Shown: piece after piece, positions 1 through 64,000 of the stretch | Position numbering within the stretch: the first letter of the stretch is position 1 | Layout: every line of letters begins with the position of its first letter | From: Phocaeicola sp. | GTDB lineage: Bacteria; Bacteroidota; Bacteroidia; Bacteroidales; Bacteroidaceae | Assembly (NCBI GenBank): GCA_022764505.1 | Contig: JALEQJ010000006.1 | Location: forward strand, 17,492 to 81,491 | DNA: 64,000 nt | Direction: 5' to 3' | Program-made: the position numbers and the translations under genes | Notes under the pieces: model-generated | The model's input: the letters and a program-made list of their open reading frames with translations, nothing else | Told to the model about the DNA's origin: nothing | Database searches by the model: none

Positions 1-154
1 AACTTCAATGCAAGTTTATGTATTTTGTGTATAGAGTTTACACTTTGCGTTTTGTTTCTTGTAGGTTCCAGACTATACTGAATACTTCTGATACTTATAT
101 ATGCTCTCTTTGGGAATATAAGGAAAAGTATAATCATACTCCGATAAAAAGATT

Positions 155-162
155 TACCTTTG
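155..162 (+). promoter_or_regulatory. Putative -7 box upstream of tdk
   Basis: TACCTTTG matches the Bacteroidetes -7 consensus TAnnTTTG and lies 37 bases before the tdk ATG. No good TTTG -33 box is visible 19 bases upstream. The first 150 bases of the window otherwise hold no feature I can support. Confidence 0.45.
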
Positions 163-198
163 CTTCATCGTTTAACTATACTTTTTTGACTTCATACA

Positions 199-783
199 AT
201 GGTAGTACACTCAGAAGATTATAAAGCAGAAACACATAGGAGAGGTAGGATAGAGGTGATTTGTGGTTCTATGTTCTCTGGTAAGACAGAAGAACTAATA
301 CGTAGATTGAAGCGCGCTTCTTTTGCCAGGCAGAAAGTAGAGATTTTCAAGCCTGCCATAGATACTCGTTATTCTGATAGTGAAGTGGTTTCTCACGACA
401 AGAATGCTATTGCTTCTACACCGGTGGAAACTTCTGCATCTATTTTATTGATGAGTGCAGGGATAGATGTAGTAGGAATAGACGAAGCTCAATTTTTTGA
501 CGAAGGTTTGGTAAACGTTTGCAATCAATTGGCAGCGAATGGGATACGAGTTATTATTGCAGGATTAGATATGGATTTCAAGGGATTGCCTTTCGGTCCT
601 ATGCCTGCCCTCTGTGCAGTAGCAGACGATGTAAGCAAGGTACACGCTATATGTGTAGAATGTGGAGATTTGGCTTATGTATCTCATCGCATTGTAGATG
701 GAGAAAACAGAGTATTGTTGGGTGAAAAAGCAGAATACGAACCGCTTTGCAGGCATTGTTATCTTAAAAAGCAAAATAAATAG
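199..783 (+). CDS. tdk: Thymidine kinase (type II)
   Basis: This 194-residue protein phosphorylates thymidine to dTMP in the cytoplasmic pyrimidine salvage pathway. The P-loop GSMFSGKT lies near residue 23, the Walker B-like IDEAQFF near residue 95, and the lasso/zinc region carries two Cys pairs (CVEC near 152 and CRHC near 185), the hallmark of type II (human TK1-like) enzymes. Length is normal for bacterial Tdk. The ATG at 199 follows a TAnnTTTG box by 37 bases. The AI-2E family permease starts 18 bases after the stop, so the two are probably co-transcribed. Confidence 0.96.
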
Positions 784-801
784 TATTATAATAAGGAGTA
801 T

Positions 802-1980
802 ATGCCGATATTGAATCAAAAGAAAATCACTTTCGATAGTTTTATACGTGGTATATTGGCTATCTTATTATTGGTAGGTATACTTATGCTTGTCAATAAG
901 CTGGGTAATGTACTTTTGCCTTTCTTTTTGGCTTGGTTTGTCGCTTATTTGGTGTATCCTATCGTCTTATTCTTCCAGCAGACCTTACATTTTAGAAGTC
1001 GCATTCTATCTATTATAGCTACTATGATGTTCTTAATGGTAATCTTGGGATTGGCTATATGGATTCTTTTTCCTCCTGTCGTTTCAGAGTTACTGCGTTT
1101 GAAAAATATAGTAGAGGCTTATTTATTGCAAGGAGAAAATGGAACTGCACTTTCGGAAGTACTCAATAATATATTGTTGAAGTATTTAGATGCAGGGTGG
1201 TTACAAAATCTCATCAATGCAGAGAACTTGTTTCAGGCAATTCAGATTATAACTCCTAAAATCAGTGCCATTATAAGCACCTCTTTTGATTTAGTGGTAA
1301 TGTTGTTTACTGCGTTCGTAACCTTATTATACTTCATTTTCATACTTTTGGACTATGAACGGATAGGGAATAACTGGATTACTTTATTACCAAAGAAATA
1401 TCGGCCTGTAGCCTTAAAGCTTACTACAGATGTAGTAGAGGGTATGAATCGTTATTTCCGTGGACAAGCATTGATCGCTACCTGTGTAGGTGTTCTCTTT
1501 AGTATAGGTTTTCTTATGATAGACTTTCCTTTGGCGATAGTGTTGGGGTTGTTTATCGGTTTGCTCAATATGGTTCCTTATTTACAAATCATAGGTTTTA
1601 TTCCTACCATCTTATTAGCTTTATTGAAGAGTGTAGAGACCGGAACTAACTTTTGGGGTATATTAGGTTTAGCACTTTTGGTATTTGCTGTAGTGCAAAT
1701 CATACAAGATGCCTATCTGACTCCACGCATTATGGGAAAAGTAACAGGGCTAAATCCTGCCGTTATTTTGCTATCACTGTCTATTTGGGGATCTTTAATG
1801 GGATTTTTAGGTATGATTATAGCATTACCGGCTACTACCTTGTTGCTCTCTTACTATAAACATTACATTCACAGGAAAAATCTTTATGATGAGTATTTGG
1901 AACGTAATCTGAAGTCAAAGAATACAGGGGTAAAAGAGCCTTATCCGAATGAAGTTTTTCAAGAAAATGCTAAAAAATGA
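802..1980 (+). CDS. AI-2E family transporter / PerM-type permease
   Basis: A 392-residue polytopic inner-membrane protein. Hydrophobic segments at about residues 15-35, 37-55, 70-90, 165-185 and several between 225 and 350 give the usual seven or eight helices of the AI-2E (UPF0118/PerM) family, with a large soluble loop between helices 3 and 4. The C-terminal PxIxG-like stretch (TPRIMGKVTGLNPAVILLSL) is characteristic of the family. Members have been linked to autoinducer-2 export or ion transport, but the substrate here cannot be inferred. It follows tdk by 18 bases, probably as one transcript. The polar, Lys-rich tail is presumably cytoplasmic. Confidence 0.88.
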   Translation: MPILNQKKITFDSFIRGILAILLLVGILMLVNKLGNVLLPFFLAWFVAYLVYPIVLFFQQTLHFRSRILSIIATMMFLMVILGLAIWILFPPVVSELLRLKNIVEAYLLQGENGTALSEVLNNILLKYLDAGWLQNLINAENLFQAIQIITPKISAIISTSFDLVVMLFTAFVTLLYFIFILLDYERIGNNWITLLPKKYRPVALKLTTDVVEGMNRYFRGQALIATCVGVLFSIGFLMIDFPLAIVLGLFIGLLNMVPYLQIIGFIPTILLALLKSVETGTNFWGILGLALLVFAVVQIIQDAYLTPRIMGKVTGLNPAVILLSLSIWGSLMGFLGMIIALPATTLLLSYYKHYIHRKNLYDEYLERNLKSKNTGVKEPYPNEVFQENAKK

Positions 1981-2042
1981 AAAATAGACACTTGAAATAA
2001 TCGTTTTTTACTGAAAAAGGTTTCAAATCTATTTTTAACGCA

Positions 2043-2050
2043 TACCTTTG
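2043..2050 (+). promoter_or_regulatory. Promoter of the OmpA-family gene
   Basis: TACCTTTG is an exact TAnnTTTG -7 box. A T-rich GGTTT sequence lies 19 bases upstream, near the expected -33 position. The start codon is 90 bases downstream, giving a long A-rich leader, as is usual for highly expressed Bacteroidetes outer-membrane protein genes. Confidence 0.6.
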
Positions 2051-2140
2051 TACACAAATAGATTTAGCTAAAATATAGTCTAAATAGACATAAAAGCGTA
2101 AAACAACACATTTATACAATTTCAATCAAAAAAAATCGCA

Positions 2141-3421
2141 ATGCAAAAAGGATTTTTATTATGTGGGCTATTGTTTGGTTCAATAGCTATGCAAGCACAA
2201 ACTGTAATCAGACAAGACACTTTAGAATCTCAAGCAGTAGAGGTGCAAAAAGAAAAGTATGTAGAAGCTCGTAAGAATTGGTTCGTAGGGGCTGGTATTG
2301 GTGGTCATATCCATTTTTCGGATCATGACAAGCAAATGAAATTAGGAGATCGTATAACTCCAAAGTTTGAGTTCTTTGTAGGTAAGTGGTTCAATCCTTA
2401 TCTTGGTTTCCGTTTGGGTATTTCAGGAGGAACTTTGAAAGGTTTAGCTGGCTGGGATGATCACAAATCACCAAACTGGAATGTAAATTGGCATAATTAC
2501 AATGGTTTCATTACAGGAGCGGTTCGTGGAACAGAACCAGGTTCTGTAATCGGTGGAACTGTTTATGATAAACCGGGACATTCATACTCTCTCTACAGAA
2601 CAAAGATTAAGTATATGCACGTACCATTGGATTTCATGGTGAACCTATCCAATATACTTGCAGGAAACAATCCTGATCGTTTCTATTCTTTCATTCCTTA
2701 TGTAGGTCTTGGTTATGCTTTCACTCTGAATCAAAGTATTGATAAAAAATCTTCTAACAGCTTTACCGGAAATATCGGTATCTTGAATGAATTCCGTTTG
2801 AGCCGTAGATTGTCTTTGTACTTGGATCTGCGTGGAACTTTAATCAGCGACAAGTTTGACCAACAAATCGGTGGTAGATTGGATGGTATACCGGCAGCAT
2901 CATTAGGTTTGACTTATGTAATGAACAGAAAAGACAATGTACGTATCGTATATGTACCTACCGTTCAAATCGTAGAAAAACCGGTAGAAAAAATTGTAGA
3001 AGTAGAAAAGAGAGTAGAAATAGAAAAAGACTGCGAACCTTTGTATTTGCTCTTGGCTAACGTAACTTTCGACTTTGATAAATACAATATCAATGCTAAG
3101 TCTGCAGCAATCTTGGATCAAGCAGCAGAATTGTTGAAGAAAATGCCGGAACGTCGTTTCTTGATCTCGGGTTCTACAGATATTTTAGGAGATGGCAAGT
3201 ATAATGAAGCTCTTTCTGCTCGTCGTGCTGCAGCTGTAGTACAAGGATTGGAAGATAGAGGAGTTCCTACCAATATGTTGAAATCTCGTGGTTTAGGTAA
3301 TAGAGTAGCTACACTTCCTGCTTCTGCAAGTGAAAGTGCACGTGAAGGAGACCGTAAGGTAACAATAGAGCTTATCTCAAATATGGAGTACTGGAATGAA
3401 CTTCCTAAGAAAAGCTATTAA
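2141..3421 (+). CDS. OmpA-family outer membrane protein
   Basis: This 426-residue protein starts with a signal peptide (hydrophobic core LLCGLLFGSIAMQAQ, likely cleaved after AQA near residue 20). Residues about 40-270 look like an outer-membrane beta barrel with alternating aromatic/Gly strands. A short Val/Glu/Lys linker with repeated VEK follows (about 280-300). The C-terminal OmpA peptidoglycan-binding domain occupies about 305-415, with NVTFDFDKYNI and the TDxxGxxxYNxxLSxRRAxxV motif. The likely role is to anchor the outer membrane to peptidoglycan, resembling the major OmpA-like proteins of Porphyromonas and Bacteroides. It stands alone, with its own promoter and a hairpin downstream. 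Confidence 0.93.
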   Translation: MQKGFLLCGLLFGSIAMQAQTVIRQDTLESQAVEVQKEKYVEARKNWFVGAGIGGHIHFSDHDKQMKLGDRITPKFEFFVGKWFNPYLGFRLGISGGTLKGLAGWDDHKSPNWNVNWHNYNGFITGAVRGTEPGSVIGGTVYDKPGHSYSLYRTKIKYMHVPLDFMVNLSNILAGNNPDRFYSFIPYVGLGYAFTLNQSIDKKSSNSFTGNIGILNEFRLSRRLSLYLDLRGTLISDKFDQQIGGRLDGIPAASLGLTYVMNRKDNVRIVYVPTVQIVEKPVEKIVEVEKRVEIEKDCEPLYLLLANVTFDFDKYNINAKSAAILDQAAELLKKMPERRFLISGSTDILGDGKYNEALSARRAAAVVQGLEDRGVPTNMLKSRGLGNRVATLPASASESAREGDRKVTIELISNMEYWNELPKKSY

Positions 3422-3467
3422 GAATCTATAGGAGAAAATAGACACTTCGATTTTTAATCCAATGTAT

Positions 3468-3511
3468 AAGAGATACCTATAAGGGAGAAAATTCCTTTGT
3501 AGGCATCTCTT
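3468..3511 (+). terminator. Hairpin after the OmpA-family gene
   Basis: AAGAGATACC...GGCATCTCTT forms a long, slightly imperfect stem around the AAGGGAgaaaaTTCCTTT core. It lies between the OmpA-family stop and the glycan cluster. The trailing T-run is short, so this may be a partial terminator or an mRNA-stabilising hairpin. Confidence 0.55.
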
Positions 3512-3532
3512 TGCATATAATAACCTTTCTAC

Positions 3533-4489
3533 ATGAAACTATCAGATCTACAAGTTTCTTCAGTATCCGGCTGTGTGCCTGTGGTAATAGCTTTTACACC
3601 CAATTATTTTATACCGGCTATCACTTGTTTATTTTCTATGCTGAAGTCTGATACTTCCCAAGCGAAGTATCATGTGATATGTTTACTCACAGAACCTCTG
3701 CCGGAAAATCAGGTGCAATTATTGCATTCTTTGGATCCGCATCAAAGAATGATTTATTCTTTTGTTCAGCTTCCTACAGAAATGGAAGGTATTTATGTAG
3801 ATGCACGTTATACTATAGCAGCCTCTTTTAGATTATTACTACCGGAACTGTTGAATGAGTATGATAAAGTGATCTATACAGATTGCGATGTGATAATAAG
3901 AAACGACTTATCGGAGCTATATTATAATACAGACTTGGAGGAAAATTATTTGGGAGCTATTTATGAGTCACCATTGGAGTTTCAACGTTCTTATATAGAA
4001 AGTATAGGGTGTACTCTCGGTAAATACTTCAATTCAGGCTTTTTACTTATGAATCTCAAAAAAATGAGAGAAGACAGAATTTCAGAACGTCTTATAGAAG
4101 CTCTGAAAGTAGAGTACCTACAATTCCCGGATCAAGACGTACTCAATATGATTTGCAAAAATGCGATTCTCCCTCTTGCGCCTTGGTACAATAGTATACG
4201 TACTTTTTTCTTGCCACAATATAAGTCGGAGTTTCTAAAAATATATACTCTTGCAGACTGGGACAGAGTACAAAAGAGTGGAACTATACACTACACAGGT
4301 GCTAAGCCTTGGAATGCACACACTGTAGAGTTTAATATTTGGTGGGATTATTATAAAAAATTGCCGGTACCAATAAAAGAAGGCTTCCCCGTTAATAAGA
4401 AACTGTATTTCTTGTCTGTATTATATGATTTGCCCTTTGGGAAGAGCTTTATTTCACTTTTGAGAACTATAGTACGCAAATTAAAATGA
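3533..4489 (+). CDS. Glycosyltransferase family 8 protein
   Basis: A 318-residue retaining glycosyltransferase of the GT8 (LgtC/GspA-like) fold, predicted to add a sugar from a nucleotide donor to a surface glycan. Visible family features are the N-terminal PVVIAFTPNYF strand, the metal-binding DxD motif in YTDCDVIIRNDL (about residue 117), FNSGFLLMNL (about 165), FPDQDVLN (about 205) and the C-terminal HYTGAKPWN (about 262). The C-terminus is basic and hydrophobic, as in membrane-peripheral GT8 enzymes. It is the first gene of the glycan cluster and overlaps the next gene by 4 bases (ATGA), which suggests translational coupling. Donor and acceptor sugars cannot be told. Confidence 0.9.
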   Translation: MKLSDLQVSSVSGCVPVVIAFTPNYFIPAITCLFSMLKSDTSQAKYHVICLLTEPLPENQVQLLHSLDPHQRMIYSFVQLPTEMEGIYVDARYTIAASFRLLLPELLNEYDKVIYTDCDVIIRNDLSELYYNTDLEENYLGAIYESPLEFQRSYIESIGCTLGKYFNSGFLLMNLKKMREDRISERLIEALKVEYLQFPDQDVLNMICKNAILPLAPWYNSIRTFFLPQYKSEFLKIYTLADWDRVQKSGTIHYTGAKPWNAHTVEFNIWWDYYKKLPVPIKEGFPVNKKLYFLSVLYDLPFGKSFISLLRTIVRKLK

Positions 4490-5382
4490 AACACGCATAT
4501 CTTATATTAGCTCATGCTGAATTTGAAGTACTACGCTTATTAGTTGCCCTCTTGGACAATGAGAAAAATGATATTTATATACATTTTGATAAGAAAGTAA
4601 AAGAACCTCCTCGTATCAATACGGTTTACTCAAACGTATATCCAATAGAGAAGCGCATAGATGTTCGTTGGGCAGATGTAAGTATGATAGAGGCAGAGTA
4701 TGCACTTTTTGAAGCTGCATACCATAACGGTAATTATGATTATTTTCATTTGCTATCTGGTGTAGACCTACCTTTGAAGCCAATATCTGAGATAGATTAT
4801 TTTTTTACGCTTCATGCGGGGAAAGAATTTATTGGATTCCATCAGGAAGATATTACAGAAGAATTGAATAGAAGACTGCAACGTTTTCATCTTTTCCCAA
4901 AAACTTTTAGAGAAAGAACGGGAATAGTTATATTCTTGAAACGGCTCATTCGTTTTTCTTTCTTAAATTTGCAGAAATATATAGGATATAAACGACACAA
5001 AAATAAGGTTTTTCAAAAAGGAACACAGTGGGTAAGTTTAACAAACAATTTTGTAGCTTATTTACTCTCTATCAAAGAAGAGCAACTTTCTCTTTATCAG
5101 AACACATTTTGTGCAGATGAGAGTTTCGTACAAACGATTTGTTGGAATACTCCTTTCAGAGAACATATTTATAATGCACATCACGAAGGGTTAGGTTGTA
5201 TGCGAGCAATAAATTGGGTAAATGGTGAAATTAAGAACTATACTTCTCAAGAGGTAGAAAAGCTTTTGGACACTCCTTATCTTTGGGGACGTAAGTTTAC
5301 ATCTCAGAACATAGAGGACTGGAAACAGATAAAAGAAAGAATAAGCACTATGTGCCATGAAAGAATTGACACCACAAAATAG
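4486..5382 (+). CDS. Core-2/I-branching enzyme-like glycosyltransferase (GT14)
   Basis: A 298-residue protein resembling the beta-1,6-N-acetylglucosaminyltransferase (core-2/I-branching) family: MKHAYLILAHAEFE at the start, WADVSMIEAE near residue 65, FHLLSGVDLPLKP near 87, KGTQWVSLT near 182 and CADESFVQTICWN near 208. Animal members branch O-glycans. Bacterial members usually sit, as here, in capsule or LPS clusters and need no DxD metal motif. It overlaps the GT8 gene by 4 bases and the downstream acyltransferase by 26 bases, so it is embedded in an operon. Assignment to family is good; the linkage it makes is unknown. Confidence 0.85.
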   Translation: MKHAYLILAHAEFEVLRLLVALLDNEKNDIYIHFDKKVKEPPRINTVYSNVYPIEKRIDVRWADVSMIEAEYALFEAAYHNGNYDYFHLLSGVDLPLKPISEIDYFFTLHAGKEFIGFHQEDITEELNRRLQRFHLFPKTFRERTGIVIFLKRLIRFSFLNLQKYIGYKRHKNKVFQKGTQWVSLTNNFVAYLLSIKEEQLSLYQNTFCADESFVQTICWNTPFREHIYNAHHEGLGCMRAINWVNGEIKNYTSQEVEKLLDTPYLWGRKFTSQNIEDWKQIKERISTMCHERIDTTK

Positions 5383-6430
5383 ACAATCCATACTATTTGA
5401 TGCCGTACGCTTTCCATTGATTTATTTGGTACTGATCATACACGTGCTTCCACCGGATCTAAAAGTTTTAGAGTGGACATTTACAGATATGAACCTTTAT
5501 ACATGGATATCGGAAGGTATTTCTCACAATTATGGTCGTATGGCGGTACCTACATTCTTTGTTATTTCCGGATATTTTTTCTTTTTCAAGTTGAAAGACT
5601 GGACTTTTGATTTTTATTCAAATCAATTGAGGAAGAGAGTAAAGACATTGCTTGTTCCTTTTTTACTATGGAATACTTTATTGATAGGAGTAACTTTGGC
5701 AGTTTTTTATAGCTTAGAATTTCTGGGAATACAACATAATAACACATTAGAGCTCTTTGATGAATACAACTTTTTTGAGTTACAATGGATGCCGATAGAT
5801 TTACCTTTATGGTATGTAAGAGATTTAATGTGTATGGTGCTACTTTCTCCTGTATTTTATTTCTTTTTCAAGTATTTACGTATGATAGGCGTATTGCTGA
5901 TTACACTGTTTTATTTATCAATATGGGAGTCTGAGATACCGGGTTTCAGTTCTACCGCTATTTATTTCTTTGGCATAGGCGCCTATTGGGGGATAGAAAA
6001 GAAGAGTGTCTTACAAGAGTTGAAAGCACTGAAATGGTTCTCTTATATTCTTACACCTGTATTATTGTTGGTAGCTACTTATTACAATGGTATTGAACCC
6101 TACCATGAATATGTGATACGTCCTTGTATTATTTTTTCTATAGTGTCTTTCTTGTTTATTATGGATAGCCTTTTGGAAAATGATTTTGTAAGACAATGGT
6201 GTATTAGATTATCTCCAATGGTCTTTTTTGTTTTGGCAATTCATGAATTCTATATCAAGAATTGGTTGAAAGGAGCTTTTTACCGTACTCCTTTAGGAAA
6301 TTCAGGTTGGGGAATGCTTCTTGGTTATATACTAATGCCTCTTTTGGCTTGGTTGATTTGTGTCGGAATTTATAAGGTTTGGATAAAAATCTCTCCTCGC
6401 ACACTCGCCATTTTAACAGGGGATAGGTAA
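5357..6430 (+). CDS. Acyltransferase 3 family membrane protein
   Basis: This 357-residue integral membrane protein has about ten hydrophobic helices. The N-terminal RFPLIYLVLIIHV carries the family's conserved His on helix 1, and FVISGYFFF follows near residue 70. Acyltransferase 3 proteins (OafA/WecH-like) transfer acetyl or other acyl groups to surface polysaccharides. The start overlaps the previous gene by 26 bases. No upstream start would remove the overlap without losing the first helix. A second family member (10967-11887) closes the cluster, so two different acylations, or two sites, are plausible. Confidence 0.87.
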   Translation: MKELTPQNRQSILFDAVRFPLIYLVLIIHVLPPDLKVLEWTFTDMNLYTWISEGISHNYGRMAVPTFFVISGYFFFFKLKDWTFDFYSNQLRKRVKTLLVPFLLWNTLLIGVTLAVFYSLEFLGIQHNNTLELFDEYNFFELQWMPIDLPLWYVRDLMCMVLLSPVFYFFFKYLRMIGVLLITLFYLSIWESEIPGFSSTAIYFFGIGAYWGIEKKSVLQELKALKWFSYILTPVLLLVATYYNGIEPYHEYVIRPCIIFSIVSFLFIMDSLLENDFVRQWCIRLSPMVFFVLAIHEFYIKNWLKGAFYRTPLGNSGWGMLLGYILMPLLAWLICVGIYKVWIKISPRTLAILTGDR

Positions 6431-6439
6431 TGTTTTGCT

Positions 6440-7426
6440 ATGGATAAAGTTGTATCAATCATAATTCCTATGTACAATGTAGGAGCTTATATAGAAGCTT
6501 GCCTACAAAGTCTTTATGCACAAACCTATCCGCACTTGGAAGTGATTTTGGTCAATGATTGTAGTGTAGATGATACAAAATATCGTATTCAGCAATTTTT
6601 GAACAGTCATTCCTCTCAGTCTATAGACGTAAAAATTATAGATCATACAGAAAATAAAGGCGTAGCCGCTGCTCGTAACACAGGATTATCTTATGCCACA
6701 GGGGAGTATTTGTATTATGTAGATGCAGACGATAGAATAGAATGTAATACTATAGAGACGTTGCTGCGTACAGCCATAGATACAAAGGCAGATATTGTAG
6801 GCTGTGAATGGTTCTTGAGCTATCATAAAAATGAGCGAAGAATGGTACAACCTACTGTAAATACATCTGAGGAAGCTTTTCATCATTTTGTATCAGGAAC
6901 ACTTCGTTGGAATTTGTGGCTGTTTTTGGTGAAAAGAGAGTTATATACCAAGCACCAAATAGCCTTTATAGAAGGTATGAATATGGGTGAAGATATGATG
7001 GTTATGGGTAAACTTATATTGTCTGCCAATAAAGTAGTAGTAGTTCATAAACCATTGTATCACTATGTACAAACCAATAGTGCTTCTCTCACAAAAGAAT
7101 CCTCAGAAAGACATAGATACCAAGTAACAAGCAATATGCGATCATTGGAAGAATTTGCTTGTACTCAAGGTAATAAAAGCGTGAATGAACAAATACAATA
7201 CTTAAAACTGAGCATCAAATTGCCTCTGCTGATGAGTGATAGTAAAGAAAATTATATCACATGGTTAGAATGGTTTCCAGAAGCAAATGCTTATATTACC
7301 AAGAATAAAACTCAAGCCTTCCGAACACGGTTAGTGCAAATATGGGCTGTCAAACGATATTTTTTCTTATTAAAACTCTACTATAGATGTGTCTTCAAAT
7401 TTATCTATGGTGTTCTCTATAAATAA
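6440..7426 (+). CDS. Glycosyltransferase family 2 protein
   Basis: A 328-residue GT-A fold inverting glycosyltransferase. The N-terminal VSIIIPMYNVGAYIEACLQS, EVILVNDCSVDDT near residue 35, NKGVAAARNTGLSYATGEY near 75 and the DxD-like YYVDADDRIE near 92 are textbook GT2 signatures. GEDMMVMGKL near residue 180 matches the usual ED catalytic region. The C-terminus has basic and aromatic stretches that could sit on the inner membrane. It lies 9 bases after the acyltransferase and 5 bases before the polymerase-like gene. Substrates are not predictable. Confidence 0.92.
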   Translation: MDKVVSIIIPMYNVGAYIEACLQSLYAQTYPHLEVILVNDCSVDDTKYRIQQFLNSHSSQSIDVKIIDHTENKGVAAARNTGLSYATGEYLYYVDADDRIECNTIETLLRTAIDTKADIVGCEWFLSYHKNERRMVQPTVNTSEEAFHHFVSGTLRWNLWLFLVKRELYTKHQIAFIEGMNMGEDMMVMGKLILSANKVVVVHKPLYHYVQTNSASLTKESSERHRYQVTSNMRSLEEFACTQGNKSVNEQIQYLKLSIKLPLLMSDSKENYITWLEWFPEANAYITKNKTQAFRTRLVQIWAVKRYFFLLKLYYRCVFKFIYGVLYK

Positions 7427-7431
7427 CGTAT

Positions 7432-8763
7432 ATGAAAACGATACTATATATAATAATAGGAATGCTATGTAGCTTTTTCCTTTTCCCTTTTAGCTTCACA
7501 TTCTTACCCTCTTTGAATATGAAGATGGTAGCTGCATCTGTGGGTGTTGTATTTTTCCTATTAGAAAATTTATCACAAGGAGGTCTATTTTTAAAGAGAG
7601 AGTTACTTATAGCTTTGGTGTTGGCAGTTTTGTTTTCTCTCACATGTTATTTCTCGGCAGAATATAATGGTACGGGAGATTATAGTTATGCAAGCTATAT
7701 ATTTTCAGCATTGACATGGTTATTTGCTGCTTATGCAGTTATTACTCTCTTGCGGAAAGTACATGGTAGAGCGAGTTTTCGGTTACTTACTTATTACTTT
7801 GTAGCAGTATGTGTGTTCCAATGTGCTATGGCAATACTGATAGACAATGTAGCTATAGTGAAAAGTGTAGTAGATACTTATATTTTCCAAGGACAAGAAT
7901 TCTTGGAAAAAGTGGATAGACTATATGGAATAGGTGCACAATTGGATTTTGGTGGGATTCGTTTTGGACTTGTTTTGGTAATGTTGACTTCTGTGGTTTG
8001 TGGTCATAAAGAGGTGCAGAAAAATAGATGGTTGATATTTTATTTACTTTTCTCTTTTGTTATCATTTTAGGATTGGGAAATATGATTTCTCGTACTACT
8101 ACGGTGGGTGGTATTTTTGCTCTTCTCATTATGGCACTATCTACAGGGTTAGAGCGTCTCTTGATCAAGAGGCATATGGTAAAAACATACAACACCTTAT
8201 TGCTTGTTTTGTTCGTAGTAGTTCCTATTGCAATATACTTATATAATACAAATGACTTTTTTCATGAGCAGTTTCGTTTTGCTTTTGAAGGTTTCTTTAA
8301 TTGGGTAGAGAACGGAAAATGGGAAACAGGATCTACGAACAAGCTTAATGAAGAAATGTGGGTTTGGCCTACAGATATACAAACTTGGATTATAGGAACA
8401 GGAAAATTCGGATTGTTTGTCTTCTCAACAGATGTGGGGTATTGCAGATTTATTCTTTATTGTGGTCTTATAGGTTTTGGTATATTTGCTATTTTCTTAA
8501 CTTACTCACCTTTCGTCTTGTATAAGAAGTTCAAACCCTATAAATTAGCTTTCCTATCTTTTGCACTCTTAACTTTTGTGTATTGGATAAAGGTGGCTAC
8601 AGATATATTCTTTATCTATGCTTTATTTTATTGGATAGAAGAAGAGGAAGAAGCCTTAGATCATATAGATGAAGAAGATTATTATGATGATGAAGGCGAA
8701 GAGATTATAGATATAGACGAAGAAGCGAATGAAGATAGTTTATTGCATAGCAGGTACCTATAA
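7432..8763 (+). CDS. O-antigen polymerase/ligase-like membrane protein with acidic tail
   Basis: This 443-residue polytopic protein has roughly ten to twelve hydrophobic helices, with a larger extracytoplasmic loop at about residues 275-320 (FFHEQFRFAFEGFFNWVENG region). That layout fits Wzy-type O-antigen polymerases or WaaL ligases. The family call rests on topology and context, since no short motif is decisive. It is unusual in ending with about 45 residues that are mostly Asp and Glu (EEEEEALDHIDEEDYYDDEG and beyond). The coding sequence runs 35 bases into the next gene. The tail is in frame with no disturbance, so I take it as real. Confidence 0.72.
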   Translation: MKTILYIIIGMLCSFFLFPFSFTFLPSLNMKMVAASVGVVFFLLENLSQGGLFLKRELLIALVLAVLFSLTCYFSAEYNGTGDYSYASYIFSALTWLFAAYAVITLLRKVHGRASFRLLTYYFVAVCVFQCAMAILIDNVAIVKSVVDTYIFQGQEFLEKVDRLYGIGAQLDFGGIRFGLVLVMLTSVVCGHKEVQKNRWLIFYLLFSFVIILGLGNMISRTTTVGGIFALLIMALSTGLERLLIKRHMVKTYNTLLLVLFVVVPIAIYLYNTNDFFHEQFRFAFEGFFNWVENGKWETGSTNKLNEEMWVWPTDIQTWIIGTGKFGLFVFSTDVGYCRFILYCGLIGFGIFAIFLTYSPFVLYKKFKPYKLAFLSFALLTFVYWIKVATDIFFIYALFYWIEEEEEALDHIDEEDYYDDEGEEIIDIDEEANEDSLLHSRYL

Positions 8764-9862
8764 TTCTGGGGGAATGGAACGAGTATTGGCAAACAAAGCC
8801 AATTACTGGGTGAAACATGGTCATAATGTCTTTATTGTAACGACGGAGCAAAAGGGACGTACTCCTTTTTTTGCTTTAGATGAGCGTATAAAGTGCTATG
8901 ATTTAGACATAGGTTACGAAGATAATAATGGCTCCAATTTCCTAAAAAAACTGCTTCAATACCCTTATAAACAGTTTCTACATAAGAGAAGGTTAGCTCG
9001 TCTGCTACATACACTAAAAGCTGATATTGTAGTGTCAATGTTTTGTAATGAAACCTCATTCCTACCTTCTATAAAAGATGGGAGCAAAAAGGTTTTGGAA
9101 ATACATTTTTCAAAATTCAAGAGGCTTCAGTATGGTAGGACAGGAATCTGGAAATGGGCAGATAAATGGCGTACTTATTCAGATGAAGGAGCAGTGAAAC
9201 GTTTTCATAAGTTTGTTGTGCTTACAGCAGAAGATGCTACTTATTGGGGAAATCTCTCTAATATCAGTGTGATTCCCAATGCACGCACTTTCTCTCCTAT
9301 GCTAATCTCTCCACTTACAGAGAAAAAAGTGATTGCAATAGGTCGTTATAGTGAGCAAAAAGGTTTTGATAGGTTAATCCGTATTTGGGCTAAAGTCTGC
9401 GAAAAACGTTCAGATTGGCACTTAGATATAGTAGGGCATGGTGAACTGAAAGAACAACTACAAAAGCAAATCGTATCTCTTGGTATGGTGTCTCAAATTA
9501 CCTTGAAACCATCTACTAAGGACGTACAGCAAATATATGCACAGGCTTCTATTTTAGCCCTAACTTCTCGATACGAAGGTTTGCCTATGGTATTATTAGA
9601 GGCACAAGCTTTCGGACTTCCTATTGTTTCCTATGCTTGTAAATGTGGTCCACGAGATATAGTTTCTCATAGAGAGAATGGTTATTTGATAGAAGAGGAT
9701 AGAGAAGAAGAATTTGTCTCTGCATTGCTATCACTGATGGACAATATAGAGATGAGAAAGAATATGGGTGAGAAAGCACTTGCAGCATCAGAACAATATG
9801 CAGAGGATATTGTTATGCAGAGATGGGAGGATTTATTTATCAATCTATTGTCAATGAAGTAG
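8729..9862 (+). CDS. Glycosyltransferase family 4 protein
   Basis: A 377-residue GT-B fold retaining glycosyltransferase. The N-terminal domain starts MKIVYCIAGTYNSGGMERVL, where the Gly-rich GGMER loop is typical of GT4. The C-terminal domain has AIGRYSEQKGFDRLI near residue 200 and the E-x7-E region SRYEGLPMVLLEAQAFGLP near 282, which binds the nucleotide sugar. The start overlaps the polymerase-like gene by 35 bases, but the next ATG would delete the first beta strand and glycine loop. The adjacent gene starts 2 bases after its stop. Confidence 0.93.
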   Translation: MKIVYCIAGTYNSGGMERVLANKANYWVKHGHNVFIVTTEQKGRTPFFALDERIKCYDLDIGYEDNNGSNFLKKLLQYPYKQFLHKRRLARLLHTLKADIVVSMFCNETSFLPSIKDGSKKVLEIHFSKFKRLQYGRTGIWKWADKWRTYSDEGAVKRFHKFVVLTAEDATYWGNLSNISVIPNARTFSPMLISPLTEKKVIAIGRYSEQKGFDRLIRIWAKVCEKRSDWHLDIVGHGELKEQLQKQIVSLGMVSQITLKPSTKDVQQIYAQASILALTSRYEGLPMVLLEAQAFGLPIVSYACKCGPRDIVSHRENGYLIEEDREEEFVSALLSLMDNIEMRKNMGEKALAASEQYAEDIVMQRWEDLFINLLSMK

Positions 9863-9863
9863 T

Positions 9864-10970
9864 ATGAAGAAAACGATAGTCATATCAGCGGTAAATCTCC
9901 GCAAAGGAGGAACACTTACCATATTGAGAAGTTGTCTTTCTTATTTATCTACCTTGGCGGCAGGAGGTGATTATCGTATTGTAGCTTTGGTACACTTGCG
10001 TAACTTAGCAGACTTCCCACATATAGAATATATAGAGATTCCTTGGGCGATAGAAGGCTGGGGGAAACGTTTATGGTGTGAGTATGTTACTATGAATAGT
10101 ATCTCTAAAGAGTTGGGTGATATAGACCTTTGGCTTTCATTGCACGATACTACTCCAAGAGTAAAGGCACGTAGACAAGCTGTTTATTGTCAGACATCTT
10201 TCCCTTTCTATAAGTGGAAATGGAGAGATTTACGCTTTGATTATAAAGTCCCTTTATTTGCTATGTTTACTCGGTATGCCTATCGTATCAATATCCATAG
10301 AAATCATTATCTCATAGTGCAACAAGAATGGTTGAGAAAAGGTTTCTCTCAAATGTTCTCATTACCGTATGAACGATTTATTGTAGCACCTCCGGAACGT
10401 AAAGCTATTTCTGAACAACCTACCGTACAGAGAAGCAGTGTCTACACTTTCTTTTACGCCTCTACGGCAGATTGTCATAAAAATTTTGAAACACTGTGTC
10501 GTGCTGCAGAAATGTTGGAAGCAGAAGTGGGAAATGGACAGTTTCAGGTTATTCTTACACTTTCTGGTACAGAGAACAAGTATGCACACTGGTTGTATAA
10601 GAAATGGGGTAGTGTAGCGTCAATAAAGTTTGCGGGTTTTATGAATAAGCAAACCTTGTTTGATACTTATGCTCAAACGGATTGTTTTGTTTTCCCTTCT
10701 CAAATAGAAACTTGGGGCTTACCTATTTCCGAATTTATGGCTTATGAAAAGCCTATGTTATTATCGGATCTTCCTTATGCATATGAAACAACTGCAGGTA
10801 GTAAACACACAGCATTTTTCCCTTCCGGAGATGCCAATGCACTGAAACAAGAGATGAAAAAACTCTTGACGGGAGATGAAAGTAGTTTGAGAAGCGTGAA
10901 AAAGACTCCAATAGCAGAGCCTACAGTAGATAGTTGGGCTGATTTATTCTCAAAGCTCCTTGCAGAATGA
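9864..10970 (+). CDS. Glycosyltransferase family 4-like protein
   Basis: A 368-residue GT-B fold protein. VISAVNLRKGGTLTILRSCL at the N-terminus and FVFPSQIETWGLPISEFMAY near residue 273 (donor-binding E-x7-E region) place it in the GT4 group. It is divergent from the previous GT4, so this is not a recent duplication. It overlaps the following acyltransferase by 4 bases (ATGA). It probably acts on the same surface glycan in the cytoplasm at the inner membrane. Confidence 0.88.
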   Translation: MKKTIVISAVNLRKGGTLTILRSCLSYLSTLAAGGDYRIVALVHLRNLADFPHIEYIEIPWAIEGWGKRLWCEYVTMNSISKELGDIDLWLSLHDTTPRVKARRQAVYCQTSFPFYKWKWRDLRFDYKVPLFAMFTRYAYRINIHRNHYLIVQQEWLRKGFSQMFSLPYERFIVAPPERKAISEQPTVQRSSVYTFFYASTADCHKNFETLCRAAEMLEAEVGNGQFQVILTLSGTENKYAHWLYKKWGSVASIKFAGFMNKQTLFDTYAQTDCFVFPSQIETWGLPISEFMAYEKPMLLSDLPYAYETTAGSKHTAFFPSGDANALKQEMKKLLTGDESSLRSVKKTPIAEPTVDSWADLFSKLLAE

Positions 10971-11887
10971 AAACGGCTTTATTTCCTAAAGAGCATACCT
11001 TTTGGCTGAAAGGTATTTTAGCTATGATGATTGTATGCTCCCATTTATCTTATGCTACAGATATTCTTGCTTTTTCTCTGCTAAATAAAGTAGGAACTAC
11101 AGTGGTAGCCCTCTTTCTTTTCATCAGTGGTTATGGGTTAATGTACTCTTTTATGAGTTCCGGAACTCATTTTTTATCCCAAATGCCTCAAAGAATATGG
11201 AATATCTTTCTCCCTATGCTGGTAGCTACGCTTGTATATTTTCTATGGTGCTATTTAGATGGAAAAGCTATAGAGACGAGTATCTTAAGTAGTTTGTTGT
11301 ATGAAGGTAAAACGCCTCTTCCTAATGCGTGGTTTATCTTCGTGTTATTGTATAACTATATTCTTTTCGGACTTTTATTTCGGTACTGCTCTTCTCGTTC
11401 TTATGCTATCTTGGGAATAGGAGTGGGGAATCTACTTTTTGTTCTTTGGGCTATAGCGCATACTTACGAAAGGGCTTGGTGGGCTTGTGCGTTTTCTCTC
11501 TTGACAGGTATGCTTTATGCGTATAGAGGAGAAATATGGTTTACGATGCTCCGTCGTAAATGGATTACTTTTTGTTTATGTACAATAGTGATGCTATGTT
11601 ATGCTTTCAGAGCTCATTGCGAATATCTCATTATAATAGCGCATTGTATCTTACCTTTGCTCATTGTGGTTTGGTTGCGTTTCTTCGTATTACCTACAGG
11701 AAAGGTTCTGAACTTCCTTTCAATCTATTCTTATGAGATATATTTAGTACACGGTATTTTCATTTCTTTGTTGAGAGGTAATACCCTTTTTATAGCATCG
11801 GATTATCTCTATTCAATTCTTGTAATTTCCTGTTCTTGCATAGCAGCTTATTTGTTACAAGTATCTCTGAAGAGGTTGAAAATATAA
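10967..11887 (+). CDS. Acyltransferase 3 family membrane protein (second copy)
   Basis: This 306-residue membrane protein has about nine helices. The N-terminal LKGILAMMIVCSHLSY carries the conserved His of helix 1, and FLFISGYGLMYSF follows near residue 47, both acyltransferase 3 hallmarks. It is shorter than the first copy (357 aa) and differs throughout, so the two probably have separate acceptors. It ends the glycan cluster directly before a bidirectional terminator. Acetylation of an O-antigen or capsule sugar is the likeliest role, but this is inference. Confidence 0.85.
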   Translation: MKTALFPKEHTFWLKGILAMMIVCSHLSYATDILAFSLLNKVGTTVVALFLFISGYGLMYSFMSSGTHFLSQMPQRIWNIFLPMLVATLVYFLWCYLDGKAIETSILSSLLYEGKTPLPNAWFIFVLLYNYILFGLLFRYCSSRSYAILGIGVGNLLFVLWAIAHTYERAWWACAFSLLTGMLYAYRGEIWFTMLRRKWITFCLCTIVMLCYAFRAHCEYLIIIAHCILPLLIVVWLRFFVLPTGKVLNFLSIYSYEIYLVHGIFISLLRGNTLFIASDYLYSILVISCSCIAAYLLQVSLKRLKI

Positions 11888-11934
11888 GAGGGATAGTCTT
11901 CTCTTCCTGTTTATAAGAAGGTAAACTATCCCTC
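11888..11934. terminator. Bidirectional terminator between glycan cluster and clpB
   Basis: GAGGGATAGT...ACTATCCCTC forms a perfect 10-bp stem, with further pairing inside (TTC/GAA). A T-rich run follows on the plus side (TTATTTTTAAT). It lies between two converging genes. Confidence 0.8.
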
Positions 11935-11955
11935 TGAGATTATTTTTAATCCTTT

Positions 11956-14550
11956 TTAGTTGCTGAATGTGAGTACTCCATATTTTACTCCTATTTTTAT
12001 AGGTAGGTTCTTTTGTAAATCTTGAGATAGAATTTGCTTGGAGAGTTCGTTGAGCAGTAGTTTTTGGATAACTCTCTTCACCGGTCTTGCACCAAATTCC
12101 GGATCATATCCTTTTTCTGCCAACAAATCAATGGCTTCTTCCGATAATTCCAAGATAATACCATTTTTAGCCAAAGTAGAAGAAACTCCTTGAATTTGCA
12201 ATTTCACAATCTGCTTTATCTCTGCTTCATTGAGAGGTAAGAACATAATCGTTTCATCTATTCTATTCAAAAACTCTGGTCGCATAGTCTTCTTGAGCAT
12301 ATTGAATACCTCTTCTTTTACTTCTTCTATCCAAGTTTCACGTTGAGTCTTCGTAGTACGCAGCTGTTCTACTCTCTGCTGTATATAAGAACTACCCAAA
12401 TTGGAAGTCATAATGATAATCGTATTCTTGAAATTGACAGTTCTACCTTTATTATCAGTGAGTCGTCCATCGTCCAGTACTTGTAGCAAAATATTGAATA
12501 CATCGGGGTGTGCTTTCTCTATTTCGTCAAAGAGCAGAACAGAGTATGGTTTACGTCTGATGGCTTCTGTGAGCTGTCCGCCTTCATCATACCCTACATA
12601 TCCCGGAGGTGCTCCTACGAGACGAGATACAGTATGCTTTTCTTGATACTCGCTCATATCTATGCGTGTCATAAGAGATTCGTCATCAAATAAAGTTTCT
12701 GCCAAAGCTTTTGCCAATTCTGTTTTTCCTACTCCCGTAGTACCAAGGAAGATGAAAGAGCCTATGGGTCGTTTATTGTCTTGTAGCCCTGTTCTACTTC
12801 TGCGCACAGCATCTGCTGTAGCTATGATGGCTTCATCTTGTCCTATCACTCGTTTATGCAATTCTTCTTCCAGATGTAACAGTTTTTCTCTTTCGCTTTG
12901 TAGCATCTTACTTACAGGGATACCTGTCCAGCGTGATACTATGTCTGCTATATCTTCTGCCGTTACTTCTTCTCGTATGATGGCATTACTTCCTTGCTGT
13001 GCTTTCAATTCTTCTTGAATGCGACTTATTTCAGCTTCATTTTCTTGCAGTTTTCCATATCTTATTTCTGCTACACGAGCATAATCTCCATTTCTTTCTG
13101 CATTTTCTGCTTCAAATTTTAAGTGCTCATTTTCTTGTTTTATATCTTGAATGCGAGCTACCAATTTTTTTTCTCCTTGCCACTTTGCTCTATAAGTACT
13201 AACTTGTTCTTTTAAGTGTGCAATTTCTTTTTGTAGTTCATTGAGCTTGTTTTCGTCTTTCTCTCGTTTGATGGCTTCTCGTTCTATTTCCAATTGTTTC
13301 AGACGTCTTTCTACTTCGTCCAACTCTTCCGGTAAAGAATCTCGTTCCATACGAAGACGGGCTGCAGCTTCGTCCATTAGGTCTATGGCTTTATCCGGTA
13401 AGAAACGCTCAGTGATATACCTATGGCTCATCTCTACAGCAGCTATTATAGCTTCGTCTTTGATACGTACCTGATGATGGTTTTCGTATCGTTCTTTGAG
13501 ACCACGTAGGATAGAAATAGAGCTTTGTACATCCGGCTCATCTACCATAACCATTTGGAAACGACGTTCTAAAGCTTTGTCCTTTTCAAAATACTTCTGA
13601 TATTCATCTAAGGTCGTAGCTCCTATACTTCTCAGCTCTCCACGTGCCAAAGCCGGCTTCAATATATTGGCAGCGTCCATAGCTCCTTCTCCTTTTCCTG
13701 CTCCTACGAGAGTATGGATTTCGTCTATGAACAAAATGATTTCTCCTTCTGCTTGTTTTACTTCATTGATTACAGATTTCAGTCTTTCTTCAAATTCTCC
13801 TTTGTACTTTGCACCGGCTATGAGTGCACCCATATCCAAGGAATACAGACGTTTATTCTTGAGATTTTCCGGAACATCTCCTCTCAATATACGTTGTGCC
13901 AAACCTTCTACGATAGCAGTCTTTCCTGTTCCAGGTTCTCCTATAAGAATAGGATTGTTCTTGGTTCTTCTGCTCAGGATTTGTAATACACGGCGTATTT
14001 CTTCGTCTCTGCCTATTACAGGATCCAATTTTCCTTGTTGTGCCGAAGTGATCAAATCTATAGCATACTTGTTCAGTGCTTGATAGGTGTCCTCGTTATT
14101 CATAGAAGTAGCCCGTTGTCCATTGCGAAGCTCTTTAATGGTAGCCCTCAAGCCTGCACTTGTCAATCCTTTTTCTTTTAGTAAGGAACTGACAGAGTGA
14201 TTACTTTCTACGAGTGCCAACAATAATAACTCTATCGTTACATATTCATCGTTCAATTCTTTGGAAAGGGTAGAAGCTTTCTGCAAAGTTTCATTACCGG
14301 ATCTGCCTAAGTAAGGTTCTTCTCCTGTAACCTTAGGCATAGTAGAAATTCTTTTTACGATTTCTTTTTCTAACTCCTGTTTGTTCACTTCATTCTTCCC
14401 GAGCAAGAATGAAATACTTTCTGTATCTGTAGCCAATACACCATATAGCAAATGTTCTGCTTCTATGACTTGTTGTTGGTTTTGCTGTGCATATTGTATG
14501 GCTTTTTGTACAGCCTCTTGAGATTTTATAGTAAAATTGTTCAGATTCAT
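11956..14550 (-). CDS. clpB: ATP-dependent chaperone ClpB
   Basis: This 864-residue AAA+ disaggregase works with DnaK to rescue aggregated proteins. Its domains are the Clp N-domain (about 1-145), NBD1 with Walker [14 protein letters not shown] (about 203) and Walker [11 protein letters not shown], the long coiled-coil middle domain (about 400-520), and NBD2 with [14 protein letters not shown] (about 602) and [13 protein letters not shown]. Pore-loop [12 protein letters not shown] and GYVGYDEGG are present. Length is normal. I saw no TAnnTTTG box or CIRCE element in the short upstream region, so its heat-shock control is not evident from sequence. The plus-strand ORFs opposite it are shadows. 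Confidence 0.98.
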
Positions 14551-14690
14551 ACGCTTTAATTTTATGATTGATATTTACTACCGAAGCTCAAAAACGGAAC
14601 CATTCATAAAATGATGTGGTTTATTGTCAAAAAGTCATACTAATATACATTTTTCTGTCTTAAAGTCAGTTGTTAGTATCTTGCGTATGC

Positions 14691-14722
14691 AAAAAAGGCG
14701 TACCCTTAATGGATACGCCTTA
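14691..14722 (-). terminator. Intrinsic terminator of the fumarase gene
   Basis: Read on the minus strand, AAGGCGTATC-cattaa-GGGTACGCCTT is followed by TTTTG. It lies about 20 bases past the fumarase stop codon. Confidence 0.82.
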
Positions 14723-14743
14723 ATATGCGAGAATAATGTAAAA

Positions 14744-16378
14744 TTACTTCTTAGCAGAATTTTGGATTTGCTTGAAGAAATCATTTCCCTTATTATCTAC
14801 GAGGATAAATGCAGGGAAGTCTTCTACACGTATTTTCCAAATAGCTTCCATACCGAGTTCCGGATACTCTACACATTCTATGCTCTTTATGTTGTTTTGT
14901 GCCAAGATAGCAGCAGGACCACCTATAGAACCCAAGTAGAAACCTCCGTACTTCTTACAAGCATCTGTTACTGCTTGACTACGGTTACCTTTAGCCAACA
15001 TAATCATAGAACCTCCATAAGATTGGAACAAGTCTACATAAGAATCCATACGTCCGGCAGTAGTAGGACCCATAGAACCACAAGCCATACCTGTAGGAGT
15101 TTTAGCAGGACCTGCATAATAGATAGGGTGGTCTTTGATGTATTGTGGAAGACCTTCGCCTTTGTCTATGCGTTCTTTGAGTTTTGCGTGTGCAATATCT
15201 CTTCCCACGATAATGGTACCATTGAGTGATAGGCGAGTGGATACCGGGTGTTTATCCAATTCTGCCAAAATTTCTTTCATTGGCTTATCCAAATCTATTT
15301 TCACCACATTTCCTTCTCCTGCTTGACGGAGCTCTGCAGGAATTAGTTCACCCGGATTACTATCCAGTTTTTCTATCCAGATACCATCTTTATTGATTTT
15401 GCAACGAACATTTCTGTCTGCCGAACAAGAAACTCCCAATCCTACGGGACAAGAAGCACCGTGACGTGGCAAACGGATAATACGGATATCGTGTGCATAA
15501 TATTTTCCACCGAATTGAGCTCCCAATCCTACACGGTGAGATTCTTCCAATACTTGTTTCTCCAGTTCTATATCGCGGAAAGCACGACCATATTCATTTC
15601 CTGTGGTAGGTAAATTATCGTAGAAACGAGTAGAAGCGAGTTTTACAGTAAGCAAGTTCTTTTCTGCAGAAGTACCACCAATCACAAACGCTACGTGATA
15701 AGGAGGACAAGCTGCTGTACCCAGTGTCTTGAGTTTTTCTACCAAGAAAGGTACCAATGTTCCGGGATTGAGGATAGCCTTTGTTTCTTGGTATAAATAG
15801 GTCTTATTGGCAGAACCACCACCTTTTGTTACACATAAGAACTCGTATTCCATACCTTGTGTAGCTTCTATATCTATCTGCGCAGGGAGGTTACAACGAG
15901 TATTTACCTCATCGTACATATTCAAAGGAGCATTTTGAGAGTATCTGAGGTTTTCTTCTGTATAAGTCTTATAGACACCCAGTGAGAGAGCTTCTTCATC
16001 GCAATATCCGGTCCAAACTTGTTGTCCTTTTTCTCCGTGTATGATGGCTGTACCTGTGTCTTGACAGAAAGGAAGAACGCCTTTTGCCGCCACTTCGGCA
16101 TTACGCAGGAATGTGAGTGCCACATATTTATCGTTTTCGCTGGCTTCTGGGTCGTGTAGTATCTTGGCTACCTGTTCATTGTGTGAACGTCTTAGCATAA
16201 AAGATACATCACGGAATGCTGCATTCGCCATAGCGGTGAGCCCTTCTTTTTCAATTTTCAAGATGGGTTTTCCCTCAAATTCGCTTACAGATACATAATC
16301 TTTGGTAAGCAAGTAATACTCTGTAGTATCGTGCCCGTGTTCAAACATAGGTTGATACTTAAATTCGGGTGTTGCCAT
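14744..16378 (-). CDS. Class I fumarate hydratase (Fe-S)
   Basis: A 544-residue class I fumarase, with alpha and beta domains fused as in FumA/FumB, interconverting fumarate and malate with a [4Fe-4S] cluster. Visible features are [14 protein letters not shown] near residue 105 (cluster Cys), the Cys-containing [17 protein letters not shown] near 440, and [14 protein letters not shown] near 485. The ORF track starts at 16411 with a TTG codon. That codon overlaps a TATCTTTG -7 box at 16416-16409, so the ATG at 16378 ([10 protein letters not shown]) is the better start. In Bacteroidales this enzyme serves the reductive branch of the TCA cycle leading to succinate. Confidence 0.95.
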
Positions 16379-16408
16379 AATTCTTTGTAATAAAATGTTA
16401 GTTGTGGA

Positions 16409-16416
16409 CAAAGATA
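16409..16416 (-). promoter_or_regulatory. Promoter -7 box of the fumarase gene
   Basis: TATCTTTG on the minus strand matches TAnnTTTG and lies 30 bases upstream of the ATG at 16378. It decides the gene start, because the longer ORF would begin inside the promoter. No good -33 TTTG is visible. Confidence 0.55.
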
Positions 16417-16507
16417 AAAAGTAAATATACTTCCTCCTAAGCCTTTCCTTTCTTATTTGTAGAAGAAAAGTAGAATAGTAGCTTTTTCAATGTGTAAATG
16501 TAACTAT

Positions 16508-16573
16508 GGTTTACATATTCCGTACCACAGTTTATATAAACTTCCAGTAGAGTTTATGTAAACCGGGGTACGA
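16508..16573. repeat. Intergenic array of about 22-bp units, GTTTATATAAAC family
   Basis: Three units lie head to tail. The 12-bp elements GTTTACATATTC (16509), GTTTATATAAAC (16530) and GTTTATGTAAAC (16552) are spaced 21 and 22 bases apart and separated by variable 10-base stretches. The second is a perfect palindrome and the third nearly so. The array lies between mutS2 (ending) and the fumarase promoter. The same element with the same period recurs at 45481-45588, including a shared GTTTATATAAACTTCCA in opposite orientation. Function unknown. Confidence 0.75.
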
Positions 16574-16634
16574 AATAGAGATAATGATGTTTTTTATGAA
16601 GAAGTATGCCTGTTATTTTTACAAAATATGAGAA

Positions 16635-19112
16635 TTATAGATCTACTACAGTAATTCCTGCTCCACCGAACTGTACGTGTTCATCTTCGTAATGAGAAAC
16701 ACCCGATACCGTAGATAAATACTGTCTAATGAGGGTGCGCAGAATGCCTGTGCCTGTTCCGTGCAGAATACGTACTCGTTTTACACCTATGAGTAGAGCA
16801 TCGTCTATAAAGTAGGTAATGGCACGTATGGCTTCATCTCCTCTCATTCCTCTTACATCTATGTCTTGCTTGAAGTTGAGTTTTTTATCGTACATCTGAT
16901 TGTGGGTTTCCACGCTGATGAAAGTAGCTGCTTTTGCAAATTTTTCTTCTTTGGGAGCTTCTGCGTGTTCCAATCTATCCAAATTGACAGAAGTCTTCAT
17001 TTCTCCAAATGCTACAATAGCTTTTTTCTGACCCAACTCCAATACTTTTCCTGTGGTATTCTGTCCTTTAATTCGCACGAATCCTCCTACTGCAATAGGA
17101 GGTGTTTCTACGATGCGAGTAGCTGGGACTACTTGTTGATTTTTTTTCTCTTTTTTCTTAGCCTTTCGCTCTAAAATTTTCTCTAATTCTCTCTGATGCT
17201 TCTCTTTCTTTTTCTCTTCTCCAAGAAGCATTTCTTGCTGAAAACTTGCAAGAGACTGGCGTAGTTCTTTGGTTTTCTCTCTTTCTGCTTGCGCCTCTTT
17301 AATGCCTCGTATCGTGTTTTCTATCTTGGCATTGGCTTCTTTCAGTAGTGATGTGGCTTTCTCTTGAGTTTCTTTTAATATAGTCTTTTTCTCTTCTTTG
17401 AGGGCAGAAAGCTTAAGCTCGTATTCAGCAATGGTTTCCTCCATTCTTTTCTCTTTCTGCCTGATACTTTGCCTCTTGTTTTCCCAATACTTCTTGTCCC
17501 TTACGATGTCTTGTAAGTACTTATCGGATTGGATATAATTTTGTCCTACTATTTCGGAAGCATCGGCAATAATCTCTTCCGGTAACCCTATCTTTCTGGC
17601 AATTTCTACAGCAAAGGAACTACCGGGATTACCTATTTGTAGACGGAAAAGTGCACGCATTTCGTGTCTGTCGTACAGCATAGCCCCATTGATGATGCCC
17701 TCTTGCTCATCTGCATAATGTTTTAAGTTCTGATAGTGTGTAGTGATAATCCCCCAAACACCTCGTTCATTAAATCGTTTGAGAATAGATTCAGCTATAG
17801 CACCACCTATTTGAGGTTCTGTCCCACTTCCAAATTCATCTATGAGTATCATACTACGCTCATTGGCATACCTGAGCGTTTGTTTCATATTGAGTAGGTG
17901 AGAAGAGTAGGTACTAAGGTCGTCTTCTATACTTTGTTCATCACCTATATCTATAAATATGTCTTGGAAAATTCCAGCTTTACTTTGTTCGTGTAATGGA
18001 ATCAATAAACCGGATTGGAGCATATATTGTAATAATCCTACAGTTTTGAGACACACAGATTTTCCACCGGCATTGGGACCGGAAATCAATAAAATTCTCT
18101 GTGTAGCATTTAAGTGAATATCCAATGGTACAATGCTTCTTCCATTCTTTTCTAATGACATACGTAACAATGGGTGAATAGCTTCGTGCCATTCTATGAT
18201 TGTCCTATCCTCCAAAGTTGGCATAGTAGCTTTCATCTCTATAGAGAGCAATGCTTTGGCACGAATAAAATCTATTTCCGCCAAGAAAGACAAAGACTGT
18301 AGAATACCTTCTATATTGGGACGTATTTCTGCGCTACAATCTGTAAGTATCTTAATGATCTCTCTACGCTCTTCTGCTTCCAGTTCACGGATTCTATTGT
18401 TGGCTTCCACTACTTCCGATGGTTCAATAAATACGGTTTTTCCGGTAGCAGACTCATCGTGAATAATTCCTTTGATTTTTCTTTTTAGCCCGGGAGCAAT
18501 AGGAATCACGAGTCTGCCTCCGCGTATGGTAGGTGTAGCATCTTTGTCTACCAATCCTTCACTTTGTGCCGTTCTCAAGATGCGATGCAGATTTTGAGAA
18601 ATACTGCCTGTGGTGGTAGCCAATTCTCTTCGTATTTGTGAGAGGGCAGGAGAGGCATTGTCCTTTATTTTTCCATATTTATCTACTATGCTATCTATCT
18701 TCTTGATGAGGAAAGGAAAGTATTCTATCTCATCGCATAGGGTATATAAATGTGGGTAGAGTGCAGGCTCATCTTCTTTAGGACGTAGAAAATGTACGAT
18801 GTCTTTGATAGTTTCCAATACACGCTTCAATTCGTACAATTCTTTTTCTTCTATATACAAGCCTTCTATTCTTACTCGCTTTAAGGCAGAGCGTACATCG
18901 TAAAAATTTTGATGTGGAAATGCTTCTTCACTCTGAATCAAATTAACAAATTCTGTTACTTGTTTCAGAAGAAACGAGATTTGCTTGTAATCTGTGGAAA
19001 ATGTCATATTCTCAATACGCTCTTCTCCTAAGGTACTTAGACATTTTTGTGCCAAAAGTTTGCGTATTTGGTCAAATCCTAATTTTTCTTCAAAATTCTG
19101 TGGATAAATCAT
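16635..19112 (-). CDS. mutS2: Endonuclease MutS2
   Basis: An 825-residue MutS-family ATPase with a C-terminal Smr nuclease domain. MutS2 proteins suppress recombination or act on stalled, collided ribosomes, depending on species, and are not mismatch-repair proteins. The ATPase core has Walker A GPNAGGKSVCLK near residue 337 and Walker B ILIDEFGSGTEPQ near 418. A long Glu/Lys-rich coiled coil spans about 520-640. The Smr domain holds DVRGMRGDEA near 752 and HGTGTGILR near 785. It lacks the mismatch-recognition domain I of MutS. It is monocistronic by spacing, with a hairpin upstream that ends gnd transcription. Confidence 0.96.
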   Translation of the reverse strand: MIYPQNFEEKLGFDQIRKLLAQKCLSTLGEERIENMTFSTDYKQISFLLKQVTEFVNLIQSEEAFPHQNFYDVRSALKRVRIEGLYIEEKELYELKRVLETIKDIVHFLRPKEDEPALYPHLYTLCDEIEYFPFLIKKIDSIVDKYGKIKDNASPALSQIRRELATTTGSISQNLHRILRTAQSEGLVDKDATPTIRGGRLVIPIAPGLKRKIKGIIHDESATGKTVFIEPSEVVEANNRIRELEAEERREIIKILTDCSAEIRPNIEGILQSLSFLAEIDFIRAKALLSIEMKATMPTLEDRTIIEWHEAIHPLLRMSLEKNGRSIVPLDIHLNATQRILLISGPNAGGKSVCLKTVGLLQYMLQSGLLIPLHEQSKAGIFQDIFIDIGDEQSIEDDLSTYSSHLLNMKQTLRYANERSMILIDEFGSGTEPQIGGAIAESILKRFNERGVWGIITTHYQNLKHYADEQEGIINGAMLYDRHEMRALFRLQIGNPGSSFAVEIARKIGLPEEIIADASEIVGQNYIQSDKYLQDIVRDKKYWENKRQSIRQKEKRMEETIAEYELKLSALKEEKKTILKETQEKATSLLKEANAKIENTIRGIKEAQAEREKTKELRQSLASFQQEMLLGEEKKKEKHQRELEKILERKAKKKEKKNQQVVPATRIVETPPIAVGGFVRIKGQNTTGKVLELGQKKAIVAFGEMKTSVNLDRLEHAEAPKEEKFAKAATFISVETHNQMYDKKLNFKQDIDVRGMRGDEAIRAITYFIDDALLIGVKRVRILHGTGTGILRTLIRQYLSTVSGVSHYEDEHVQFGGAGITVVDL

Positions 19113-19168
19113 AGAACTATGGTCTGTAGCTTCTTTAAGCCACTCTATTGTATAAAAGAAAAAAATAG

Positions 19169-19241
19169 AGACGCTACCACAAAGGAGTAAAGGGTACTAA
19201 TTTTTTTATGAGTACCGCTTATCTACTTTATGATAGCGTCT
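19169..19241 (-). terminator. Terminator-like hairpin after gnd
   Basis: On the minus strand AGACGCTA ... TAGCGTCT encloses a second inner stem (GGTACT...AGTACC), and is followed by CTATTTTTTTCTTTT. It ends the tamB-aguA-aguB-gnd unit ahead of mutS2. The loop is long, so confidence is moderate. Confidence 0.55.
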
Positions 19242-19264
19242 TCTCCCTATGTTATGTAGCTGAA

Positions 19265-20722
19265 TTAAACATTATAAGTGGTGGAAGAGGTATTGCCTCC
19301 TTTTCCTGTCCAATCTTCGTGGAAGAATACACCTGCCGGTTGGTCTATTCTCTCAAAGGTGTGTGCCCCGAAGTAGTCGCGTTGAGCTTGTATCATATTG
19401 GCTGGCAAATTCTCTGTAGTCAGTGAGTAAAAATAATGCAGTGCTGTAGAAAAGGCTTGTGCCGGTACACCTCCTAATGTAGCATCTGCTACTACTTGTT
19501 TCCACGCAGGAAGCAAAGCAGTTATTTCCTTTTGGAAATATGGGTGTAATAATAGATGAGGAAGAGTAGGTGAAGACTTGTAAGCTTGTGCTATCTCGTT
19601 CAAGAAGGCAGAGCGAATGATACAGCCTCCTCTCCAAACTTTAGCAATAGCTGATAAATTTAAGTTCCATTGATTTTGTTCAGATGCTTCTTTCATCAAT
19701 GCAAAACCTTGTGCATAAGAAACCAATTTGGAAGCATATAAGCAGGCTTCTAATTGTGCGACTAATGTTTCCTTTTCCGTTGTGAGTGTAAGAGGACGTG
19801 GAAAAGCCTTGCTTGCTTGTATTCTGAGTTCTTTTCTGGAAGATAAACTACGCTCATATACAGCAGTTGCAATCAAGTTGAGAGGAGAACCATATTCTAA
19901 TGAATTGATAACAGACCATTTTCCTGTTCCTTTCTGTCCTGCTTTATCCAATATCAGATCTATTAAATAGGCTCCTTGTTCTGTCCGATGTGCCAATATA
20001 GCCGATGTGATTTCTATCAAGTAGCTGTTTAGCTTTCCTTTATTCCATTGCCGGAACACTTGACTCATTTCTTCGTTGGTGAAACTTCCTTGATTTTTCA
20101 TAATACCATAAACTTCTGAAATGAGCTGCATATCACCGTATTCAATGCCATTGTGTACCATCTTTACGAAATGTCCAGCCCCACCGGTTCCAATCCAGTT
20201 ACAACAAGGAGTACCATCTTCTGCTTTGGCTGCTATTTTTGTAAAGATAGGAGCTATATGTGTCCACGCTTCTATATCTCCTCCCGGCATAATAGAAGGA
20301 CCATTGAGTGCTCCTTCTTCTCCACCGGATATACCTGCACCTACGAAATGTATATTGTTTTCGCTGAGTAAAGCTGTACGGCGTTGGCTGTCTTCCCAAT
20401 TAGAATTACCGCCATCTATGATAATATCACCGGCTTCCAAGTAAGGAAGTAAGGATTGGATTACCATATCTACTGCTTTGCCTGCACGTATCATCATCAT
20501 AATTTTGCGTGGCTTTTCCAAACTATCTGCAAATGCTTTTAAGTCTGTAAAGCCTTGGAAGTTCTTATTAGCACCTCTTCCTTCTATAAAATTCTTTACC
20601 ACGTGGACTTCTGCACCTTCTGCTCTATTATATACGGATACTCGGAACCCGTTTCTTTCCATATTGAGTGCTAAGTTCTCGCCCATTACGGCAAGTCCTA
20701 TCATTCCTATATCTGATTTCAT
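19265..20722 (-). CDS. gnd: 6-phosphogluconate dehydrogenase (decarboxylating)
   Basis: This 485-residue cytoplasmic enzyme oxidises 6-phosphogluconate to ribulose 5-phosphate, yielding NADPH and CO2. The nucleotide-binding start IGMIGLAVMGENLALNMERN (VYNR follows) is diagnostic, as are IIDGGNSNWEDS near residue 100, GAGISGGEEGALNGPSIMPGG near 127 and the catalytic Lys region HFVKMVHNGIEYGDMQL near 180. I prefer the ATG at 20722 (MKSDIG) because family members start just before the Rossmann strand. The ATG at 20734 is 2 bases beyond the aguB stop and is also possible. It is the last gene of the tamB-aguA-aguB-gnd unit. Confidence 0.96.
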   Translation of the reverse strand: MKSDIGMIGLAVMGENLALNMERNGFRVSVYNRAEGAEVHVVKNFIEGRGANKNFQGFTDLKAFADSLEKPRKIMMMIRAGKAVDMVIQSLLPYLEAGDIIIDGGNSNWEDSQRRTALLSENNIHFVGAGISGGEEGALNGPSIMPGGDIEAWTHIAPIFTKIAAKAEDGTPCCNWIGTGGAGHFVKMVHNGIEYGDMQLISEVYGIMKNQGSFTNEEMSQVFRQWNKGKLNSYLIEITSAILAHRTEQGAYLIDLILDKAGQKGTGKWSVINSLEYGSPLNLIATAVYERSLSSRKELRIQASKAFPRPLTLTTEKETLVAQLEACLYASKLVSYAQGFALMKEASEQNQWNLNLSAIAKVWRGGCIIRSAFLNEIAQAYKSSPTLPHLLLHPYFQKEITALLPAWKQVVADATLGGVPAQAFSTALHYFYSLTTENLPANMIQAQRDYFGAHTFERIDQPAGVFFHEDWTGKGGNTSSTTYNV

Positions 20723-20735
20723 ACTTCTATACATA

Positions 20736-21641
20736 TTAAATAGTGTTGTCTATAAATCTTTTTGTGAGTCCTTGGAACTCATCTATGCGTCTATCTCGTA
20801 AGAAGGGCCACCAGCGACGTACATTCTCGCTTCTTGATAAATTTACTTCTGTGAGGATATTCTGCTCTTGTCTATTGTCTGCCTGCACTAAGAACTCGCC
20901 TTGCGGTCCGGCAATAAAGCTATTGCCCCAGAATTGTATGCCATTCGTTACTCCGGAAGGATCTGGCTCATAACCAACTCTATTCACAGCGATGACGGGT
21001 AGACCATTGGCTACGGCGTGTCCTCTTTGTACGGTAATCCAAGCATTTAGCTGGCGTTGTTTTTCGTCTTCAGTATCTGTGCTTTCCCAACCGATAGCTG
21101 TAGGATAAATCAGCAGTTCTGCTCCTTGAAGTGCCATAAGACGAGCACCTTCCGGATACCATTGATCCCAACAAACTTGTACGCCCAATTTCCCTACAGA
21201 TGTTTGTATTGGTTTGAATCCCATATCTCCAGGCGTGAAGTAGAATTTCTCATAATAGGCAGGATCATCGGGAATGTGCATTTTTCTATATTTTCCTGCT
21301 ATACTACCATCGCTATCAAAGACTACAGCCGTATTATGATAAAGTCCTGCTGCTCGCTTTTCAAAGAGTGAAGTAACCAAAACGATTTTGTGTTCTTTGG
21401 CTATTTCTCCGAAGAATTGGGTAGAAGGACCGGGAATAGGCTCTGCCAAGTCAAAAACATTGGTGTCTTCTGTTTGACAAAAATAAGGAGTGTTATGCAG
21501 TTCTTGCAAAATAATGAGTTCAGCTCCTTCTTTTGCCAGACTGATGATGTTATGACGTAGTTTTTCCAAGTTTGTCTTTACATCGGCAGTACAAGATTGT
21601 TGTACGATACCTACGCGTATGTTTCTTGCTGTAATGGGCAT
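20736..21641 (-). CDS. aguB: N-carbamoylputrescine amidase
   Basis: A 301-residue nitrilase-superfamily hydrolase converting N-carbamoylputrescine to putrescine, CO2 and ammonia. The Glu-Lys-Cys triad is visible in LQELHNTPYF (about residue 46), YRKMHIPDDP (about 119) and VQVCWDQWYPEGA (about 156), with the AguB-typical WDQWYPE after the Cys. The ORF track begins at 21692, inside aguA. The ATG at 21641 (MPITARN) gives the normal length and a gap of 11 bases to aguA, which supplies its substrate. The pair forms a complete agmatine-to-putrescine route. Confidence 0.95.
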   Translation of the reverse strand: MPITARNIRVGIVQQSCTADVKTNLEKLRHNIISLAKEGAELIILQELHNTPYFCQTEDTNVFDLAEPIPGPSTQFFGEIAKEHKIVLVTSLFEKRAAGLYHNTAVVFDSDGSIAGKYRKMHIPDDPAYYEKFYFTPGDMGFKPIQTSVGKLGVQVCWDQWYPEGARLMALQGAELLIYPTAIGWESTDTEDEKQRQLNAWITVQRGHAVANGLPVIAVNRVGYEPDPSGVTNGIQFWGNSFIAGPQGEFLVQADNRQEQNILTEVNLSRSENVRRWWPFLRDRRIDEFQGLTKRFIDNTI

Positions 21642-21652
21642 AATTTTTGTTT

Positions 21653-22672
21653 TTAGGGTTGTACACTTTGTGGGTATTGCATAGTAACACAATGCAAAGA
21701 CCCGTGTTGTTTTATAAGTGCTCTACAATCTATTCCTACAATTTCGTGATGTGGGAAAGCGGTCTGTAATACCTTCTTTACCTGCTCTTCATAATGTGGC
21801 TGATTGTAAGTAGGGAAGAGGATAGCTTGATTCATAATGAGAAAGTTCGCATAAGTAGCAGGTAGTCTTTCTCCTTCATAATAAATAGCATCTGCCATAG
21901 GAAGAGGAAGCAGTGTATAGGGCTTACCATCGGTAGTTCGGAGCGTATGTAATTGCTCTTCCATTTTCTTTAATTCCTCGTAATGTTCATCTTCGGGGTC
22001 TGTGCATTGTACATATAATAAAGTGTCGTTTGGACATACACGCACCAATGTATCTATATGGCTGTCTGTATCGTCTCCTGCTAAATATCCATATTCTATC
22101 CATAATACGCGTTCCATACCAAGGCTCTCTTTAAGGGATTTTTCTATGGCTTCTTTTGTCAAGGTTTCATTTCTATTGGGAGCTAATAGGCAAGGAGAGG
22201 TGGTAAAGAGTGTGCCTTTGCCGTCGCTTTCTATAGATCCTCCTTCCAATACGAAATCCAAGTGCGAACGATATTCTCCTTTTACAACTCCCTGTTTATA
22301 GAGCTGTTTATTGATTTGATTATCGTGCGCTGAGGCAAATTTCATACCCCAACCATTGAACTGAAAGTCCAATAAACAAGCTTTTTTCTCTGCGTTCAAT
22401 AATGTGATAAATCCGTGATCTCTTGCCCAAGTATCATTGGTTTGACAAGGGACAAAAGTAATGTTCTGAATGAAAGGAGCATCTTGTAAACGCTGTGGAA
22501 AACTGGGGGCAATGAGTAGCAGAGGTTGTCTGGTGGCTATATTCTCTGCCAAATGGTAGAAACAATCTTCTACTTCTTCCAACATATCTGCCCAGTCCGT
22601 TTCAGCGTGTGGCCACGTAAGCTGTATATAACTTTGTTTTTCCCATTCTGCGGGCAATGTATATTGACTCAT
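21653..22672 (-). CDS. aguA: Agmatine deiminase
   Basis: This 339-residue pentein-fold enzyme deiminates agmatine to N-carbamoylputrescine. Catalytic features are LEGGSIESDG near residue 142, GDDTDSHIDTLVR near 204 (Asp and His) and the C-terminal catalytic Cys in GSLHCVTMQYP near 330. Length is normal. It lies 5 bases after tamB and 11 bases before aguB, so transcription probably starts upstream of tamB. Such aguA/aguB pairs may serve polyamine synthesis or, in oral and gut bacteria, acid tolerance. Confidence 0.96.
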   Translation of the reverse strand: MSQYTLPAEWEKQSYIQLTWPHAETDWADMLEEVEDCFYHLAENIATRQPLLLIAPSFPQRLQDAPFIQNITFVPCQTNDTWARDHGFITLLNAEKKACLLDFQFNGWGMKFASAHDNQINKQLYKQGVVKGEYRSHLDFVLEGGSIESDGKGTLFTTSPCLLAPNRNETLTKEAIEKSLKESLGMERVLWIEYGYLAGDDTDSHIDTLVRVCPNDTLLYVQCTDPEDEHYEELKKMEEQLHTLRTTDGKPYTLLPLPMADAIYYEGERLPATYANFLIMNQAILFPTYNQPHYEEQVKKVLQTAFPHHEIVGIDCRALIKQHGSLHCVTMQYPQSVQP

Positions 22673-22677
22673 ATCTT

Positions 22678-25600
22678 TTATTTCTTATTGGTGTTTTTTG
22701 TTTTCTTGTTTCTTCGTGGGAACCACTGAAAAAGTGATTTCCAATTAGTGAAATCTTTTTGATACATCAGACCTATGCCTTGTGTTGTCAATGTAGACTT
22801 CGTAAAATAGCGGTCATTGGTCTTGTTATAACCTTTGATGCGAATATCGCCATTGCGAGTAAGTAACCATATTGCTTCAAAATCTCCTACAAAGTTAGTA
22901 TTTCTTAGAGTATTTTCTCTGTATCCGAAATTTCCATTCAATAGAAGTCTGTTATTCAACAAACTTCCGGAGAGAACAGCCTCTGCTTCCACGTCTGTCC
23001 AGCCATTTCCAGTACTTAAATTGGCTCCAAAATTCCAGTTAGGATTATTTATTGCGCTGTTTAGTAGATTATTAAGCTGTCCGCTAAGTGTATTGAAAGC
23101 CAATGAGCTGGTAGCATTGGACTGGGTGTAATTGGGGTTGTTATGTGTAGCGTAGAACTTTCCTACTCCCAATAAATATATGATTTGTGTGTTCAGTTGC
23201 TCTTCTGTGGCTGTGAGACTTCTTACAAGCTCTTTGTCCTCTTCATTGACTCCCGGCAGATCTAAGCTAAATCTTATATCCGGATCGTTCATAATACCTG
23301 TAAGGGAGGCTATGCAATTTACTCTGATAGAACGAGAGCGACTGTTACTTGTAGCTATTAAGTCGCTTAGAGAAGCCGAGCTTACGGTGTGTACGGCTTT
23401 CACATTCAAATTTCCGGATAGAGGATCGCCATTGAAACTTACCGTACCTCCGGACTGTAGAGAGAAATCTTTCCTGATGATATTCTGCATACTGAGTTTA
23501 TATACTCCATTGAGAATTTCATAATTCCCATACATTTTCATTTCTTGCTTATTGTAATAATCTACACGTAATGCCCCTCTTCCTCTACAACCGATGTAAT
23601 CTCCTGCTATAGGATCCATTATTACTTTTATATAAGCATCCGGTGTCGCATCTATTTGGAGGTTTATATGAATGTTGTCAGAACTTTCTGCCTTTGCATT
23701 ATCTACTTGTGTTACAGGGATTATGTTGTTATATTCATCTTTCTGTACTGTAGGTGCTTCTTTTTGTGGTGTTTTGTCTACAAAACTGATAAATTTGTTG
23801 CTGATAGCTTGCGTAATACCTCCCAATAGATAGGTAAATTCGGTGTCTTTTTCGGATCTTACATTTCCGTTGATGTGTAGTTCTCCTCCTTCTCCTTGCA
23901 AACGCAAATCGCCCGTAGCATAAATTTTACCAAAGAAAGGAAAATCTTTTGTAGCTTCTTTTGTATTGTACACGAGCATATTATCCGATGTAAACTTGAA
24001 GTCGTACTTCATATCGTGTAGCTTGTTATGTTTTACACTTCCTTCTGCCGTACCCGTGTGTTGTCTACCATCTGTAAGTTTTACATTGTGGAAATTCATT
24101 TGCCCGGATTGGAAAACAATGTCGCTACTTTCTGCATCAAAACGAGTCTGTAGTATATTTACCAGTACGTTGGCTTTGGCATTTATATTACCCTCCAAAT
24201 CCAAACGAGAGAAAGGTCCATAGAGCCTTACATACCCTTTTCCTGTCCCTTTTATATCACTAAATAAATTGCCCACGAAAGATTCCATAAAGGCTAAATT
24301 GGTTTTCTCTGCCTTAATATGCAGATCTAAACTTTCTGTAGAAGGAGAGACATAACCCGTTACTTCTGTTATTTTCTCTCCATCTTTATGCATTTTTGCT
24401 AAGAGGTTTATTCCTTTTATTTCCTTGTCCCAATGGGCTGTAATATCTGTATCGCCCATCTCTCCACCATTGAAATAGAAGTCTTTCACGAAGAGTTGTG
24501 TTTGTAATATGGGAGTAGCTAAGGCTTGATTGACATTGATTTTTCCACTGACAAGTCCATTAAAACTTACAGCATCAAATTGAACCATATTGAGAATATA
24601 GGACAAGTCTAATTTGTTGATACTTATATGACAATTGTCTTTCTTTTCCTTGCCTATGATACCATCAATCTGTAGATGTTGGTCTTCGTGATCTATCAAG
24701 AACTTGTTGAATTGATAATGGTTGGCAGTCAAAAAGACGGAAGAAGGGTGTATGTTCCAATCTGCATTGTTAAGCACTATGGTACTGGGGTGTAGTGCTA
24801 TGTGGGCTTGTAGTTGCTTATTGAGGGATTGTCTATTGAAAGAGGTTGTACTTTCTATTTGACCACTATAGGTGCGGGCTTTATTTTCCCAAATCAATTC
24901 TGTAAATAGGCTATCGTTTTGCGCACTTCCATTGAGTGATAGTTGTAAAAAATCATCACGCTTCAAACGTATTTTGGTCGCTATTTTGGCATACAGACTC
25001 TCTTCTGTATTACTGCAAGAAATGATTGTATTTTCGTATTTTGTATTCTTGTACTTGAACTTAGGTATGTCTGCATTAAGGTGGAACAAATTATTTTCTT
25101 CACTAAATCGCCCTTCTATCGTGGCTTTTTCTGCTATGTCTATAGGAATTTGGAATAAAGTTTTGAATATGTCTGTATTCTTTATTTGCAAAAAGAACTG
25201 TAGTTCTTCTGCTTGTTTATTGGGGCAGGGGGTGTTATCTGCTACTAATGTGGGAAGATAAGGCTTTACCCCGTTTTCTATGCACTTAAGTATGCTATTG
25301 TAATGATAGGCTCCACTTATTTCACCTTCTATAAAAGGAGACTGAACAGTCATTTTTTTTCTACCGTTCTCTGTAGTAGAAGAGAGGTGTATCTGTGGTA
25401 TATAGAGTGTCTTTTCTGCTTCAGGGTGTAACATAGAGATGCTATCCAAGCGAACTTCTCCTACAAACTCATCTATAGATTTTCCAGAGAAGTCTGCGTA
25501 CAGATGACCGGAGAAAAGATAATCTTTGTATTGATCTGTGAGTTGTAATTGGTAAGGAGAGAAGTCTTTGAGATCTGCAGTGAATTGATAATAAGGAATA

Positions 25601-27138
25601 CCTTTTCTTTTCTCCATTTTACTTTGTAGTGAGAGATTTCCATTAGGATCTTCCAAGCTGAAGTCTCCGGTGAAACCATCATCTTTATACTTGCCATTGA
25701 GATGAATGTTTTCGTAGGTATGTTTGTTGTATTCCAACTTAGGTATATCTCCTTTTACATAAGTTTCTATGAGCTTGTCCTTATACTTGAGGTCTTTTAC
25801 TTCTATGCTGATACTCACTTCTCCCAATGCCTCTTTTTGCAGGAGTTTTCCTATATGTAAGCCGTCGCTGTAAAATGTTCCGGAATAAATGGTTTCATTA
25901 TTTATACTGTCCTTTTGTAAGGTAAAGTTGGTACGAAGATCTCCTATACCTGTTTGTAAATGCCCTTGCGTAGTAAACCGATGTGGGAAGCCGGATATAT
26001 CTCCAGAAAAATGTAATTGTTGCAAGTGATGAATCGGAGAGAGACTATCTGTAGGGGCAGATAATACTGTCGCAATATCTATAATGCCTTTTTGAGAGAG
26101 ATAACAGTCATTTACTTTTCCGAAAAAGTAAAGCCCGGCAGGATTACCATAATCTATCAAAGCTTCGGCTTGTAGTCTTCCCTCTTGGTGAATATCATTC
26201 ACGTTCAAGTCTCTAATATAGAGCTTTCTTTTTTTGCATTCTACGTTGCAGGAGAATTTAATTCGTGTGTCTGTATTCTGAGGGATAGGGAATAATCCTT
26301 GCAAGTCCGGAAAATGTATGGAAGCTTCTATTCCACCTCCGAAGTCGGCACTATTAAGCCATTTTTGTATATCGGTATCGTAGGTGTATTGGGCTTGAAA
26401 AGAGGAAATTTGTAATTTACTTTGTGGAAGAGATAGCTCCAAGTCTTCTACCTGAAGTGCTTCTTTATTCGCCTGTACCTTGAAAGCCAGTTTTCTGATG
26501 TCTAAGCCACTCTTTTCCTGTAGACTCATACGTTTTATTTGTAGGTGAAGAGAGTCTTGTGTAAATGCCTTTAATGCAATGGTGGCAGACAAATTGCTGA
26601 TTTTTAGATGGTTTAAGTTTATGCGTTGTGGTGTTTCGGTTTCAGAAACAATATCGTAGGTTACTTGTCCTCTACGTATCAACAGGGTATTGATGCGCAG
26701 GTCTAAGGGTGTTTCACTTTCTTTCTTGTCGGATTTCAGTGCGTCCAATATGAATGCAAAATTGGCAGGACTGCTGGGTGTGGCTTTTTTGAGTGTGGCT
26801 TTTAATCCGAAAAGTTGAGCATTGTTGATATAGATTTTCCCTTGCAATAAATCGGATATACTGAGTTTTGCAGATACGCGAGAGGCTTTCAACATCTCTT
26901 GTCCCTCAAGATCCGAAATGCAGATGTTACGTACAATCACTCTATTGAGTAGCCCTAAGTCTATTTGTTCTATGCGTACTTTTGTTTTGAGTTCCTTGCT
27001 AAGACTTTGTTCTACGAGCTGCGATACTTGTCGCTGTATATAAGGTACACGTAGTAAGCCTACTACACCTATATATATAGCTAAGAAGGCGATGATGATG
27101 AACTGAACAAAGTACTTTAGTGTCTTATATTTGAGCAT
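22678..27138 (-). CDS. TamB-like translocation/assembly protein
   Basis: A 1486-residue AsmA/TamB-type protein. An N-terminal membrane anchor (residues about 10-32) is followed by a very long periplasmic region of repeated beta strands, expected to form a hydrophobic groove, and by the C-terminal TamB (DUF490) domain at about 1150-1470, including DPIAGDYIGCRGRGALRV and IIYLLGVGKFYATH. Such proteins bridge inner and outer membranes for phospholipid transport and outer-membrane protein assembly. No tamA/BamA-like gene is adjacent. A TACCTTTG box about 110 bases upstream suggests a promoter that also drives aguA-aguB-gnd. Confidence 0.9.
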   Translation of the reverse strand: MLKYKTLKYFVQFIIIAFLAIYIGVVGLLRVPYIQRQVSQLVEQSLSKELKTKVRIEQIDLGLLNRVIVRNICISDLEGQEMLKASRVSAKLSISDLLQGKIYINNAQLFGLKATLKKATPSSPANFAFILDALKSDKKESETPLDLRINTLLIRRGQVTYDIVSETETPQRINLNHLKISNLSATIALKAFTQDSLHLQIKRMSLQEKSGLDIRKLAFKVQANKEALQVEDLELSLPQSKLQISSFQAQYTYDTDIQKWLNSADFGGGIEASIHFPDLQGLFPIPQNTDTRIKFSCNVECKKRKLYIRDLNVNDIHQEGRLQAEALIDYGNPAGLYFFGKVNDCYLSQKGIIDIATVLSAPTDSLSPIHHLQQLHFSGDISGFPHRFTTQGHLQTGIGDLRTNFTLQKDSINNETIYSGTFYSDGLHIGKLLQKEALGEVSISIEVKDLKYKDKLIETYVKGDIPKLEYNKHTYENIHLNGKYKDDGFTGDFSLEDPNGNLSLQSKMEKRKGIPYYQFTADLKDFSPYQLQLTDQYKDYLFSGHLYADFSGKSIDEFVGEVRLDSISMLHPEAEKTLYIPQIHLSSTTENGRKKMTVQSPFIEGEISGAYHYNSILKCIENGVKPYLPTLVADNTPCPNKQAEELQFFLQIKNTDIFKTLFQIPIDIAEKATIEGRFSEENNLFHLNADIPKFKYKNTKYENTIISCSNTEESLYAKIATKIRLKRDDFLQLSLNGSAQNDSLFTELIWENKARTYSGQIESTTSFNRQSLNKQLQAHIALHPSTIVLNNADWNIHPSSVFLTANHYQFNKFLIDHEDQHLQIDGIIGKEKKDNCHISINKLDLSYILNMVQFDAVSFNGLVSGKINVNQALATPILQTQLFVKDFYFNGGEMGDTDITAHWDKEIKGINLLAKMHKDGEKITEVTGYVSPSTESLDLHIKAEKTNLAFMESFVGNLFSDIKGTGKGYVRLYGPFSRLDLEGNINAKANVLVNILQTRFDAESSDIVFQSGQMNFHNVKLTDGRQHTGTAEGSVKHNKLHDMKYDFKFTSDNMLVYNTKEATKDFPFFGKIYATGDLRLQGEGGELHINGNVRSEKDTEFTYLLGGITQAISNKFISFVDKTPQKEAPTVQKDEYNNIIPVTQVDNAKAESSDNIHINLQIDATPDAYIKVIMDPIAGDYIGCRGRGALRVDYYNKQEMKMYGNYEILNGVYKLSMQNIIRKDFSLQSGGTVSFNGDPLSGNLNVKAVHTVSSASLSDLIATSNSRSRSIRVNCIASLTGIMNDPDIRFSLDLPGVNEEDKELVRSLTATEEQLNTQIIYLLGVGKFYATHNNPNYTQSNATSSLAFNTLSGQLNNLLNSAINNPNWNFGANLSTGNGWTDVEAEAVLSGSLLNNRLLLNGNFGYRENTLRNTNFVGDFEAIWLLTRNGDIRIKGYNKTNDRYFTKSTLTTQGIGLMYQKDFTNWKSLFQWFPRRNKKTKNTNKK

Positions 27139-27246
27139 AGAAATGCTTGTCCATTATTGTTATATCCTCTTGTTTAGTTGGCTATTCTTGGAATAGTGCT
27201 TTTCTCTCTTATAGAGGAAATTTGTAGACCATCCCAAAATAGCTTT

Positions 27247-27278
27247 CAAAGGTACGTTTTTTTGCGATAGTTACAATA
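27247..27278 (-). promoter_or_regulatory. Promoter upstream of tamB
   Basis: On the minus strand TACCTTTG (27254-27247) has ATTG about 19 bases upstream, close to the TTTG-N19-TAnnTTTG consensus. The tamB ATG is about 110 bases downstream. Confidence 0.6.
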
Positions 27279-27403
27279 AAGAGGAGAGAAGTCCCCTTCT
27301 TGAGATGCTTTTGAATAAAATAAATTTACGATTTACCCGGTTATGCATCATAGGGTAATCTCAGCTTGTTCTGCAAAAGCTAACGTAGATTTCTTGCTCT
27401 GTT

Positions 27404-27469
27404 TTTCCGAACATATACAGAAACTTTTCCGATCCTGCACGGATTTTTTTCCGAACGTGTATGGAATAA
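27404..27469. repeat. Three tandem 22-bp units, TTCCGAACA family (copy 1)
   Basis: Three exactly adjacent 22-base units begin at 27404, 27426 and 27448. Each starts TTTCCGA and has a downstream (A)CGGA- or GGAA-like half, so the consensus TTCCGAACAnnnACGGAA is a dyad with TTCCG and CGGAA arms. They sit in the 725-base region between the divergent tamB and menaquinone genes, on the men side of the tamB promoter. The rest of that region holds no convincing gene; its longest tiny ORF is 21 codons. The matching array is at 53712-53777, inverted. Confidence 0.8.
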
Positions 27470-27803
27470 TGTAAAGAATGCATCTTTCCACAATTATATA
27501 CTTGCAGAGCCAACTTGTTTTGTGGTGTTATCAATGCAAGAGCTTACTATAAAAAATGATAAAGGTAGTAGTGTATCGAAATATAGCGTTACTGTTTAGG
27601 TGTAATGATTAATATATTTTACAACCATTTGTCCTCAACAAGGTTTAGTAGAAATCATGTAAATACCATACATTAAAGACAGGCTAAGTCTGTATATTTT
27701 TTGTGGGAAGATAGAACATTTAGGATATATAAATTATATGGCATGGAGATCAAAGAAATGTCTTGTTTCTACAGAGAATGTGTATTACTTAGACAGAAGT
27801 CTG

Positions 27804-27811
27804 TATCTTTG
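27804..27811 (+). promoter_or_regulatory. Promoter -7 box of the menaquinone cluster
   Basis: TATCTTTG matches TAnnTTTG and lies 53 bases before the thioesterase ATG. A short dyad, AGACagaaGTCT (27791-27802), sits immediately upstream, and a related one (AGAC...GTCT) at 27677-27691. No clear -33 TTTG is seen. Confidence 0.5.
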
Positions 27812-27863
27812 CCTTAGATAGTGTGGAACTTTCTGAAGAAAAAACACACTACAATACTAAAAA

Positions 27864-28286
27864 ATGGAAGAAAAAAAAGAACAAATTTTGAATAGCTCAA
27901 GCCATACACGTACTATGGTAGAGACTCTGGGAATAGAAATAGTAGAGGTAGAAGACGGATATGCAGTGGCTACTATGCCTGTAGATGAACGTACTTGTCA
28001 AGTATATGGTATCTTGAATGGAGGTGCCAGCGTGGCTTTGCAGGAAACGGTAGCAGGTGTAGGTTCTGTGTTTCTTTGTGGGGAAGATGAAATGCCTTGT
28101 GGTGCTCAGATCAGTGCCAATCATATAGCGATGGTTCCTGTAGGAAACACTGTGAAAGCCATAGGAAAAATACTGCATAAAGGTCGTACAACTCATATAT
28201 GGAGCATAGATGTGGTAGACCATACCGATAATCTTATTTCTACATCTCGCGTAGTGAATATAATCGTAAAGAGAAGAACAGCATAA
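27864..28286 (+). CDS. Hotdog-fold thioesterase, probable DHNA-CoA hydrolase
   Basis: A 140-residue PaaI-type hotdog protein. The family's catalytic region is visible in VYGILNGGASVALQETVAGVG (about 50-70), with the acidic residue in the helix, followed by GAQISANHIAMV (about 88). It is the first gene of a set with menF, menD and menB, separated from menF by 9 bases. Its likely role is therefore hydrolysis of 1,4-dihydroxy-2-naphthoyl-CoA (the MenI step). Family membership is clear; the substrate is inferred from context. Confidence 0.85.
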   Translation: MEEKKEQILNSSSHTRTMVETLGIEIVEVEDGYAVATMPVDERTCQVYGILNGGASVALQETVAGVGSVFLCGEDEMPCGAQISANHIAMVPVGNTVKAIGKILHKGRTTHIWSIDVVDHTDNLISTSRVVNIIVKRRTA

Positions 28287-28295
28287 AGGAAATAA

Positions 28296-29369
28296 ATGGC
28301 AGATTCTATAGATAAAATAGGCTCATGGGCTATTTATAGAAAGCCACATGAAAAAGAAGTGCATATATTGTCTTTGGGGAAAGTAGAGAAATATACTTCT
28401 CTATCTATGCTCAAAGATAAAACAGGCTTTGTTATGGCACCTTTTCTTCCTACAGATGTATATCCTATCTGTTTATATCCAATAGTAGATATACAGAATA
28501 GTTGGGAAACTGCTGCACAAATAGCAAACAATATAGACATAAGTTCTTTTGGGAATACATCTACCTCCGGAAAAGAAAGTAAAGAGGAGTATGGACTCAT
28601 TTTTGATGCCTGTATAGAAGCTCTGAATACTCATACCTTACAGAAGGTAGTTTTGTCCGGTAGGCGTACCTTACCTTATGCTATAGAGGTTTGGGAAAGT
28701 TATAAAAGAGCTTGCGATACTTTTGATGCTATGTATATTTCACTACTTTGTTTGGAAGATTGTGGAGTATGGATAGGTGCATCTCCGGAATTACTTCTTT
28801 CTATAGATGGAGATCAAGGGCGAACCGTAGCTTTAGCCGGCACTCAAGAAAGATACACACAGGAATCCTCTACTTGGGACAAAAAGAATATACGTGAACA
28901 AGCTTTGGTCAGCAGTTATATAGAAAATGTTCTGTCTGCTTATGCTACAGATGTACAACATTCTGAACCTTATACAGCCACAGCAGGGAAGTTGCAACAT
29001 AGGAAAACAGATTTTCATTTTCGCTTAAATGCTATGAATAGGATAGGGGAGCTATTGGAAAGTTTACATCCTACGCCTGCTGTATGTGGTCTGCCAAAAG
29101 AAAAAGCACTTTCCTTTATTACCTCTCACGAGTATTATGATAGAGGTTATTATACAGGTTTTTTAGGAGTATTGAATAGGCAAGGGAAAACAGAACTATA
29201 TGTAAATCTACGCTGTATGCAACTCTTTGCAGATAAAACACAACTTTACGGAGGCAGTGGATTATTACCGACTTCGGACAAGGAAAGTGAGTGGATAGAA
29301 ATCAATAAAAAAATGGATACGTTGGGTAGTATCATACAACCCTTGAAAAAAGCAAATGTACACAGATAA
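28296..29369 (+). CDS. menF: Isochorismate synthase
   Basis: This 357-residue chorismate-utilising enzyme converts chorismate to isochorismate, the entry step of menaquinone synthesis. The conserved C-terminal core includes [11 protein letters not shown] near residue 117, [11 protein letters not shown] near 154, the [13 protein letters not shown] stretch near 262 and [14 protein letters not shown] near 280, and ends with [17 protein letters not shown]. The N-terminal half is short and divergent, as in other Bacteroidetes MenF. It overlaps menD by 14 bases, so translation is probably coupled. Confidence 0.93.
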
Positions 29370-31020
29370 GAAAAATATACTTCAATTGACTGCACTGCTC
29401 AAAGCACACGGCATTAAAAAGTTTGTACTTTGTCCTGGTAGTAGAAATATACCTTTGGTACAAACCTTTGCAAATGTGCCGGAGTTTGTTTGTTATTCTA
29501 TGACAGACGAACGAAGTGCCGGCTTTTTTGCCTTAGGTATGGCACTGCATAGTGGAGAACCCGTAGCAGTTTGTTGTACCTCTGGCACAGCTGTGCTTAA
29601 TCTTTCTCCTGCTGTAGCAGAAGCCTACTATCAAAAAATTCCCTTATTGGTAATTTCTGCAGATAGACCTGCTGCTTGGATCGGACAAATGGACGGGCAA
29701 ACACTGCCACAGCCCAATATTTTCGGAAACTTGACTAAGAAATCAGTGCATCTGCCAGAACCATATACGGAAGAAGATGCGTGGTACTGCAATAGACTGA
29801 TAAACGAAGCACTGCTCGCATTGAAGCATCGTGGCAAAGGACCTGTACATATCAATGTTCCTATAAGTGAACCCTTCTTTCTCTTACCTGTAGAAAAACT
29901 ACCTGAAGAAAGGGTCATAGAGCGTTATGAGGGTTTGAATATGTACCAGAAAGATTATACATCGCTCATAACCCGCTTGAATACGTACAAGAAAAAAATG
30001 GTAGTAGCAGGACAAATGAGTCTTATCTATCTGTACGATAAAAAGTATGTAAAACCTCTCTCCAAACATTTTACTTGGTTTACAGAATCTATCAGCAATA
30101 GAATCGTTCCTTATACCAGTATAAAGAATGTAGATACACTACTCTGTAAACTGAATGCCAATAAACTCTCAGAAATGAAACCTGATCTCCTTATTACTTA
30201 TGGAGGACACATCATTTCTAAGCGACTAAAAGCTTTTTTACGGAAACATAAGCCACAAGAACATTGGCACATCTGTGAAGATGGAGAAGTAGTAGATCTT
30301 TATGGAACTCTGACTACTGTGATAGAAATGAATCCTTTTGAGTTTTTCGAGAAAATAGCACCTATGCTTTCTATGACAGCAGATGCTTATCCACAAGTAT
30401 GGGATACACTGTCTAAGGACGTAAATAAAGTGCTATTCCCATATTCTGCGATGTATGCTATAGGAAAAGTGATAGAAAATCTTCCTGAGAATGTTTCTTT
30501 GCACTTGGCAAATAGTTCTGCAGTACGTTATGCTCAATTCTTTTCTGTTTCTGAACAAGTAGAGGTACTCTCCAATAGAGGTACGAATGGTATTGAAGGT
30601 TCTTTGTCTACAGCTATAGGTTATGCCACAGTGTCCGATAAGCTAAATTTCATTATTATAGGGGATTTAAGCTTCTTCTATGATATGAATGCTCTGTGGA
30701 ACAATAACTACGGAAGTAATATACGCATTCTGCTACTGAATAATGATGGAGGAGAGATTTTTAAGGCATTGCCGGGACTCCAATTAAGTAAAGAAGGAGA
30801 ACGTTTTGTATTGGCACCACATCATACTTCGGCACGTGCGTGGGCGGAAGATAGAGGGTTTACTTATCTCTGTGCCAAAAATGAAGCAGAGATAGAAGCA
30901 CACTTGCCTACATTTTTGGACCCTTCTATTACCCCTAAGCCAATCTTACTGGAAGTCTTCACAGACAAAGAACAAGATATACAAGCATTAAAAGACTATT
31001 TTCATCAAATAAAAAAATAA
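29356..31020 (+). CDS. menD: SEPHCHC synthase (MenD)
   Basis: A 554-residue thiamine-diphosphate enzyme combining isochorismate and 2-oxoglutarate to make the succinyl-cyclohexene intermediate of menaquinone synthesis. N-terminal [10 protein letters not shown] near residue 26 and [15 protein letters not shown] near 50 (the ThDP-activating Glu region) are present, as is [20 protein letters not shown] near 97. The C-terminal ThDP/Mg motif is [16 protein letters not shown] near 437. Length is normal. It starts inside the end of menF and menB begins one base after its stop. Confidence 0.96.
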
Positions 31021-31021
31021 T

Positions 31022-31843
31022 ATGGCACAAAGAGAATGGAAAACGATTAAAGAGTATCAGGATATACGATTTGAGTTTTACAACGGCATAGCGAAAATTA
31101 CAATCAATAGACCTCGCTATAGAAATGCGTTTACCCCCACTACTACTACAGAACTAAGCGATGCTATGTACTACTGTAGAGAATGTCAGGACATCAATGT
31201 AATAATCCTCACAGGAGAAGGAGACAAGGCATTTTGTAGTGGAGGAGATATGAATGTGAAAGGACATGGGGGATATGTGGGTACAGATGGAGTTCCACGT
31301 TTGAATGTCTTGGACGTTCAAAAACAAATTCGTTCTATCCCTAAACCTGTCATAGCTATGGTTAATGGTTATGCAATAGGAGGGGGGCATGTACTACACG
31401 TGGTTTGCGACTTAACCATAGCTTCAGAAAATGCTATCTTCGGACAGACAGGACCTCGGGTCGGAAGTTTTGATGCAGGCTTTGGATCTTCTTACTTGGC
31501 ACGTATCGTTGGACAAAAGAAAGCCAGAGAAATATGGTTCTTATGTAAACAATACTCTGCACAAGAAGCTTTAGAAATGGGATTGGTCAATAAAGTAGTA
31601 CCTTTCTCCGAATTGGAAGACGAAACCGTAGCATGGGCAGAGAAAATGATGGAACATAGTCCACTTGCCTTACGTATGATCAAAGCAGGACTGAATGCAG
31701 AATTAGACGGACAAGCAGGTATCCAAGAATTGGCTGGAGATGCTACCATGCTGTATTATATGACAGAAGAAGCACAAGAAGGAGGTAAAGCCTTCCTTGA
31801 AAAGAGAAAGCCGGATTGGTCTAAATATCCTAAGTTTCCCTAA
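31022..31843 (+). CDS. menB: 1,4-dihydroxy-2-naphthoyl-CoA synthase
   Basis: This 273-residue crotonase-fold enzyme closes the naphthoquinone ring. [20 protein letters not shown] near residue 67 contains the oxyanion-hole region, [17 protein letters not shown] near 118 is the crotonase core, and [17 protein letters not shown] near 150 is MenB-specific. It is the last gene of the set and is followed by a strong terminator. menC, menE and menA are not in the window and must lie elsewhere. Confidence 0.97.
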
Positions 31844-31864
31844 TCTATAGAAGAAATTACTCGT

Positions 31865-31916
31865 AAAGAACAAAACTCTTCCTTATAATAACGCATAGGA
31901 AGAGTTTTGTTCTTTT
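31865..31916 (+). terminator. Intrinsic terminator after menB
   Basis: AAAGAACAAAACTCTTCC pairs perfectly over 18 bp with GGAAGAGTTTTGTTCTTT, followed by T. It lies 22 bases after the menB stop. The inverted A/T ends would let it work in both directions. Confidence 0.85.
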
Positions 31917-32095
31917 GGTCGGTTATACTTACTTATTCTGATATAGGCAGTATTTCTGTCAAAAATACCCGATAGAAGATACGCTCCTGCGATTTTGTCT
32001 TACTATATCTGTCAAAGTGTCCGAGAGTGTTGCTGGCATACTTCTTGGTAATAGAATGTTAGGAATGTAAAATGTACAATATAAAAATATCAATT

Positions 32096-34052
<1,957 letters not shown>

Positions 34053-34074
34053 ACTAACCACAATCTCATATAAT

Positions 34075-34115
34075 AAAAGAGATGCACTTGTAAAATACAG
34101 TGCATCTCTTTTTGT
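34075..34115 (+). terminator. Intrinsic terminator after groEL
   Basis: AAAGAGATGCACT-tgtaaaatac-AGTGCATCTCTTT followed by TTGTTTT, 22 bases after the groEL stop. The next 190 bases up to the lipoprotein gene hold nothing I can identify. Confidence 0.85.
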
Positions 34116-34305
34116 TTTATATTGTCTTATCTCGTCAAATAAATTTCGTTACATCTAATATCATTCTGGCTATAAGTGTGAGATTGGTATTACCATTACA
34201 AGATGTCCAAACAGAGAACGTGCCCAATCTTAGTTTACTTATCTGATAATTGGTCTATGAAACTGAGATACATCTTTAAATACTTCTCTTGTATAAGATG
34301 GTATT

Positions 34306-34926
34306 TCAGTCCTTTTTCCGTTGATTTCTTGAATCTGCTTTCATTTCCAACGGGTTCACTACTTTTTTGAGCTTGACAGTACCTATAATCAAGTCGCCGA
34401 GTTTTTCTGCTCTATCCCAATCTTCGATATAGAAGTTCTCGTTGAAGTAAACTACTATATGAGAATCCTGGAGATAGGTAACGAATTGCTTCTGAATAAT
34501 GGTGTCATTATCCACGTAATTGGCAAAGTACAATATACTTGTAGGATAACCTCCTACCTCTATGCTGTCAATCTCATGTATAAGTTCTACGTCATCGCCA
34601 CTGATTGTCTTTCCAAACTTTGCCCACTCTTTTACTTCATCCATATTCTTCCACTGGGCGGATATAAAACTTTTGACAAAACGAAGCCATACAACACTAC
34701 CATAAGGGTCAAAAATCTCCACTGAGTTCTGTAAAGAGTCTAAACCATTCCAACCAGAAGAATCACACACCCATCCTTTGGGTAAATCAACTGAAAACAG
34801 GTCGTTTTCATAAGTTTTCAAAACTGGGTCGTTGCTAATGGCATTGGTATTTCTTGCTGTTGGTTTAGTGCAAGAAATCATTCCGACAATAATCACCCCA
34901 AATAACAATAATTTAATAACTCTCAT
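34306..34926 (-). CDS. Putative lipoprotein of unknown function
   Basis: A 206-residue protein whose N-terminus MRVIKLLLFGVIIVGMISC ends in a lipobox-like GMISC, so it is probably lipid-anchored after Cys19. The mature part has a possible PsbP/DcrB-like pattern (YENDLFSVDLPKGW near residue 37 followed by alternating strands), but I do not recognise the family firmly. The ATG at 34926 is used because the longer ORF (34959) would put 11 residues ahead of the signal peptide. It lies 14 bases after a frameshifted gene, in the only accessory-looking part of the window. Confidence 0.7.
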   Translation of the reverse strand: MRVIKLLLFGVIIVGMISCTKPTARNTNAISNDPVLKTYENDLFSVDLPKGWVCDSSGWNGLDSLQNSVEIFDPYGSVVWLRFVKSFISAQWKNMDEVKEWAKFGKTISGDDVELIHEIDSIEVGGYPTSILYFANYVDNDTIIQKQFVTYLQDSHIVVYFNENFYIEDWDRAEKLGDLIIGTVKLKKVVNPLEMKADSRNQRKKD

Positions 34927-34940
34927 AATATAAGCTATTT

Positions 34941-35586
34941 CTAAAACAAGACTCCACAATCATATTTTGCTATGATTTTTGTGTGAGGCGTATTGAATGT
35001 GACTTTACCATCTTTCCATACAACCTTAATAATAGCTTGGATCCATCCATTCCAATCGTTCCATAATGCTACCTTAATCGTTGCAGTATTATCTTCCTCC
35101 AACTTAATTGAAGGAAGATACTTCTCTGTAATTTTTCCGTATGCGTCATTTTCACGAGAACCCCAAGAATTATCTGGGGCGCTTTTTGGTTCCAGATATA
35201 CTTCTAATCGTCTATAGTTAGAAAGCTGTACGCCATAGGTCTCGTAAAACATATGCTTGCCATAAGCCGTTTACAGTAAAAGGGACTTTGATGTTATCAA
35301 AAATACGTTCCTCATGAATCTTGAAATTATCGACTGGAGGATTTTGAGGATCCAAAAACGTAAGAAATGTCTCATATTCCCATGGTCGATTCTTGAAAGC
35401 AATAAGGTGTAGGTCCTCCCGCTTGGTCAGAAGATCCAATTTATCAAAGATACTATCAACATATAAAGAAGAATAGTCTCCTTTCAATTTTTCTGAAATT
35501 TCTTGTGGTTCGTAATTTTTGAATTGACGAACTAGAGATTTTAGCTTGCTAAGTTGTGTTTTCGGAACATAAGTATATTCATCCAT
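34941..35586 (-). pseudogene. Frameshifted hypothetical gene (two ORFs)
   Basis: Two minus-strand ORFs overlap by 35 bases: 35586-35218 (about 122 aa from MDEYTYVPKT) and 35252-34941 (103 aa). Joined near 35240 they read as one protein of about 215 residues, ...NGLWQAY / FYETYGVQLSNYRR..., and neither half alone looks like a complete domain. Dropping one G where GCATATGTTTTACG is read would restore a single frame. It may be a true pseudogene, a sequencing indel or a rare recoding site. I do not recognise the family. It shares an accessory patch with the lipoprotein gene 14 bases downstream. Confidence 0.6.
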
Positions 35587-35806
35587 GATTGACAATTTTA
35601 AGGGTAAGTACATTATTTATAAATCAGCCGATTACAATACTGCTCATTTGGTTGTAGCACGCTGACTCTCTACAAAAGTACTTATTTCTAAGTATACAGA
35701 AGCAATGCTGTGTAAGAAAAACATCCTGTATCCTTCTTTTTACTTCAATAATCGTAATAGTGAGATTAAAGGTGTATACTTGCATATTATATGATGCATT
35801 GAAGAT

Positions 35807-36152
35807 ATGGCAAAGAATACAATGGGGACTAAGCTTCCTCGAAAGCTGGAGCAGAAGATGCAGATTGCTGAGCGTGCCACTTGCTCGCCTTTGACCCGTT
35901 TCTCGTATTGAGAAAGGTTCTTCTACTGTATCTATTGAGATCTATCTGCGGGTATTTATTACTACCTCAGATTACACTAAAGGAGCAATGGAGTTTGTGG
36001 AGGGTCTTAACAGTTCACCCACTATAATCTTGATAAATGGGCAACAATTAACAGAATACATTTATGATTATGGTTTAGGATTACAAACAGAAAAAGTCCT
36101 TAAAGTTATGAAGATGGATATGGATTACTGGGATGCGATGGATAATGCCTAA
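35807..36152 (+). pseudogene. Fossil: Xre regulator remnant fused to the C-terminus of an Mrr-type endonuclease
   Basis: From the ATG at 35807 the reading is MAKNTMGTKLPRKLEQKMQI then AERATCSPLT, which stops after 34 codons. The first part resembles the start of HipB-like Xre regulators and appears to lack the HTH's first helices. One extra C in the CCC at 35895-35897 shifts the frame. The other frame (35895-36152, 85 codons, no stop) continues PVSRIEKGSSTVSIEIYLRV as expected for the same regulator. It then changes at once to FITTSDYTKGAMEFVEGLNS and IILINGQQLTEYIYDYGLG, typical of the C-terminal part of Mrr restriction endonucleases. Inference: at least one deletion, one indel and a fusion junction. 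It is too short for the ORF track. Confidence 0.72.
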
Positions 36153-36167
36153 AGGATATTAAAAACA

Positions 36168-36199
36168 AACAGTTCAGCAAGCATACTTGCTGAACTGTT
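36168..36199 (-). terminator. Hairpin between the fossil and the DUF1573 gene
   Basis: AACAGTTCAGCAAG-cata-CTTGCTGAACTGTT is a perfect 14-bp stem. On the minus strand it is followed by TGTTTTTAAT, so it most likely terminates the DUF1573 gene, whose stop is 62 bases away. Confidence 0.7.
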
Positions 36200-36260
36200 A
36201 TGAATATTGTATTTTTACAGAATAACGATTATTTAGGACGAGACATGGATAAATAGTCGT

Positions 36261-36653
36261 CTATTTTGCAGGAGTCATATCTCCTTCTATGACCAATCTG
36301 ATTATTTCATTTTCGGCGTTTGTACGCAATGTTACTGTTTTTCTAAAATGTTCAGGGAATTTACCTGTGCCATCATAGTTGACAGTTACTTCTCCCTCTC
36401 CCCCCGGTTTAACGGGTTCTTTTCCATATTGTACCATCACGCAACCACAAGATGCTATAGCCTGATGTATCACTAAAGGAGCATTTCCTACATTCTTAAA
36501 TTTGAACTTATAAGTTACTTTAGGAGCTGTTTCTGGAAAAGCTCCAAAGTTGTGAGAAGTCTTTTCAAATTGAATCTTAGCTGTTCCTTGTGCCAAGACA
36601 AAGGCTACACTTGTCATTAATAATACGATGGTAGCAACTATTTTCTTAATCAT
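36261..36653 (-). CDS. DUF1573 domain-containing exported protein
   Basis: This 130-residue protein has a signal peptide (MIKKIVATIVLLMTSVAFVLAQG, cleavage near residue 22). The rest is a single DUF1573 domain: KIQFEKTSHNFGAFPE, the YKFKFKNVGNAPLVI strand, and ASCGCVMVQYGKEPVKPG with the conserved CGC. The domain is an Ig-like ASPM/SPD-2/Hydin-type fold common in Bacteroidetes periplasmic proteins. Its role is not established. It has a hairpin downstream. Upstream, two TTTAACATAT repeats lie 14 bases apart near 36725, of unknown meaning. The 650 bases between it and the Xre gene hold no other gene I can support. Confidence 0.88.
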   Translation of the reverse strand: MIKKIVATIVLLMTSVAFVLAQGTAKIQFEKTSHNFGAFPETAPKVTYKFKFKNVGNAPLVIHQAIASCGCVMVQYGKEPVKPGGEGEVTVNYDGTGKFPEHFRKTVTLRTNAENEIIRLVIEGDMTPAK

Positions 36654-36999
36654 AATCTATACGTTTTAGTTTTCGGCTCAAAAATAAACAAAGTATTAAG
36701 GGGTTATTCTGTAGAATGTAAATTTAACATATTATTTAACATATAAATATCCTGTGTATAATAAAGGTTTGGGAGTGCTGCCTATTGGTGATTACTCGTC
36801 TCATAGCTTCATTTTTCTTACGAAAGTTTGAAGATGATGCTAAATAGAAGAAAGCATACTCTTTGATGGTAAGATTCCCCACAGAATGAATTTGTATGAC
36901 GGGTATTATTAAAACAGTGTATTTCCTGCTTCACATAGAATCGAAGATATAAATTTTATCTATTGCAAACAATGCAGAATAACCGCTCTATTTAGTATT

Positions 37000-37033
37000 A
37001 CAAATGTAAATATAAAGTACAATTTACATTTGT
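37000..37033. promoter_or_regulatory. Palindromic ACAAATGTAAAT site, distal copy
   Basis: ACAAATGTAAAT (37000-37011) and its exact reverse complement ATTTACATTTGT (37022-37033) flank a 10-base spacer. Arm starts are 22 bases apart, or two helical turns, which fits a dimeric regulator. The same half-site recurs beside the Xre gene start at 37342. Confidence 0.55.
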
Positions 37034-37341
37034 GTAAACAAAATAAAGGAGGGATTGTATTCTATGTATTTTACAAACGCAAAGCCATTACTATGAAGTC
37101 TTATGCATTTGTATTTATATATAAATCACGTAGTTATGATGGTAAATATAAAATTACTTCACATTTAAGTTATAATTCGCTACCGTGACAAAGCTTTTGC
37201 TTTATAGAGTATATTATAATTGCGTACAATCCACTGTTTATTAGTTGTTTATTGTGTTTATCTAAAGTTATTTATAGGGTAAACAAGCAAGATTGTTATC
37301 ATAAATACAGATGTAAATGAAATATCTATTGAGTATGCAAT

Positions 37342-37389
37342 ACAAATGTAAATTTTGATGTTTCACATTTGTGCTATACATTTGTGAAA
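37342..37389. promoter_or_regulatory. Xre gene promoter with repeated ACATTTGT half-sites
   Basis: ACAAATGTAAAT (37342-37353) is followed by a dyad with TTTCACA and TGTGAAA arms (37361-37389) that contains two ACATTTGTG copies. The second copy includes TACATTTG (37377-37384), an exact TAnnTTTG -7 box 15 bases before the ATG. The overlap of operator-like repeats and promoter suggests that the Xre protein represses its own gene. Confidence 0.6.
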
Positions 37390-37398
37390 ACGTATAGT

Positions 37399-37800
37399 AT
37401 GAAAGATCGGATTTTAGAAGTAATAAAAAGTAGTGAGTTAGGGCAAAGTGAGTTTGCCAATAGAATAGGTATATCTCCTTCGGCTTTGCATCATATACTC
37501 AATGGACGGAATAAACCCAGCTTGGATTTTGTCTTGAAGCTACACGATTGTTTTCCCGAAATAGATCTTATATGGCTGCTTACAGGAGAAAATGGAGAGA
37601 GAAAAAAGACCTGTGCAGGTCAGCAGGAACTATCGTTTCAATTTGATGAAGTTGATAAAATCGCAAATAATAAAAGAGAGGTAGATAAGCAATCCTCTGA
37701 GCCTATCAGTATAACTATTCCTACCCCTCCTTCTCAAATAGAAGAAATCAGGGTATTTTTTAGTGATGGAAGATTTGAAGTTTTTAAGCCAGTGAGATGA
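37399..37800 (+). CDS. Xre-family HTH transcriptional regulator
   Basis: A 133-residue protein with an N-terminal helix-turn-helix: MKDRILEVIKSSELGQSEFANRIGISPSALHHILNGRNKPSLDF is a standard Xre/Cro motif, followed by LLTGENGE. The C-terminal half (about 75-133) is low-complexity, then ends in EIRVFFSDGRFEVFKPVR, a conserved-looking tail of unknown role. The ORF track start (37369) lies within the promoter region, so I use the ATG at 37399. The gene converges on the metallo-hydrolase with 15 bases between. The palindromes upstream suggest autoregulation. Confidence 0.87.
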   Translation: MKDRILEVIKSSELGQSEFANRIGISPSALHHILNGRNKPSLDFVLKLHDCFPEIDLIWLLTGENGERKKTCAGQQELSFQFDEVDKIANNKREVDKQSSEPISITIPTPPSQIEEIRVFFSDGRFEVFKPVR

Positions 37801-37815
37801 TTTAAGGATATTTTC

Positions 37816-38523
37816 TCATAGCATAAACACATCTCCAGGCTTAGATATAGAGAAAAAACGAGTGTTGTAATGTGCAGCGATAGCTTTGAAGGCCTCTGCC
37901 TTTTCATATTCTTTTCCGAAGTGCATAGGCGCAACAACTTTCGTTTGTATATTCTGTAGCCATTGTTCTCCTCCACGCATATATTCCTTCCCTAAACGTG
38001 GGTCTATGGGAAACATAAGGAAATCTACGCACTTTAGTTGCTTTTTAATATCGTTTATTTCTGATAGAAAATCTCGTTCGTATCCTTGCCAAATTTCGGG
38101 TTCACATTCTTCCTTCCAATGCCAATTATTGAGATCTCCTGCGTGAAAAAGCGTCTTTCCTTCCATCGTAACAGCGAAGGAAATTCCGGCATCTGTAGAA
38201 CCAAAAGCTTCTACCTTGATATGCTCATCTTGAAAATGTTCTCCTTTTTTAAGCCAGTGGATATCACTGCTTGCTTCGCATTGAATATCATCAGAAAAAA
38301 TGTATTGTACATCTTTATGATTTTTCCAATCTAATATAAGTGGCTGAAAATGGTCATAGTGTGTATGAGAAGAGAATACATAGAAATTCCCTTTTCTTTG
38401 CAATATGCTATTATGCAGTATTCCTACTTTATCCGAAACCGTGTCTTTATAGAAGTCAAAAACAAGCGTGATTTCTTCTCCAAGAACAGCAAAGCCACTA
38501 TGATTGAGATAGACGATTTTCAT
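37816..38523 (-). CDS. MBL-fold metallo-hydrolase
   Basis: A 235-residue metallo-beta-lactamase fold protein. The metal-binding motif SSHTHYDHFQP (HxHxDH) is at about residue 51, a further ligand is in LFHAGDLNNWHW near 132, and MHFGKEYEKAEA near 200 supplies a late His. It resembles the UlaG/YtnP-like or L-ascorbate-6-phosphate lactonase-like group, but no substrate can be assigned. Its start overlaps the stop of the upstream transglutaminase-like gene by 4 bases (ATGA), so the two are coupled. Confidence 0.88.
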   Translation of the reverse strand: MKIVYLNHSGFAVLGEEITLVFDFYKDTVSDKVGILHNSILQRKGNFYVFSSHTHYDHFQPLILDWKNHKDVQYIFSDDIQCEASSDIHWLKKGEHFQDEHIKVEAFGSTDAGISFAVTMEGKTLFHAGDLNNWHWKEECEPEIWQGYERDFLSEINDIKKQLKCVDFLMFPIDPRLGKEYMRGGEQWLQNIQTKVVAPMHFGKEYEKAEAFKAIAAHYNTRFFSISKPGDVFML

Positions 38524-39728
38524 TTTCCTAATGGTTGTATTTTGGCACGTGTATTCTTATCTATTTTCAGGAACATATACTTATGATTTCCGGAATGTAG
38601 CAATGAGTCGTTTTCGCTGTAAACCCTATTTGCGTATTCTTTTGATTTTTCAAACAGAATCTTAGAAATGGCTTGCTGAGACTTTCCAACCATAGTAGAG
38701 TCCAAATTTTCATCTGGGAAATAATCATTCAAATATACATCTCCTATCATAGTGGTTTCTAAGAACTGAACCTTTTTCTGTGTTTTATCCGTGTAATAAC
38801 CCACGAACATATGTCCCGGTACACGAACTAAAACAGGGTCTATATTGACAGCTTTGAGAAGAGAGGCAAAAAGCGCACTTCCATCTACACAGTTTATTTG
38901 AGAAGAGGCTAATGCTTCATTGAAAGTACGTATTCTTTGAGCGAAGACTACATTAGAAGAAAGACTCGTATTGCTTATAGAACTATACTTGAAATCTCTT
39001 TTTTGGAGGGCATACCATAGTGCGTACACTTGTTTGTCTATCATTGCAGGATCTTTACTCTGGTATCCCCAAAATCTATTCACTATACGGGAGTTGAGTG
39101 CTTCTCTTAGTAATTGATCTATTTGTGGATTGTCCTCATTGACATAGGCTGCAAATAAAAGCCCTGTATCGTGAAATTTCATACGCTCATCTATATATCC
39201 CAATAGGCATTCATTTACACTACGCATCGCAAGTGTAGAGGAGAGTGTAGATGCTTTTTTATTGTCTACTTCTATATGCACGATGAGGTTAAAGGGCTGA
39301 GCTTGTACGTGATCTGCCAATACTTGATATTTCCAGAGTATATCCGGATATACTTTATAGGTTTCTTTTAGAGGCAGAATAAACTCCGATGTGGAATAAT
39401 GACAAAAAGGGCTTTCTTCTATGCTGATACGAACCTTAGTATTCTTAGCAGGTGAATATATTTTCAGTGCTATTCCGGATTGTGGCGTACCCACAAATAA
39501 GCTATCTACAGGCTGTAATATAGAAGTGCCTGTAGTGGCTGTAGAAAGTATCATTATGGGGAAAACATTTCCTCCTAATTCATTTACCAGCTCAATTTTA
39601 GAGGTGCTGAAATTTCTTAGATAGAAAAAGACACCTACCCAAATTAAAAGTAAAAAAGCGAGTATTGCACTGGCTATTTTCCAATAAAATAGCTGTTTGA
39701 TAAGTCTTTGTATAAGCGTCTTCAGCAT
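38520..39728 (-). CDS. Membrane-anchored transglutaminase-like protein
   Basis: A 402-residue protein with one N-terminal membrane segment (about residues 17-35) and a long extracytoplasmic part. The C-terminal half has the papain-like transglutaminase core: Cys in SSQINCVDGSALFASLL (about 280) and His in VRVPGHMFVGYY (about 303); a late acidic residue follows in LNDYFPDENLD. Such proteins may be cysteine proteases or cross-linkers of the envelope, and activity here is unproven. It is translationally coupled to the metallo-hydrolase gene. Confidence 0.75.
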   Translation of the reverse strand: MLKTLIQRLIKQLFYWKIASAILAFLLLIWVGVFFYLRNFSTSKIELVNELGGNVFPIMILSTATTGTSILQPVDSLFVGTPQSGIALKIYSPAKNTKVRISIEESPFCHYSTSEFILPLKETYKVYPDILWKYQVLADHVQAQPFNLIVHIEVDNKKASTLSSTLAMRSVNECLLGYIDERMKFHDTGLLFAAYVNEDNPQIDQLLREALNSRIVNRFWGYQSKDPAMIDKQVYALWYALQKRDFKYSSISNTSLSSNVVFAQRIRTFNEALASSQINCVDGSALFASLLKAVNIDPVLVRVPGHMFVGYYTDKTQKKVQFLETTMIGDVYLNDYFPDENLDSTMVGKSQQAISKILFEKSKEYANRVYSENDSLLHSGNHKYMFLKIDKNTRAKIQPLGK

Positions 39729-39773
39729 AAAAAGAAAGAAAAATCAGAGGGATTCTATATGATTTGAGAAAAT

Positions 39774-39803
39774 AGGGGTGCTCTTATGTATTAAAGCACC
39801 CCT
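39774..39803 (-). terminator. Hairpin after ridA
   Basis: AGGGGTGCT...AGCACCCCT is a perfect 9-bp stem, 22 bases past the ridA stop on the minus strand. The following TATTTTCTC is only moderately T-rich. Confidence 0.65.
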
Positions 39804-39825
39804 CTATTGCGGAATTTTGTATGCT

Positions 39826-40203
39826 TTACTTCACTGCAATGCATTCTATTTCTACCAAAGCACCTTTAGGAAGTGCTTTCACAGCGACAGCAGAGCGAGC
39901 AGGGTATTTATCTGTAAAATACGTTTCGTATACTTTGTTCATTTCTGCAAAATAAGACATATCTGCTAGAAAAACTGTTGTCTTTACTATTTTACTAAGA
40001 TCTGCACCTGCAGCTGCTAAAACTTCTTTGAGATTTTCAAACACTTGGATAGTTTGCTCTGTAACGCCTCCTTCTACAAATTCGCCTGTAGCAGGAACGA
40101 TAGGAATTTGTCCGGAGGTAAAAATCATTCCATTTACTTCAATAGCTTGGCTGTAAGGACCAATAGCGGCTGGAGCCTTTTCTGTGAAAATTACATTTTT
40201 CAT
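39826..40203 (-). CDS. ridA: RidA family enamine/imine deaminase
   Basis: This 125-residue trimeric cytoplasmic protein removes reactive 2-aminoacrylate and related enamines made by PLP enzymes. Family features are APAAIGPYSQAIEVNGMIFTSGQIP at the N-terminus, VKTTVFLADMSYFAEMN near residue 85, the catalytic Arg in PARSAVAVKALPKGALVEIE near 105, and the final IECIAV. Length is exact for the family. It lies 48 bases after xth, possibly in the same transcript. Confidence 0.95.
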   Translation of the reverse strand: MKNVIFTEKAPAAIGPYSQAIEVNGMIFTSGQIPIVPATGEFVEGGVTEQTIQVFENLKEVLAAAGADLSKIVKTTVFLADMSYFAEMNKVYETYFTDKYPARSAVAVKALPKGALVEIECIAVK

Positions 40204-40251
40204 TTTCTTATTGATATTTAGTTTTACAATTAATGAATCTCTATAAGGTAA

Positions 40252-41007
40252 TTAAATTTCTATTTCGACTTCTACAGGACAGTGATCTGAGCCAAAGATT
40301 TCACTATGTATCTTTGCAGATCTCAGATTGTTTTTGAGTGCATCGGAGATGATGAAGTAGTCAATGCGCCACCCCGTATTCTTTTCACGGGCTTTGAAAC
40401 GATAGCTCCACCAAGAATAACAATGTTCTGCATCAGGATAGAAGAACCTGAAAGTATCTATGAAACCGGCATCAAGCATAACTTGAAATTTGTCTCTTTC
40501 TTCGTCTGTGAAGCCTGCATTTCGTCTGTTGGTTTTGGGATTCTTGAGGTCTATCTCTTTGTGTGCTACATTGAGATCTCCACAGAAGATTACGGGCTTT
40601 TTCTCATTTAACTGGAGTATATATTGCCTAAAAGCATCTTCCCAATTCATTCTGTAATCCAATCTTTTCAATTCGTCCTGAGAATTGGGAACATAAACTG
40701 TTACCAAGAAGAATTTTTCCATCTCTAAGGTAATCACACGTCCTTCTTTATCGTGTTCTTCTATGCCTATACCATAAGAAACAGAGAGTGGAGTATGTTT
40801 GGTGAATATAGCTGTACCGGAATATCCTTTTTTCTCTGCATAGTTCCAATAAGACTGATATCCTTCAAAAAAAAGATCCAACTGTCCTTCTTGCATTTTT
40901 GTTTCTTGCAAGCAAAAAAAGTCTGCATCCAATTCTGTAAAGATCTTAGGGAATCCTTTTTCATTACAAGCACGTATGCCGTTTACATTCCAAGAAACCA
41001 ATTTCAT
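40252..41007 (-). CDS. xth: Exodeoxyribonuclease III
   Basis: A 251-residue AP endonuclease/3'-5' exonuclease of the ExoA/Xth family, acting in base excision repair. [21 protein letters not shown] (metal-binding Glu), [17 protein letters not shown] and the C-terminal RIDYFIISD...[11 protein letters not shown] are the standard active-site motifs in order. I use the ATG at 41007 because the family starts MKLISWNVNG; 41013 is the alternative. The gene follows the PorT-like barrel gene by about 5-11 bases. Confidence 0.96.
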
Positions 41008-41018
41008 ATTCATAAGTA

Positions 41019-41723
41019 TTATTTTTTTATATCAATTAAGTATGCCAGCCGAACTCCCATATAAGTATTGGCTGAGCGAGCAAAAAAATCTTTTTTCCCA
41101 TTATTAAAGATGTCGCTTAACCCATAATAGTATCTTCCTTCCAAGAGGAAAGCTCCTATAGCTGTTCGTATTTCAAGTCCGGCACCTCCTACCAATCCAT
41201 AATCAAATTTATGCTCTATAGGCTTATCATATTGAGCTATTACACCATTGGGACGATGAGAGGTATCCCACGTAGCACTTTTATTCTCTTTATCGGATAA
41301 ATAATAAGAAAATTGTGGTCCTAAATTCACAATAAAACGCAGACCTTTGTCTTTATCTTTTCCGAAAGCCAAATGTGCCAAAACCGGCACTTCTATATAA
41401 GAGATATCTCTATGATAAGTATCTCCGCTTCCGTCTTCTATTTTCTCTTTCCAGCCTCTTTGAGAATAGTTCAATTCCATCTGTATGCCACAAATCATCT
41501 TGAAGTATTTCTCTACGATATAGCGTGCTGTAAATCCTATAGTAGGGGAGTTCAGTGAGGTAAGAGGTATACGTGGAGAAAAGTCCATACGATTAAAATT
41601 GACCCCTCCATTGATACCGACAGCCAGATTTTTACGCTGTTCCTGAAGTTGTGCAAAACAAACGGAAGTGTTCAATAACCAAAGTGCAAAGCAACAAGAA
41701 AGAAAGTAAATCAGCTTTTTCAT
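41019..41723 (-). CDS. PorT-like outer membrane beta-barrel protein
   Basis: A 234-residue exported protein with a signal peptide ([25 protein letters not shown]). The mature part has alternating amphipathic strands. [19 protein letters not shown] and [21 protein letters not shown] resemble the PorT family, whose Porphyromonas gingivalis member is needed for type IX secretion. Since PorT-like barrels also occur without type IX secretion, I do not assert that role. It lies 7-13 bases after the LysM protein and just before xth. Confidence 0.75.
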
Positions 41724-41736
41724 CTCCAATTATCTT

Positions 41737-43515
41737 TTAATCAAAGTCCAGCTTTATCAGTTCTTGTTGAGGAGTGAAATTGATGAAGAAGACTTTCTTA
41801 TTTATGAATCCTCCCCAATTATTTACCCGTTCAAACTTAAAACCGGTTTGTATTGCTGTAGTTTGGACTTGAGGAAGTGAAGACTCCATAGAAGAACCAA
41901 ACTGTGTAAGACCTTTCAAGAAGTAGTATCCTATATCAAAGCCTAACATACCATACTTAGGAAATGTATGGGCTAAATCTTTCTTATACCAATGCTTGAA
42001 GTTTTGTGCATAACGCACTGCATCTGGAAATATATTGTTGGTATAAAAAGATGAGTAGAAAAAAGTATTCAATAAGAAGAAATTATTCCCAAAATCTTTT
42101 GTATAAGTTTGCCATTCCGGATAACCGAAGAGTGCCATATCTGCTACCGGAAGTTCTTCTCTTATAGTAATTAAAACAGGCATAAGGCTTGCCAATGTTT
42201 TATAATTTCCAGAAGCAGGGATAAAGATATTCTTGGTCTTATCTTTCATCAAAGCGATCAATGAAGATGATTTTAGATTTTCTTCCAATGTGATCACCTT
42301 ATAGGAAATGCCTTGCTTTTTGAGTTCGTTTTTGAGTCCACGCACAAATTCGGCTTTTTCTCTTTCTGCAGGTGTGTCTATAAAGATGACATTGGATTGC
42401 GAAAATTTACGAACAAAATGTTCATAGACTTCCGAATATAGATAAGACTGAGGTGTATTGATTTGATATAAATATGGACTATTGAAGACAGGGTCTACAC
42501 GTTGAGAAAAGGGAACTACAAATCGGATTTTGTTGGCTTTAGCAAAAGCTGCAACCTTATTGGTTTCTTCATTTCCTACAGTACCAAAGATGATGTGCAT
42601 ACGCTTCATTTCAAGTTTGGATAAGATATTCTCTATGGAACCGGACTCTTCTTTGGTGTCGTAGGTGTATAAATTGATAGAATATCCTTGAGATTTAATA
42701 CTGTCTACAGCCAATAAAAAACCTCTATAAAATTCCAGCATTCTCATTTGCTCACTTTGATGTTCCTGTCCACCTGTCATAAAAGGTAACAGTACAGCGA
42801 CATTCAATGATTGGTATTGAGCAGGAACCGGTTTGTTTTTATTGATCAGTTCTTCATTGCTTGGGGTAGTGGTTATTATAGTCTGTGAAACTACTTTCTT
42901 CTGCTTTTCCGGGATAAACAGGAAAGTTCCTTTTTTCAGCTTATCGGAATTTATGTCTTTGTTTTCTGCAAGGAGTTCTTCTACTGTGATATTATACATT
43001 TTCGCTATGCTAAATACAGTTTCTCCTTTTTCTACTTTGTGCATTTCTCTCCAACTTTGTTTCTTAGGTTCTTGTGGAGTAGGGGAAGAGGTTGGAGCAG
43101 ATGTTGTGATAGAAGAAATGGTTCTTGTAGGAATGCTAATCACTTGTCCTGCTTTGAAGTTTTGTGTAGAGATACCCGGATTGGCTTCTATTAAGGCTTC
43201 TGCTGTAACACCATACATCTGGGTAATTCTATAAATGGTTTCTCCGGCTTCTATGGTGTGAAAGCTTGGTTTTGTAAGATTGGAAGAAGAGTGTTGTGGT
43301 ATTTTGAGTACACTTCCTATATTGATTTGAGTTTCACTGCCGGGATTTAATCGTGTAATGTCTTCAATACTCAAATTATAGGTTTGAGCAAGTGAGTAAA
43401 GGCTTTCTCCCTTGGCTACGGTATGAAAAAAATAGCTCTTTTCTTGTGCTATCGTAGGAAATATGTATAGGCACAAGCCTACGATATATAATGATGCAAT
43501 TCTTTTGATATTCAT
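41737..43515 (-). CDS. LysM-domain protein with a periplasmic-binding-like domain
   Basis: A 592-residue exported protein. After a signal peptide (about 1-23) come three LysM repeats: AKGESLYSLAQTYNLSIEDI (about 34-78), EAGETIYRITQMYGVTAEAL (about 88-132) and EKGETVFSIAKMYNITVEEL (about 162-205). They are separated by Ser/Thr/Pro linkers. The C-terminal 350 residues (VAVLLPFMTGGQ onward) look like a type 1 periplasmic-binding fold, as in LpoA or amino-acid-binding proteins. It probably binds peptidoglycan through LysM and may regulate wall enzymes. It lies 73 bases after trmD. Confidence 0.87.
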   Translation of the reverse strand: MNIKRIASLYIVGLCLYIFPTIAQEKSYFFHTVAKGESLYSLAQTYNLSIEDITRLNPGSETQINIGSVLKIPQHSSSNLTKPSFHTIEAGETIYRITQMYGVTAEALIEANPGISTQNFKAGQVISIPTRTISSITTSAPTSSPTPQEPKKQSWREMHKVEKGETVFSIAKMYNITVEELLAENKDINSDKLKKGTFLFIPEKQKKVVSQTIITTTPSNEELINKNKPVPAQYQSLNVAVLLPFMTGGQEHQSEQMRMLEFYRGFLLAVDSIKSQGYSINLYTYDTKEESGSIENILSKLEMKRMHIIFGTVGNEETNKVAAFAKANKIRFVVPFSQRVDPVFNSPYLYQINTPQSYLYSEVYEHFVRKFSQSNVIFIDTPAEREKAEFVRGLKNELKKQGISYKVITLEENLKSSSLIALMKDKTKNIFIPASGNYKTLASLMPVLITIREELPVADMALFGYPEWQTYTKDFGNNFFLLNTFFYSSFYTNNIFPDAVRYAQNFKHWYKKDLAHTFPKYGMLGFDIGYYFLKGLTQFGSSMESSLPQVQTTAIQTGFKFERVNNWGGFINKKVFFINFTPQQELIKLDFD

Positions 43516-43588
43516 CTCTATTTTATTTTATGTGCAAATCTACTAAAAAGTTGTAGGGTTCTAAGAATAACTTAATTCTAAAAGAGTA

Positions 43589-44260
43589 TTATAATAAATC
43601 CGGGCGTAGCTTCTGAGTACGTTCTATAGATTGCTGTAACTCCCATTCTCTTATTTTGGCTTCGTGTCCGGATAATAAAATTTCCGGTACAGTCCACCCT
43701 TTGTACTCGGCTGGACGGGTGTAAACGGGTGGAGCTAATAAGTTGTCTTGAAAAGAATCCGATAAGGCTGATTGTTCGTCCGAAATAACTCCAGGAATAA
43801 TGCGTATTACGGCGTCGGAAATGACAGCCGCCGCCAACTCTCCTCCGGTAAGCACATAATCTCCTATGCTGATCTCTTTCGTTATAAGATGCTCTCTTAT
43901 GCGGAAATCTATCCCCTTAAAGTGTCCGCAAAGAATGATTAAGTTTTGCTTTAAGGAAAGACTGTTTGCCATAGGTTGTGTGAACGGTTCTCCATCTGGC
44001 GAAGTGAATATAACTTCATCGTATACTCGCTCTTGTTTGAGAGAAGAGATACATCTATCTATAGGCTCTATTTTCATAACCATTCCTGCACAACCTCCGA
44101 AAGGGTAATCGTCTACTCTTCTGTGTTTATCTATGGTATAATCTCTGAGATTGTGAATGTGGATTTCTGCAAGACCTTTTTTCTGCGCTCTACTCATAAT
44201 AGAGTGATCAAAAAAGCCTTGTATCATTTCTGGCAGTACGGTGATAATGTCTATGCGCAT
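43589..44260 (-). CDS. trmD: tRNA (guanine-N1)-methyltransferase
   Basis: A 223-residue SPOUT methyltransferase making m1G37 in tRNAs reading CNN and CGG codons, which prevents frameshifting. [30 protein letters not shown] near residue 52 and the trefoil-knot SAM site [10 protein letters not shown]...[14 protein letters not shown] near 110-140 are all conserved. Length is normal. The canonical rpsP-rimM-trmD-rplS context is absent. Here it lies 11 bases after an omega-amidase gene. Confidence 0.97.
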
Positions 44261-44271
44261 ACTCCTATTTT

Positions 44272-45039
44272 TTAATAAATGGAAAAATGATCTGCGTCTG
44301 CCAATACCGGAAACTTTTCTCGGAAACGCTGCAACTTATCCAAAGTCAATTCATATATAATCACACCCGGCATACTTTCTGTACATTCTCCTACAGGATT
44401 TCCGTAAAAGTCTACTATAGCAGTATGTCCTGTATAAGTACCCCATTTGTCTTTTCCTACTCTATTGACAGCCAATACATAACATTGGTTTTCTATGGCA
44501 CGTGCTTGTATAAGTTTATCCCAAACATTGATACGTCCTTCCGGCCAAGCGGCAATATAGATGGCTGCATCATAATCTCCGAGGTTGCGAGAATAAACAG
44601 GGAAACGCAAGTCATAACAGATTTGAAGTAAGAAACGTATGTTCTTGTAATTTACAATGGTGCGCTCGTTTCCTGCCGTATAACTCAGATGCTCGTTCCC
44701 ATAAGAGAATAAATGTCTTTTATTATAGGTATGTATATTTCCTTCCGGAGTAACAAAGAGCATTCTATTGTAGTAATATCCATTTTCTACGATAGGTACA
44801 CTGCCTACGATAGCAAAATTACAGAGAGAGGCTTGTTCCTTAAACCATTGAACAGTTCTTCCCTCCATACCTTCTGCTACATTTTGTGGCTCTATAGTGC
44901 AACCCGTAGTAAACATTTCCGGAAAAACGACCAATTCTACACCCTTCTCTCTTAGATTCTGTAAGGTTTGAGTAGCTGTAGATAGGTTGGTGGTAATGTC
45001 TTCCCTTTCTATATCGGATTGTATCAGTGCTATTTTCAT
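44272..45039 (-). CDS. Omega-amidase (nitrilase superfamily, YafV-like)
   Basis: This 255-residue carbon-nitrogen hydrolase has a Glu-Lys-Cys triad: [11 protein letters not shown] (about 41), [10 protein letters not shown] (about 108) and [16 protein letters not shown] (about 143). The closest functional class is omega-amidase, which hydrolyses 2-oxoglutaramate or 2-oxosuccinamate as part of metabolite repair. It is a separate family from AguB in this window (no WDQWYPE). It precedes trmD by 11 bases. Confidence 0.9.
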
Positions 45040-45143
45040 ACTTTACTGTATTTCTATATTGTGTCCAAAAGTAGAAAAAAGAAAGGGGATACGAAAATCA
45101 ATATATGGAAGAGTAGGGGAAGAGTTAGTTATAGTGCAGATAT

Positions 45144-45170
45144 AAAAAAAGCTCCTTTTCAAGGAGCTTT
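45144..45170 (-). terminator. Intrinsic terminator of the tRNA-Arg gene
   Basis: Read on the minus strand, AAAGCTCCTT-gaaa-AGGAGCTTTTTTT is a compact stem with a T-run. It begins two bases after the tRNA 3' end. Confidence 0.88.
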
Positions 45171-45171
45171 G

Positions 45172-45245
45172 TGACCGCGACAGGATTCAAACCTGTAACC
45201 GGCTGATCCGTAGTCAGCTACTCTATTCAGTTGAGCTACGCGGCC
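45172..45245 (-). tRNA. tRNA-Arg (anticodon ACG)
   Basis: On the minus strand the 74-nt gene folds as a cloverleaf: acceptor GGCCGCG/CGCGGTC with one G-U pair, TA at positions 8-9, D stem GCTC, anticodon stem GCTGA-CTACGGA-TCAGC with anticodon ACG (plus-strand 45209-45211), and a T arm CAGGTTTGAATCCTG. CCA is not encoded. ACG is expected to be edited to ICG by TadA to read CGU, CGC and CGA. Confidence 0.95.
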
Positions 45246-45267
45246 ATGTCATTTTTGTTTGACGATG

Positions 45268-45298
45268 CAAAGGTAGAGCTTTTTTTATTATCTCCAAA
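45268..45298 (-). promoter_or_regulatory. Consensus promoter of tRNA-Arg
   Basis: On the minus strand TTTG (45298-45295), a 19-base spacer and TACCTTTG (45275-45268) match the Bacteroidetes housekeeping consensus exactly. The tRNA 5' end is 23 bases beyond the -7 box. The spacer region is also spanned by a perfect inverted repeat, TAGAGCTTTTTTT / AAAAAAAGCTCTA. Confidence 0.85.
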
Positions 45299-45480
45299 AA
45301 AAAGCTCTATTTTTTTGTGTGAAATGAAGATTTTATTTCGGAGTAAGAAAACTTCTATACGATTAAACCTTTAGAATATAGAAAGATACAGTATTTATCT
45401 ATAAAATGTATTTACGTTTTTTTTATGATTGAAAAGTAAAAAACAATCGACAATCCATAGAACTAAGTTAGTACTACTAT

Positions 45481-45588
45481 GCTTTTATAAACCGAATAGC
45501 ACTTTTTTGTAAACCCAAACACGGTTTATATAAACCACGATGGAAGTTTATATAAACTATGATACAAAATACATAAACTTCCTATATG
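45481..45588. repeat. Intergenic array of about 22-bp units, GTTTATATAAAC family (long copy)
   Basis: Five elements start at 45481, 45503, 45524, 45546 and 45567, spaced 22, 21, 22 and 21 bases: GCTTTTATAAAC, TTTTTTGTAAAC, GTTTATATAAAC, GTTTATATAAAC and AAATACATAAAC. The central two are perfect palindromes and the outer ones are degraded. The array fills part of the 515-base gap between tRNA-Arg and parC and shares sequence with 16508-16573 in inverted orientation. The remaining 45312-45480 and 45590-45727 stretches hold nothing I recognise. Confidence 0.75.
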
Positions 45589-45727
45589 AAATAAAGATTT
45601 GCTTATAAAAAGGAGTAGTAAACAACTTGGACTTTTTCAGATAGTTCTTAATCCTATTGGAGGGTGGATATATAACGACGGCTTCAGTATTTTCCGGGTT
45701 TATAGACATCTGCTTCTGCTTTTTTTG

Positions 45728-45735
45728 TATTTTTG
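45728..45735 (+). promoter_or_regulatory. Putative -7 box upstream of parC
   Basis: TATTTTTG matches TAnnTTTG and lies 26 bases before the ATG. No TTTG -33 box is evident; the -33 region is T-rich. Confidence 0.5.
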
Positions 45736-45760
45736 TCCAAAGTGAAAGATATTTTTAAGT

Positions 45761-48385
45761 ATGAGTTCTACAGACATAGATAAACAGCATTTCGGCGAAA
45801 TAGAAACAGGACATTCCGATTATAAACCAGTAGACAAAAATGAAAGCTCTCTAAAGTACAACTTAGGGGGAATGTATCAAAACTGGTTTTTAGATTATGC
45901 TTCTTATGTTATTTTAGAGCGTGCTGTACCACATATCAATGACGGGCTGAAACCCGTACAACGACGTATATTGCATTCTATGAAACGCTTAGACGATGGG
46001 CGTTATAATAAAGTTGCCAATATAGTAGGGCATACTATGCAGTTTCACCCTCATGGAGATGCTTCTATAGGAGATGCTTTGGTACAATTAGGACAAAAAG
46101 ACTTATTGATAGACTGTCAGGGAAACTGGGGTAACATATTAACCGGAGATGGCGCCGCCGCTCCTCGTTATATAGAAGCCCGTTTGTCAAAGCTCGCTTT
46201 GGATATTCTTTTCAACCCTAAAACTACAGAGTGGCAATCTTCTTACGATGGCAGAAATAAAGAACCCATCACACTGCCGGTTAAATTCCCTTTGCTCTTG
46301 GCACAAGGAGTAGAAGGTATTGCTGTGGGACTCTCGTCCAAAATACTTCCTCATAACTTTAATGAACTGTGCGAAGCTGCCATAGCTTATCTCAAAGAAG
46401 AAGATTTTACGCTATATCCCGATTTCCAAACAGGTGGATTGATAGATGTTTCACGTTATAATGATGGAGAAAGAGGAGGTACCGTACGTGTACGTGCTAA
46501 AATCTCCAAGATAGATCAGAAAACACTATGTATAAGCGAACTTCCTTATGGGAAAAGCACTCCCAGCTTGATAGAGTCTATACTAAAGGCTGTAGATAAA
46601 GGAAAAATTAAAGTCAAAAAAGTAGACGATAATACAGCACATTCTGTAGAAATCTTGGTGCATTTGGCACCTGGCGTATCTTCGGACAAAACGATAGATG
46701 CACTGTATGCTTTTACAGACTGCGAAATAAATATTTCTCCAAACTGTTGTGTAATAGCAGACAACAAGCCTCATTTTTTGACTGTGAGTATGGTGCTACG
46801 TCAAGCTGTAGACAACACAAAATACCTCCTCAAAAGAGAATTGGAAATAGAAAAAGATGAACTGTCAGAAAGCTTACATTTCGCATCATTGGAGAAAATA
46901 TTTATAGAAGAGCGTATTTATAAAGATAAAGGTTTTGAACAATCACCCAATATGGACGCTGCGTGTGAACATATAGACGAGAGATTGACACCTTTTTATC
47001 CACAGTTTATTCGTGAAGTAACAAAGGACGATATTCTTCGGCTGATGGAAATAAAAATGGCACGTATTCTGAAGTTCAATAAAGATAAAGCCGATGAACA
47101 AATAGCACGTTTCAAAGCACAAATTGAAGAAATAGAACACCATTTGGCACATTTGGTAGATTATACCATTAAATGGTATCAGTCTATCAAAGATAAATAC
47201 GGAAAAGCTTACCCAAGACGTACAGAAATCAGAAACTTTGATACTATCGTGGCTACAAAAGTGGTGGAAGCAAATGAAAAGTTGTATATCAATAGAGAAG
47301 AAGGCTTCATCGGCACGGGACTTAAAAAAGATGAATATGTATGCAACTGCTCTGATATAGACGATATCATCATTTTCTATAAAGATGGTAAATACAAGAT
47401 AGTGAAAGTATCTGATAAACTATTTGTGGGCAAGAACATACTCTATCTCAATGTCTTCAAGAAGCAAGATAAACGTACCATCTACAATCTCATTTATAGA
47501 GATGGGAAAGATGGAGCATATTATATGAAACGCTTCAATGTTACAGCTATGGTACGAGACAGAGAGTACGATGTAACACGTGGTACAGAAGGTTCCAAGA
47601 TCGTTTATTTCACAGCCAATCAAAATGGAGAGGCAGAAGTAATAAAAGTTTCTCTACGTCCCAATCCACGACTAAGACGCACAGAATTTGAACAAGATTT
47701 CAGCGAATTGGCTATCAAAGGACGTACTTCTATGGGGAATTTATTGACCAAAATGGCTGTACACAAAATAGCGTTAAAGCAGAAAGGAGGTTCTACATTG
47801 GGTGGTAGAAAAGTCTGGTTTGATTATGATGTACTACGTCTCAATTATGATGAAAGAGGGGAGTACTTGGGAGAGTTCCATACAGATGACCTTATTTTGG
47901 TAGTTCATAATGACGGTACTTATTACACAACTAATTTTGATATAAATAACCATTACCAATATGGAATAGCACATATAGAAAAGTTTAACCCGGCAAAAAT
48001 ATGGACTGCCATTCTTTATGATGCGGATCAAGGTAACTATCCATATCTCAAAAGATTTACTTTCGAAGCTTCTGCAAAACAACAAAGCTATATTGGAGAG
48101 AATAAGAACAACACCTTAGTTCTGCTTTCTCAAGAAAAGTATCCACGCTTCCGGATTTCTTTTTCGGAAGGAGATAGTTTTAGAGAAGCTATGGAAGTAG
48201 ATGCGGATAGCTTCGTCGCTGTGAAAAGTCTCAGAGCGAAAGGGAAAAGACTTACTACTTACGTCGTGGGAGAAATAGTAGAGATGGCTCCTACTATCAT
48301 AGCATCGCAAGATGAACCATCATTGGAGGACATTGAAGAGAAAGAAGAAAACAATGAAGACAATCCTCAATTACCTTTTGAATAA
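45761..48385 (+). CDS. parC: DNA topoisomerase IV subunit A (ParC-type)
   Basis: An 874-residue type IIA topoisomerase cleavage subunit. The N-terminal winged-helix/tower core carries YVILERAVPHINDGLKPVQR near residue 47, HPHGDASIGDALVQLGQ near 107 and the catalytic Tyr in AAAPRYIEARLS near 143. A Lys/Glu-rich coiled-coil tower spans about 380-480. The C-terminal domain (about 520-850) is a degenerate beta-pinwheel lacking a clear GyrA box (QRRGGKG), which favours ParC over GyrA. It has an acidic tail (EDIEEKEENNEDN). parE is not adjacent. The next gene starts inside its last 32 bases. Confidence 0.88.
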   Translation: MSSTDIDKQHFGEIETGHSDYKPVDKNESSLKYNLGGMYQNWFLDYASYVILERAVPHINDGLKPVQRRILHSMKRLDDGRYNKVANIVGHTMQFHPHGDASIGDALVQLGQKDLLIDCQGNWGNILTGDGAAAPRYIEARLSKLALDILFNPKTTEWQSSYDGRNKEPITLPVKFPLLLAQGVEGIAVGLSSKILPHNFNELCEAAIAYLKEEDFTLYPDFQTGGLIDVSRYNDGERGGTVRVRAKISKIDQKTLCISELPYGKSTPSLIESILKAVDKGKIKVKKVDDNTAHSVEILVHLAPGVSSDKTIDALYAFTDCEINISPNCCVIADNKPHFLTVSMVLRQAVDNTKYLLKRELEIEKDELSESLHFASLEKIFIEERIYKDKGFEQSPNMDAACEHIDERLTPFYPQFIREVTKDDILRLMEIKMARILKFNKDKADEQIARFKAQIEEIEHHLAHLVDYTIKWYQSIKDKYGKAYPRRTEIRNFDTIVATKVVEANEKLYINREEGFIGTGLKKDEYVCNCSDIDDIIIFYKDGKYKIVKVSDKLFVGKNILYLNVFKKQDKRTIYNLIYRDGKDGAYYMKRFNVTAMVRDREYDVTRGTEGSKIVYFTANQNGEAEVIKVSLRPNPRLRRTEFEQDFSELAIKGRTSMGNLLTKMAVHKIALKQKGGSTLGGRKVWFDYDVLRLNYDERGEYLGEFHTDDLILVVHNDGTYYTTNFDINNHYQYGIAHIEKFNPAKIWTAILYDADQGNYPYLKRFTFEASAKQQSYIGENKNNTLVLLSQEKYPRFRISFSEGDSFREAMEVDADSFVAVKSLRAKGKRLTTYVVGEIVEMAPTIIASQDEPSLEDIEEKEENNEDNPQLPFE

Positions 48386-49235
48386 AAACAAGCAAAAAAA
48401 AACATTGCTTTGTATTTTGAGCGTTTTTCCTTTTACACTTGTTCAGGCACAAGGAATTGATAGCACAGAGATACATAGATACATCAATGCAGCACACAGT
48501 ATAGGGGTAGGAACTTCCAACCTCTTGGATACTTACCTTTCTCCGTTGGAATATACCGGTACAGACTTTAGATGGGAGTATGAAAGAGTGCATAGAACGA
48601 AGAATTGGCAGAACAAATGGATTCAGCAACAGTTATATCAAGCCCAACTTAGCATTACAGAAAATCCCTCTTCTACTGCACAAGGATTTTATACGATGTT
48701 TTCCGGTACGTATGGCTTACTGTATGAAGCCTGGAAGCCCACAAAAAATCTCTTACTTTTTGTAGGTTCACGAGCAAGAGGGCAAATAGGAGGTATGTAT
48801 AATAATAGGAACTCCAATAATCCCGGACAATTTTATGCCACAGCTACTCTCCAACTGTCTGCCTTGTTAGTGTATAAGTTTATTATTAAAGAAACAGAAT
48901 TGATAGCTCGTTATCAATGTAGCCTTCCTTTTGCAGGTATGACTTTCTCTCCAAGATATGGTGAAAGTTATTACGAAATATTCGGTGTAAAGAAAGATTA
49001 TAATCGGTTATATTTCATATCCTTACACAATGCCCCTTCTATGTTTCATAGCTTATCTTTGGATTTTCCGATAGGTAAGTTCAATCTACGTGCTAACTAT
49101 CTGTTGGATATAGAGCAATCCAAGATTAACCACATCAAAAGACACGCTTATCATCATTCTTTTATGATAGGTTTTGTAAAGAATTATTTCTTGTTTCCCA
49201 AGAAGAAAGCCTATCATTCTTTCCCGTTATACTGA
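48354..49235 (+). CDS. DUF3316-like exported protein
   Basis: A 293-residue protein with a signal peptide after a basic N-terminus (KKTLLCILSVFPFTLVQAQG, cleavage near residue 33). The mature part is rich in aromatic residues and alternating strands, as in outer-membrane barrels. YLSPLEYTGTDFRWEYERV and the following pattern resemble DUF3316 proteins of Bacteroidales, of unknown function. The ATG at 48354 overlaps parC by 32 bases; the ORF track's earlier start adds 14 basic residues before the signal. The S41 protease follows after 5 bases. Confidence 0.75.
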   Translation: MKTILNYLLNKNKQKKTLLCILSVFPFTLVQAQGIDSTEIHRYINAAHSIGVGTSNLLDTYLSPLEYTGTDFRWEYERVHRTKNWQNKWIQQQLYQAQLSITENPSSTAQGFYTMFSGTYGLLYEAWKPTKNLLLFVGSRARGQIGGMYNNRNSNNPGQFYATATLQLSALLVYKFIIKETELIARYQCSLPFAGMTFSPRYGESYYEIFGVKKDYNRLYFISLHNAPSMFHSLSLDFPIGKFNLRANYLLDIEQSKINHIKRHAYHHSFMIGFVKNYFLFPKKKAYHSFPLY

Positions 49236-49240
49236 TTTTT

Positions 49241-50248
49241 ATGAGAACAGCTATCGCCTATATCAGTTTATTTCTCTTACTGTTTTGCACTTCCTGCATA
49301 CGAGAAGATATAAAAGGAAATACGCCCAAGGATAACTTTGAAAGTTTGTGGAAAATCATAGACGAAAGGTATTGTTTCTTTGATTATAAGAAACAAGTCT
49401 ATGGTTTGGACTGGGACAAGGTACACGATAGATATGCACAGAGGATAGTACAAGATATGCCACCGGAAGCTCTGTTTGAGGTTTTGTCTGATATGGTGAA
49501 TGAACTAAGAGATGGGCACGTAAATCTCTCCAGCACAATGGGAGTATCTCAATACCGAGTATGGTTTGATGCTTATCCTCGCAATTTCAATGATAGTTTG
49601 CAGAGTAATTACTTAGGAAAAGATTATACCATATCTTCCGGCTTACGATACAATATACTGAAAAACAATGTAGGCTACGTACATATAGCCAGCTTTATGA
49701 ATGGAATAGGAGATGCCGGTCTAAATCAGATGCTTCGGAAGTTTGCTACTTGCAATGGCATCATCATAGATGTGCGAAATAATGGTGGGGGCAATCTTAC
49801 CACAGCACAAAAAGTAGCCGCCCGCTTTACAAACGAAAAATGTCTTACAGGCTATATAGTTCATAAAACAGGGAAAGGACGCAATGATTTTTCTACTCCT
49901 ACACCTGTTTATTTATCTCCTTCCAATCAATTAAGATGGCAAAAAAAAGTGATAGTACTCACCAATAGACGTTCTTATAGTGCTACAAACGATTTTGTCA
50001 ATATTATGCGTTCTCTACCACAGGTTACCATAGTGGGAGATAAAACGGGAGGTGGATCCGGTTTGCCTTTCACATCGGAACTCCCCAATGGGTGGAGTAT
50101 CCGTTTTTCTGCTTCTCCTATGTACGATGCAGATATGCAACAAATAGAATTTGGAATTTCTCCTGATTATAAAATAGATATACTCCCAGATGATTACCAA
50201 AAAGGAAAAGATACACTGATAGAGTACGCTTGCCAACTATTGAAATAA
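49241..50248 (+). CDS. S41-family peptidase lipoprotein
   Basis: A 335-residue tail-specific-protease-like protein. The lipobox (LFLLLFCTSC, Cys19) predicts a lipid anchor. The N-terminal helical region has FESLWKIIDERYCFFDYK, and the core has VGYVHIASFM, IIDVRNNGGGN near residue 178, the catalytic Ser in NRRSYSATNDFVN near 250 and GDKTGGGSGLP near 270. There is no clear PDZ domain, which places it with the tricorn-like S41 subgroup. It lies 2 bases upstream of a response regulator, suggesting shared control with envelope sensing. Confidence 0.9.
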   Translation: MRTAIAYISLFLLLFCTSCIREDIKGNTPKDNFESLWKIIDERYCFFDYKKQVYGLDWDKVHDRYAQRIVQDMPPEALFEVLSDMVNELRDGHVNLSSTMGVSQYRVWFDAYPRNFNDSLQSNYLGKDYTISSGLRYNILKNNVGYVHIASFMNGIGDAGLNQMLRKFATCNGIIIDVRNNGGGNLTTAQKVAARFTNEKCLTGYIVHKTGKGRNDFSTPTPVYLSPSNQLRWQKKVIVLTNRRSYSATNDFVNIMRSLPQVTIVGDKTGGGSGLPFTSELPNGWSIRFSASPMYDADMQQIEFGISPDYKIDILPDDYQKGKDTLIEYACQLLK

Positions 50249-50250
50249 GA

Positions 50251-50946
50251 ATGAAAATTTTAGTTGTAGATGATGATGCAGCTATCTGCGAAATCTTGTC
50301 TTTCAATTTGAAGAGCGAAGGGTATGAGATACTTGTAGCTTACTCTGCCGAAGAAGCTTTACCTATTATATTGTCCCACTCGGATATTTCACTGCTTTTA
50401 TTGGACGTTATGATGAGTGGAATGTCCGGCTATCACTTGGTAGAAACCATTCGGGGAAAAGGAATAGAAACTCCGGTCATATTTATTACAGCAAAAGACC
50501 AAGAGAACGACCTCCTTACAGGTTTTTCTGTAGGAGGAGATGATTACATAGCCAAACCTTTTTCTATCAAAGAAGTGGTAGCTCGCATAAAAGCTTTGTT
50601 GAAAAGAGGAGAGAAGCAAACGAAAAAAGCAGAAGAAACAGACAGCATTATTCTGGGAGATTTGGTGCTTTATCCTTCAAAAAAAGAAGTCTTTCTCAAA
50701 GGCTCATTACTATCTCTTACCAAAACTGAATATGAAATACTCGTCCTGCTTATGACACACGCAGAAAAAGTCTTTTCAAGAGAGGACATCATACAAGTAG
50801 TTTGGGCAGAAACACCATATATTACAGAACGGACAGTAGATGTACACATTACTCGTCTAAGGAAGAAAATGGGAGAATATGGTGCTTGCATTACGAACAG
50901 ATCCGGCTACGGATACAGATTTAATGCTACGATATGCAACGATTGA
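50251..50946 (+). CDS. OmpR-family response regulator
   Basis: A 231-residue two-component regulator. The receiver domain (1-120) has KILVVDDDAAICEI, the phospho-acceptor Asp in LLLLDVMMSGMSG (about 52), a Thr/Lys pair in ITAKDQENDLL and AKPFSIKEVVARI. The winged-helix DNA-binding domain (about 135-228) ends with ITERTVDVHITRLRKKM and NRSGYGYRF. The ATG at 50251 is chosen; the ORF start at 50230 lies inside the protease gene. It overlaps its partner kinase by 13 bases. Confidence 0.95.
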   Translation: MKILVVDDDAAICEILSFNLKSEGYEILVAYSAEEALPIILSHSDISLLLLDVMMSGMSGYHLVETIRGKGIETPVIFITAKDQENDLLTGFSVGGDDYIAKPFSIKEVVARIKALLKRGEKQTKKAEETDSIILGDLVLYPSKKEVFLKGSLLSLTKTEYEILVLLMTHAEKVFSREDIIQVVWAETPYITERTVDVHITRLRKKMGEYGACITNRSGYGYRFNATICND

Positions 50947-52664
50947 ACTACAGTTGGAAGCTCTTCTTGAGCTGTGCTGTATTGTTTGGATTATTTACCA
51001 TTGGGGTATCTGTCTTTGAACAATCCAGAGAAAAGGAATGGCGCACCAAAGCCTTGGTGGAGAAGTTGGAATTATATACAGATATTATTTATGCCCATTT
51101 GCCTAAGACAGATAGCAATACCATATTCTCTTATCCGGGAAAAGACTTAGAGCAGATGTTACCTGCCAAACTTCGCATTAGTCTTATCAAACATAATGGA
51201 GATGTATTTTATGATAATTCTATAGAAAGAAGACAGATAGAAAACCATTCGGACAGACCCGAAATTTTGGAAGCAAAGAGCCATCATTGGGGAGTTGGAG
51301 TAAGACGTTCTTCTTCCAACAATATAGAATACCTATACTATGCTAAGCAATTTTCATTCGGATATATTCGGGTAGCATTACCCTATGACATAGAAGCCCG
51401 GCACTTTTTACAAACGGACAATTTATTCTTATACTATGTAGGAGCTTTATTCTTGCTTACCTTACTTTTAATGAACTATGTATTAGGTAAGTTTTCTACT
51501 TCTATCAAGCAGTTACGAGCATTGGCATTTTCCCCGGAGAGTGCGCAGAGCAAAGAATACCATTTCCCCAAAGATGAATTGGGGGATATCAGTGAAAAAA
51601 TACGAGAGCAGTTCAGTAGGCTACAAGAAAAAGAGTCCATCATACTTCACGAAAAAGAAAAACTACTTCAGCACATACATATTTCTGGAGAGGGTATTTG
51701 TTTTTTCTCCAAGAACAAGAAAGTAGACTTTGTGAATGGCTTATTTATGCGTTACATCAATCTGCTGACAGAAGAACCGGATAGCGACCCTAATGTTATA
51801 TGGAATGAACCAATCTTTACTCCCATACAAACATTTATAAAACAAAGAACCGTAGATTTTTTAGATACAGAAATAGAAAAGCATGGCAGAAGATTTTCTT
51901 TGCGTGCCAATCTGTTCAGCGATGAAAGTTGTGAAATTATTCTGAATGATATAACACTTCCTACCAAGAATAAGCTATTGAAACAAGAAATGACAGGAAA
52001 TATCGCTCATGAGCTACGCACACCTGTTACCAGCATCAGAGGATATTTGGAAACCATAAAGGAGCAAGAATTGGACGAAAAAGATACAAAATACTTCATT
52101 ACCAGAGCCTATGAACAAACTATTGTTTTATCTGATCTTATTCGAGATATAAGTCTGATAACACAAATAGAAGGTACAGGAAATTCGTTTCAGATGACTA
52201 CCGTATCATTGTGCGAAGTGGTAGAAACTATTAAAAATGATTTTTCACTACAACTCAAACAGCAAAATATGGTTTTCCAATCTATTCTACCGGAGTGTAT
52301 AGAGGTTTGGGGAAATCAGAATTTGCTCTACGCACTATTGAGAAACTTACTGGAAAATGCCATCAGATATGCAGGAGAAGGAACTACTGTAGTCTTCAAG
52401 TATTTACACAAAGATGAAACTCATCTTCACTTTTCTTTTTATGACACAGGGAAAGGCATAGAGAATGAAGCACATTTACCTCGTCTTTTTGAAAGATTTT
52501 ATCGTGTCAATCAAGGTAGGAGTAGAGATAAAGGAGGTTCCGGTTTAGGACTTTCTATTGTAAAAAATGCAGTACACTTACATCATGGCGAAATATCTGT
52601 ACGCAATAGGAAAGAAGGAGGTCTGGAGTTCCTATTCTCGCTTCCTATAAAAAAGAGCATATAG
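50934..52664 (+). CDS. Sensor histidine kinase
   Basis: A 576-residue membrane kinase. Transmembrane helices at about 8-28 and 165-185 bracket a periplasmic sensor of about 135 residues. A HAMP/PAS-like region (about 190-330) comes next. The H box is NIAHELRTPVTSIRGYLETI (His near residue 356), followed by N box LLRNLLENAIRYA, G1 DTGKGIENE and G2 GGSGLGLSIVKNA. It forms a two-component pair with the overlapping regulator. The signal is unknown, but position after an S41 lipoprotein suggests envelope status. Confidence 0.95.
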   Translation: MQRLNYSWKLFLSCAVLFGLFTIGVSVFEQSREKEWRTKALVEKLELYTDIIYAHLPKTDSNTIFSYPGKDLEQMLPAKLRISLIKHNGDVFYDNSIERRQIENHSDRPEILEAKSHHWGVGVRRSSSNNIEYLYYAKQFSFGYIRVALPYDIEARHFLQTDNLFLYYVGALFLLTLLLMNYVLGKFSTSIKQLRALAFSPESAQSKEYHFPKDELGDISEKIREQFSRLQEKESIILHEKEKLLQHIHISGEGICFFSKNKKVDFVNGLFMRYINLLTEEPDSDPNVIWNEPIFTPIQTFIKQRTVDFLDTEIEKHGRRFSLRANLFSDESCEIILNDITLPTKNKLLKQEMTGNIAHELRTPVTSIRGYLETIKEQELDEKDTKYFITRAYEQTIVLSDLIRDISLITQIEGTGNSFQMTTVSLCEVVETIKNDFSLQLKQQNMVFQSILPECIEVWGNQNLLYALLRNLLENAIRYAGEGTTVVFKYLHKDETHLHFSFYDTGKGIENEAHLPRLFERFYRVNQGRSRDKGGSGLGLSIVKNAVHLHHGEISVRNRKEGGLEFLFSLPIKKSI

Positions 52665-52687
52665 AGAAAAAACGCTCTATATGCTCT
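52654..52687. terminator. Terminator at the end of the kinase gene
   Basis: AGAGCATATAGAG-aaaaaacg-CTCTATATGCTCT, then ATGTCTTTTTT. The left arm includes the kinase stop codon. It separates converging genes and, being A-rich on the other side, may act in both directions. Confidence 0.82.
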
Positions 52688-52707
52688 ATGTCTTTTTTAT
52701 TTTTCTA

Positions 52708-53613
52708 TTAAAAGAGTTTCTCCGGATATTCTCCTTGTGCTACCAAGGCTTGTATTTTATCTACTACACCTTGACGATCATCTGCATAAGTTACACCGAA
52801 CCAAGAAGAAGTTGTATCTAAAACTTCTACTGTAGCAGTATGGCTATTGATAAGATTGTTTACTACCAAAGGTATGTAATACTCTGCCTTTATATTGCCG
52901 GAGTTTTCTTTTAGGAAATCTACAAAAGCTTTATCTGAATGAGCGAAATAATCTGGTGTAAATCCCCACATATTCATAGAAACAGGTGTATTTTCGTCTA
53001 TGCTTACCCAAGTTCCATTTTCGTCTTTATAAGAAACTTTACCATCTATACGCATCACTTCTGTGCGTTCTACTACTGTAGTAAGATGATTTTTCTCATC
53101 TGTAGAGCAAACACCACGTGCTACAGTTCCACTCTCAGATAAGGTATTTCCTACACGGAATCCTACCATTGTATATGTATTTTTGCTGTTTTCCGGTAGT
53201 TCACTCAAGAATTTACCCAACTGTGCAAAACTGTCTTTACCATAAAAATCGTCTGCATTGATGACTGCAAAAGGCTCTTTGATGACACTCTTACCCATCA
53301 TTACTGCGTGATTTGTACCCCAAGGTTTAGTTCTACCTTCCGGACAAGTAAAACCTTCCGGCAGTGCATCTATAGACTGAAATACGAGTTCTGTAGGAAT
53401 ATGTCCTTGGTACTTACTTAAAATTTTCTGACGGAAATCTTCTTCAAAATCTTTCCTTATTACGAATACTATTTTACCAAATCCACCTCGAATTGCATCA
53501 AAAATAGAATAGTCCATGATGGTTTCTCCGTTTGGACCTACACCATCTAATTGTTTTAGTCCTCCATAACGGCTACCCATTCCAGCAGCCAAGACAAATA
53601 AAGTAGGTTTCAT
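52708..53613 (-). CDS. Sugar-phosphate nucleotidyltransferase family protein
   Basis: A 301-residue Rossmann-like nucleotidyltransferase. The signature LAAGMGSRYGGLKQLDGVGPNGE near the N-terminus is the NTP-binding loop of the glucose-1-phosphate thymidylyl/uridylyltransferase fold. PWGTNHAVMMGKS near residue 88 and VINADDFYGKDSF near 107 (metal-binding Asp) support an active enzyme. The nucleotide and sugar are not identifiable. The ATG at 53613 (MKPTLF) is used; the longer ORF begins with 11 unconserved residues next to the promoter. It is alone, with its own TACCTTTG box. Confidence 0.85.
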   Translation of the reverse strand: MKPTLFVLAAGMGSRYGGLKQLDGVGPNGETIMDYSIFDAIRGGFGKIVFVIRKDFEEDFRQKILSKYQGHIPTELVFQSIDALPEGFTCPEGRTKPWGTNHAVMMGKSVIKEPFAVINADDFYGKDSFAQLGKFLSELPENSKNTYTMVGFRVGNTLSESGTVARGVCSTDEKNHLTTVVERTEVMRIDGKVSYKDENGTWVSIDENTPVSMNMWGFTPDYFAHSDKAFVDFLKENSGNIKAEYYIPLVVNNLINSHTATVEVLDTTSSWFGVTYADDRQGVVDKIQALVAQGEYPEKLF

Positions 53614-53645
53614 ACTTGTTTCTTTTATTGTGTATAATGTTTTCA

Positions 53646-53679
53646 CAAAGGTATAGATTTATATAGATGCTATCAAAAA
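53646..53679 (-). promoter_or_regulatory. Promoter of the nucleotidyltransferase gene
   Basis: On the minus strand TTTTTG is followed after 20 bases by TACCTTTG (53653-53646), near-perfect for TTTG-N19-TAnnTTTG. The ATG at 53613 is 32 bases downstream. Confidence 0.72.
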
Positions 53680-53711
53680 GTTGAGTGCTTTCCTTCTTGT
53701 TTCTATCATTA

Positions 53712-53777
53712 TTCCGTTATTGTTCGGAAAATCTTCCGTGCTTGTTCGGAATGAATTCCGATGCTGTTCGGAAGATC
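53712..53777. repeat. Three tandem 22-bp units, TTCCGAACA family (copy 2)
   Basis: Three exactly adjacent 22-base units begin at 53712, 53734 and 53756. Each reads TTCCGnnnnTGTTCGGAA plus four bases on the plus strand, equivalent to TTCCGAACAnnnACGGAA on the minus strand. TTCCG and CGGAA arms make each unit a dyad. It lies about 35 bases upstream of the nucleotidyltransferase promoter and downstream of the lpxB terminator. Alignment with 27404-27469 includes the shared flank GGAATAATG. Confidence 0.82.
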
Positions 53778-53800
53778 TGTTGTCCTAATAAAGAGCAACA

Positions 53801-53836
53801 AAAAAAGAGAGAAACTCACAAAAGTTTCTCTCTTTA
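53801..53836 (-). terminator. Intrinsic terminator after lpxB
   Basis: On the minus strand AAAGAGAGAAACT-tttgtg-AGTTTCTCTCTTT is followed by TTTTTG. It lies about 27 bases past the lpxB stop. Confidence 0.85.
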
Positions 53837-53862
53837 AGTTTATTTTTGCTCGTTAGGTTAGA

Positions 53863-54996
53863 TTATTCTTTTCCGAGACAGTTTATAATAGCCGTAGCTG
53901 CTTTTTCCGAAGCAGAATCTTCCCCTAAACAAGATTTGAGTTCTTGGTAACCGGACAATTGTTTTTTACGTTTTTCTCCTCCACCTAAAATTCCTTGTAA
54001 CTCTTGTGTCAAATTCTTTATGGTATAGTCTTTTGCGACCAATTCCGGGATAAGTTCTTTATTCAGGATAAGATTGACCAATGAAATATACTCCACTTTC
54101 AAGAAATGCTTTTTAAGCCATGAAATTACCGGAGGAATAGGGGTGGCATAACAAACTATCTGAGGAACATCAAGCAATGCCGTTTCTAAAGTAGCTGTAC
54201 CAGAGGTAACTAAAGCTACAGAAGAGTGGGAGAGTAAGGCATAAGTCTGATCATAAACGATAGATACTCCTTCTTTTATATACGGAGCGTAGTAAGAAGG
54301 GTCTATGCCGGGAGCTGCAGCAATCACTGCTTGATAATGCCGAAACTCCTTTGTTGCATAAAGCATCTTGGGCAAATTATCTTCTATTTCCTTCTTTCTG
54401 CTACCGGCTAAAAGGGCAATGATAGGCTTGTCCAAGGTAAGATTGTTCTTTTGATAAAAAGCTGTTTTCTCTTCCTTATATTGAGCTTTGAATGCTTTAA
54501 TAGCATCTACACAAGGATTTCCTACATAGTGAATAGGATATTGGTGCTTCCGATAGAAATCCACTTCAAAGGGAAGAATGGAGAATAATTCGTCTATATT
54601 CTTTTTAATCTGTTTGATACGCCCTTCTTTCCATGCCCAAATTTTGGGAGATATATAGTAATAAGTGGGTATACCATACTTCTTAGTAAATGCAGCTATC
54701 TTCAGATTAAATCCGGGATAATCTACAAGAATCACTACATCTGGTTGCCACGAAAGTATATCTGTTTTACAGGCTGATAAGTTACGTAAGATGGTAGGTA
54801 AATGAAGCAATACGGTAACGAAACCCATAAAAGCCATTTCTTTGTAATGCTTTACGAGAGTTCCTCCCACAGCTTGCATCAAATCGCCTCCTAAAAAACG
54901 AAATTCTGCTTGAGCATCTTTTTCCTTTAGTGCTCTCATTAAATTGGAAGCATGTAAATCTCCGGATGCTTCACCTACTACAAGATAGTATTTCAT
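53863..54996 (-). CDS. lpxB: Lipid-A-disaccharide synthase
   Basis: A 377-residue GT19 enzyme joining UDP-2,3-diacylglucosamine and lipid X to form the lipid A disaccharide. VGEASGDLHASNLMRAL at the start, FRFLGGDLMQAVGG near 32, MGFVTVLLHLP near 57, VILVDYPGFNLKIA near 90, YYISPKIWAWKEGRIKQI near 116 and VTSGTATLETAL near 265 are all diagnostic. The gene shows the organism makes lipid A. It is the last gene of panC-panD-rlmD-rluA-surE-lpxB, 8 bases after surE. Confidence 0.97.
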   Translation of the reverse strand: MKYYLVVGEASGDLHASNLMRALKEKDAQAEFRFLGGDLMQAVGGTLVKHYKEMAFMGFVTVLLHLPTILRNLSACKTDILSWQPDVVILVDYPGFNLKIAAFTKKYGIPTYYYISPKIWAWKEGRIKQIKKNIDELFSILPFEVDFYRKHQYPIHYVGNPCVDAIKAFKAQYKEEKTAFYQKNNLTLDKPIIALLAGSRKKEIEDNLPKMLYATKEFRHYQAVIAAAPGIDPSYYAPYIKEGVSIVYDQTYALLSHSSVALVTSGTATLETALLDVPQIVCYATPIPPVISWLKKHFLKVEYISLVNLILNKELIPELVAKDYTIKNLTQELQGILGGGEKRKKQLSGYQELKSCLGEDSASEKAATAIINCLGKE

Positions 54997-55004
54997 CTTA
55001 CTAA

Positions 55005-55781
55005 TTAACGAACCAATGTTTGCAATTCTTTCATTGCAGAGTAAGCAGTTACATCTATTTGCACAGGTGTAATAGCTGCATATCCGTGTTCCAATGCCCA
55101 GTGATCTGTATCTTCTGCTTCAGGCTCTTCATTATGAAATTCTCCCACTGTCCAAAAATAAGGTTTTCCTGTAGGGTGGGTAGCTTTGATATATTCATTA
55201 ACCCAAGTACCTTTGGTTTGTCTACAGATTTTTACACCTCTAAGTTGCTGAATTTTTGGGAAGTTTACATTTAAACAAACACCTATAGGAAGTCCCTGTT
55301 CTAAAATTTGAGTAACGATATCTACTATGGTAGAAGTAATAGGGGAAAAATCTGCTTGACTATTATGGTCGCAGAGAGAAAAGCCGATAGAATGAATGCC
55401 TTTCATACAGCCTTCCAACACGATGCCCAAGGTTCCTGAATAATGCACATTCACAGAAGAGTTATCCCCATGATTTATGCCACCGATAACTAAGTCGGGA
55501 ATTTCTGTTAAGACATCGTGGAGTGCCAATTTTACACAGTCTACAGGTGTGCCGGAACATTTATAAAACGAGAAATTTTCAGCTTCAGAAATTAATTGAT
55601 AGCGTAAAGGCTGCGTAATAGTCAATGCACCTGCAAATCCCGAACGAGGTCCATCTGGTGCCATTACTACGAGATTAGCCAATGGACGTAGCACTTCTAT
55701 GAGTGTAAGCAATCCTTTTGCATCGTATCCATCATCATTAGACAGTAATATCAGTGGTTTCTTCTTTATTTTATTCTCCAT
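55005..55781 (-). CDS. surE: 5'/3'-nucleotidase SurE
   Basis: A 258-residue metal-dependent phosphatase of nucleoside monophosphates and short polyphosphates, linked to stationary-phase survival. ILLSNDDGYDAKGLLTLIEVL (metal-binding NDD), APDGPRSGFAGALT near residue 41, CSGTPVDCVKLAL near 75 and the Asn in VIGGINHGDNSSVNVHYSGTL near 97 are all conserved. Length is normal. It lies 10 bases after the pseudouridine synthase gene and 8 before lpxB. Confidence 0.97.
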   Translation of the reverse strand: MENKIKKKPLILLSNDDGYDAKGLLTLIEVLRPLANLVVMAPDGPRSGFAGALTITQPLRYQLISEAENFSFYKCSGTPVDCVKLALHDVLTEIPDLVIGGINHGDNSSVNVHYSGTLGIVLEGCMKGIHSIGFSLCDHNSQADFSPITSTIVDIVTQILEQGLPIGVCLNVNFPKIQQLRGVKICRQTKGTWVNEYIKATHPTGKPYFWTVGEFHNEEPEAEDTDHWALEHGYAAITPVQIDVTAYSAMKELQTLVR

Positions 55782-55791
55782 AAATCAATGC

Positions 55792-56694
55792 TTAAAATAA
55801 TGATTTGAAAAGGGTAGGATAGGGTGTCTCAAAAGACAAAGTTTCTCCGGTTACAGGGTGATAGAATGATAGCTTAAAGGCGTGTAGTGCCAAGCGTGAA
55901 AATTGATTTTCTTCGCCTCCATAACGAATATCACCCAATACGGGGTGTCCTAAATCGCTCATATGCACACGTATCTGATTTTTTCTTCCTGTTTCCAATT
56001 GTAGTTCTATCAAAGAGTGATGAGCAGAACGTTTCAAAGTATGATAATGAGTAACAGAGAATTTTCCACCATCGTCTGTAGGGCTGGAAGATACATATAG
56101 TTTCCTATCGGTAAGCCAAGACTCTACAACTCCTTGATTCTTTTCTACCTTCCCATTAACTACAGCTACATATCTTCTGTCAAATACAATTTGATGCCAG
56201 TTATCTCTGAGTGTCCGCTGCGTTTTGTCGTCTTTGGCATACATCATAATACCGGAGGTTTCTCTGTCTAATCTATGCACTACAAATACCCTATTATTGC
56301 GATGCTTTCTTTTCACATACTCAGAAAGTATGTGTTGGGCTGTTTTCTCTTTTTGAGAATCTGTAGCCACACTGAGCAAGCCTTCTTTTTTCTCTATCAC
56401 GATGATGTATGCATCTTCGTATAAGATCTTTATGAGTGGGTGTCTAAAGTCTTGTTTATTCTTCTCTTTGCTTATTTGCACCTTCATTCCTGCAGACAAA
56501 GGGAAATTAAATAAAGTCTGAATGGTTCCATTCACTAAAACAAGCCTATTAGAAAGAATAGACTTAGCACGATTTCTGCTTATACCGGACATAGCTTTCA
56601 TCAAGAAAGAGAGTAGTTCATCATTCTCTTTTACCGTGAAAGAAAGATAACGAGGTACAGCTCTTGGCATTCTACGATTATTTGAAGACTTCAT
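55792..56694 (-). CDS. RluA-family pseudouridine synthase
   Basis: A 300-residue pseudouridine synthase with an N-terminal S4-like RNA-binding domain (ISRNRAKSILSNRLVLVNGTI, about residues 35-60). The catalytic Asp lies in VHRLDRETSGIMMYAKD near 140, and RKNQIRVHMSDLGHPVLGD near 240 is the conserved late motif. The RNA target (23S rRNA or tRNA) cannot be fixed. The ORF track extends 45 residues into the upstream gene, but the ATG at 56694 gives a 4-base ATGA overlap with rlmD and a clean N-terminus. ATG 56670 is an alternative. Confidence 0.9.
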   Translation of the reverse strand: MKSSNNRRMPRAVPRYLSFTVKENDELLSFLMKAMSGISRNRAKSILSNRLVLVNGTIQTLFNFPLSAGMKVQISKEKNKQDFRHPLIKILYEDAYIIVIEKKEGLLSVATDSQKEKTAQHILSEYVKRKHRNNRVFVVHRLDRETSGIMMYAKDDKTQRTLRDNWHQIVFDRRYVAVVNGKVEKNQGVVESWLTDRKLYVSSSPTDDGGKFSVTHYHTLKRSAHHSLIELQLETGRKNQIRVHMSDLGHPVLGDIRYGGEENQFSRLALHAFKLSFYHPVTGETLSFETPYPTLFKSLF

Positions 56695-58115
56695 AAGGGG
56701 CGTTTTACTAAAAGGACTACATTTTCTACATGATGTGTATGTGGAAACATATCTACCGGCTGGACTTTTTGGACAGCATACATATTGTCCAGCAATTGTA
56801 AATCGCGTGCTTGTGTGGCAGGGTTGCAACTTACATATACGATTCTTTCCGGAGCTGCAAAAAGTATGGTATCTACTACATCAGTGTGCATTCCTGCACG
56901 AGGTGGATCTGTAATGATCACATCGGGTCTTCCATGCTCCTCTATAAATGTTTTGTTCAATACATCTTTCATATCCCCGGCATAAAAGAGGGTGTTTGAT
57001 ATATTATTAAACTGAGAATTTATTTTAGCATCTTCTATGGCTTCCTCTACATACTCCACACCGATAACTTGCTTGGCTTGTTTAGCTATGAAATTGGCTA
57101 TAGTACCGGTTCCTGTATATAAATCATAAACTAATTCATTACCTGTCAGTTGTGCAAACTCTCTTGCTACTTGGTACAAGCGTAATGCTTGTTCTGAATT
57201 GGTTTGATAGAAAGACTTGGCACCTACTTTGAACTTCAAGTCCTCCATTTCTTCTATGATATGGTCTTTTCCTTTGAAGCAAATAGGGGTGAGATCTCCT
57301 ATGGTATCATTACATTTATTGTTGATGACATACATCAAAGAGGTAATCTCAGGAAATTCATTGGCTACGTAGTTCAGTAACTTATTGGCTATTACTTCCT
57401 CTGCTTCGGTCTCTATCTTGAACTGAAAAAGCACCATCAATTCACCTGTAGAACTATTGCGTACCATCATATTTCTCAAAATCCCTATTTGATTTCTCAA
57501 ATCGAAAAAAGGAATGCCGTTTTCTATCGCATATGTTCTTATTTTATTGCGTAAAACATTGGTAATATCATCTTGCAAATAGCATTTCTGAATATCTAAA
57601 ACCTTATCGAATGCACCGGGAATGTGAAAACCCAATGCTTCCATACGGTCATATTTTACGTCCTGCTTTACTTCTTCTTCTGTGAGCCATCTTTTATTGG
57701 AGAAGGTGTATTCCAATTTATTTCTATAGCAAACAGTTTTTTCTGAACCTATGATAGGGGAGATTTCCGGAAAATTTATCTTGCCTATACGAGTAAGGTT
57801 GTCATACACTTGCTTTTGTTTGTAGTGTATCTGTTCTTCGTAAGAAAGACACTGCCATTTGCAACCGCCACATACGCCATAATGTTCACAAAAAGGAGTT
57901 GCACGCTTTTCGGACGCTTCGTGTAAACGTACAGCTACTCCCTCTGCATAATGGTTCTTCTTACGTTTTATTTGTATATCTACTAAGTCTCCGGGTACAA
58001 CAAAAGGTACAAATACGACCAAATCATTTACTTTAGCCACCGCTTTTCCTTCTGCAGCAACATCTGTTATATACACTTTCTCCAATAATGGGAGATCTTT
58101 CTTCTTCCGAGCCAC
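56691..58115 (-). CDS. rlmD: 23S rRNA (uracil-C5)-methyltransferase RlmD-like
   Basis: A 474-residue TrmA/RumA-family enzyme. An N-terminal TRAM domain (about 1-60) is followed by the Fe-S Cys cluster in CEHYGVCGGCKWQCLSYEEQ near residue 76. The methyltransferase domain has FYQTNSEQALRLYQVA near 308, DLYTGTGTIANFIA near 335, VIITDPPRAGMHTD near 395 and the catalytic Cys in YVSCNPATQARDLQLL near 432. The Fe-S TRAM layout fits RlmD (m5U in 23S rRNA). It lies 5 bases after panD. Confidence 0.93.
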   Translation of the reverse strand: MARKKKDLPLLEKVYITDVAAEGKAVAKVNDLVVFVPFVVPGDLVDIQIKRKKNHYAEGVAVRLHEASEKRATPFCEHYGVCGGCKWQCLSYEEQIHYKQKQVYDNLTRIGKINFPEISPIIGSEKTVCYRNKLEYTFSNKRWLTEEEVKQDVKYDRMEALGFHIPGAFDKVLDIQKCYLQDDITNVLRNKIRTYAIENGIPFFDLRNQIGILRNMMVRNSSTGELMVLFQFKIETEAEEVIANKLLNYVANEFPEITSLMYVINNKCNDTIGDLTPICFKGKDHIIEEMEDLKFKVGAKSFYQTNSEQALRLYQVAREFAQLTGNELVYDLYTGTGTIANFIAKQAKQVIGVEYVEEAIEDAKINSQFNNISNTLFYAGDMKDVLNKTFIEEHGRPDVIITDPPRAGMHTDVVDTILFAAPERIVYVSCNPATQARDLQLLDNMYAVQKVQPVDMFPHTHHVENVVLLVKRPL

Positions 58116-58120
58116 TTACT

Positions 58121-58474
58121 TTATTTGATAATTTTATTGGTTTGGGTATCAGGAAAAACTACTGTGGGAACAAACTGTTTTGCTTCTTCAAAAGGCATAA
58201 GCGCATACGACATAATAATGACGATATCGCCAACTTGCACTTTTCTGGCAGCAGCTCCATTGAGACAGATACTACCGCTACCACGTTCTCCTTTTATGAT
58301 ATAGGTTTCTAATCGTTCTCCGTTGTTATTGTTTACTATTTGCACTTTTTCTCCAGCTATCAAATTAGCTGCGTCCATTAAATCCTCGTCTATGGTGATA
58401 CTGCCTATATAATTAAGATTAGCTTCTGTTACAGTAACACAGTGCAATTTTGATTTTAATACCTCTATAAGCAT
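58121..58474 (-). CDS. panD: Aspartate 1-decarboxylase
   Basis: A 117-residue pyruvoyl enzyme converting L-aspartate to beta-alanine for pantothenate. The self-cleavage site Gly-Ser is in [14 protein letters not shown] near residue 25, where Ser becomes the pyruvoyl group. [22 protein letters not shown] and [14 protein letters not shown] are conserved. It lies 5 bases after panC, whose reaction uses its product. Confidence 0.98.
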
Positions 58475-58479
58475 AGGAG

Positions 58480-59331
58480 CTATTTATTATTCTTTAATGT
58501 GATATTATCTATAAGCCTTACTTCTCCGCAGAAAACTGTGATACAGCCTACTATATAGGAAGCATCTTGCCAGTTTTCTATTGGTTGTAAGGTATTTCCA
58601 TCTATAATTTCAAAATAATCCAAGTCAAGACCTTCGGAGGATTTTATTTCATTTTCCACCCATACTTTTAGAGAGGGTAGTGTGTATGTATCCACTTTTT
58701 CTTTGGCAGAAAATAAGGTCTTTGAAATGTTGAGTGCTTGAGTACGTTGGATAGGAGTTAAGCGCATATTTCTGCTACTCATAGCCAATCCATCTTTTTC
58801 ACGCATAATAGGGCAACCTACAATTTCTATCTGAAAAGGGTAAGTACGAACCATTTCACGAATAATAGCCAACTGTTGGAAGTCTTTTTCTCCAAAATAA
58901 GCACGTGTAGGATTGGTCAATGTAAATAACTTACTCACAATTTGACAAACACCATTAAAATGACCCGGACGAGCCTTTCCCTCCATAACCTCATCTAAAG
59001 GAGGATAAGAGAAGATACGTGTATCTTTAGTCGGATATACATCTTCAACAGTAGGAGCAAACACAATATCTACATTCGCTTTTTCCAACAAAGCTAAATC
59101 AGCCTCCAATGTACGTGGATACTTTTTTAAGTCTTCCGGATCATTAAACTGCGTTGGATTGACAAAAATACTAATTACCGTAATATCATTTTCAGATGTA
59201 GCTTTTTCTACTAAAGATAAATGCCCTTGATGTAATGCACCCATAGTAGGAACCAAGCCGATAAACTTTTTACTATCATAATGGGGGAGTAAGGCTTTTT
59301 TTAGCTCTTCCGATGAAGTTATAACTTTCAT
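58480..59331 (-). CDS. panC: Pantothenate synthetase
   Basis: A 283-residue ligase condensing pantoate and beta-alanine with ATP. The HxGH nucleotide-binding motif is in [18 protein letters not shown] near residue 34, with [37 protein letters not shown] near 150 and the KMSKS-like [11 protein letters not shown] near 185. The ATG at 59331 is used instead of the ORF start at 59352. A TATATTTG -7 box lies 50 bases upstream. It heads panC-panD-rlmD-rluA-surE-lpxB; panB is not in the window. Confidence 0.97.
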
Positions 59332-59380
59332 ATTCCTTATTTCGTTTATCAATATAATTGAACATAATGGAAATTATGCG

Positions 59381-59388
59381 CAAATATA
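59381..59388 (-). promoter_or_regulatory. Putative promoter -7 box of the panC unit
   Basis: On the minus strand TATATTTG matches TAnnTTTG. It overlaps the T-rich tail of the glgP terminator, an economical intergenic layout. Confidence 0.5.
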
Positions 59389-59391
59389 GAA

Positions 59392-59436
59392 ACAATAAGA
59401 TGGTATGCTATAATTCTGCGTTATCCATCTTATTGT
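59392..59436 (-). terminator. Terminator after glgP
   Basis: ACAATAAGATGG and CCATCTTATTGT form a perfect 12-bp stem with a 21-base loop, starting 14 bases past the glgP stop and followed by TTCTATATTTG on the minus strand. Confidence 0.7.
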
Positions 59437-59450
59437 GTTCCTTTTGTTCA

Positions 59451-62012
59451 TTATTCTATATTAAACCAGCGCACATAGCAAAAATCTTGTCTATGCGCTA
59501 AGGTACTTTCTTTAGGGAACATTCTGATAGCTTGTTTGAAACTACCAGCATTCCTCATTATATATTTTAATTGGAATGTATATATGTTTCCTTCTACTTT
59601 TTCTATTTGCATAGGTTCTATGCTACTGATCATCTCTTTTCCTTCAGCGTCTGTTCCTATAGTAACTAATTCTAATCCTACAGCATCTAATAATCCTTTT
59701 TGGTCAATTGTACAATGCAAGGTATATTCTTTACCTGCTTCGTATGCTTGTTCTATGGAGTTTTGTATGGAAATCAATTCTATAGCGTCCCATTTATTGG
59801 CTACTTCTTCTTTCCATAAAGCAATCCTTTTTACTTCTGCATAATTGTTGGATATGAGGAATTTATAGCGTTCTGCTTCCGGTTCATAGAACTTGGTATA
59901 ATAATCGTCCAACTGTCTCTTCATTGTATAATGAGGAGCTATTTGTGCGATAGAGTTCTTGATGGTTTTTATCCAGCCCTGTGAATACCCTTTCTCATTT
60001 TGTGCATAGTACAACGGAAGAATCTCGTTTTCTAATATACTGTATATAGTGGCAGCATCCAGCTGGTCTTGATAAGCTTGGTTCTGATAGGTTCGTTTAT
60101 CTGTGAGTGCCCAACCGGCTCCTTCTCTATACCCTTCCAACCACCAACCATCTAATACGGAGAAGTTTACAACACCATTCATCAAGGCTTTTTCTCCAGA
60201 AGTTCCAGACGCTTCCAATGGACGTGTAGGGGTATTCATCCATATATCTACACCGGAAACCAATCTGCGTGCTAAACGCATATCATAGTTTTCCAAAAAT
60301 ATGATTTTCCCTAAAAATTCCGGCATCTTGGATATTTCCACGATCCGCTGAATAAGCCCCTGCCCTGCTCCATCGTGTGGGTGTGCTTTTCCTGCAAATA
60401 GGAATTGTACCGGACGGTCTGGATTATTGACTATTTTAGAGAGTCGGTCTAAGTCTGTGAAGAGCAGATGCGCACGCTTATAAGTTGCAAAACGGCGAGC
60501 AAATCCTATCAGGAGTGCATTGGGATTTATCTTATTCATAAGAGATACTACACGAGAAGGATCTCCTTGATTTTTCAGCCATTTGTCTTTGAATTCTTCT
60601 CTTATATAGGAGATGAGTTTATGCTTCAAAGCCAAACGAGTATTCCAAATCTCTTCATCGGGAACTTCGTATATTTTCTCCCAGATTTTTTCGTTAGATT
60701 GATCTCTAAAGAAATCTTTAGAGAAGTGCTTTTTATACAAAGCTTTCCATTCGGAAGAACACCATGTAGGAAAGTGTACTCCATTGGTTACATAGCCCAC
60801 GTGAGATTCTTCGGGGAAATATCCTTTCCATATATCAGAGAACATTTCTTGAGAAACTTTGCCGTGTAACCAGCTTACGCCATTCACTTCTTGACAAGTA
60901 TTGCACGCAAATGTAGACATACAGAAACGTTCGTTTATATCTCCTGGATTGATGCGTCCTAAGTTCATAAAGTCTTCCCAAGATATACTCATACGCTGTG
61001 GATAACCACCCATATACTTTCCGAACAGGGTTTCGTCAAAATAGTCGTGTCCTGCAGGTACCGGAGTATGAACTGTGTATAATGAAGATGCCTTCACAAT
61101 TTCCATAGCTTCTCCAAAGGTAAATCCACTTTCTACATAATCGCAAAGTCTTTGCACATTGCAAAGAGCTGCATGGCCTTCATTGCAGTGGTAAATATCT
61201 TTTTGGATACCCAATTTCTTCAAGAGTAAAACCCCACCTATACCCAATAAAATTTCTTGTTTAAGTCTGTTTTCCCAATCTCCTCCATAGAGCTGATGTG
61301 TGATACATCTATCATATTCACTATTCAATTCATTGTCTGTATCCAGAAGGTAAAGTGGCACACGTCCTACATTTACTCTCCAAACATAGGTATAGACTTT
61401 GTAATCCAAGTAAGGAACTTCTACGATGAGTGGTGTTCCGTTTTCATCTAAAACTCGTTCCAAAGGTAAGCTGCCAAAGTTTTGTGCTTCGTAGTTGGCT
61501 ACTTGTTGTCCTTCCATAGAAAGACCTTGAGTAAAATAACCATATCTATATAAGAAACCTATGGCACACAGATCTACATTACTATCCGAAGCTTCTTTCA
61601 GATAATCGCCAGCCAATACACCCAAGCCTCCTGAATAAATTTTCAAGACACTTGTCAATCCATACTCCATACAAAAATAGGCTACAGAAGGACGTGCTGT
61701 ATTGGGTTTCTCTGCCATATATGCCTTAAACTTCTGATATACTTCACCGGCACGAGATAAAAAACTTTCGTCTGTACTTAACTCGTTCAGTTTCTCATAG
61801 CTGAGACGCTCCAAAAGTAGTACCGGGTTACAACCTACTTGTTCCCAAAGGACAGGATCTATTTGTTTATAGAGCTCTGTGGCTTCTTCATTCCAAGCCC
61901 ACCATATATTACGTGCAAGTTCTTCTAACATTTGTAAAGAGGCAGGTACATAGGATTTCACCGTAATCTCTTTCCAAATGGGGTGATTTGCTTTATTTGT
62001 TTTCACTTTCAT
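59451..62012 (-). CDS. glgP: Alpha-glucan phosphorylase (GT35)
   Basis: An 853-residue PLP enzyme releasing glucose 1-phosphate from glycogen or maltodextrin. It has the N-terminal DUF3417-like extension of the short bacterial GlgP type ([20 protein letters not shown]), then [20 protein letters not shown] near residue 108 and [20 protein letters not shown] near 265. The PLP-binding Lys is in [19 protein letters not shown] near 600, with [12 protein letters not shown] after it. The ATG at 62012 or 62018 could be the start. It follows glycogen synthase by 14-eight bases in the same transcript, pairing synthesis and breakdown. Confidence 0.95.
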
Positions 62013-62026
62013 ACTCATAATCTCGT

Positions 62027-63697
62027 TTATATTTTAGCTGTTCTTTGTATTTTGTTTGTCAATGCTATGTGATATGCTTCTATATAGTACTGTATAAAAT
62101 GTTTCCACAATGCTTTTTGAGAGAGCTTATGTGCTTTTTTCTGTATTCTATCACGTTCTTCTTTATTCATAGAAAGGTAATAAAGAATAGTATCTTTTAT
62201 TTGTTCAGCTACTTCATCATAGTTTCTGTCTGTTCTTTGTATTACAGCCACCCCGTCTGTTATAGAAGCATCTCTTCCCAATGCAGACATAACCCATTGT
62301 CCAAATCCTGCCAAAGAAGTGGTAACAGTGGGTATATGAAAGGCGATACTTTCCAGAGGTGTATAGCCCCAAGGCTCATAATAAGATGGATAAATAGTAA
62401 GATCCAGTCCCATAAGCAACGCATAATAATCTCTATTGAAAAGCTGATCTCCTTTATCCAAATAAGCAGGTATAAAGATAACTTTGATGGTATCTGATAC
62501 TTGATTTTGTATACCATAATGTTTCAACGTAGAAAGAATGGCATCTCCTTCTTCGTGATGTAAATGATGCGTAATATAGGGCTCTGGTAATGGTGCCTCA
62601 AAAGATGTGGCATTGGTTTCTTTCAAGCGCGCAACTATATCTGCACGAATTTCTTTAGCCCAAGCGGGTATGGTTACAAAGGCGATAACCTCTTTATCAC
62701 CTTTGTATGTCTGGCGTAGTTTCTGAATAGAATCCAAATAAAGGTCTATTCCTTTATTCTTGAACTCATATCTACCGCTGATACCTATCAGTAAACTATC
62801 TTCTTTTGGAGATTTTCCTGTTAAAGCTTTTACTAAATTGAGTAGAAGTCCCCTACTCTCTTTTTGAGTACGAGTAAAGGTCTTGCCTGTGGGAATAAAT
62901 TCGTTTTCAAAACCATTGGGTAGCACCTTATCTACATCTTTTTCCAATAGGACTTTGCACTCCGATGCTGTAACCTCGCTTACGGTTGTAAAACAGTCTA
63001 CATAGTGTGCGCTTTGTCTTTCTATAGAATGCTTGGATTGCACATTGAGCTCCTCTGCCATTTGATTGCCATTGTAAGCAGTGAGATAGTCATATAGTGG
63101 TTTATGATTGCCTGCTATAGATCTTCCTATAGTAGTAGCATGAGTTGTAAAGACTGTAGCTATCTTAGGGCATTTCTTTCGGAGATATAAGGCTCCCATT
63201 CCACACATCCATTCATGTGCATGATATATTACCTGCTTGTTTTGTAATTTATAATAGTAGAAAAAACTTTCTACGACTTTTCCTGCAGCATAAGAAAACA
63301 TAGATGCTTCATCGTAATCTCCATAAGCGTGGAGAGAATCTACGCCGAAGTCAATCCACATTTGAGTGTAAATATCATTCTTTTGCTCATAAAAAGGTTG
63401 GAAATCCACGAGTATGGCAAAAGGTCTGCCGGGAATATCCCAATAACCGATACGAACCGATAAGCCTTCGGAAAAAGCTTTCTTTTTCCACCCATAGAAT
63501 AATCTTTTATCTTCTTGAAATAAAATGTTCTTTTGTCTGTCCTTGAAATCCGGACCTATAAAGAAGAGGTTCTTACCTATTTTTTCTTGTAGTGTCTTGG
63601 TATGTGTAGACAGTACGGTGTAAATGCCTCCTACCTTGTTGCAAACTTCCCAACTTGATTCAAATATATAATCAGGTATCAAAAGTTCTTTTCTCAT
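62027..63697 (-). CDS. Glycogen synthase, GT3 (eukaryotic-like) type
   Basis: A 556-residue GT-B fold enzyme resembling the GT3 glycogen synthases of fungi and animals, not GT5 Glg[21 protein letters not shown] near residue 10 holds the donor loop. [17 protein letters not shown] near 155 and [16 protein letters not shown] near 182 (THATTIGR) are GT3-like, and the E-x7-E pair is in [18 protein letters not shown] near 457. The ORF track starts at a GTG (63724) inside a TACCTTTG box, so the ATG at 63697 is correct. It likely uses UDP-glucose; this is inferred from family. Confidence 0.9.
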
Positions 63698-63723
63698 TCG
63701 TCTTGTTGAATTTATATTTCGCA

Positions 63724-63731
63724 CAAAGGTA
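63724..63731 (-). promoter_or_regulatory. Promoter -7 box of the glycogen unit
   Basis: TACCTTTG on the minus strand, 27 bases before the glycogen synthase ATG at 63697. It overlaps the GTG used by the ORF track, which argues against that start. Confidence 0.6.
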
Positions 63732-63858
63732 ATTCTTTTATTTTGTTTTTGTGATACCTATTATATATAGGGATTCAATGTAAATAAATCTTCGTCTATG
63801 AGAGAACACCTGTTTCTGTGCATATTAAGAGGTCTCTTCCATAAACTATCTTTAGTTA

Positions 63859-64000
63859 TTACGTGAGTTCGGGATAAGCATTTTTAGAAAATAGCCAATT
63901 GTGGTGTGTTCTCAATGCATACTGGCAGTGCGCTTGGTTTGTTCTCAAAGAAGGAATAAGCCGCTAATGCAGCGCATACGTTGATAATAAAATTGTGTAT
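63859..64000 (-). mobile_element. 3' end of an insertion sequence (IS982-like), cut by the window edge
   Basis: A minus-strand frame open from the window edge (64000) to a TAA at 63884-63886 encodes the last 38 residues, including NVCAALAAYSFFENKPSALP, which resemble the C-terminus of Bacteroidetes IS982-type transposases. ACGTGAGTTCGGGATAA (63861-63877) just beyond the stop looks like the element's terminal repeat. The family is suggested from recall and the outer end is approximate. The 127 bases between it and the glycogen promoter hold no other feature. Confidence 0.6.

What the first reader, a model, noticed from the sequence alone, without database searches (positions are those of the whole stretch)
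45481..45588. A different repeat family (B) with the same ~22-bp period upstream of parC
Five GTTTATATAAAC-like palindromes recur every 21-22 bp. Their sequence is unrelated to family A, yet the period is the same. Two unrelated repeat families sharing a two-turn period suggests one mechanism that makes or reads 22-bp arrays, with exchangeable core sequences. The middle units are perfect and the outer ones decayed, as expected for growth from the centre or decay from the ends.
Basis: partly seen in the sequence, partly recalled or inferred. Interest (0 to 1): 0.7.

Follow-up and report, generated by a model that had tools for sequence, protein, structure and literature searches.

The report
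Bacteroidaceae two-turn palindrome repeat arrays
Upstream of parC lies one of roughly a hundred short intergenic arrays of 22-bp palindromic units in this gut bacterium, and its relatives carry arrays with the same two-helical-turn period but quite different sequences, which points to a widespread, apparently undescribed kind of DNA repeat whose spacing is conserved while its letters are not.

Summary
The array (45481-45588) has five units spaced 22/21/22/21 bp, two of them perfect GTTTATATAAAC. The whole genome (2.14 Mb, a Phocaeicola-group genome) has 234 such cores (<=1 mismatch) against 13 for the reversed control. Relatives lack this core, but a blind lag scan of 2.76 Mb from many Bacteroidaceae finds palindromic arrays almost only at lags 22 (35 loci) and 21 (6), with different cores in different lineages and several families per genome.

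Arrays are intergenic (1 of 54 cores inside an ORF >=150 aa), usually three full cores between dyad-symmetric ends, beside unrelated housekeeping genes. Two near-identical relatives differ at one array by exactly one interior 22-bp unit. Sister species keep an array there, and P. vulgatus lost it by deletion between 6-bp repeats.

Best reading: REP/BOX/BrickBuilt-like interspersed palindromic elements that grow and shrink by whole units, kept in two-turn phase because dimeric proteins read them as duplex DNA. The protein reader is inferred. RNA hairpins and MITE transposition remain rivals.

The parts
45481..45492 (.). unit 1, GCTTTTATAAAC (2 mismatches to the core)
45503..45514 (.). unit 2, TTTTTTGTAAAC (3 mismatches)
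45524..45535 (.). unit 3, perfect GTTTATATAAAC
45546..45557 (.). unit 4, perfect GTTTATATAAAC
45558..45571 (.). TATGATACAAAATA, matching the terminal motif TRTGGTACGAAATA that ends family-B elements elsewhere in the genome
   Evidence: comparison with other family-B copies
45567..45578 (.). unit 5, AAATACATAAAC (4 mismatches)
16509..16563 (.). second family-B array in the window (units at 16509, 16530, 16552) between the fumarase and MutS2/Smr genes
53705..53779 (.). family-A array, TTCCG-N8-CGGAA units with a 22-bp period
27400..27470 (.). degenerate family-A-like array, lag 22
44272..45039 (-). flanking gene, carbon-nitrogen hydrolase
45171..45245 (-). tRNA-Arg(ACG) between the hydrolase gene and the array
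45761..48385 (+). flanking gene, parC-like topoisomerase IV subunit A (874 aa)

Best explanation
The array is one copy of a discrete element of about 80-110 bp that is dispersed through the intergenic DNA of this genome: usually three full 12-bp palindromic cores in 22-bp register, between dyad-symmetric ends (TCTATTTCGTAC... / ...GTACGAAATAGA). It belongs to a Bacteroidaceae-wide class of such elements, built from tandem palindromic units with a period of 21-22 bp (occasionally 23), whose core sequence is lineage-specific. Shown: the period, palindromes, dispersal, intergenic placement, unit-number change in a whole 22-bp step, persistence at an orthologous site with sequence turnover, and loss by deletion. 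Inferred: the period is held because the arrays are read as double-stranded DNA. Dimeric proteins (a nucleoid-associated or regulatory protein, or a topoisomerase as at E. coli BIMEs) would sit on one helix face every two turns. Unit number would change by slippage or unequal exchange, and the core would drift with the specificity of its reader. How whole elements reach new loci is not known; some copies ride inside a longer MITE-like element.
For: Genome-wide core excess and exclusive 22/21-bp spacing. Dyad-containing periodic loci: 35 at lag 22, 6 at lag 21, at most 1 at every other lag from 12 to 35 in 2.76 Mb. Markov controls give none at lags 20-24, E. coli gives 0 at lag 22 in 100 kb, and other Bacteroidales have fewer. 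Cores differ between lineages: B enriched only in this genome among 60; F2 86 copies in G016, 47 in G002, 0-6 elsewhere; F3 shared by G016, G073, G002 and a few others. 1 of 54 cores lies inside ORFs that cover 85% of the DNA, with no preference for convergent or divergent gaps. Three units in 17 of 23 multi-unit arrays. One interior 22-bp unit differs between two near-identical relatives, and sister species keep an array of the same family at that site. Neighbours are unrelated housekeeping genes. A period close to two helical turns, shared by unrelated cores, has no obvious reason at RNA level.
Against: No binding protein is identified and no occupancy data exist. Several family-B copies fold much better on one strand than the other, because non-Watson-Crick pairs are mostly G-U on that strand, as RNA selection would give. 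Period conservation could also come from descent plus slippage without any reader. Seven of about 25 sampled B copies share 300-bp flanks, so transposition may explain part of the dispersal.
Confidence: 0.5

Rival explanations
1. MITE-like mobile elements: the arrays are inside or at the ends of non-autonomous transposons moved by an IS transposase, and the 22-bp tandem is passive cargo, as in the P. gingivalis BrickBuilt minisatellite-in-a-MITE.
For: Defined dyad-symmetric ends. About 300-bp (family B) and 280-bp (family F2) flanks shared by subsets of copies, with a GACACACCC-type end in family B. Dispersed copies in many intergenic sites. BrickBuilt precedent in another Bacteroidales species.
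Against: Most B copies share only the array and about 20 bp on each side. No target-site duplication was recognised. The one presence/absence case is a deletion between pre-existing TTTTCA repeats, since outgroups carry the array. Cargo status does not explain why unrelated cores share one period.
Confidence: 0.25
2. RNA elements: the transcribed array folds into one long hairpin of about 100 nt that affects mRNA stability or acts as a small RNA. The repeated palindromes are a by-product of stem symmetry.
For: Strongly negative fold z-scores on one strand (-7.35 and -6.73 against -3.90 and -2.89 on the other). G-U/A-C skew in many B copies, such as 10/2, 8/0, 1/9 and 2/13.
Against: F2 copies are balanced (5/5, 5/5, 6/7, 6/7, 7/6). 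The skew direction in B is not constant relative to element orientation, and copies share ancestry, so counts are not independent. Arrays lie in divergent, convergent and tandem gaps alike. No Rfam match. A two-turn period is not needed by RNA.
Confidence: 0.18
3. Neutral satellites: palindromes help slippage, so arrays arise and are homogenised with no reader at all.
For: Whole-unit copy-number change. Locally near-identical units, for example eight or more in L135.
Against: Neutral slippage predicts many periods and broad copy numbers; instead 21-22 bp dominates and three units is the mode in G000. Hundreds of homologous cores at many loci need dispersal.
Confidence: 0.07

Closest known systems
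BrickBuilt MITE of Porphyromonas gingivalis (PMC4596501)
   Same: Bacteroidales; about 23-nt tandem units; always intergenic; unit number changes by whole units between strains; 19 copies; leader and tail flanks.
   Different: BrickBuilt has IS5-type terminal inverted repeats and long leader and tail; one family in one species; palindromic units are not mentioned in the text searched. Here there are many unrelated palindromic cores across a family and most copies lack long flanks.
REP/BIME elements and RAYT-associated palindromic repeats (PMC3733652)
   Same: Short palindromes in extragenic DNA, high copy, lineage-specific families, several families per genome, clusters of units.
   Different: REPs carry a GTAG or CGTC tag and variable spacing; GTAG types go with a Y1/HUH transposase. 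No Y1_Tnp gene was found in this genome. Here the period is fixed at two helical turns and the core is exchanged.
Streptococcus pneumoniae BOX elements (PMC3049150)
   Same: Modular intergenic repeat with end modules and a variable number of internal tandem modules; strong predicted hairpin.
   Different: BOX modules are not described as palindromic units in two-turn register, and no change of core under a constant period is described.
Iterons and tandem operator arrays (from general knowledge)
   Same: About 22-bp sites repeated on one helix face for cooperative protein binding.
   Different: Those occur at one or a few loci beside their reader gene; here there are roughly a hundred loci and no adjacent reader gene was found.

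Membership tests
RAYT-mobilised REP (GTAG type) | Y1/HUH REP-associated transposase in the genome | tested here: not met
   PF01797: 0 matches in G000, which is 92.8% complete
RAYT-mobilised REP (GTAG type) | GTAG or CGTC tetranucleotide beside the stem | tested here: not met
   End alignment of 48 element ends shows TCTATTYCGTAC and no conserved GTAG or CGTC tag
MITE | Terminal inverted repeats | tested here: met
   Dyad-symmetric ends TCTATTTCGTAC / GTACGAAATAGA
MITE | Target-site duplication or a precise empty site | tested here: inconclusive
   The only presence/absence locus is flanked by TTTTCA repeats, but outgroups carry the array, so it is a deletion
MITE | An autonomous relative with the same ends | not tested
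BrickBuilt | 23-nt tandem repeat with leader and tail and IS5-like TIR | tested here: not met
   Period 22, unrelated ends, no leader or tail in most copies
Structured RNA family (Rfam) | Match to a curated covariance model | tested here: not met
   Only the tRNA and a sub-threshold match over it; one array lies beside a FopS sRNA but does not overlap it
Two-turn protein-binding array | Sites phased at about two helical turns | tested here: met
   Lags 21-22 dominate palindromic arrays; 48 of 50 listed pairs at 22 bp and two at 21 bp
Two-turn protein-binding array | A protein occupies the sites | not testable with these tools
   Needs ChIP, DAP-seq or a pull-down

The most novel reading that the evidence does not exclude
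Bacteroidaceae carry a general system in which dispersed intergenic arrays of dimeric sites, phased every two helical turns, are recognised by a fast-evolving family of DNA-binding proteins, so that each lineage rewrites the core sequence of its arrays while the two-turn geometry is conserved.
Probability: 0.3. Interest if true: 0.85.

Novelty: new variant of a known kind. Interest (0 to 1): 0.62.

Why it matters
A repeat class in which period and symmetry are conserved but sequence is not would be a natural experiment in protein-DNA co-evolution, in a dominant family of gut bacteria. It would also add a large, apparently undescribed layer to Bacteroidaceae intergenic regions (about 20% of the larger gaps in this genome), with consequences for promoter annotation, strain typing by unit number and possibly chromosome organisation. 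The test is simple: find the protein.

Tried and rejected
Chance: rejected by genome-wide counts and controls. REP/RAYT: no Y1 transposase. Phage or virus origin: no family-B or F2 array pair in viral contigs. Plasmids: no similar DNA. Transcription terminators: arrays occur in divergent gaps as often as elsewhere; one terminator-like hairpin overlaps units in the window but that is expected of palindromes. A regulon: neighbours show no common function. FopS sRNA association: 5 FopS genes, one of them beside an array in the sampled sequence. Lineage-specific insertion in G063: at first looked like an insertion with a 6-bp duplication, reversed by outgroups. parC-specific role: arrays lie upstream of parC in about 8 of 52 genomes, close to the rate for larger gaps in G000 (19 of 92), with different cores. 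Literature: no description found in the open library; most subscription journals are not held.

Full report
Observation. The array upstream of parC is real: five units at 22/21/22/21-bp spacing, two of them perfect GTTTATATAAAC. The window comes from a 2.14-Mb genome of the group that includes P. vulgatus and P. barnesiae. G063 is 'probable P. dorei', inferred only from about 97% identity to G011. The genome has 234 cores with at most one mismatch, against 13 for the reversed control. The strict two-core pattern with any spacing from 16 to 34 bp finds 78 pairs and 0 control pairs; the 50 listed are 48 at 22 bp and two at 21 bp.

Anatomy of family B. In 440 kb of this genome, 17 of 23 multi-unit arrays have three units. 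Linkers are about 10 bp, often with the motif TTCCAYYRYG or its complement. Ends are dyad-symmetric, TCTATTTCGTAC...GTACGAAATAGA, and conservation stops about 20 bp outside the first core. The outer cores tend to be GTTTATGTAAAC read inwards, and the inner ones are the perfect palindrome, so 'perfect middle, decayed ends' is largely a position-specific consensus. One of 54 cores lies in an ORF of at least 150 aa although such ORFs cover 85% of the DNA. 19 of 92 gaps of at least 150 bp hold an array, in all gene orientations (ORFs were called mechanically). Seven copies are embedded in a longer MITE-like repeat of about 300 bp.

The wider class. A blind lag scan, independent of any core sequence, was run on this genome, 80 parC loci from Bacteroidales and long stretches of other genomes of the group. 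Among periodic loci with a dyad, lag 22 has 35 loci, lag 21 has 6, and no other lag from 12 to 35 has more than 1. Order-1 Markov copies of the sample give zero at lags 20-24. E. coli has 0 at lag 22 in 100 kb. Prevotellaceae, Dysgonomonadaceae and other Bacteroidales give 2 in 225 kb, against 18 in 416 kb for the Bacteroides/Phocaeicola group. Cores differ: CACGTTCGTG, GTTCCCTTTAAAGGGAAC, GTCACTCCAGTGAC, GTTGTACAAC, GGCTCGCGAGCC, TTTATATAAA with a 21-bp period, and others. G016 alone has at least five families. F2 (GGACTGTACAGTCC) occurs 86 times in G016, 47 in G002 and 0-6 elsewhere. F3 (CTTTTTAAAAAAGCTC) is shared by G016, G073, G002 and a few others. Family B is enriched only in the window's genome.

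Evolution at one site. Probable P. dorei (G063) has an array of the AAGTAAGT/ACTTACTT family, at lag 22, that is missing from P. vulgatus. This looked like an insertion, but two further relatives, G069 and G020, carry an array of the same family at the same place, so P. vulgatus most likely lost it by deletion between TTTTCA repeats. G069 and G020 are nearly identical there except for exactly one interior 22-bp unit. Arrays can thus persist at a locus, change their letters and gain or lose whole units. Copies of the same roughly 92-bp element are dispersed in all four genomes.

How it may work. Shown: dispersed intergenic arrays, two-turn period, palindromic units, whole-unit turnover, lineage-specific cores. 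Inferred: a duplex-DNA reader. A period near two helical turns shared by unrelated palindromes is what cooperative dimers on one face of the helix need, and neither RNA hairpins nor plain slippage demand it. Flanking genes are unrelated housekeeping genes with no recurrent DNA-binding family, and the REP transposase family is absent. The RNA rival has some support in family B, where non-Watson-Crick pairs of the whole-element hairpin are mostly G-U on one strand and fold z-scores reach -7. F2 shows no such skew, and copies are not independent.

Comparison with known systems. The nearest described element is BrickBuilt of P. gingivalis: 23-nt tandem units inside a MITE, intergenic, with unit-number variation. 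REP/BIME and pneumococcal BOX are architectural analogues. None is described as a set of unrelated palindromic cores held at one period across a family. I call it a new variant of a known kind. The literature check covers only the open library.

Limits. The listing shows 50 of 78 pairs. The window's genome is a 92.8%-complete draft. Taxon groups were assigned by hand from record titles.

Noticed in passing
L105:9175-9243 (G000 contig C11): A FopS-family sRNA (RF04319) lies next to a family-B array; the genome has five FopS copies.
   Followed up: partly
L147:19646-19742, L161:3497-3601, L167:6109-6211 and others (G016): Two further dispersed hairpin repeats (about 97 and 140 bp) with GTGTCRAAAC ends, typical MITE anatomy, unrelated to the two-turn arrays.
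   Followed up: no
L115:9309-10394: A HpaII-type restriction endonuclease gene lies beside a family-B array.
   Followed up: no
L135:4672-4870 (G027): A long array of eight or more near-identical 22-bp units (GGATACGTCCCACAACGTAGCC), an example of strong unit expansion.
   Followed up: no
L123, L124, L126, L128, L132, L134: Relatives carry 21-bp arrays with a TTTATATAAA core like family B and ends that often read TCTATAAA, so similar cores occur with periods of 21 and 22 bp.
   Followed up: partly
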